This document shows, in pieces, positions 1 to 36,090 of a DNA stretch of 36,090 bases. How positions within the stretch are numbered: the stretch's first letter is position 1; each line of letters opens with the position of its first letter. The notes under the pieces are model-generated. The model made no database searches, had not been told where the DNA came from, and saw only the letters and a program-made list of their open reading frames with translations. This DNA is from Nitrospira sp. UW-LDO-01 (GTDB lineage: Bacteria; Nitrospirota; Nitrospiria; Nitrospirales; Nitrospiraceae). The stretch lies in the NCBI GenBank assembly GCA_002254365.1, contig NIUT01000146.1, forward strand, positions 6,153-42,242, given 5' to 3'. The position numbers and the translations under genes are program-made.

Positions 1-158
1 CCGATCCGCTGTTGCGACAAGCCTGCGGCCGACGGGCTCGCCCTCCAGACCTTCGACGTACTGCATGAGTACGCCTCAGGACCTCCGGGCTCCGCGCGCC
101 GATCTCACAACGCGGCTGGGCGGTTTCGCCACGAACAGTTATGAATAATGCGGGCTAG
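1..158. repeat. MITE-like palindromic repeat, family A, left end cut off by the window
   Basis: Right end ...atgaataatgcgggctag matches the right end of the intact copy at 17952-18167. Shares gcgacaagcctg, gacgtact-(loop)-agtacgcc and cggtttcg..acgaac..atgaataatgcgggctag with that copy. Confidence 0.8.
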
Positions 159-805
159 TGAAGCACAGATTACTTGCGGAGGGAACCCGCAAACTGAATG
201 AGTCCTGAGCCTAGTGTCCACAAAATTGAGGGAAGATCGGTAGTGGGCCATCAAAGCCGTTACTAGAAGAGGAGCCTGACACGGTGACAAAGAAAATCAG
301 CCATGCCGCGCCTGTGTCTACGACTGCGGCGCAAAGTGGGGGATTCAAGTATTCGCACGTCGGTGATTCCCGTAAGAACTCAGGGGGAATGACAAAGGGC
401 CTCATAGCCAATCCTGCAATGCTGGATTATGCGATCAGTAGACGAGCCACATCGTCTGACACCGTACCTATTTGAAGTCCTGTAGGTCGTCATCCGTAAC
501 ATTTCGTCCTCTCGTGAGAAGCGCTCGTACGTAAGTGGCGATTATTAAACGGGAATAAGCATAATTGCTGTAGTGCGTACAAAACCTACTCGACACTCTT
601 GACGTAAAAAGAAGATTAGGAGAATAATAATGGGGCCATCGGATAGAGGAGTTCCATTGTTCTTTCCAAGACGTGCGGAAAGATGATTTGAACAAGGGAA
701 AAGATTTTGCTGGCATAATCTCGCTGGTGGTTACGGAGTGTTATGCGTTTCAGCAATTGGAATTGGTGGCAGTTGGCAGAGAATTAGGTTCAAAGAGGGT
801 AATGC

Positions 806-1480
806 ATGCTGAATCATCTTAAATCCCATGCCTTGAGCTATAGCCTCGCTGCTGCGGTGATCCTCTTCTTCATTGGGCAGGCCATGATATCGAACCTGAA
901 GAACGAGACGAACGCATTTGCGCCTGAGCCGGTCGAAGCCGCAATCGACGTCGCCCCAGCAGCTGGGTTCCAGGTGGTGCTGGAGCAGAAGAATCTCGAG
1001 CTCATTGCGGAGAATGACCAGCTCAACGCTCAGTATGATCTGCTTAATGGTCAATATGGCCGGCTCCACAAATCTAATTACAAACTCAATCAAGAGAATG
1101 GCCATCTTCACAACGCCAATTTTATTCTCAATCGAGAGAATGGCGATCTTCACGAAGCTAATTTCACACTCAATCAAGAGAATAGCCACTTGCATCAAAC
1201 CAACGGCGAACTCAACAAAGAGAACCAACAGCTCCAAGAACAGATTCAACGCCTTCAAGAGATTATCAAAGAAAAAGAAGATCTCACCCAGAGCCAGAAA
1301 CGCGAGCTTGGGCAGCAGCACCAACAATTGGCTGCCTATGCGCGTGCAATTGACGCGATGAATGCTCCCAAGAAGGAAGTGAAACAGACCGTACAGAAGA
1401 AAACGAAGACGGATGCGGGTTTGGTACAGCTGGCGAAGGAGACCTTGGGAGTCGATGTCACGGTTAAGGAGTGCCAATGA
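806..1480 (+). CDS. Membrane-anchored coiled-coil protein with 14-residue tandem repeats
   Basis: 224 aa ORF; N-terminal hydrophobic anchor (LAAAVILFFIGQAMI) followed by repeats NGHLHNANFILNRE / NGDLHEANFTLNQE / NSHLHQTNGELNKE and a long coiled coil. Confidence 0.8.
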   Translation: MLNHLKSHALSYSLAAAVILFFIGQAMISNLKNETNAFAPEPVEAAIDVAPAAGFQVVLEQKNLELIAENDQLNAQYDLLNGQYGRLHKSNYKLNQENGHLHNANFILNRENGDLHEANFTLNQENSHLHQTNGELNKENQQLQEQIQRLQEIIKEKEDLTQSQKRELGQQHQQLAAYARAIDAMNAPKKEVKQTVQKKTKTDAGLVQLAKETLGVDVTVKECQ

Positions 1481-1601
1481 TCTCTGCTCATTTGCCGAAC
1501 GTCGTTCATCGTCACATCGCCATATTGAATACAATGATCTTCATGCTAGATACTAGGAAAACACAATTCGATTGGTACCTCAAGGTGGAGGAACATACAT
1601 C

Positions 1602-1997
1602 ATGATCTTCCTGCTGCTTGCCATACTGTTGGTCCCTGCCATCGCCCAGGCTGAGGAGAAAATCGTTGCGGTGCCGCGTGACCAGTTCGTCAAAGTGCTG
1701 GGTGAGGTCAAGCAGAACAAGCAGTTTCTTGCCGAGTCGCAAGAGTGGTTGGCGAAGTATAAGGACATATTCGAGAAACAGAGAAGCTATGTTGAAACGT
1801 TGGAGGGGCTGAACGAGACGAGGAAGAAAGAGACCGAATTGTTGCAAGAACAAAACGCTGCGCTCCAGAAAGAGATCGAAGAAGAACGGCAACGGAAAGC
1901 GGACATGGCTTGGCAGAAACAGGCGGAATGGGCGGGGTATGGAGCAGCGATTCCCACGGCGATCATTATGCTGAGGAAGCTGGTCTTCAAATTCTAA
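1602..1997 (+). CDS. Exported coiled-coil protein with C-terminal hydrophobic segment
   Basis: ORF 1572-1997; ATG at 1602 preceded by a ggtggagg Shine-Dalgarno; signal peptide MIFLLLAILLVPAIAQA; E/K/Q-rich coiled coil; C-terminal AAIPTAIIMLRKLVFKF. Confidence 0.75.
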   Translation: MIFLLLAILLVPAIAQAEEKIVAVPRDQFVKVLGEVKQNKQFLAESQEWLAKYKDIFEKQRSYVETLEGLNETRKKETELLQEQNAALQKEIEEERQRKADMAWQKQAEWAGYGAAIPTAIIMLRKLVFKF

Positions 1998-2393
1998 CCA
2001 GGGACCGCGACAAGGAACGAATACATCTCTGACATGTCCAGCATGTCACGTTCATCATCTCAGTGGGGGCATAGAGGGGGGGTAGGTATTGCGATCATGA
2101 TGATCTTGCTCCGCTCTCAATGGGCGTCGGTATGTCATGGTAAAGAGGCAAAGGAGAAGGTGCCGCCCATTAGAAGGCTCTGGTCAAGTGGGCACACCTC
2201 TCCTCTGGTTCTGCACATCCGTAGGAAACAACAAAGGGGTCGGGAGTCTTTAGTGGAAACGGTTCGTGTAGTCGACGGGATTTCAGCCACCGACTTTCGA
2301 CAATGTTGGATTGCAGGGCTTAGTCCTCATTGGCTGTCACGCGACGAGCAGTCGCTCGATGTTGGGAGTGCAAGGCGTGGACCTACGCGGTTG

Positions 2394-2636
2394 CTACAAA
2401 AGAATGGAAAGAGGATCGGATCCTAAAAAAGAGGCGAGGACCATTGGTACATTCGTGACCTCGGTCCCCAATAGCATCGTGATCTCCTGTCCGATCCCGA
2501 ACGGCTGGATCAGTAGAAAGAGACCAAAGCTGAGGGCAAGGATGCTGGGCCAGATCATTGAGAGAGAGCCAAGCACGAAAACAAATACCATCACGGCCAC
2601 TGTGTCGTGGGTAAGTTGGCTTTTGGCTGTGTGCAT
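2394..2636 (-). CDS. Small (80 aa) two-TM membrane protein
   Basis: Strong SD on the minus strand (gataaggagagggtATG); two hydrophobic segments (VAVMVFVFVLGSLSMIW, ILALSFGLFLLIQPFGI). Confidence 0.6.
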   Translation of the reverse strand: MHTAKSQLTHDTVAVMVFVFVLGSLSMIWPSILALSFGLFLLIQPFGIGQEITMLLGTEVTNVPMVLASFLGSDPLSILL

Positions 2637-3479
2637 ACCCTCTCCTTATCATGGCTTGTTCTTGGCGGAACCAAGCGAGCATCGTTGTTTGTATGGTTCG
2701 TAGAATAGCTCAAAAGCGGACCTAATGAGCAACAGAGAAGAAGACCTAGTCACCGTTAGGGCTATTGTCAGGAAAGCAACTGATCCAGTTCGACGCCAAC
2801 ACCACGTGATAAGGGTCGGATCTTGAATTACGCGTCGATGGAGTTCACCTCATGTTCAAGGAGGGATGCGCTGTGCAAACCAACCGGGTCTAGAAAAGGC
2901 CACGTGCTGGATCCAGCCATTGGGCAGAAGAACCGAACCAACTATTGCATAATTCGGATGCCGGCGATGTACTGTTTCTCGCCACGCAAAGCATGCCGTC
3001 ATCTCTCCTGACATATTCAAACTCATGCGTGGTCGACTTCGAATAGATTCCCAGATTGATCATTCGGTGCTCGGATCGCTGCGTGTGGCGACTGTGCTCG
3101 ACTTGGATCCTATCGCACGTCCAACTATCTCAATGAACGTCCATGCAGAGTTGGAAAGACGTTGGGCTGGCAGGCACAAGCTATGTGAAGCTTGGTTGAG
3201 GAAGCGGTTCAGCTGGTAAGCAGGAGTGTTGACAGCTCCGATCTCATCGGGCTGCTCCATTGACACACTCGTGGTTGTCCCTGTAGGCTAAGCGACACGT
3301 ACTGAGCCACGCCGACTATCCCATCTCTCGCGCATCGCTCCCTTTCTCGCGCGTCTGATTCTCTAGTGTCCGCCGCTTTTACGCTGAGTCTCCGCCCGTA
3401 TTTGCCCGATGGCTTGTCCCAGTGTGGGCGGCGGTCGGCGAGGATCGGAGGCTTCCACCCACTTACCAAGGAGCCCTTG

Positions 3480-3722
3480 ATGAATCAGGAACAGTTTGGG
3501 CAGTTCTGGAATCAATTGAAAACACCGCTCAAGGATTACTGGTCAAAGATTACTGCGGAGGATTTGACGGAGATCCAGGGGGATTTGGCGACGTTCGGTT
3601 CGGTCATTCAGAAGCGGTATGGAGAATTGCAGAAAGAGGAAGTCCGCACGTGGGCCAATCGACGGTATGCCCACTGGTCTGGAAACTACATCGGGTATAA
3701 GGATCCGGCGCCGGCGTCCTAA
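3480..3722 (+). CDS. CsbD family stress-response protein
   Basis: MNQEQFGQFWNQLKTPLKDYWSKITAEDLTEIQGD... is the typical CsbD-like pattern; ATG after an aggag-containing leader. Confidence 0.8.
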   Translation: MNQEQFGQFWNQLKTPLKDYWSKITAEDLTEIQGDLATFGSVIQKRYGELQKEEVRTWANRRYAHWSGNYIGYKDPAPAS

Positions 3723-3806
3723 GTGCTCTTGTCTACCGTCATCGCATCCACCGTCTTGTCGGCCGACTGCTGATGAAGACGAGAGCGTGATACAGGGAGA
3801 GGTGAG

Positions 3807-4151
3807 ATGAAAAAGATCGTCATCAATAAAAGCTATGAGCATTTTTTCGTGAGTCATGAGGCGTTCATTCGATTACGCGAGCTTGGGCAGGCGGAGGCGT
3901 TGCAGGAGATCGATCGGGGCGCGCATTGGCCGCTTGCGGCGGGCCCACAGGAACCGAGTTTGAATCGCTGCGGTGCACTCATTCCGCGTGATGACAAAAA
4001 GCTCGTGCAGATTGTGGAAGAACTCCGGGGGGCGGCCAACGGATACGCCGCTGAATTGAAAGTCGTCGAGATTCCAGATGATGTGAAATGGGTCATCGAC
4101 AAGATCGACGGGGTGGAGCGCGTGAGCGAGGTCCATCGTATATGGGAGTGA
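3807..4151 (+). CDS. Conserved hypothetical protein (LKVVEIPDDVxW family)
   Basis: 114 aa ORF with aggtgagatgATG-type RBS; motifs IPRDDKKLVQIVEELRGAANGYAAELKVVEIPDDVKWVIDKIDGVERV recall a widespread uncharacterised family. Confidence 0.75.
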   Translation: MKKIVINKSYEHFFVSHEAFIRLRELGQAEALQEIDRGAHWPLAAGPQEPSLNRCGALIPRDDKKLVQIVEELRGAANGYAAELKVVEIPDDVKWVIDKIDGVERVSEVHRIWE

Positions 4152-4187
4152 GCGAAACATCGCGGAAGGCATGATCGGATCTCGGAT

Positions 4188-4385
4188 ATGAACGATCATC
4201 GTCAAGATGCCAGGGCAGGCAAGACTCACCAATCCGGCAAGGCCGATGGAGAGGTGCTCAATGAAAGCGACTTGACGTGCCAGGAAGCACAGATCGAAGA
4301 ACTGCTTTCAAAAGGGGAATCCACCAAGGACGAAGCTGATGAGGCGCAGGATGAACATCTAGCAGATCAGAATGCTCCCCAGTAA
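4188..4385 (+). CDS. Small acidic hypothetical protein
   Basis: 65 aa, highly charged, directly downstream of 3807-4151 on the same strand; no recognised family. Confidence 0.4.
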   Translation: MNDHRQDARAGKTHQSGKADGEVLNESDLTCQEAQIEELLSKGESTKDEADEAQDEHLADQNAPQ

Positions 4386-4564
4386 GGGCTGCTGAGCACG
4401 CGTCGCATCGTCGTTGACAGGGGAATTGGTGGATGGTACGGTCTTTTCCTCGGGCTAGTCGTGTCTGTGCCTTTCCCAGTTCCCTTCACTCACTCCGTCG
4501 TCATTCTCTCCGTGTGTGATCGAGATCGGATCAAGGAGTTTGTCTGCTCGTTTTTCTCATCCAC

Positions 4565-6178
4565 GTGCGTGATCCGCAGTTCTATGCGCTTCCGGCGAAA
4601 ACGCGGGCTGCGAACGGCAATGTTCGTGTGATGGGGTTCCCTCCCATCGGTATCATGTCCTTATCATCCGTGATCAAACAAGCAGGGCACGAATGTGTGC
4701 TCTTCGATCAGGCGAACCCCGATACGCCGAACCAGGTCATCATTGACCGGATCAGCCAGGAGCAACCGGCGCTCGTCGGGCTTAGTTTTCTCAGTACCAC
4801 CAGCTATCCCTACGCCAAGATGCTGGCGCGAGAGATTCGCGCCACCAACCAAAAGGTCAAGCTCGCCTTCGGCGGCGTGTTCGCCAGCTTGAATGCCTCG
4901 TTGGTAAAATTACAATGTCCCGAAGTTGATTTTGTGTGTCGTGGCGACGGCGAGCAGTTGCTGCTCGATCTGTTGGCGAACTTGGAAAACCCCCAAGCTG
5001 TCGCAAGCCTGACATGGATGAAGGATGGCCAGGTCGTCCAGAATCCGAATCGCCCCACGGAACGGCACCTGGATCAGTGGCCCTTTCCGGATCGCGAGAG
5101 CCTGGAGCTCGACTATGTTGAATCCATGCCGCTGGATGTTCCGGTAGTCCTCTCCATGAGACGGTTCACAACGATGCAAACGTCTCGGGGATGTCCCTGG
5201 CCGTGCATCTTCTGCGACATCCCGATTTTCAACGAGGGGAAGTGGCGAGCCCGAAGTCCTCAGCATGTAGTCGCAGAGCTCAAGCACCTCGAAGCACTCG
5301 GCTACGAGTCCGTCGGGTTCGTCGATGATCATTTCTTACTTCAGCCCAAGCGGATCGAGGCGATTTGTAACGGAATCATGGACGAGAAGCTGTCGATCCG
5401 CTGGGGCATCGAGGGGCGTGTCGATTCGGTCGCCCAACATCTGTTTCCCGCCATGGCGAAGGCCAATTGTGGCGCAATGATGTTCGGAATTGAAAGCGGC
5501 AGCCAGAAGATTCTCGATCGCTTGAAGAAGGAACAGACGCTGGATCAGGTCACAACCGCCGTTGAAAATGCGAAAAAAGCCGGCGTAGAAATTGTGCATG
5601 GGTTCTTCACGGTGGGCAATCCGGACGAGACGGTCGAGGATATGGAAGCCACCTTCGACTTCGCGTCGGCCCTTCCGCTGGATACGTTTGGGTTCAACCG
5701 GCTCTGCGTCTATCGAGGCACACCCTTGTGGCAGGAGTACGTTAAACGCGGGCTGGTCAACGAAACCACAGATTGGTACAAGTATTTCAAATGTTCAGAA
5801 ATCGATCCGACTTGCCTCTCAGGCGAAACAATCAACCGCGTCAGACAGGCCGGGATCAAAAAGCTCTTTCGCTACAAACTTATCCATTACCCCCGTCAGA
5901 CCGTTCAGCTTCTCCGTCGGTTTTTTCGTTATATGCCGATCCGAGATGTGCTCTATCTCCTGCTCAAACCCTTCATGGGTCAGAAGAAGGGTGCGACGAA
6001 GGCTGAGGTAGTGTCGCGCTTGGTCGAGCATGCCGACATGAAAGATGCGGCGGCGCAGCTGACGCAGGTGTCGGATGAGATGCTGCACAATGTGTTTGAA
6101 GCCTCTCGCCTCGAACGTTTGCAGATCCAGCAAGCCGCAGACGAGTCACGCGAACTGCCGATGGTGCAGTCTCGATAG
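4565..6178 (+). CDS. B12-binding domain radical SAM protein
   Basis: CPWPCIFC (CxxxCxxC) motif, N-terminal cobalamin-binding-like region, GIESGSQKILDRLKKEQT and FTVGNPDET motifs. True start uncertain: GTG 4565 or a non-canonical CTG at 4544. Confidence 0.9.
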   Translation: MRDPQFYALPAKTRAANGNVRVMGFPPIGIMSLSSVIKQAGHECVLFDQANPDTPNQVIIDRISQEQPALVGLSFLSTTSYPYAKMLAREIRATNQKVKLAFGGVFASLNASLVKLQCPEVDFVCRGDGEQLLLDLLANLENPQAVASLTWMKDGQVVQNPNRPTERHLDQWPFPDRESLELDYVESMPLDVPVVLSMRRFTTMQTSRGCPWPCIFCDIPIFNEGKWRARSPQHVVAELKHLEALGYESVGFVDDHFLLQPKRIEAICNGIMDEKLSIRWGIEGRVDSVAQHLFPAMAKANCGAMMFGIESGSQKILDRLKKEQTLDQVTTAVENAKKAGVEIVHGFFTVGNPDETVEDMEATFDFASALPLDTFGFNRLCVYRGTPLWQEYVKRGLVNETTDWYKYFKCSEIDPTCLSGETINRVRQAGIKKLFRYKLIHYPRQTVQLLRRFFRYMPIRDVLYLLLKPFMGQKKGATKAEVVSRLVEHADMKDAAAQLTQVSDEMLHNVFEASRLERLQIQQAADESRELPMVQSR

Positions 6179-6482
6179 GTGGCACACGGGTGTATATCTG
6201 TAGGGCTTGGTTAGGACCAAGATACCGTTACTCCAGGCTGATCGGCGTCATCCTGAAATCTGCATCATCACAACTATCTTCAGATGGTCGACCGCTTATT
6301 GCGCATCTGGCGAGCTGACGGGGGCGAGACCGTGCCACCGTCGTCGTTGGCTCTTCCCAACCCAGTGCAATACGCTCATGCAGGCGGCACGCAGTTGCCG
6401 TAGGCGCTCTCCGATACAACCACTACTCACGCAGGCAGTTCAGTCACCATGTCCGTGAGCGGCCTGTGCTCTCGTTCGAAAC

Positions 6483-7040
6483 CTACCGGCGCGCTGCTGC
6501 GGGAGCATGCAGAACGGGCTTGCTGATTTTCCCTGGTGTCCGTGCGAGCTCCAGTTCGATCAACTTCACCGACATTTCCAAAATTTTTGTTGCCTGTGCT
6601 TGGAGGGCCTCCTCCTTGATGGCATGGTTGAGATAATTCTGGCAGAGGTTGTACATGGCGGCTCTGTACAGTTGAAGACCCTGCGTGCGTTTAACAAGCG
6701 TATGAGAAATTTGCGAGAAGGTCCGGGACAATTCTTCTTTCACACTCGCATCGAGCTTCTCGTTTGAGAGGTCTCGTATGGTCGCGAGCGCGTTCGTGAC
6801 ATTCTGATCCGTGTCGAGTGGCGGTTCCGCACAGAACCGGCCAGCTGCACTTGTAGCATCTTTCTCCAGCCGAACCAGGACGACCCTCCGATCGGTACTA
6901 ACAGCTAACGTTCCTACGCGACTTTCGATATCGTCGATCACGACCGGTGATTTGGGGCTGGCAAATATGTTCAACCCACACCCGGACAGCATCAACAGAG
7001 TCGCGATGAGGCTAGTGCGCAGAGATAAAGTCGGTATCAT
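6483..7040 (-). CDS. Putative lipoprotein
   Basis: 185 aa; signal peptide with lipobox LSGC (MIPTLSLRTSLIATLLMLSGCGLN). Confidence 0.75.
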   Translation of the reverse strand: MIPTLSLRTSLIATLLMLSGCGLNIFASPKSPVVIDDIESRVGTLAVSTDRRVVLVRLEKDATSAAGRFCAEPPLDTDQNVTNALATIRDLSNEKLDASVKEELSRTFSQISHTLVKRTQGLQLYRAAMYNLCQNYLNHAIKEEALQAQATKILEMSVKLIELELARTPGKISKPVLHAPAAARR

Positions 7041-7238
7041 GGTGAGGCCTCCTAATGAGAGTGAAAACCATACTGATGACGGCCTGTGCTATACGGTGTT
7101 TATCGGGTTCATGTTGGGTAGCATGGACGAAGTCCGGAAGAACTGCAAGAGCCGCATTGCGTAGTAGTACGATGCCAACCGTGAGTGATGACATTGGTAG
7201 AGATGGGCAGAAGTTCCGACTCTAGGCTGTCATTCCTG

Positions 7239-7273
7239 CCGACACAGATTCGGGAAACCCGAATCTGTGTCGG
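7239..7273. terminator. Perfect 16-bp stem, AAA loop hairpin between the lipoprotein and tkt genes
   Basis: ccgacacagattcggg-aaa-cccgaatctgtgtcgg; lies downstream of tkt (minus strand). No obvious T-tract, so the terminator role is tentative. Confidence 0.5.
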
Positions 7274-7334
7274 GTCAAGGGGTGTGCAGGAAGATAGAGA
7301 GTAGCTCCAGGCACATTAGGCCGCTTTTGCTTTT

Positions 7335-9383
7335 CTAATGAAGCTGCCCTTTTGCCGCCGCCACGACGTTGACCGTCGTGAAGCCGAATTTCTTTTGGAG
7401 TTCCTTGAGGGGTGCAGATGCGCCGAACGTCTTCATGCCGATGATCTCGCCGGTCAGCCCCGCATACCGTGCCCAGCCAAACGTGGAGGCCTGTTCCACA
7501 CAGACCCGCGCCGTCACGTTCGGAGGGATGACGCTGTCGCGATAGGCCTGCGGTTGATGTTCGAAGAGTTCCCAGGAGGGCATGCTCACCACGCGGGCCT
7601 TGATGCCTTCGGCGTTCAATTGCTGTGCGGCCTCCAGGCAGAGCGAGACCTCGCTGCCGCTCGCGAGCAGCAGTACGTCCGGTCTTCCTCCAGGAACGTC
7701 GGCTAATATGTAAGCGCCTTTTGCCACACCGGATGCGGCGGCATAGGTGGAGCGGTCGATCGTCGGAAGAGCTTGTCGGGTCAGGATCAACGCGACCGGT
7801 TCATGTTTCAACTGCATGATGACGCGCCAGGCTTCCGCGACCTCGTTCGCATCAGCAGGGCGTAGGACGATGAGATTCGGAATGGCGCGCAGTGACGCGA
7901 GCTGCTCAATAGGCTGATGTGTCGGTCCATCCTCGCCGACCCCGATCGAATCGTGCGTGAAAATGTGGATGACGGGGACTTCCATCAGCGCGCTCAATCG
8001 GATCGCACCGCGGCTGTAGTCGCTGAAGATCAGGAACCCGGAACCGTAGGGGCGCACTTTGGAGAGGGAGAGCCCATTGAGTATGGAGCCCATGGCATGC
8101 TCTCGGACCCCGAAGTGTAGGTTGCGGCCACCGCGATCCTTCGCAGTGAAATCACCGGCTCCCTCGAAGGTCAAGCGAGTCTTGGTTGAAGGAGCCAGAT
8201 CTGCGGAGCCTCCCAAGAGCCAGGGGACATTTTTGGCCAGGGTATTGAGGACCTTGGCAGAGGCATCACGTCCGGCCAGGCCTTTGGCGTCGGGAGGGAA
8301 CAGGGGCAGCTCCTTGTCCCATCCGTCCGGCAGTTGACGCTGCTGCATATCGGAAAGATGCTTGGCGAGTTGGGGAAATTGCTTCTGATACTCCTCGAAC
8401 TTGGCCATCCAGACTGTGCGCGCCTCGTGCCCGCGCTTGCCCATACCCTGCTGAAAATGCTCCCGGACGCCATCCGGCACCAGAAACTTTTCCTGTTCGG
8501 GCCAGCCGTAGTTCCGTTTGGTTAGTCTGATTTCTTCCTCGCCGAGCGGTTCGCCGTGCGCCGCGTGGGTATCTTGCTTATTTGGTGAACCGTAGGCGAT
8601 GTGGCTATCGACGATGATCAAGGTCGGTCGCCCGGCTTCCTGTTTGAACGTCGTCAAGGCCCGTTCGAGCATGTCGAGATCGTTGGCGTCGCCGACTCGC
8701 GTGACGTTCCATCCATAGCCGATGAATCTGGTCGCCACGTCCTCGCTGAAGGCCCACTCGGTGTGGCCTTCGATCGTGATCTTATTGTTATCGTAGATCC
8801 AGCAGAGGTTGGACAGTTTCAGATGCGCCGCCAAGGAGGCCGCTTCGGCAGCGACCCCTTCCATCATGCAGCCGTCGCCGCAGAGGGCGTAGACGTTGTA
8901 GTCGAACATGTCGAAGCCTGGACGATTGAAATAGTGGCCTTGCCATTGGGCAGCGATCGCCATTCCCACGCTGGTGGCAATGCCTTGCCCAAGCGGACCA
9001 GTCGTCGTCTCCACGCCGGAGGTCCAGCGGTATTCCGGGTGTCCGGCACACTTGCTGTTGAGCTGGCGGAATCGTTTGAGGTCGTCCAGTTGCACTGAGA
9101 GTTCGCCCAGCCGTTCATACTGAGGATTCACCGCCTTCACTCCCGTCAGATGCAGCAGAGAGTAGAGGAGCATCGAGGCGTGTCCCATCGAGAGCACGAA
9201 CCGATCGCGGTTCGGCCAAATCGGATCGTTCGGATCGAATCGCATGACTCGCTGCCAGAGACAGTAGGCAACCGGGGCCATGGCCATCGGTGTTCCCGGG
9301 TGGCCGGAGTTGGCTTGCTGCACGGCATCCATGGAAAGGGTACGGATCGTATTGACACAGGTTTGATCGAGTTGTGCGTTCAT
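7335..9383 (-). CDS. tkt: Transketolase
   Basis: 682 aa; SMDAVQQANSGHPGTPMAMAP, GDGCMMEG, DDLKRFRQLNSKCAGHPE, GVREHAMGSILNG, FTHDSIGVGEDGPTHQPIEQLASLR. Confidence 0.97.
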   Translation of the reverse strand: MNAQLDQTCVNTIRTLSMDAVQQANSGHPGTPMAMAPVAYCLWQRVMRFDPNDPIWPNRDRFVLSMGHASMLLYSLLHLTGVKAVNPQYERLGELSVQLDDLKRFRQLNSKCAGHPEYRWTSGVETTTGPLGQGIATSVGMAIAAQWQGHYFNRPGFDMFDYNVYALCGDGCMMEGVAAEAASLAAHLKLSNLCWIYDNNKITIEGHTEWAFSEDVATRFIGYGWNVTRVGDANDLDMLERALTTFKQEAGRPTLIIVDSHIAYGSPNKQDTHAAHGEPLGEEEIRLTKRNYGWPEQEKFLVPDGVREHFQQGMGKRGHEARTVWMAKFEEYQKQFPQLAKHLSDMQQRQLPDGWDKELPLFPPDAKGLAGRDASAKVLNTLAKNVPWLLGGSADLAPSTKTRLTFEGAGDFTAKDRGGRNLHFGVREHAMGSILNGLSLSKVRPYGSGFLIFSDYSRGAIRLSALMEVPVIHIFTHDSIGVGEDGPTHQPIEQLASLRAIPNLIVLRPADANEVAEAWRVIMQLKHEPVALILTRQALPTIDRSTYAAASGVAKGAYILADVPGGRPDVLLLASGSEVSLCLEAAQQLNAEGIKARVVSMPSWELFEHQPQAYRDSVIPPNVTARVCVEQASTFGWARYAGLTGEIIGMKTFGASAPLKELQKKFGFTTVNVVAAAKGQLH

Positions 9384-9978
9384 CACCATGGCCCCCTTTG
9401 TCGATGTGTGGTTCTCAAGTATGGTCGGTGGCGGTTCTTACCACTCATGATGTCGGCCGTATTGAAGGTAGGCTTAAGTATGAGCCAGAGGCATGGACAA
9501 CACGACATGATGTGACACGTCGAGCTAGCTCAGTGTGATTCAAATTGATCCCAACGTGCGTAGTGGGTTGAAGCCGCCTTCAGCAAGTTGACAGGTACCT
9601 TAGTAGTCTATCACTAATGTGCCGGCAAGTGAGATGAGGAAGGTGAGCTAGTTATTGAGGTTGTTCCGATGTATTGAAAGGATGGTTGAAGTCAAGCTAG
9701 ATGAAAGTGCCCACTACCATCTATCATCCTCCCGGTAAATGTCTTTCATCGAAATCTGACGTCACCACGAGAGCGGACATCCTGTTTGTGCAACGACTGT
9801 GTGATTCCTGCTGTATCTCGACTCATCGAAGCAGTGTGATGGCAACAACGATCGGATCATATACGGTGCAAGATCAGGAACTGGCTATGCGTGCGATTCT
9901 CATGGCTTGGAGATCCAGCTTCAGCCCCTTGTCGAATACCTCTCATCCCTGTAGTCTTTCCCCCCGAGTAGTTGTCCT

Positions 9979-10374
9979 ATGAAAGAAAAGAAACGTGTTC
10001 CAACCGATGGTGGGCCGATCAAGTGGACGAGTCCTTTCGTCGCCTTGAAGCAGGCAGAACTGCCACATGCTTCATCAACGCAACCTATTTGCAGCCAGAG
10101 CGCTCCGGCCTCCGACGTGCCGAAGAAGAATCGTGGCCGTGTGGACATCCTTCGCCAGACGGCGCATCGCGGGGGCAAGACCGTGACGGTGGTCACAGGG
10201 TTTGTTGGGATTGGTCAGGCGGAGAAAGAATTCCTCGCGAAGCAGATGCAGAAAGTCTGCGGCGCAGGCGGCACGGTTAAAGAGGGACGGATTGAAATTC
10301 AGGGAGATCAGCGTGACGCGGTCGCACGCATTCTCACCAAGGCAGGGTTCCGCCCGGTCTTTGCTGGAGGGTAA
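9979..10374 (+). CDS. yciH: SUI1/YciH-family translation initiation factor-like protein
   Basis: RVDILRQTAHRGGKTVTVVTGFVGIGQAEKEFLAKQMQKVCGAGGTVKEGRIEIQGDQRDAVARILTKAGFRP is a classic SUI1 domain. Confidence 0.92.
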   Translation: MKEKKRVPTDGGPIKWTSPFVALKQAELPHASSTQPICSQSAPASDVPKKNRGRVDILRQTAHRGGKTVTVVTGFVGIGQAEKEFLAKQMQKVCGAGGTVKEGRIEIQGDQRDAVARILTKAGFRPVFAGG

Positions 10375-10547
10375 CGCCTCCCTTGTTCCAGCAGAGACGA
10401 ATACGAGAAGAGGTGGGTATGTGATGGCGAAAGCCAGCCCCCGTACGGACACTCCTATCATTGCGTGATGCTGCACCCTGTGGGATACTCCCAGCCTGGT
10501 TAGGTCCCCCCACGCACGGGTGTCCTCACACCAACCGGAGAGCCATC

Positions 10548-11053
10548 ATGCATTCACACCATACAAAGCATTTGTCTTCAGTCTGAGTCGTCCTACTCGG
10601 GCTTGCACTGGTCTTTGGCGTAACCACAATAATCCCGGCAACAAGTCACGCGATCCCCGTCGCTGGCGACTACACATTCACCAGTGGGTTCACCGGTACC
10701 TTCACATCCAACGGGAATGCCGTAACTGTCTGGTCATTCAGCGTACCATCGACGATCGTACTCTGGACTGATTCTGATCCATCAGTGAGTCCAACCATCA
10801 ATGACAACACAATATTTTTTGCCGCGACGCAAGCTGTGGATGTCAGGATTGATTGGGGTAGCAATTCATTCACCGCACGACTAAGCCTGACGGCTGGGGG
10901 CACGGGTAGTTTCGAGGACCGTTCAGTTATCAACTAGCAACGAATGGGACAGTGCCGGAACCCAGCAGTGCCGTCTTAACAGGCGTAGGCCCGTTGTTGC
11001 TGCTGGGCTATGGGTGGCGGCAGCGGCGTCATGCAGGGGTACAAGTCGGATAA
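10548..11053 (+). pseudogene. Degenerate PEP-CTERM (exosortase substrate) secreted protein
   Basis: ATG at 10548 with upstream GGAG. Frame 0 reads MHSHHTKHLSSV*VVLLGLALVFGVTTIIPATSHAIPVAGDYTFTSGFTGTFTSNG...GTGSFEDRSVIN*. After a frameshift the other frame reads LATNGTVPEPSSAVLTGVGPLLLLGYGWRQRRHAGVQVG*. Confidence 0.8.
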
Positions 11054-11221
11054 GCCACCTATGGCCCAGCGCACCATCCCGACACGTAGTCACCCAGGAA
11101 TGAGGTCCCGTTCCCGTTGCTCATGAAGCCGGCGCGAAGGTTGTCGTGCTGTTTTGACGCAGAGCGGCCACAGTGAATCAGGCAATAGATTGTCTGCGCT
11201 GGAGCCACGGAGGGGAGCCAG

Positions 11222-11245
11222 TTCTGTTGGACATGTCCAACAGAA
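11222..11245. promoter_or_regulatory. Perfect 24-bp palindrome, candidate ParB/KorB or regulator site
   Basis: ttctgttggacatgtccaacagaa; shares core TGTTGGACATGTCCAACA with 11364-11385. Confidence 0.6.
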
Positions 11246-11363
11246 TGCCCTCGCCCTAGAGAGTCACGATCTGGTTCAAGAACATCGATCCCCGACCTCT
11301 TTGAGCTTTGACGAAGACCTCCGCTTAAGCCTGGTCGCATAGCCATGGTCGATCAAGGTATCA

Positions 11364-11385
11364 GTTGTTGGACATGTCCAACAAC
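11364..11385. promoter_or_regulatory. Perfect 22-bp palindrome, second copy of the site
   Basis: gttgttggacatgtccaacaac; bracketed by an outer inverted repeat agcctggtcg (11328-11337) / cgaccaggct (11390-11399). Confidence 0.6.
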
Positions 11386-11541
11386 CTCTCGACCAGGCTC
11401 GCGCGGTTCAAACGAGATTTTGGCGAGATATGAGCGTGTAGAAAAACTGGTGCTAGGAGCGAAAGAATTGTGGCGGGCGAGGATGTTCAGGCTGTCCCTC
11501 TCCCCAGTTTGGATTGAAGAGAGGGACGAATTGATGAAGGA

Positions 11542-12477
11542 CTAAGGGAAAATAATCTGTTCGATGTGACACTGCCGAGCCGGTACTTCCTCCTGCTTCC
11601 CATCCGAAAAATTGACGATCAGGTGGTGTGCTTGTTGTGGGGCATGCCGCAGATCTACAGTGCCTGATCGATCTTGAAACATGACGATCAAAGACGGCAG
11701 AGCTGGTACCGGACTGTTCCTCTGTTTCTCACTACTACGTTCACTCTTTGAAGGGGAGACGGGTGTTTTCTGTGTGCCTCTCAGTTTGGCGGATAAGGCC
11801 GACACGGTTGCACGGGTGATCTCCTGATCGGTCGCACACCACCGTTCGACGTCTTTAGGAAACTCCTTATGCAGGTTCCGCAAATCGTAGAGCGTCTTGG
11901 CGGAGGAACATTTCCCTGACGTGTAAATCTCTTCGATACAAGCCGGTGGGTCAATGAGCGCCAAGTGATTCGTGACCATGGATCGGTTCACGCCGAGGAG
12001 CTCGGCAATGTGAGCCTGTTTTTCTCCTTCGTCCATCTTCTTCTTGATGAACATCGCGAGCTCACGCGGCTTCAGATCTTCCCGCTGCAAGTTTTCGATT
12101 ACTTGTTGATAGTCCGTATGCGAACGATCGATGAAGGCGGGGATCGTAGTTTTTCCGACGGCTCTGGAGGCTCTGAGTCGGCGCGCGCCAAAATTCAAGA
12201 TCCAGCGTTTCTGTTCCGTGGGATGGGGGCGAATCGATATCGGTGTTTTGACTCCATGGATTCTGACGCTCTGTTCCAGTTCCTCCATACTCGCCGCATC
12301 GAATTCCTGGCGCGGCTGTCCGGGGTCTTCGTCGATGTCCTTCAACGGAATATGAAGCGGGCGCCCCAAGACTTCAGCCGTCACGGTCCGTTCTTTGGCG
12401 ATCGGATCCGGTGTCGGTGCAGGAGTCGTCCGATCAAGGGCCGTGAGATCCAGCGTCGCGATCAGTGGTTTTTTCAT
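11542..12477 (-). CDS. ParB/KorB-like partition protein
   Basis: LNFGARRLRASRAVGKTTIPAFID, QQVIENLQREDLKPRELAMFI, HTH IAELLGVNRSMVTNHLALID, and a C-terminal small beta domain as in KorB_C. ATGA overlap with the parA stop; ORF track extends to 12534. Confidence 0.88.
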   Translation of the reverse strand: MKKPLIATLDLTALDRTTPAPTPDPIAKERTVTAEVLGRPLHIPLKDIDEDPGQPRQEFDAASMEELEQSVRIHGVKTPISIRPHPTEQKRWILNFGARRLRASRAVGKTTIPAFIDRSHTDYQQVIENLQREDLKPRELAMFIKKKMDEGEKQAHIAELLGVNRSMVTNHLALIDPPACIEEIYTSGKCSSAKTLYDLRNLHKEFPKDVERWCATDQEITRATVSALSAKLRGTQKTPVSPSKSERSSEKQRNSPVPALPSLIVMFQDRSGTVDLRHAPQQAHHLIVNFSDGKQEEVPARQCHIEQIIFP

Positions 12478-13256
12478 TCCATCACCCCCATCGTATGAGC
12501 CACCTTTTGGAAGATCGGCTTCAGATGCAGCCATGCCTCTCGAGAACTGGTTTTCTGCAATGTCCAGATCGGTGCTCCCATCGCCTGTGCTTCCGCCACC
12601 GCCGTACGTGAGGGAATGGCGGCCATTCGGCCGTCCTCCAGTCGAATGAACAGCGAGGCAAAGGCTTTACAGAGTTGGTCGAAATTCGCGCGTTGAAAGG
12701 GTGTAGGTTCCACCAGATTCGGCAGCAGGCCGATGAATCGAAGATCTTTATTCAGCGTGCTCTGTATCTTGAGGACCTGCGCCCGGAGTGCCGCGATGCC
12801 ATCAACCGCTTCTTGATTCAGTTGAATCGGCGACAGCACAAAGTCACCCACCACGAGTGACGCGAGCACGCGGATATCCGGGTTCGGATTCGTATCAATG
12901 ATGGCCACATCGAACCGGTCGTCCATTTCGTTGAGGAACAGCTGGAGATTGTTGGCGAACTGGTTGTGATCCTCTTCTCGTCGCTCGAGTTTAAGCAGGT
13001 CGGCATGCGAGGGAATCACTACAAACGTTCCACCCTCAATGGTGGTGACCGGCTCCGTCAACAGTTGGTTGGCTGTGATGGAGGAGATGGTGGCCAGCCT
13101 GGAGGTGCCGATATTTTTCGAGGTGTTTCCCTGATGGTCCAAGTCAATGATCAAGACCCGTTTCTTGAGCATTTCGACGAGGAAGTACCCCAGTTGGCAG
13201 GCAATCGCCGTTTTTCCTACGCCACCCTTCTGATTGGCTAAGACCAATGTTTTCAT
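12474..13256 (-). CDS. parA: ParA/IncC-like partition ATPase
   Basis: MKTLVLANQKGGVGKTAIACQLGYFL (deviant Walker A), VLIIDLDHQGNTSKN, VAIIDTNPNPDIR. Start at 13256 chosen over 13316 because the deviant Walker motif is N-terminal. Confidence 0.92.
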   Translation of the reverse strand: MKTLVLANQKGGVGKTAIACQLGYFLVEMLKKRVLIIDLDHQGNTSKNIGTSRLATISSITANQLLTEPVTTIEGGTFVVIPSHADLLKLERREEDHNQFANNLQLFLNEMDDRFDVAIIDTNPNPDIRVLASLVVGDFVLSPIQLNQEAVDGIAALRAQVLKIQSTLNKDLRFIGLLPNLVEPTPFQRANFDQLCKAFASLFIRLEDGRMAAIPSRTAVAEAQAMGAPIWTLQKTSSREAWLHLKPIFQKVAHTMGVME

Positions 13257-14178
13257 CGATCGCTCTCCTTTGTCACGAGCCAGGACGTTGTTTACTTCCT
13301 CACGACAGGCTTTCACGAATGACCAGCATGATGCCTCCCTTCATGGTCAGGTCTGCGTCATGTTTGAGAGAATGCGAGAGGCCGCTCCGGATCGATCGAT
13401 TGCATCAAGATAGAGTTGGTTCCTAATCATCTAATGGATTGCTCTCGCGAGTCGAGCACGTCATGGAGCGTACGGCATTCTGAATCAGGCCTGCTGAACG
13501 GGCCTGAGTATTTCTGCGAATCTGTGTGGAAGGTTCTTCTCCCTTACGGTTCTCATGGGAGCAGTATCCTAGGTAAAAGAAATTGTCAATCCTCTTGCCC
13601 TAAAAACCGTACAGATTGGTCATTGAATTGTGCATGACTCCGAGATGAATGTCCGGGTTGCCTGAGCGTACGCCTGATTCCAGGTGAGGTTGAAAGTCGT
13701 GGCGACGCTCGGGTTCGATGAGATGGGTTGGATGGCAAGTTGGGTGAATCAAGCATTCTGTCATACTCCACGTGCAGTACTGCTTGTAGCTACGGGTGCC
13801 GGACGGCTACCGGCTAGGCGTCGACAGTGTTGTCGTCCCTACGCAGCGTGGGGAGCATGGGAAAGAGCAGGATGAGATTGAGACGAGTATGGTCGTATGG
13901 GCGCTGACTGTCATGTGCGGCGATCTTGTGCGACCCTGGTTGATCTTTGCACGATCGACGGATTCAAAAAATATTTTGCGCTCCGTCCCGTTCCATCGTA
14001 CCGTCACAGGTATGCCGGAACCATCGTTGTCGTTCCCGTGCGTCGCGGCCTCTGCTCGTCCCGAATGTGGACAGGAACGGGAGGGTGAGCTGGAATGTCG
14101 GCGGTGTGGGGTCATCGAGCCTTCAGCTCTGGCGGTTGAAACAGATCAAGTTCGAGTATCGAAGGGATGGAGGTGCGT

Positions 14179-14427
14179 ATGACCATCGGATACCAGCGAG
14201 TCTTTCCGCTGTTGATACTCGTCCTCATGATTGGGTTGGATGGTTGTCAACGTGAGACGCCAGTCGAGAAGTCGCAGGCTTCACAGTCGCCGTCGGTCGT
14301 TGATCAAGCGGTCCGGCAGTCTGTCGATGCGATTCAGACACCGATGGACAAGGCTCGCGGGGTGGAACGGACGCTGAGTGATGCGGCGGGTCGTACGGCT
14401 GATCGAGTTCAGGAAGGCACGCCGTAG
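14179..14427 (+). CDS. Small lipoprotein
   Basis: MTIGYQRVFPLLILVLMIGLDGCQRETP: lipobox LDGC; amphipathic remainder. Confidence 0.65.
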   Translation: MTIGYQRVFPLLILVLMIGLDGCQRETPVEKSQASQSPSVVDQAVRQSVDAIQTPMDKARGVERTLSDAAGRTADRVQEGTP

Positions 14428-14732
14428 CGGGAAGGCAGAGGGCTTCTTTCCAGGTCAGGTCGATCCCAGTCGTGGGTTCTTGAGTCTCTGCGTACCCATC
14501 TTGCTGGTTTCGTCATGACCCATCATGAACTGTGCGGGATCAGCGCCATACTTCTCTCAGCAAGAAACCTCTTTCCGTCATATGCGCTCATTGCGTTCCT
14601 CCCACCGCGAGCATAGACTCTTCACCTAACCCTGAGCCGTGCGGGTCTTTGCATCGGTGAAATGGCGCAGACCACGGTCGCGTGGCCATCATCGGACCAT
14701 CGCATGCTATTTCCACAGGAAGGAGAAGGTGG

Positions 14733-15200
14733 ATGGATTTTGTTGTATTTCGTTGGATAGGGCGTGTCGTATTGTGCATGATCCCGGTGATAGCCGTGAG
14801 TCTTTCGGTCGGCGCTGCCCCGCCTGGTCTGAATCCCTGCGCATTAGTGACAACAGCAGAGGTCGAGCAGGTCATCGGCAAGCTGAGGGGGACACCCAAA
14901 GGGGAAACGCTGGCTGATGCCAAGTCGTGTACCTATGAGTTTGCCAATGGCCAGGATGAGTTTGAAATCTGGATTAGTCCCGGCGATGCCTTCGCACGTA
15001 TGCGTAAGGACGCGAAAAATCCGGTGACGGTGGGTGGCTTCGGGGAGGAGGCCTACATGGAGCGAGGTAGACTCGACCTCGGTTCGCTGGAACTCACCAT
15101 GAGGAAAGGGGCGGTATTGGCGCAACTTTCGATCAGGGAAGGCGCAGGCGACGAAGCGAAGCTGAAGGTCTTGGCGCAGAAGGCTGTGGGGAGAATGTGA
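14733..15200 (+). CDS. Exported protein, possibly DUF3558-like
   Basis: Signal peptide; LNPCALVTTAEVEQVIGK ... CTYEFANGQDEFEIWIS pattern; aggaaggagaaggtggATG RBS. Confidence 0.75.
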   Translation: MDFVVFRWIGRVVLCMIPVIAVSLSVGAAPPGLNPCALVTTAEVEQVIGKLRGTPKGETLADAKSCTYEFANGQDEFEIWISPGDAFARMRKDAKNPVTVGGFGEEAYMERGRLDLGSLELTMRKGAVLAQLSIREGAGDEAKLKVLAQKAVGRM

Positions 15201-15406
15201 CGGTCTGGAGGGTCATGTGGTAGCGGTAGCCAGAAGAACACTCTATGTAATCCTCGCTTATGAACTATCTGTCCGCTGAGCATGGCTGTGACCGGATTCA
15301 CCGAATCGGTGCAGTTCAATGGCTCTGACAGCATGTTCTTTCTCAATGCGAACTACACGATGTATGATCTGTCTGAAGTTTCCGACCATCAGGGCCAGGA
15401 ACTTGA

Positions 15407-16369
15407 TCATGTGCGAACCCGCAGCTCGCGTACGCCACGGCCGATCTTACGCCGGATGAGCGTCCGCAGTGTCACCCCGCTTGTGTAGCCGACTTGAGTC
15501 GCAATCTGATCAACACTCTTCGTGCTGGTCTGCAGCAGATGAATCGCATGTTCCACGCGAAGGTCTTGAAAGTATGCGAGCGGGGATTTGCCTAGTACCG
15601 CTTGAAGGCGGCGTGTCAGCGTTCGTGGACTCGTGGCGACTGCATGAGCGGCATCATCGAGGGAGAAACCATCGGCCAATCGTCGACGAGCCCATCGTTC
15701 AAATCGTTCGACGAAAGGATCTGAGTGTGCAAGATGATCGGGAATCGCAAATGCCGCCTGTGATGGTCGCGGGTCAACGACCAGGTAGCGTGCGGTCAAT
15801 GTCGCCAGCGCCGGGCTCTGGCGACGCACCAGCCAAAGCGCAAGATCGAGATGGGCCAATGCCGCACCGGCGGTGACCAACCGTGAGGCATGGACGATCA
15901 TCTGTGATTCGTCGAGCATGACATGTGGGTATCGTTCACGGAAGAACGGGGCGAGCCACCAAGACGTCGTTGCGTGATGGCCATCGAGGAGGGACGAGCC
16001 GGCGAGCACAAATGTGCTCGTGCAAGCAGCTCCAACGAGTGTGCCGGCATCAAACCAATTCCGCAAAAGAGTTTGTGCATCCGCCGTGTCTCGTCGTTCC
16101 AGTGCCACTCGCAATGTCTCCGGCATTTTCGCTCCGACGGCAGGGACAAGCACAACATCAGGGCGCGCAAGCCGTGTGGCCGGCCGTACCGGTACGGTGA
16201 GCCCTTGACTTGTGCGCACACGAGGTCGGACGCCGATGATCGTCACATCGAAACGCGTCGATGATGTCCCCGTGGATTCCGCCAGTGCGTTCGCCGTGCC
16301 GAAGGTGTCGAGCAGGGTGGCTAAACCGGTATCGAAGACGTCATGCAGCGTCAACACATATATGCGCAT
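15407..16369 (-). CDS. GlxA family AraC-type transcriptional regulator (DJ-1/PfpI + HTH)
   Basis: N-terminal MRIYVLTLHDVFDTGLATLLDTFGTA; ...AACTSTFVLAGSSLLDGHHATTSWWLAPFFRERYP; C-terminal AraC HTH SPRTLTRRLQAVLGKSPLAYFQDLRVEHAIHLLQTS. Confidence 0.93.
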   Translation of the reverse strand: MRIYVLTLHDVFDTGLATLLDTFGTANALAESTGTSSTRFDVTIIGVRPRVRTSQGLTVPVRPATRLARPDVVLVPAVGAKMPETLRVALERRDTADAQTLLRNWFDAGTLVGAACTSTFVLAGSSLLDGHHATTSWWLAPFFRERYPHVMLDESQMIVHASRLVTAGAALAHLDLALWLVRRQSPALATLTARYLVVDPRPSQAAFAIPDHLAHSDPFVERFERWARRRLADGFSLDDAAHAVATSPRTLTRRLQAVLGKSPLAYFQDLRVEHAIHLLQTSTKSVDQIATQVGYTSGVTLRTLIRRKIGRGVRELRVRT

Positions 16370-16477
16370 GGCGAGAACTGTATCATAATTGTCATTCCTG
16401 CCACTAGTTCATCGACGAGGGTGACGCTAGAATGCGCACGGTACGACTCACACATTATTCAGAACGGGAGGCACATC

Positions 16478-16780
16478 ATGGTACGTGTTGGACTGTTGGT
16501 GCGATTGCAGGCTAAACCGGGAAAGGAAGCCGAGGTGGCCAGCTTTCTCGAAAGTGGACTGGCATTAGCAAATCAGGAGGCTGCGACCGTGGTCTGGTTT
16601 GCGTTGAGGTTGGGACCGTCGACATTCGGCATCTTCGATGCATTTCCCGATGAAGCAGGTCGAAAGGCTCATCTTGGGGGGCCAATTGCGGCGGCTCTGA
16701 TGGCGAAGGCCGCAGACTTGTTGGCCGAACCACCAAAGATTGACCAGGTCGATGTGCTCGCTGCAAAGATCACGCGATGA
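16478..16780 (+). CDS. Antibiotic biosynthesis monooxygenase (ABM) family protein
   Basis: MVRVGLLVRLQAKPGKEAEVASFLESGLALANQEAATVVWFALRLGPSTFGIFDAFPDEAGRKAHLGG; gggaggcacatcATG RBS. Confidence 0.88.
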   Translation: MVRVGLLVRLQAKPGKEAEVASFLESGLALANQEAATVVWFALRLGPSTFGIFDAFPDEAGRKAHLGGPIAAALMAKAADLLAEPPKIDQVDVLAAKITR

Positions 16781-16866
16781 AATAGTCGCGATACAGCGCT
16801 CGATCGCGAAGAGATTTGTGTGGAGTGCATTCGAACATCGGAACGATTGAACAAGGAGGTGTAGCC

Positions 16867-17085
16867 ATGACCTGCAATGTGGGCGGTGTTGAAAGGCCCA
16901 TACGGATGGGCATCGGGGCAGTGGCGATCTTGATCGGTCTCTTTGCGGGTCTTTCGACCGGCATGGCAGGTGCGGCTCTTACCGTCGGGGCCATCCTATT
17001 GCTTACCGGAGTGGTGGGGTTTTGCCCACTCTTCATGTTGTTCGGAATCAACACGTGCTCTTCGGGAGCTGGAGCGAAGAAATGA
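16867..17085 (+). CDS. DUF2892 / YgaP-like small membrane protein
   Basis: MTCNVGGVERPIRMGIGAVAILIGLF...VGAILLLTGVVGFCPLFMLFGINTC; aaggaggtgtagccATG RBS. Confidence 0.88.
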   Translation: MTCNVGGVERPIRMGIGAVAILIGLFAGLSTGMAGAALTVGAILLLTGVVGFCPLFMLFGINTCSSGAGAKK

Positions 17086-17147
17086 ACGGAGCATGAGGGA
17101 GGTGCCCCTCTCGAATGGCCCGGTCAGCAGGCGCGGGTATTCCTCAT

Positions 17148-17286
17148 CTAGCAGTCTGCTGAAAAGCTCAACATCTGTGCTTCGACAAGCTCAGCACGAA
17201 CGGGAAACCCTCATAGGTTCAATGCTCTTCTCGCCCATCCTGAGGCTCTCGAAGGATGACAAGAGGGTTTTTCAGCAGACTGCTAG
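17148..17286. mobile_element. 139-bp MITE-like element with 18-bp perfect terminal inverted repeats (family B)
   Basis: CTAGCAGTCTGCTGAAAA (17148-17165) ... TTTTCAGCAGACTGCTAG (17269-17286); no coding capacity; ends with CTAG. Confidence 0.8.
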
Positions 17287-17348
17287 AGGTCTTTGTCACG
17301 CATGGGGATGTCGGTCGGGGCTCGGGTTGTGCATTGTAGCCTCGACCC

Positions 17349-17765
17349 TCATCCGCCGTGGTTCTTGATGCCCTGTTCCCATCCGTAGAGAATAGCCTCC
17401 TGGTGCTGGCTCCACGATCCCATAATGCCTTCATTCCAGTTTTGTCTCGCGAGCGGTTCAAGGCGCTTCCAGTCCATCTTCTGATTGTCTCGATCCTGGG
17501 CGAGGTCGAAGCCATACTTATAGGCCAGTCGATAATGCTGATAGGTCTGCCCCGATGTTGCATAGTGTGACTGGTAATGAGCTTCGAAAATGGATTCGTG
17601 ACGTAGGAAGAGGTCGGTCTCTTCATGGGATTTGTACTCCTCGGCAGATTGTGTGATGCCTCGGAGGTGGCTGGATCGCGAGTGGTCGGCAGGCAAGAGA
17701 CGAAGTACCACCCAGGTAAGAGGAATGATCAGGATGAGGAGCCGAAATATGCTGGTGGCGCCCAT
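17349..17765 (-). CDS. Exported hypothetical protein
   Basis: MGATSIFRLLILIIPLTWVVLRLL signal/anchor; YRLAYKYGFDLAQD...WEQG tail; GGAGG SD upstream of ATG 17765. Confidence 0.65.
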   Translation of the reverse strand: MGATSIFRLLILIIPLTWVVLRLLPADHSRSSHLRGITQSAEEYKSHEETDLFLRHESIFEAHYQSHYATSGQTYQHYRLAYKYGFDLAQDRDNQKMDWKRLEPLARQNWNEGIMGSWSQHQEAILYGWEQGIKNHGG

Positions 17766-17951
17766 GGAAACCTCCAGGCAGGGTGCGGGACACATGATAA
17801 GTGAGATCGACTCCAACTTCCAGCGCAAGTTTTACGCACATTGATCATGCGCCATCGCGAAGCCCCAGCGTGACACGTGGGAAGAGCATGACCTGCGTAC
17901 GAGACAGTCTCGTTCATGCGCATCGTGCTTGTGTTGCGGAAGTTGCCACCT

Positions 17952-18167
17952 CTAGCCCGCATTATTCATGAACACTTCTACTACAACCGCCAAGACGCTG
18001 CTGTGACAAGCCTGGTTGCGCGTGTGCGGCGGCCAGGCGGGCAGGCTCGTCCCTCGCGACCTCGACGTACTGTTCAAGTACGCCTTGGTCCCTCGGGCCT
18101 CCGCGTGCCCGTCTCGCAAGGCGTCTTGTCGGTTTCGTGACGAACCGTCATGAATAATGCGGGCTAG
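17952..18167. repeat. MITE-like palindromic repeat, family A, intact copy (216 bp)
   Basis: Perfect 20-bp inverted termini ctagcccgcattattcatga / tcatgaataatgcgggctag, imperfect inner dyad, central hairpin cgtact-gttca-agtacg. Confidence 0.85.
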
Positions 18168-18237
18168 GGGCTTACTTTCTCTGACCTCCGTGTAGTACAC
18201 AAGGGGTGAATCGAGATGTGGTGAAGGGGGTGCATGT

Positions 18238-18765
18238 ATGGCACAACAAACGACTTATTTGACCAAGCCCGAGCTGTTTCTTTCGACCCTACAGATCATC
18301 GTGCTTCTGGCAGGTGTGCTTCTGAGCGGAGGAGTGGCGTTCCCCTTCGGTGGCCAGGTGGTAACCGTTCTTGATGGTGGCACGATTGAAGTAGTGCGAA
18401 ACGGAAAGACGCAACGAGTTCGCTTGAACGGGATTGCCTGTCCGAGGAGTGGCCAACCCTACAGCGAGCAGGCCAAACAAGCGACATCGGACCTGGGGTT
18501 TAGTATGGACGTGACGCTTCAGATCTATGGTAAGGACAAGCAGGGACGTGTTGTGGCTGAGGTGCTCCTTCTCGATGACAGGAACATGAGTCAGCTGTTG
18601 GTGCAGCAGGGCTGGTGTTGGTGGGATCGGAAGCAGGCTCCTGATGATACCCAGCTGGAAGCGCTGGAGAAAGAGGCACGAGACTCCCAAAGGGGATTGT
18701 GGGCTGAGCCAGATCCGGTCCCACCATGGGAATGGCGGAAGAATGCTCGGGCTACGACGCCATAG
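18238..18765 (+). CDS. SNase-like (thermonuclease-fold) membrane-anchored protein, likely catalytically inactive
   Basis: VVTVLDGGTIEVVRNGKTQRVRLNGIACPRSGQPYSEQAKQ...YGKDKQGRVVAEVLLLDDRNMSQLLVQQGWCWWDRK...RGLWAEPDPVPPWEWRK. Fold motifs present; acidic metal ligands replaced. Confidence 0.88.
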   Translation: MAQQTTYLTKPELFLSTLQIIVLLAGVLLSGGVAFPFGGQVVTVLDGGTIEVVRNGKTQRVRLNGIACPRSGQPYSEQAKQATSDLGFSMDVTLQIYGKDKQGRVVAEVLLLDDRNMSQLLVQQGWCWWDRKQAPDDTQLEALEKEARDSQRGLWAEPDPVPPWEWRKNARATTP

Positions 18766-18919
18766 TCAGAAAATACACATGAATGGCAGGTTGTGCCGAT
18801 GATTCTGCGCGAGGAGTTATCTTTGCTGGGAGTAGTCAGCAGCCTGGTTGGTAAGAAGTCTTCGAGGGGGAGCGGCGGATCAAGCTGGTGCCGGTGGAGG
18901 CTGGATTAGGCTGATCTGT

Positions 18920-18950
18920 CTTCCCGCATGGGCATGGCCCATGCGGGAAG
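18920..18950. terminator. Strong hairpin between convergent genes
   Basis: cttcccgcatgggc-atg-gcccatgcgggaag: perfect 14-bp stem, 3-nt loop, between the SNase-like gene (+) and the barrel protein gene (-). Confidence 0.6.
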
Positions 18951-18959
18951 GAACAGTGT

Positions 18960-19580
18960 TCAGAAGGTGTGGCGTACCCCGAACAATAATCCGATAGTGG
19001 AAGCATCCCCATTTGCATGATTCCGCTTCCAGGCTGTTTCCACGTTCAGCATCATTCCTTGTGGGGCTCCTGGGACCAAATTCGTCAAGGCATAGTCCAG
19101 ACCTCCCCCGACCCGCCAAGCAAAACTGTCAGAGACATTATGCGTATTGATGTTTACCCCGATTCCAGTCGTGACATAGGGAATCAGATTGCCAAAATGT
19201 CCAGGGCGATACTCCAAGTTGACGGGCAGCAAGGTGACGGTATTGACGGAGCCGGTTCCCGGATTATCGACACCATGATTTTGCCATTCCAGCATCATTC
19301 CGGCCCTGAACCATTTATTGAGGCCATACATGCCTTGGAAGTTCACCAAGGGGCCAACGGTAGATACGCCGGAGCCTTGTGTGGTGAAGCTTGGTCCGAC
19401 ACGAAATCCTCCTGTGATTCTCCCTTCTTCAGCCATACCTTCATGGACCCATCCCCCATCGGCGGCATCGGAAGGATGAGCATCAGGGGGATGAGCCTGA
19501 GCGACGTGAGGAGTCATGCCGAGCAAGAGTGTAGCGGTCAGTATCCCCTTTAATAAGGATGGAGTAAAGCTTGTATGCAT
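18960..19580 (-). CDS. Outer membrane beta-barrel-like protein
   Basis: Signal peptide (LLKGILTATLLLGMTPHVAQA), alternating strand pattern, C-terminal GLLFGVRHTF ending in F. Confidence 0.75.
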   Translation of the reverse strand: MHTSFTPSLLKGILTATLLLGMTPHVAQAHPPDAHPSDAADGGWVHEGMAEEGRITGGFRVGPSFTTQGSGVSTVGPLVNFQGMYGLNKWFRAGMMLEWQNHGVDNPGTGSVNTVTLLPVNLEYRPGHFGNLIPYVTTGIGVNINTHNVSDSFAWRVGGGLDYALTNLVPGAPQGMMLNVETAWKRNHANGDASTIGLLFGVRHTF

Positions 19581-19738
19581 GGTGTTCTCCTAAGGTAAGC
19601 CAATGATGGAGCGAACTGTAACGGACTCCTCCCGCAGTTTCAATAGAAAGCGCGTATTGGTCAAGAGGAATCCAATCCATTTTGAACGTGAGAACCACCA
19701 CGTCATGGGATTCTACGGCGGTCGGGGATCATCATGCA

Positions 19739-20740
19739 TCATCCTTCTGCGCGAGGCTTGGTGAGTTCCTCCAGGAGAAACGTTCGTACTCGTTCTCGCG
19801 CGTCACGCGAGGCCTGTCCGGACTGAGCTCGCTCTTTCCACGAGCCAATCAGCGTGCTATGGGCGTGCGTCGGTTTGCCATCGATCTGATAGGCACCGGC
19901 CGGGATGGCGCCGTCGATGAAGCGATGGCCAAACATGTCGCTCAGGGTCTTGTGTTTCTCAGGAGGAGCCATGCAGTCTGTTTCGAACCGCAATCCGTAC
20001 ACCTTGGCGGTGCTTGTTTTGGCGATCGTGAGATCATCTTCGGATATCCCAAGGGATGCCTTGTCGTTGTCCGTGTACCACCAGAAACGTAGGGGAAGCG
20101 CTGGTTGGGCGACTACTGCTGCAGTGACCCGAGGATGATCCAACAGGGCAAGGGGGAAGGGACCGGTCAGGCAATTGCCGATGAGACCGATCCGCTGCCC
20201 CGCATGCCGGTTTCCCATCGTCTGGACCACGCCGCGCAGCCAGTTGACGATCGGCGTGCTTCCGTGGGATGGCGTTCCCCATTCCCCACCAGGAAGAAAT
20301 TCCACGATGCCTCCAAACCAGTACGCCTCCAATCCATGTATCGGCGAGAACTTGCCTTTCTCGCCGAACAGCAATGGCACGTAGACGGTGAAATCTTTCG
20401 AGAGCTCCTCGGCATAGGCCAACGTTCCGGGGGATAGTCCGGTCATCTCGTGGAGTAAGAGGATCGGAGGTTTGGCCGTGTCGTCATTGAGGCAGAACAC
20501 GGAATGGGTGATTCCAGCGTGCGAGAAGGGTTGCTCAAAACATTCGGTCCAATTCCGGGCAGGCATCCCCTCTTCTTTTACGTGCGGTGCGCACGTCCCG
20601 AGCTGCGTGGCCCCACAACCCGACAGGAGCATGGACAACACCATGCCATGGAAAAGCGGATTTCGGGATCTCCCCCGTGTCGCTCTGCATCGCAAACTAG
20701 GGCTGGCCGTCTTACGCATGCGGTGTCGATTCAGTCTCAT
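19739..20740 (-). CDS. Dienelactone hydrolase family lipoprotein
   Basis: Lipobox LLSGC; PPILLLHEMTGLSPGTLAYAEELSKDFTVYVPLLFG; nucleophile elbow GNCLTG (Cys); C-terminal HAHSTLIG. Confidence 0.85.
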   Translation of the reverse strand: MRLNRHRMRKTASPSLRCRATRGRSRNPLFHGMVLSMLLSGCGATQLGTCAPHVKEEGMPARNWTECFEQPFSHAGITHSVFCLNDDTAKPPILLLHEMTGLSPGTLAYAEELSKDFTVYVPLLFGEKGKFSPIHGLEAYWFGGIVEFLPGGEWGTPSHGSTPIVNWLRGVVQTMGNRHAGQRIGLIGNCLTGPFPLALLDHPRVTAAVVAQPALPLRFWWYTDNDKASLGISEDDLTIAKTSTAKVYGLRFETDCMAPPEKHKTLSDMFGHRFIDGAIPAGAYQIDGKPTHAHSTLIGSWKERAQSGQASRDARERVRTFLLEELTKPRAEG

Positions 20741-20749
20741 TCACCGGCG

Positions 20750-22192
20750 CTAAGGCGCGTCGGACGTTGTCGAAGTCGTTGTGGCATCGTGCGCAAGGTC
20801 CCTGATCAGACGCTGAAATTCTGAATTGTTCCGCAATAGACGCGATCCGGCTTGAAGCAGATGATCGACTTCTTCGTTGGTCAAGGCGAGATTGGTGGCG
20901 ATATTCATAAGGCGCGCCTCTTCTTCCAGATCAGTCATTTCTGTCAGGCTCGCGTTGATGAAGTAGATATCCGCGTCCGGCGCGAAAATGCTGGGAGCAC
21001 TATCGGGCCTCTGCCGGAGCTGTAGGCGCCATTGCTGCACGGCCTGATCTAGGAGTTGCATCGTGTCTGTGGAATAGCGGTTGATCGGGATATCAATTAA
21101 CGCGTGGCTCACTCGCGAAAGACCCGGTATATCGTTGAGCTGGTATTGAGTCAGATCCGGAGCGGTTTCCGCGCTCACCATGAGGTAGACCAGCTTTCGA
21201 ATGTTCTTGGCTCCGAGCATCTGGAACGTCGACTCCAGATCTCCGACGAGGGTGGTTGTTTCCAAGACAGTGCGCATCCCAATATTGTCGGAAAGCCCAC
21301 CATCCAAGAGATGAATGTACGGACGTTTCTTGGCGTCGAGATAGGACCGGAGTTCCCTGGCGCGCTGGCGGCCCCATGCGGTGGGCCGCTCTTCCACCAA
21401 TCTGGCCGGCGGCTGAAAGCCACATTCGCCGGCATAGTTTTTAATCGAAATCGGGCTGAGCAGCAGTGGGAGTGCACTCGTGGAGGCGGCGGCGACCGAC
21501 AAGGGGAGTTGGCTAAGGTCCGAACAGATGATGTTGAATTGCCGTTGGTTGAACTCGAAGCGTGAAAGAGAGGCCATGTCGGAGGCATGCAAATTAATGA
21601 TGGGGCGCCGTCGCCTGGCAAGGAGATCACCGAAGGTATGGCCATTGAATAGGGCCTCGTCCAATAACTCAGCGAAGATATGGGCGCGACCGAAATACGG
21701 AGACCAGAGTCGAAGCCAGTTGGACGGAGAACGAAAAATCCTGGACCGAAGTTCGGTCTCCCAATCCTTCCGGAGAAAGTGAGTCTCGAAATCCTGGAAG
21801 ATACGGTCACCATAGAGCGCGTAATACACCGCAGTGAAGCTTCCGCCCGAAACGGCATTGATGATGTTCAGCTCATCGACCAGTCGTTCTTGACGTCCCT
21901 CCCAGACGATCGGAGTTCGTGCCAGCTCTTGCAACACGCCGTAGGAGAGGGCTGATGCGCGCGCACCGCCACCTGAGAACGAGGCGACGATGAACAGACT
22001 GTCCGAGCTGCCAATCTTGGATGGAGGCAGGTTCGTCGATCGGTAGCCATAGGCTGGGTCCCAGTGGGACAAGGGCGCGTTCATGGTCGGGCGGACATAT
22101 TCGCAGCCGAGCAGGAGTATTGTGCAACTGATGAAGACCAAGACGCCTAGCGGACGTGCAAGGATGATTGTGCGTGCGTGAACGGCCTTCAT
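20750..22192 (-). CDS. Patatin-like phospholipase lipoprotein
   Basis: SFSGGGARASALSYGVLQEL oxyanion-hole motif, NAVSGGSFTAVYYALYG nucleophile, LLDGGLSDNIG Asp motif; lipobox LLGC. Confidence 0.88.
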   Translation of the reverse strand: MKAVHARTIILARPLGVLVFISCTILLLGCEYVRPTMNAPLSHWDPAYGYRSTNLPPSKIGSSDSLFIVASFSGGGARASALSYGVLQELARTPIVWEGRQERLVDELNIINAVSGGSFTAVYYALYGDRIFQDFETHFLRKDWETELRSRIFRSPSNWLRLWSPYFGRAHIFAELLDEALFNGHTFGDLLARRRRPIINLHASDMASLSRFEFNQRQFNIICSDLSQLPLSVAAASTSALPLLLSPISIKNYAGECGFQPPARLVEERPTAWGRQRARELRSYLDAKKRPYIHLLDGGLSDNIGMRTVLETTTLVGDLESTFQMLGAKNIRKLVYLMVSAETAPDLTQYQLNDIPGLSRVSHALIDIPINRYSTDTMQLLDQAVQQWRLQLRQRPDSAPSIFAPDADIYFINASLTEMTDLEEEARLMNIATNLALTNEEVDHLLQAGSRLLRNNSEFQRLIRDLAHDATTTSTTSDAP

Positions 22193-22442
22193 GAACGGGG
22201 GAGGGTACGCAGGTGGATGGATTGTGTCAACTCTATTGGGCCAGATCGTCGACAACCGAAAACTATAGCATTGTCAGTCATGACCCTGTCGGGAGTTGTC
22301 TGCTCAACGACATTGAATCAGCGATGTTCATAGCGTATGGTTTGTTCTCTGTTCTTAGTGGGAGAAGTTTTGAGGCGTCAGCTCACCGGTGTGTCACACC
22401 GAGTCCAGTTCACGTCAAATAGGCCGGAGCATGAGGTAGGCG

Positions 22443-23702
22443 ATGAGCCACGTTGGGATCATCTGTCCAAATGTACCGGGACATCTCAACCCTATGGTGG
22501 CACTGGCGGATGCGATTCGCACCCGTGGGCATCGGGTCACCTTCTTTTTATTGGGTAAGCCTCCTTTATCGATCTCGGAAGCCGGGTTTGAGATCGTCGC
22601 TCTCGGGGGGACAGTCTTTCCGGCTGATGTGTACCAAGCCGAGTTTCAGAAGCTCGGCTCGCTTCAGGACCGGGCAGCGCTCAAGCACACGCTTGCGATC
22701 GGTGCACGTGCGGCTGATGCGATGCTGGAAGTCGGGCCGGCCGTGGTGCGTGCGAGTGGCGTGACGGCGTTGGTGGTGGATCAAGCCTCGTTCCCAGGTG
22801 GGACCGTTGCCGACCAGGTGGGGATTCCATTCGCAACCGTTTGCAATGCGCTGCTCCTGCACCCTGACCCCAACGTCCCGCCGTACTTTACGCACTGGTA
22901 TCCTCGAGATGTATGGTGGGCACGGATTCGCAATCGCATCGCATGGGCGGGGCTCAACCGACTGTACGCTCCAATCGTGACCCGTATTCAAGCCCATCGC
23001 CGTAGGCTTGGTCTTCCGGTTCCGACTGGCCTCGCAGACGTCTGGTCCACCACGCTGCAGATTAGCCAACAACCTGAACTCTTTGAGTTCCCTCGGCGTG
23101 AGTTACCGACACAGGTCCGATTCGTCGGCCCACTTCGGCTCCCTGGCGGATATCTGCCGGTCTCGTTCCCATGGGAGTTGCTTGATGGGCGACCATTGAT
23201 CTATGCGTCACTGGGAACCTTGCAGAACAGGATGGCAGGGATGTTCCGGGTGATTGCCGAGGCCTGCGAAGGGCTTGACTCGCAAGTGGTTATCTCGACC
23301 GGTCACGGGGTATCACCGGAAATGCTCGGCAACCTTCCTAGCCGTCCGATCGTCGTTTCCTATGCCCCGCAGTTAGAGGTGCTCCGTCGGTCGACTCTTG
23401 CGATAACCCATGCAGGCCTCAACACTGTGCTCGACGCAATGGCGACCGGAACTCCTCTAGTGGCTGTTCCCATCACGAACGAACAGCCAGGGATCGCTGC
23501 CCGTATAGCTTGGATCGGAGCCGGCGAGGTCATTGCGAACCCACAGGTCACACCTCAGGCGCTGCGTGCCGCCGTTGTCCGTGTGCGATCGAATCAGTCC
23601 TATCGTACGGCTGCCGAACGGGTTCGTGACGCGATTGAAGTTGCTGGCGGTGCGCCATGTGCGGCAGAGCTGATTGAACAGCGTTTGGCACTCAAGACCT
23701 GA
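22443..23702 (+). CDS. MGT-type glycosyltransferase (UGT/CrtX-like)
   Basis: MSHVGIICPNVPGHLNPMVALADAIRTRGHRVTFF; RPLIYASLGTLQN; ITHAGLNTVLDAMATGTPLVAVPITNEQPGIAARI. Confidence 0.92.
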   Translation: MSHVGIICPNVPGHLNPMVALADAIRTRGHRVTFFLLGKPPLSISEAGFEIVALGGTVFPADVYQAEFQKLGSLQDRAALKHTLAIGARAADAMLEVGPAVVRASGVTALVVDQASFPGGTVADQVGIPFATVCNALLLHPDPNVPPYFTHWYPRDVWWARIRNRIAWAGLNRLYAPIVTRIQAHRRRLGLPVPTGLADVWSTTLQISQQPELFEFPRRELPTQVRFVGPLRLPGGYLPVSFPWELLDGRPLIYASLGTLQNRMAGMFRVIAEACEGLDSQVVISTGHGVSPEMLGNLPSRPIVVSYAPQLEVLRRSTLAITHAGLNTVLDAMATGTPLVAVPITNEQPGIAARIAWIGAGEVIANPQVTPQALRAAVVRVRSNQSYRTAAERVRDAIEVAGGAPCAAELIEQRLALKT

Positions 23703-23810
23703 TGACCATGTAGCGAAGTCATGAGTCCAGACGGCTTGTCCTCATCTTTGTAATCCTTTAGGATCGGCACCATATGCGCAGCATTCACTGTCTAAGTCAT
23801 TCCACTCTCC

Positions 23811-25718
23811 ATGGCTACCTCGCCTCTCTTCTCAATGAGTAATCAGTCCGAGCGATCGACAACGGCGGGCCTGGCACTGGCTGCACTCGGCGTTGTCTAT
23901 GGTGATATTGGCACCAGTCCTTTGTATGCCCTGCGGGAATGTTTCCATGCCTCGCATGGACTACCTGTTGTCTTGGCAACGATCACAGGCCTGCTCTCCC
24001 TCATCATCTGGGCGCTGTTGCTGGTCGTCACGGTCAAGTACTTGCTCTTTGTCATGCGGGCTGACAACCAGGGTGAAGGAGGCATTTTGGCGTTGATGGC
24101 GCTGGGACAGCGCCATCGGGAAGAATCCGCGTTTCCCTTGAGAATTGGCCCAGTGATCGCACTGGGTTTGCTCGGAGCCTCGTTGGTCTACGGCGATGGC
24201 ATGATCACGCCAGCCATCTCGATTTTGAGTGCCGTGGAAGGCATCGAAGTCGAGACGACCGCCTATCAACCCTATACGTTACCGATCGCCATTGCCGTCT
24301 TGCTCGTCTTCTTTGCGATCCAGTCGCATGGAACGGGACGGCTTGGTGGATGGTTTGGTCCGATCATGTTGCTCTGGTTCCTCACACTCGCAGCCTTGGG
24401 GATTCGGAGTGCTGTGCAGACTCCCGAGGTATTTACGGCGTTCAGTCCCACCCATGCGGTGCAGTTTCTGCTGGACCATCCCACGCAGGGGTTTGCGGTG
24501 TTGGGCAGTGTGTTTCTCGTTCTGACCGGCGCGGAAGCCTTGTATGCCGATATGGGACACTTCGGCAAAGGGCCCATTCGCCTCGGATGGTACAGCGTGG
24601 TGCTGCCGTCGCTTGTCTTGCAATACCTTGGACAAGGGGCCCTGCTGGTTCGCCAACCGGATGCGGTCGCCAATCCTTTCTACTTGTTGGCGCCAGGATG
24701 GTTGCTGCTCCCGTTGGTCGTGCTCGCGACCATGGCGACGATCATCGCGTCGCAAGCGATGCTGAGCGGTGCTTTTTCGCTCACGCAGCAGGCGATTCAG
24801 TTAGGCTACTTGCCGCGTATGGATATTCGGTACACATCCGCCTCCCAGATCGGGCAGATTTACGTGCCTGCCGTGAATGTCCTGATGCTGATTGGGACCG
24901 TTAGTTTGGTGCTGTTTTTTAACACCTCCAGCAACCTGGCTGCTGCCTACGGTATCGCCGTGGCCGGCACGATGGTCATTTCTACGCTCCTGATTTTCGT
25001 CGTGGTGCGGCGGCAGTGGAAATGGAGTTGGCCGTTGGCGGCCCTTGTCACTGGGTTCTTCCTGACCCTTGATCTTTCATTCTTCGGTGCGAATGCCTTA
25101 AAGATTCCGCATGGTGGCTGGTTGCCGCTTGCCTTTGGTGCTGGTCTGTTCCTCTTGATGGCGACGTGGAATGGTGGGCGTCGGCTCGTCGCGAGGCACC
25201 TCTGGAGTAAGATGCCGCAGCTGACCGCCTACCTGAAGGAGGTGCTGGATCAACCGCTGACTCGCGTGCCAGGGACAGCTGTCTATTTAACGCAGTTTCC
25301 TGACCTGACGCCACCCTCGTTTGTGCAGAACGTCCGGCATAACAAGGTGCTCCATGAGCAGCTGGTCTTTCTGACGACCACGACTTCCCGCGTTCCGACC
25401 GTGACCGGGAGCCATCACGTGCGCATTGAACCTCTTGCGCCGGGTGTGCGTCGAGTTGTGGTGCAATACGGATTCATGGAGACGCCGGATATTACCCGCC
25501 TACTTGCGGCCTGTCGGTCACAGGGACTTGAGGTGGATCTTGAGGGGGCGACCTTCTTTCTCAGTCGTGTAAACTCCATTGCGACACCGAAGCCTGGTAT
25601 GGCGCTGTGGCGAGAACGGCTCTTCGTCTTTCTCAGCCGCAACTCCCAACGCGCGAGTTCGTTCTTCCACATTCCCGCCGACCAAGTCGTCGAGATCGGT
25701 GTGGTGGTGGAGATCTAA
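23811..25718 (+). CDS. kup: Low-affinity potassium transporter Kup
   Basis: LAALGVVYGDIGTSPLYALRECF; MRADNQGEGGILALMAL; LVYGDGMITPAISILSAVEG. Confidence 0.97.
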   Translation: MATSPLFSMSNQSERSTTAGLALAALGVVYGDIGTSPLYALRECFHASHGLPVVLATITGLLSLIIWALLLVVTVKYLLFVMRADNQGEGGILALMALGQRHREESAFPLRIGPVIALGLLGASLVYGDGMITPAISILSAVEGIEVETTAYQPYTLPIAIAVLLVFFAIQSHGTGRLGGWFGPIMLLWFLTLAALGIRSAVQTPEVFTAFSPTHAVQFLLDHPTQGFAVLGSVFLVLTGAEALYADMGHFGKGPIRLGWYSVVLPSLVLQYLGQGALLVRQPDAVANPFYLLAPGWLLLPLVVLATMATIIASQAMLSGAFSLTQQAIQLGYLPRMDIRYTSASQIGQIYVPAVNVLMLIGTVSLVLFFNTSSNLAAAYGIAVAGTMVISTLLIFVVVRRQWKWSWPLAALVTGFFLTLDLSFFGANALKIPHGGWLPLAFGAGLFLLMATWNGGRRLVARHLWSKMPQLTAYLKEVLDQPLTRVPGTAVYLTQFPDLTPPSFVQNVRHNKVLHEQLVFLTTTTSRVPTVTGSHHVRIEPLAPGVRRVVVQYGFMETPDITRLLAACRSQGLEVDLEGATFFLSRVNSIATPKPGMALWRERLFVFLSRNSQRASSFFHIPADQVVEIGVVVEI

Positions 25719-25778
25719 CAGGCATGGGGCAACGATCCAATACTCACAGGCCCCGTCTTGTGACCCATCATCTAATAG

Positions 25779-25788
25779 TGTATATACA
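25779..25788. promoter_or_regulatory. TGTATATACA palindrome at the brnT start, candidate BrnA operator
   Basis: Perfect 10-bp palindrome ending 5 bp before the GTG start codon at 25794. Confidence 0.4.
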
Positions 25789-25793
25789 TTGGT

Positions 25794-26096
25794 GTGTTTG
25801 AGTGGGATATCCAGAAGGCTATTGCCAACTATGAGAAGCACGGGGTTTCATTTGAACAGGCGGTCACGGCATTTGGTGATCCCAATGGCCTCGATGGCGA
25901 GGACATCGCGCATTCGCAACAGGAACATCGTCGAAAACGACTTGCACGGTCGGTTACAGGCCATATTCTGCTGGTGATCTATACGCTCAGGAGGAAGTAC
26001 CATGAAAAGGAAACTATCCGTCTCATCAGCGCCAGACAAGCGAGCCGCAAGGAGCGTCAGGCATATGCCCGATTCGCAGATCGACTTCTCCGATAG
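25794..26096 (+). CDS. brnT: BrnT family toxin
   Basis: MFEWDIQKAIANYEKHGVSFEQAVTAFGDPN...RRKRLARSVTGHILLVIYTLR...ETIRLISARQASRKERQAYA; GTG start. Confidence 0.92.
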   Translation: MFEWDIQKAIANYEKHGVSFEQAVTAFGDPNGLDGEDIAHSQQEHRRKRLARSVTGHILLVIYTLRRKYHEKETIRLISARQASRKERQAYARFADRLLR

Positions 26097-26295
26097 CCCG
26101 GAACTGTCCAATGAGCAGCTGAAGCGGATGCGCCCAGTCGGACGGCCTGTGACTGGCCTGGCCAAGCAATTAATTGCCATTAGACTATCGCCCCGTCTGT
26201 TGTCCACCTTGCGAAAGATGGCTGCCAAGCAAGGGAAACCCTACCAAACGTTGATTCATGAATTGCTGGAAAAAGCGGCCGCGCGGGCAGCGTAA
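26002..26295 (+). CDS. brnA: BrnA family antitoxin
   Basis: IDFSDSPELSNEQLKRMRPVGRP...IAIRLSPRLLSTLRKMAAKQGKPYQTLIHELLEKAA; overlaps brnT by 95 nt in another frame. Confidence 0.88.
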   Translation: MKRKLSVSSAPDKRAARSVRHMPDSQIDFSDSPELSNEQLKRMRPVGRPVTGLAKQLIAIRLSPRLLSTLRKMAAKQGKPYQTLIHELLEKAAARAA

Positions 26296-26317
26296 CAGTT
26301 TCTTGTCCCACTCACCC

Positions 26318-26449
26318 CACTCTTGTTTTAGGAAGCGACTCCTGTATCGCCTCTCTGCTGCATTCAGCTGCAACGCTCAACGCGCGAGTTCGTTCTTCCA
26401 TATTCTCGCCGAGCAGGCCGTTGAGGTCGGTGTGGCGGTGAAAATTTAG
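26318..26449 (+). pseudogene. Remnant of a kup C-terminus
   Basis: Encodes ...FRKRLLYRLSAAFSCNAQRASSFFHILAEQAVEVGVAVKI*, matching Kup ...WRERLFVFLSRNSQRASSFFHIPADQVVEIGVVVEI* (25607-25718). The left edge is approximate. Confidence 0.8.
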
Positions 26450-26529
26450 CCAGTATGGGCGAGCAGTTCAAGAAAGCGTGATGACTCTCGTCACGAATAG
26501 GTTGTGTCGACCTTTATCAATTGAGGCAG

Positions 26530-27810
26530 TCAGGGCAACGGCGCTCTCTCAGACAGCGTGATCATCGAACGGAGAGCTTTCATGGCTCCGAACTCACCAG
26601 CGTCTGTGGCCTCGAGCAGGACAAGAAGAGTATCGAAGTCCTTCATCATCGACAGCGGGAGTGCGTATTGGCCTAGGAGTTGTCCGTCCTGGTTCACCAC
26701 ACGCAGTTCAATCCAGGCTAAGGCACGACCCAGCAGCACCTGCTCATTCCCTTCACTCAGCTGTCTCGTTCGTCTTTTTGTGCGAAGCGGACGCACCGTC
26801 CGTTGACCGGTGGCATTGAAGAGTACGACGGCTTCTCGTTTCTTGAAGCCACGAGCCTTCAATACAGAGGCGCGGCAGGCAAGCAAGACCGCTTGGGCTG
26901 CGGCCGCAGCTGAAAAATCCGGTTCAATCAGCTTCGGAGCGAACGCATCGGAAAATTGCGCCAGAATCGGACAGATCACGATGCGATAGCCAAAACGTAA
27001 CAGCCGGATTGCCCAAGGCAGGAGGATGAAGCAGGGAACCAAGAGCACGATGCCAAGAATTGCCGCCACCAGGGGGCTCAGTAGGAAGTAAATGGCCAGG
27101 AAGGCCAGAGAGAACACGACCTTGCAGGTCTCGAAGAGCAGATCGATGAATGGCACGGGACTCAGCCAAATGAGCACATCCAAGGCCAACCGGGTGAGCA
27201 TCATCGTGACCAGCGAGATGAGCGCGGCCAGAATCAGGATGGCCGTGCTGGATTCAAAGCCCGAGAATAGACCGGCCTGCACGATTGAAGCATACAGCTC
27301 CGACGAAGATGCCGTCAGACCGTTTGGCGCCAGGGCATCCGCGCCAATCATGAGGTAGATGAGGCCGACGGCGATATCCTCGGCGATACGAACGAACTTG
27401 CCAAAGGCTCCTCGAATTTTTCCTGAGTTGACCAGCCAGGTGAGCCCAGCGAGGAGGGCGAACGTGCCAAACACCCACCAATTTACATATTGTTTGGCCT
27501 GATGGACTAACGAATTCTGTCTAATCTGCTGGAGGAGCCTCAATTCCGACTTGGCAAATACTGGCTCATCCACGAGCAATGCCGTTCCGGTTAAGACCGC
27601 GAGACCCAGAAACGGCGTGGAAGCGATGGCCGGCAGTGGCCCAAAGACCTCAATGAGTTTCTTGTTCAGGTAATCCACTTGTGGGCTCTGCCCATTCGGT
27701 GAACTCGTCGTGTCGTCGGCCCCATGCGACTGTGACGCTCCACAGCCTGTGACCAAGATCACAGCGAGGGTCAGCCCAAACAGCTTTGACCAACGAGACA
27801 GGTCTTGCAT
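26530..27810 (-). CDS. Multi-pass membrane protein of unknown function with N-terminal lipobox
   Basis: 426 aa; VILVTGCGAS lipobox-like start; 7 or more hydrophobic segments; soluble C-terminus. Confidence 0.75.
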   Translation of the reverse strand: MQDLSRWSKLFGLTLAVILVTGCGASQSHGADDTTSSPNGQSPQVDYLNKKLIEVFGPLPAIASTPFLGLAVLTGTALLVDEPVFAKSELRLLQQIRQNSLVHQAKQYVNWWVFGTFALLAGLTWLVNSGKIRGAFGKFVRIAEDIAVGLIYLMIGADALAPNGLTASSSELYASIVQAGLFSGFESSTAILILAALISLVTMMLTRLALDVLIWLSPVPFIDLLFETCKVVFSLAFLAIYFLLSPLVAAILGIVLLVPCFILLPWAIRLLRFGYRIVICPILAQFSDAFAPKLIEPDFSAAAAAQAVLLACRASVLKARGFKKREAVVLFNATGQRTVRPLRTKRRTRQLSEGNEQVLLGRALAWIELRVVNQDGQLLGQYALPLSMMKDFDTLLVLLEATDAGEFGAMKALRSMITLSERAPLP

Positions 27811-28212
27811 CCCGACCCTCCCCCTATTCAGATCCGAAAGAAGCCTTCCAGCCAGTCTACGAGTAGTTGATATACCTCGAGGCAGAAATGGACGTCATGA
27901 TACCAAGAAAATGGACACGTGTGGTCCTCTCCCAATTGGCTTGCTGTGCCCGTATCGGATGGAATTCGTGTATCTGATTCGATACGGCATGCTATCCAAA
28001 TCGATACAGTTCAATCCTCTGTCAAAGGCGGTATTCCGTAAACACCGCGGAGATATTGACTTCCATCGATGTGGCTCACAACTTGCTGCAAGAGGTCCTC
28101 ATGGGGATGAGCTGGTGAGTAAGGTTGGAGCATGCTTTGAACGTACGACTGAAACTAGAGTGACCGGCCGGCATCTTGTAGATGCCCCGGGAGCCGAAGA
28201 CGGAGGTGACCC

Positions 28213-29235
28213 ATGCCACTGAAACGATATGGAGTATTGAAAGGGAGAGCGATTGCTGCCAAGCGGGAAGAAGACCAATCTTCTCCTCATTATCAGGTTC
28301 ATATTCAAGCCGGCTCGACGCACTATCGCATCGCGGTCAATGTGAAGTCTCAGCTCAGCCCCTCCGAGCTGCTGTTTCTGGTCGATGACCATTTCCAGCA
28401 TCCCATCACCGCCAACCTCCCCAGCTTGGAGGATGAGTTTACCCTGCTGTCGAGCAAGCCCGGTGGACAAGCCGTGGACTTCATTCGTGGCAATCTCTTC
28501 GATCGATCGGATATGCGGCTACTGCCTCCGAATCTTCCCGGTCCGGACAATGATCTCAGCGATCGCATTGGACACTACGTCACACGCGCCATCCAGGAAA
28601 TGGATGCCCGAGTCTATGCATTTGGGGAGCGGTGGGGGCCGGAGGGCGGAAAAGCAGACAAGATTTTTGGCTTCCGACCGGGGAACGGGATTCACGACAT
28701 TCATATGAACCAGGGGAACGACACGTCCCACAGGGGGGATGATGGGGTGTGGCAAGACGGAGCCCTGCTGTTGCACTTTCCTTCCACTCAGCAATGGGTT
28801 GCGGTGTTTTTAGCGTTTCAATCTCAAGCGTGGCACACCGATGATCGCACTGGCCACGCCAGTTCCGATGTGCCGGATCCGGGACCTGGGCCACAGCCAA
28901 GCCCCACGGAGCCAGATCATCTCGTCAGGATTGTCGGGGCGCTGGTGAATCCAATTGGTCCGGCACCGGAACAGGAAGCGGTGACCTTACTCAATGCGTC
29001 ACCGGCAGACATCGACCTCGCAGGCTGGCAGATTGCAGATCGGTTGAAGAACAAAATGGCGCTGTCCGGCACCATCCATTCAGGCGCTGCGATCACGGTT
29101 AAGCTGTCGCAGGAAGTTCAGTTAGGGAATAAAGGAGGGATCGTGACGCTCTTGAATGACAAAGGATTGAAAGTGGATGGAGTGTCGTATACGGCGGAGC
29201 AGTCGCAGAAGGAAGGCTGGACGATTGTGTTTTAG
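28213..29235 (+). CDS. DUF2278 family protein with C-terminal lamin-tail-like domain
   Basis: MPLKRYGVLKGRAIAAKREEDQSSPHYQVHIQA...IHDIHMNQGN...DGVWQDGALLLHFPSTQQWVAVFLAFQSQAWHTDD; C-terminal VTLLNASPADIDLAGWQIADRLKNKMALSGTI is LTD-like. Confidence 0.85.
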   Translation: MPLKRYGVLKGRAIAAKREEDQSSPHYQVHIQAGSTHYRIAVNVKSQLSPSELLFLVDDHFQHPITANLPSLEDEFTLLSSKPGGQAVDFIRGNLFDRSDMRLLPPNLPGPDNDLSDRIGHYVTRAIQEMDARVYAFGERWGPEGGKADKIFGFRPGNGIHDIHMNQGNDTSHRGDDGVWQDGALLLHFPSTQQWVAVFLAFQSQAWHTDDRTGHASSDVPDPGPGPQPSPTEPDHLVRIVGALVNPIGPAPEQEAVTLLNASPADIDLAGWQIADRLKNKMALSGTIHSGAAITVKLSQEVQLGNKGGIVTLLNDKGLKVDGVSYTAEQSQKEGWTIVF

Positions 29236-29316
29236 CCATAGGTGTGACGCTGGGCTCGACTGATCACGAGGTGGGGCCCAGGTTGGATTTGATAGTCGAT
29301 GTTGGCCTGGATAGGC

Positions 29317-29712
29317 TTATTGCATGGTAGAGAGTGTTCCAGCTTTTGCTAACACCTCCTTGGCATCAAGCAGATCCGGAACCCCCACGGGTTTTGGGTT
29401 CTTGTACAGTGTCACCGTCATGGCTGTTCGGCGCCAGAGCCCCAACACGTCTAATCGTCCACCTTGGTAAAAGTAGTCGTACCCCTCGCGGAGTGTCAGT
29501 TCTGCACAACGGCGACGGAGATACGTGTCCAGTTGTGCTTGCGACGTGAAGGCGCTCGTCCGATATTCCACCCGGTACACGTTCTCTTTAAGTTGCTCAA
29601 CGACATCGGTTCCGGCCTCACCCAGCGGTGTGTAGTGTGTCGTGGCACAGCCAGCTAGAGAGGTAATCAGGATCAGTAAGAGCATATCTCTCATCCACAG
29701 ATAGGTTCGCAT
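29317..29712 (-). CDS. Small lipoprotein (CC0125/CC1285-like)
   Basis: LILITSLAGCATTHYTPLG lipobox; YRVEYRTSAFTSQAQLDTYLRRRCAELTLREGYDYFYQ. Confidence 0.7.
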   Translation of the reverse strand: MRTYLWMRDMLLLILITSLAGCATTHYTPLGEAGTDVVEQLKENVYRVEYRTSAFTSQAQLDTYLRRRCAELTLREGYDYFYQGGRLDVLGLWRRTAMTVTLYKNPKPVGVPDLLDAKEVLAKAGTLSTMQ

Positions 29713-30122
29713 GGAGGAACATCGTAGCGAGACGAGTTGAGGAGATCAACAGCGGTTCTACAGCACGATCATGGGCCCAACCGAAGATGTTTGAGTTTGG
29801 GATAGAGTGATGGGCGAATGCACCGAGCAACACGTGATTACAAGTCTGCTGTGCGTATCAGAAGCGACAACATTGGTGAGCCGAGGGCTGATCACGATGG
29901 AACCAACCAGGTCAATTGCGAGAAATTATACTGATGGTTAGGGTTCAGGACTCTGCGAATTCAACAGCTCTGGACCCAGGGCGTACACAAATAGATCCAC
30001 GTTCACGATTGGCTTGTCTGGAGCAGCGAGCAATCGAAAAAGAAGTGCTGAGCCACCCGCCATTCCGCCGGTCTCTTCATGAGAGCAAGGCGCTGAGAAG
30101 CCTCTTCCTATTGTCAGCAGAA

Positions 30123-31139
30123 CTACCACTCCCGAATTATCTTCCCCTCAGCGGTGAACAGCTGTGAGCCAGCTTCTTTAAAGACGACTTCGTCCGGTGC
30201 ATAGATGATCTTCCGGCCGTCTTTCACCATCTGTTCGATCTGGAACGGAGTTGCAGCCAAGAACCCTTCATCACGCATGCTGGACCGTTCAAAGAAAATG
30301 TCATCCGGGAACAGGCTGAGATAGGTATCGAAGCCGCCTTTGAATGTGCCAAGTTTGCGATAGGCCCACCAGGTACATTGGCGACGGTAGAGCTTTGGGT
30401 GGATAAACCGTTTGGTCTTTTCCGGTGTGAGCCTGGCGGTTGCCGGCGGCTGGTACAGGAGTTGAGGATCGAACTCACCAATCGTACGGGTCTGATATTG
30501 TGTTATGCCGTCGGTGGCGGTTTTCCCAAGAGCCCAGGCCTCCAGGCATGCCTCCATTTCAGCTGGGTGCATGGAGTTATACAACGCCACGATCGCGAGA
30601 CCCTGTCGGAGTATTTCCAGATTGATGTCGATCTCGTTGACGAGCACATTGCCGACGAATCGCCCGTATTTGTCCACGGCATCAGCCGGACCTTCATGAT
30701 CCGTCACCTCTGTCTGAAATCGACAGGGGAGAGGAGACGCTCCGAACGTGCTGAGGTAGCGGCCCAGCCGGACCGTTGCGGTTTCTGCCTGGCGCTGGCG
30801 ATATTTCTTGACTAGTCCGGATCCTTTGAGGCTGCCAAACGGCTGACCTTTGTAGGTCTTCCCTTTCATGGATTGCGGTTGATAATGTAGTTCAGGTGCA
30901 TCGACTCCCTGCAGTCTCACGGTAACTTTTCCATTCTTAATGACCGGCTTGAACTGACCGAACGATTTGACACCGGCTCCATCAAACTTGGTGGTGGGGC
31001 GAGAAGCGTCGTTGGTTGGTTGATACTGAACGGCACCGGGAAGAACGGTCAGAACGATCTTGGTCGTATCGGCGTCAGATTCTCCTATCGGCCAGAACTG
31101 TGACAGGTCTAGCGTTCCGTCGATCATCAGCTTGCCCAT
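30123..31139 (-). CDS. SNase-like nuclease with C-terminal extension
   Basis: KVTVRLQGVDAPELHYQ (retains Arg, Asp, Glu of the SNase active site), VDKYGRFVGNVLVNEIDINLEILRQGLAIV; aaggagacagacgatATG RBS. Confidence 0.82.
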   Translation of the reverse strand: MGKLMIDGTLDLSQFWPIGESDADTTKIVLTVLPGAVQYQPTNDASRPTTKFDGAGVKSFGQFKPVIKNGKVTVRLQGVDAPELHYQPQSMKGKTYKGQPFGSLKGSGLVKKYRQRQAETATVRLGRYLSTFGASPLPCRFQTEVTDHEGPADAVDKYGRFVGNVLVNEIDINLEILRQGLAIVALYNSMHPAEMEACLEAWALGKTATDGITQYQTRTIGEFDPQLLYQPPATARLTPEKTKRFIHPKLYRRQCTWWAYRKLGTFKGGFDTYLSLFPDDIFFERSSMRDEGFLAATPFQIEQMVKDGRKIIYAPDEVVFKEAGSQLFTAEGKIIREW

Positions 31140-31470
31140 ATCGTCTGTCTCCTTTCAGGAGGGCAGATGTGTCTGTTGGATTCCGTTGCGAGAGCGCTAC
31201 CGTCTGCTTCTGCCGCACGGGCGATTCCTGCTGGCAGGCTGGTGGGCTTAGGGGACTGGCCGGCGCAAGATCTTTGCAACGCCCACCTAGTTTTGCCTTT
31301 GATCGTATGTCTGTATTGTGAGCTTGGCTCAAGACTGGGGTTAGGACTGAGGACTGACTGATCACTGCACCCGTTGCTGCGGTTTGCTGCACGGGGTACT
31401 TATCGGCACTCAGACTGACTATGAGCAATAAGAACAACCACCCAGCGCTCCACCACAGTGATGTACGCAT
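31075..31470 (-). CDS. Putative small exported protein overlapping the SNase-like gene start
   Basis: MRTSLWWSAGWLFLLLIVSLSA signal-like N-terminus, upstream gaaaggactatttctATG; low-complexity tail. Confidence 0.4.
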   Translation of the reverse strand: MRTSLWWSAGWLFLLLIVSLSADKYPVQQTAATGAVISQSSVLTPVLSQAHNTDIRSKAKLGGRCKDLAPASPLSPPACQQESPVRQKQTVALSQRNPTDTSALLKGDRRYGQADDRRNARPVTVLADRRI

Positions 31471-31723
31471 AGAAATAGTCCTTTCATTCCTTGGCTTAGG
31501 AAGGACTAGTCAAGCAAGGAACGGGCCAATCGGAATGCAGAGAGAATCGGAACAATTGATAAAGAATGATGACGGTGGCGTACATCAAGAACCGTGCGAG
31601 ATGTATCTCTTTTGACTCAGAGTGTATCTGAATAGATTCAGTATGAGTTCAGTGAGAAGTGGGCACTCAGTTTGAGCTGTTGATACCAGGATGGCCGGTG
31701 ATTGTAAGGTCTGTGCCAGCCAA

Positions 31724-32701
31724 TCATGTGTAGTGCCTGTCACACGGCGGTAAGGCCACGTCAAGTTGGGCATGTTGTATTCGCAAGAGACGTTGAGCTT
31801 GGGCCACGGTGCACAGAACAAATCGAATGCGGTCGCCAGGAGCTAATTGTGCGGCAAGGGGAAGGTCGGCTGAAATCACGACAGCGATTTTGGGATAGCC
31901 TCCGGTGGTCTGTCGGTCAGCCATCAAGAGGATTGGTTGCCCGTCGGAGGGCACTTGCAGGGATCCCGTGGCTGTGCCGTCCGAGATAAACGAAGCAGTG
32001 TCTTTCTGAGCGATCTTGGAGCCGGCCAAGCGATAACCCATGCGATTGGACTGAGGAGAGACGGTATAGTGGGCCTGCGTCAAGGTCGTGAGCGAGTGCT
32101 TTTTAAAAAACATCTGCTGTGGACCAGGAATGATGCGCAGGGTTGCAGAGCGTTCATAGCAAGGACGGAGTGGGGCGGGGAGTTCCGTGCCGATTGGCTG
32201 GGTGATGAGTGGGGCTGGTTTTCCACCGCGCAAAACGTCCCCTTGTTTCAGCGGCCTCCCATGCAGTCCCCCTGTTTCGCTTGCACAGTGGGTTGCGCGG
32301 CTGCCCAGGACCAAAGGGACGTCGATGCCGCCGGCGATTGAGAGGTATGCACGAGTTCCAGCTCGTGGCACGCCGAAGCGCAATTGACCACCACGCGGAA
32401 TTAGCATGCTTCTCCACATCGGCACGTTCCGATTATCAAGAGTAGGAGAGAGGTCCGCTCCGGTGATGGCTACGACGGTATCTTGTTCAAACTGGAGCTC
32501 CGGCCCTTTCAGGGTGAGTTCAAGTATTGCCGTCTGGTCAGGATTCCCCACCAGCCGATTCGCAACGATCATGGAGAAGGAGTCCATCGCTCCTGAGACC
32601 GACACGCCATAGTGTTGATGGCCATGGCGCCCCAGGTCTTGTATCGTGGTCAGCCAGCCGCTTTTCAGGACAAGGATCTCGGCTGGCTGGAGTTTCATCA
32701 T
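31724..32701 (-). CDS. pxpC: 5-oxoprolinase subunit C (biotin-dependent carboxyltransferase-like, KipA/PxpC)
   Basis: ILVLKSGWLTTIQDLGRHGHQHYGVSVSGAMDSFSMIVANRLVGN; SNRMGYRLAG; GYPKIAVVISADLPLAAQLAPGDRIRF. Confidence 0.95.
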   Translation of the reverse strand: MMKLQPAEILVLKSGWLTTIQDLGRHGHQHYGVSVSGAMDSFSMIVANRLVGNPDQTAILELTLKGPELQFEQDTVVAITGADLSPTLDNRNVPMWRSMLIPRGGQLRFGVPRAGTRAYLSIAGGIDVPLVLGSRATHCASETGGLHGRPLKQGDVLRGGKPAPLITQPIGTELPAPLRPCYERSATLRIIPGPQQMFFKKHSLTTLTQAHYTVSPQSNRMGYRLAGSKIAQKDTASFISDGTATGSLQVPSDGQPILLMADRQTTGGYPKIAVVISADLPLAAQLAPGDRIRFVLCTVAQAQRLLRIQHAQLDVALPPCDRHYT

Positions 32702-33459
32702 GGCTGAAGCGGCTTCGCAATGCGAACTCCAGCCGATTGAATCTCCTGTCCAATAAGCTGGAGGAATTCAACTGCCTGGGGAGTGTCCATGTGAACGCAC
32801 AAGCTCTCGGCCTGGATCGCTAGTTGCTGTCCATCAATGCTTGTGACGGATCCGTTGAGGATCTCGCGCAATTGCCGACGAATGTGTTGCTTAGTCTGTA
32901 ACAGCGCATGAGGGTGTGAGCGAGGAACCAAGGTGCCGTCGGACTGATACGCTCGGTCGGCGAAGGCTTCCTGAATCACAGCCAGTCCAGCCGTTCTCCC
33001 GCTTGTTACCAGTTCCGATCCAGCAAGGGCAAATAGTAGCAAGTGAGAATCGAATGATGCCACGGCTCGTGCAACGGCATCGGCCACTCTACGATCTCGT
33101 GCCGCCAAGTTATAGAGAGCCCCATGAAGCTTGACGTGGCTGAGTGTCAGTTGCTCCGACTCCAGTACTTCGGCCAAGGTTTTCAGTTGTGCGGATAGGA
33201 GCCATTCAACTTCGCCTGCAGACGTCCGGCGATCCCGGCGCCCGAAGTCTTGTGCATCGGGAAATCCTGGATGGGCGCCGATCGCCGTTCCGGACCGTGC
33301 GGCAAGCTTCGCGGTGCGGAGCATGAGTGAGGGATTGCCGGCATGTACGCCACAGGCAATATTCACCGAGGTGATCAGCGGCATGAGCTGAGCTTCAAGA
33401 GCGTAATACGTTTCATCCTCGTACTCGCCCATGTCACTGTTTAAATCAATCGTTGCCAT
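32698..33459 (-). CDS. pxpA: 5-oxoprolinase subunit A (LamB/YcsF, PxpA)
   Basis: MATIDLNSDMGEYEDETYYALEAQLMPLITSVNIACGVHAGNPSLM; GAHPGFPDAQDFGRR; LSHVKLHGALYN. Confidence 0.96.
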   Translation of the reverse strand: MATIDLNSDMGEYEDETYYALEAQLMPLITSVNIACGVHAGNPSLMLRTAKLAARSGTAIGAHPGFPDAQDFGRRDRRTSAGEVEWLLSAQLKTLAEVLESEQLTLSHVKLHGALYNLAARDRRVADAVARAVASFDSHLLLFALAGSELVTSGRTAGLAVIQEAFADRAYQSDGTLVPRSHPHALLQTKQHIRRQLREILNGSVTSIDGQQLAIQAESLCVHMDTPQAVEFLQLIGQEIQSAGVRIAKPLQP

Positions 33460-34189
33460 GTGCGCTCTTATGGCTGAGACGGTCGAACTCATGACGGTCG
33501 ATTGGATTGAATTGAACGATGTCCCCTGGCTTCAGTAGGAAGGGATCGGCTCTGCCCTTGCGGTACATGGCGATCGGTGTTCGACCAATCAGTTGCCAGC
33601 CGCCAGGTGTGGCGATGGGGTAAATTCCCGTCTGGTGATCAGCAATGCCGACTGATCCAGCCGGGACTGTCGTCCTCGGGGTTGAACGGCGAGGCATGGC
33701 CAACCGCTCAGGGATGAGCCCAAGATAGGGAAACCCGGGACTGAATCCGAGCATATACACGCGGTACTGAATGGACGCGTGCAATGCGCTGGCCTCATCC
33801 GGTTGTAGACCGGCAAAGGTTGCCACCGCTTCCAAGTCCGGCCCCCATTCGCCGCCGTACAAGACTGGAATTTCGTGGAGAATGCCTTGTGGGTCAGCCT
33901 GGCCTGGTTCTCGTCGCGGTAAGGTCTTGAGTCTCTTGGCCAACGTGGCTGAATCCCATTGGAGCGGATCAAAGTGAACGGTGACCGATCGATAGGTGGG
34001 GACGATGTCGTGGATACCTTGCCAATGTTGGTTGAAGACCGTCTTCGCGAATGCCACGACTCGGGAGTTGATTTCCGAATTGATCACGTTCCCGAACTCA
34101 ATTGTGAGCGCGGAGTCGCCAAGCGGCAGAATACGGAAGCTCTCTTTCTTTGGATGATGCGAGCGTCTGGTATGAGATCGAAAAGGCAC
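33446..34189 (-). CDS. pxpB: 5-oxoprolinase subunit B (KipI/PxpB)
   Basis: FRILPLGDSALTIEFGNVINSEINSRV; LGFSPGFPYLGLIPERLAMPRRSTPRTTVPAGSVGIADHQTGIYPIATPGGWQLIGRTP. ORF track start 34294 would overlap the upstream gene; GTG 34189 is the likelier start. Confidence 0.94.
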   Translation of the reverse strand: MPFRSHTRRSHHPKKESFRILPLGDSALTIEFGNVINSEINSRVVAFAKTVFNQHWQGIHDIVPTYRSVTVHFDPLQWDSATLAKRLKTLPRREPGQADPQGILHEIPVLYGGEWGPDLEAVATFAGLQPDEASALHASIQYRVYMLGFSPGFPYLGLIPERLAMPRRSTPRTTVPAGSVGIADHQTGIYPIATPGGWQLIGRTPIAMYRKGRADPFLLKPGDIVQFNPIDRHEFDRLSHKSAHGND

Positions 34190-34208
34190 TGGACTTACCG
34201 TAGGAGCG

Positions 34209-35858
34209 TTACCGAGGCTTAGCCGTTGTGAGAATTGATTGGGCTGCTGCGATGCCGGATAGGGCCGCTCCCTCCATGAAGCCCTGCCATTCATAGAACG
34301 AGTTGGTGTGTTCGCCGGCGAACAAGAGATTGCCTGCCGGGAGGCCTTCCAACCCTGCCATCGTCGTGAATTGGCCTGGACGGTAACAGGTATAGCTGCC
34401 TTTCATCAGGGGGGTTGACGGCCAATGTTCGAGATGTGCGCGGTACTGTCCGTGTCTATCCTTGGACGCAGCTCCAAGTGTGCCGGGGTAGACTCGATTC
34501 AAATCCTGTAAGAACTGCGCGGCGTTTGTTTGGACTGCACCTGGGTCCAGTCCAGCCCCACGGGGCCCGCTTGAATAGTCGGTGAGAATTCCGCGGTTGT
34601 CTGATCCCAAAGTCGGATTGGTTTCCCATGTCGTTTGGACGTTGAGGAGATCCGTATAAGCCGTTCCGTTACTCCCCAAGGTATGCCAGGGTCGGCGTGA
34701 AAAACCGATCATCATTTTGGCATTCGTTCCATACCCTAGTCCCTGAATCGCAGCACGTTGTGCGGGAGGGAGACCAAGCCCAGCATCCAAGTTCACCTGG
34801 CGGAGCGTCGTAAAGGGGATGGCCAGCACGGCGACATCATGCGAGAAGGTCACGGTACGGGAATCTTGCTGAACCGTGAGTTCGATTCGTTCATCGCTCA
34901 ACTGGCGGACTCGCATGAGTCTTGAGCCATACACAATCTGTCCTGAAAGTTCGCGTGTCAGTCCTTCGGTGATTCGATCATTGCCGTCGACTAGATGATA
35001 CCGTTCGTCACTGAACACGCCGAAGGGAGTGAAGTGCGAGCGCTGGTCAGCATGAATGAAGAGGAGAAACGTAAGACAGCTTTGTTCGTCTGCTGTGAGC
35101 CCATACTCAGCCTCATAGGCGGCAACAATTGCGGCCTTGGCGAGCGGCCCTGCCGAGACACCGGCTCCATTTTCTCCTTCCAGGTAGGCCGATAGGCTGA
35201 TCCGGTCCAAAGCCACATCGTCCTTGGTGTGGGATGTAGCCGTGACTTTTCGTGATAAGTGGTTCAGGTCAATCCGCATTACCGAGATGAAATCTCGAAA
35301 CTCCGCTACGACTGCTGCTTCTGAATACCGTTGTCCATAGAAGTGGTAGAAGACCTCTCCCGGCTCCTTGTTCATATCTTCCAGGCTCAGACGAAATCGC
35401 TTGGCGTAGCTCAGCATCGTCTTATGCAGCGTGTCGATGAGTTCGCCGCCGCGTTCGACTACTTGGCCTGGAAAATAACCACGTAACGTCCAACAACGGC
35501 CACCTGCTCGATTTGCCGCCTCGTAGATGGTGGCTTGAACGCCTCCGCTCTTGAGCGCATCGGCACAAGCCAGTCCGGCGAGCCCCGCACCGACAATCCC
35601 TACGGAGAGCGAGGAAGGCGATGGCTTGGCGGCGGCCGCACCTCGTGGAAGCCCTGCTATCGCCCCCAGGGCAAGCGCGACACTAGTTGTCCCGGCACTG
35701 AGCAGAAAGTCGCGGCGCGAAATCGAATGCGCCGCCCTTCGTGGCCTCAACTCTTGGATCGCTCCAAGTGCATCGATAGCAGAACAGTGCCGGCGTTCAG
35801 CCAAGAAGGCGGCTGTCATTAAGCGGACCAATGAACAGAATGATGGAGTTCGAAACAT
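34209..35858 (-). CDS. Tat-exported flavin monoamine oxidase family protein
   Basis: Tat motif SRRDFLLSAG; FAD motif VGIVGAGLAGLACADALKSGGVQATIYEAANRAGGRCWT; C-terminal NLLFAGEHTNSFYEWQGFMEGAALSGIAAA. ATG 35858 has a gggag SD. Confidence 0.92.
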   Translation of the reverse strand: MFRTPSFCSLVRLMTAAFLAERRHCSAIDALGAIQELRPRRAAHSISRRDFLLSAGTTSVALALGAIAGLPRGAAAAKPSPSSLSVGIVGAGLAGLACADALKSGGVQATIYEAANRAGGRCWTLRGYFPGQVVERGGELIDTLHKTMLSYAKRFRLSLEDMNKEPGEVFYHFYGQRYSEAAVVAEFRDFISVMRIDLNHLSRKVTATSHTKDDVALDRISLSAYLEGENGAGVSAGPLAKAAIVAAYEAEYGLTADEQSCLTFLLFIHADQRSHFTPFGVFSDERYHLVDGNDRITEGLTRELSGQIVYGSRLMRVRQLSDERIELTVQQDSRTVTFSHDVAVLAIPFTTLRQVNLDAGLGLPPAQRAAIQGLGYGTNAKMMIGFSRRPWHTLGSNGTAYTDLLNVQTTWETNPTLGSDNRGILTDYSSGPRGAGLDPGAVQTNAAQFLQDLNRVYPGTLGAASKDRHGQYRAHLEHWPSTPLMKGSYTCYRPGQFTTMAGLEGLPAGNLLFAGEHTNSFYEWQGFMEGAALSGIAAAQSILTTAKPR

Positions 35859-36090
35859 GTGAACGTCTCCCGGTTGGACAACGAGCACGCACGGTATCTT
35901 ACTGAAATGATAAGAGCTGCGGAAAGAGGGGAGCAAGGGAATGGCGATCCATGGGCGACACGAACTGCCGTTAGAACATAGCGCAGACTATACCTGGGGC
36001 TAAAAGCGCAGGAAGAGCTGTCCAACTATTGGACAGTTGTGGGGCAAAGGGTGGCTGTCATGAAAAAAGTGGGGTGATTTTATTTCTGCT

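Follow-up and report, generated by a model that had tools for sequence, protein, structure and literature searches.

What is the role of two long palindromes that lie behind a parB gene in the genome of Nitrospira sp. UW-LDO-01? The window analyzed here, a stretch of 36,090 nucleotides from one contig of this genome, contains a ParA/ParB operon and two perfect palindromes sharing the 18-bp core TGTTGGACATGTCCAACA (Table 1). A previous sequence-only reading had described palindromes of 24 and 22 bp about 140 bp apart in a non-coding stretch past the parB stop, and had proposed that they serve as a centromere or operator for the adjacent KorB-like protein. The positions and lengths given there were exact: the two core starts are separated by 141 bp, and the span from 157 to 320 bp beyond the parB stop (11542) holds both sites. 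A short ORF on the minus strand (11059-11346) covers the first palindrome. Across the loci compared, however, no ORF over the palindrome stretch is conserved, and the stretch is to all appearances non-coding. With up to three mismatches allowed, the 18-mer matched twice in the window against an expectation of 0.01, and two matches were reached in none of 100 shuffles. In the genome-wide count that had been suggested (3.9 Mb), the exact 18-mer occurred only twice, both times beside the operon; one further match, with three mismatches, was found on a different contig.

Table 1. Positions of the palindromes, the parAB genes and the hairpin in the window.
Feature	Position	Strand	Description
Distal parS-like site (putative)	11222..11245	.	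24-bp perfect palindrome, TTC-TGTTGGACATGTCCAACA-GAA = TTCTGTTGGACATGTCCAACAGAA
Proximal parS-like site (putative)	11364..11385	.	22-bp perfect palindrome, GT-TGTTGGACATGTCCAACA-AC = GTTGTTGGACATGTCCAACAAC
Hairpin GTCCCTCT...AGAGGGAC	11494..11527	-	Between parB stop and palindromes; read from the sequence and the ortholog alignment
parB, KorB-type ParB, 311 aa	11542..12477	-	ParB_N/CTP-binding fold, KorB HTH domain, KorB-like SH3-like C-terminal domain
parA, Walker-type ParA ATPase, 260 aa	12474..13256	-	AAA_31 (3.9e-31), CbiA and ParA-type matches

The parA stop overlaps the parB start, so that a Walker-type ParA and an HTH ParB are encoded in one operon as in class Ia ParABS systems. The parB product matched the Pfam families KorB (7.6e-16), ParB_N (2.3e-15) and HTH_ParB, and its best PDB match in a profile search was RK2 KorB (8qa8, E 2.3e-48). 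The AlphaFold model of ParB was of low confidence overall and poor in the first 120 residues, and its DNA-binding and C-terminal domains alone were used. In the Foldseek comparison, the DNA-binding domain matched KorB 1r71 with TM values of 0.86-0.89 by target length, and the five-strand C-terminal domain matched the KorB C-domain 1igq with an rmsd of 1.0-1.3 Å (TM 0.81-0.87 by target length, E ~0.005). The CTP-pocket motifs GARR and ENLQR are kept. As modelled, the protein has the order of a KorB-type ParB, namely a ParB_N fold followed by a KorB-type HTH and an SH3-like dimerisation domain. The stem of the hairpin behind the parB stop is retained in the aligned orthologs despite sequence changes, and this hairpin is probably the transcription terminator of parAB. 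A SUI1/eIF1-family gene is found at 9979-10374 on the plus strand of the window, and a similar gene (family F14) precedes parA in eight further loci.

The relationship between the palindrome and ParB was analyzed in 147 relatives. ParB orthologs with 80-98% identity were found in 36 genomes of the same genus, together with a split gene in G033. The site is present downstream of parB in 35 of the 37 genus genomes with a close ParB ortholog, at 1-4 copies per genome; conservation next to orthologous parAB loci, which had been proposed as a check, was thus observed. No site was found upstream of parA or parB in the loci from the 37 ortholog-bearing genomes. In the two genomes without the site, the contigs stop 59 and 640 bp past parB, and the first copy lies further out than these distances in several other genomes. 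A lineage-matched palindrome adjoins every testable Nitrospira ortholog. For 27 of the 35 genomes the distance from the parB stop to the first copy is 153-197 bp, and the proximal palindrome of the window aligns with this copy in the 27 orthologous loci. In the alignment of these loci, a 20-bp block, TTGTTGGACATGTCCAACAA, is kept in the otherwise diverged DNA after parB. The spacing of the sites varies from ~85 bp to several kb.

The same link was seen in a sample of the phylum. The exact 18-mer occurred in 28 of 396 genomes, all of the genus Nitrospira and all with the ortholog (28/28), and the ortholog was absent from every sampled genus member that had no site (26/26). None of the 342 sampled phylum genomes outside the genus contained the exact 18-mer. 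The Fisher probability of this association is ~5e-16 if the genomes are treated as independent, but the genomes are related and the co-occurrence counts therefore overstate the independence. Many members of the genus have no KorB-type parAB system. The core, for which wide occurrence away from parAB had been the stated concern, was found in exact copies in the genus only beside a ParB ortholog. One genome (G044, an assembly 83% complete) carries the site on a 4.7-kb contig, and no ParB was found in it. By its location, its exclusivity and its covariation with ParB (see below), the palindrome corresponds to the ParB-specific cis-acting site near parAB that is expected of a ParABS system.

Two groups of matches were rejected as unrelated or unsuitable. 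Exact 18-mers also occur in viral contigs; the stretches fetched around them had no ParA/ParB match, and in three of five contigs the 18-mer lies among repeated 9-mers, TGTTGGACA/TGTCCAACA. Short intergenic arrays of these 9-mers are found in the viral contigs L209, L210 and L212, and in L210 and L212 the array separates a primase/helicase-like gene from the gene that follows. The matches with two mismatches that recur in relatives (TGATGGACATGCCCAACA and TGTTCGGCATGTCCAACA) are not perfectly palindromic and lie at a distance from the parAB cluster.

The sequence-only reading had further noted that the outer flanks of the two palindromes differ and yet stay self-complementary. This holds at position ±10, where the complementary fraction of distal copies was 0.93 compared with 0.59 after shuffling (0/500), but it is not general further out. 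Perfect palindromes of 26-36 bp were found at 12 of 72 distinct sites, against ~2 by a rough estimate. Arm correction by template switching, or selection for cruciforms, are possible causes of this excess. Perfect palindromes of 30-36 bp with differing self-complementary outer arms were seen in L043, L050, L048, L052, L053, L070, L060, L072 and L073.

Long perfect arms of differing sequence at these 12 sites could be taken to mean that the palindromes act as RNA hairpins or transcription terminators instead of protein-binding sites, and a transcript could fold as UUGUUGGA-CAUG-UCCAACAA. The core, however, is constant across the sites and has no compensatory change, as would be the case for a site bound by protein. 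The palindromes are not followed by a T-run, and a separate terminator-like hairpin is already present behind parB. In addition, no Rfam match was found in the window, and the site changes with the ParB lineage. This explanation is very unlikely. Another explanation is that the palindromes are recombination ends of movable cassettes (pdif-like). The sites are separated by variable DNA, tens of bases long at some loci and several kilobases at others, with transposase-like and RAYT-like genes in it. Accumulation of insertion sequences nevertheless explains this variation, sites without a parAB neighbourhood occur on short contigs only, and the sites have no spacer-and-two-arm dif layout. We regard cassette ends as highly improbable.

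Versions of the site with a changed centre were found on plasmids and mobile elements. In the Nitrospira genome G016, a mobile element encodes a relaxase, NikA/MobC-like, replication-initiator-like and integrase proteins and a second, canonical-type ParAB, as well as a KorB-type ParB that is 50-57% identical to the window ParB. Past its parB, TTGGAACGTTCCAA is located at +85 and TGTTGGAACGTTCCAACA at ~+1227; both are the same site with the centre changed to TTGGAAC. The chromosomal and the element systems thus occur side by side in this genome, each with its own version of the site. The closest relative of the window ParB outside the genus is KorB of the PromA plasmids (pIPO2, pTer331, pSFA231 and relatives), which is 55-57% identical over the N-terminal two thirds. 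As in the window, ParA is encoded directly upstream in the PromA partition module (korA-incC-korB), and perfect TTGG-N6-CCAA palindromes are present, on these plasmids in korB and before mobC. Unlike the window, these modules belong to conjugative plasmids, korA precedes incC, the site centre is GTCATGAC instead of GACATGTC, and there are three sites per plasmid. On each of four plasmids, TTGGTCATGACCAA (TTGGTCA) occupies three equivalent places: one within korB, one ahead of mobC and one in or close to traN. Further versions are TTGGTACGTACCAA (TTGGTAC) in korB of pUSP4, with an imperfect copy before mobC; TTGGACGCGTCCAA (TTGGACG) at korB in a Rhizobium alarense contig; and CTTAGTCATGACGAAG, present twice in pAtCFBP6625c, in parB and before mobC. 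Roughly estimated, chance would give ~0.01 perfect TTGG-N6-CCAA palindromes per 40 kb.

The recognition helices differ between the ParB lineages with TTGGACA (Nitrospira chromosome), TTGGAAC, TTGGTCA, TTGGTAC and TTGGACG sites. A search for the palindrome with KorB relatives (40-48% identical) from Sphingomonas, Nitrosomonas and Thauera found none, and some KorB-like relatives at 41-51% identity have no TTGG-type palindrome near korB. Since the site tracks the KorB-type ParB family and varies with the ParB lineage, as a ParB target is predicted to do, it would seem to be the target of ParB. The suggestion of a new class of centromere or operator holds in part. The site sequences appear in no paper of the literature searched, but they fall within a broader family of KorB-type sites, TTGG-N6-CCAA. 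Judged by the same literature, this site family is new, and so is the persistence of a plasmid-type KorB-ParABS in the chromosome of about half of the examined genus members; the KorB protein family and the principle of partition are already known.

The KorB-OB system of RK2/RP4 (IncP-1) resembles that of the window in its KorB-type HTH, SH3-like C-terminal domain, CTP-pocket motifs and, putatively, palindromic operator, and RK2 KorB is a CTP-dependent clamp that is loaded at the operator (PMC11790492). It differs in that RK2 KorB is ~40% identical and is used mainly for plasmid-wide silencing with KorA. The consensus of the RK2 operator OB is TTTAGCSGCTAAA, and that of the canonical chromosomal parS, found near the origin, is TGTTNCACGTGAAACA. 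The core TGTTGGACATGTCCAACA differs from both, in agreement with the sequence-only reading. A search of PromA-type relatives did not detect the RK2 operator.

KorB proteins are transcriptional regulators as well as partition proteins. Because they do both, regulation and a role in plasmid competition stay live rivals of a role in partition. If the palindromes were KorB-style operators, the bound ParB would silence or tune transcription of parAB or of genes nearby, with partition secondary or lost. The KorB proteins of RK2 and IncU are global repressors (PMC7022226; PMC11790492), and the antibiotic-resistance plasmid pHH1107 (L206), with a KorB relative 45% identical, has TAGTCATGACTA at 11 places along its length, an operator-like layout. 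All of the Nitrospira sites, however, are located downstream of parB behind the probable terminator, and no conserved gene adjoins them; parA and parB are the sole genes common to all loci compared. Judged from these arrangements, a centromere is favoured over a promoter operator, and operators of this kind seem rather improbable.

We consider it likely that the adjacent KorB-type ParB loads at the two palindromes, which would thus be parS-like, and that the ParABS to which they belong is an acquired one of plasmid type, now chromosomal alongside the housekeeping ParABS. The proposal of a centromere or operator for the KorB-like protein is supported by the exclusivity of the site and its covariation with the ParB lineage. 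The sites, their uniqueness, the strict link with ParB, the covariation of the site centre, the KorB-type architecture and the mid-replichore location were computed directly. By analogy with the relatives, the 18-20 bp palindrome would be the docking place of a ParB dimer, which would contact it through the KorB-type helix-turn-helix. The docked ParB would bind CTP, close as a clamp and slide onto the adjoining DNA, and ParA may then act on the ParB-DNA complex to position sister loci. ParB binding, CTP switching, spreading and a segregation role are all expected from these relatives. The low copy number at the Nitrospira loci was counted against the loading-site reading, as were the variable spacing of the sites, the many genus members that lack the system and the KorB-like relatives with no TTGG-type palindrome near korB.

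Bacterial chromosomes normally have one ParABS, close to the origin. The housekeeping ParABS (Spo0J type) of the window's genome resembles the KorB-type system in that its ParA-ParB operon is accompanied by two palindromes, each of 16 bp. It differs in that its ParB is 36% identical and of another family, and in that both copies of its parS, TGTTCCACGTGGAACA, are upstream of parA. In two closed genomes, the TGTTCCACGTGGAACA sites lie 127-155 kb from dnaA. The KorB-type locus is 1.16 Mb (G024) and 1.24 Mb (G061) from dnaA in closed genomes, slightly past the middle of one replichore according to the GC skew. In both its sequence and this distance, the KorB-type site is unlike a canonical chromosomal parS. 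The genes flanking the locus (named by Pfam for the window genes, otherwise by sequence inspection) are lineage-specific chromosomal genes, such as those for a CobW-like GTPase, a PAP2-type protein, a radical SAM protein and a transketolase.

The distance from dnaA would also fit a plasmid that integrated and left behind a remnant, in which the ParB-site pair is kept against incoming plasmids (incompatibility or decoy) and not for chromosome segregation. The closest relatives outside the genus are on conjugative or mobilisable plasmids, and the plasmid-like element of G016 carries a sister system. On the other hand, parAB is intact and conserved in the 36 genomes, which indicates selection with its target unspecified, and the different centre of the element's site would limit cross-interference. 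Such a remnant is unlikely, if somewhat less so than operators. Under the preferred reading of parS-like loading sites, about half of the Nitrospira members examined might have two orthogonal ParABS on one chromosome, the usual one close to the origin and the domesticated KorB system as a true second, mid-replichore centromere that would mark a fixed site and position it; we propose this only tentatively and hold it to be doubtful. A plasmid-type system kept across the genus at a non-origin locus raises the question of what a second centromere does on one chromosome. The natural site variants (TTGG-ACA, -AAC, -TCA, -TAC and -ACG), with their matching recognition helices, form a panel for the study of site choice in KorB-type proteins, and the ParB-site pairs could become orthogonal tools for DNA labelling.

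Other ParAB operons with their own palindromes were also seen. The canonical-type ParAB on the mobile element of G016 (L077, G016:C7:98000-116000) and that of L214 (G037:C14:12000-30000) both have GTTACGCGCGTAAC upstream of parA (TGTTACGCGCGTAACA in L077), and L214 contains an interrupted KorB-type remnant at 4972-5292. In two further Nitrospira ParAB operons, pairs of palindromes lie upstream of parA: AGTTGCGCGCGCGCAACT at 10376 and 10814 of L215 (G057:C2:42000-60000), and ATTCGATATCGAAT at 10099 and 10422 of L217 (G078:C7:228000-246000). These are apparently further types of ParB-specific sites.
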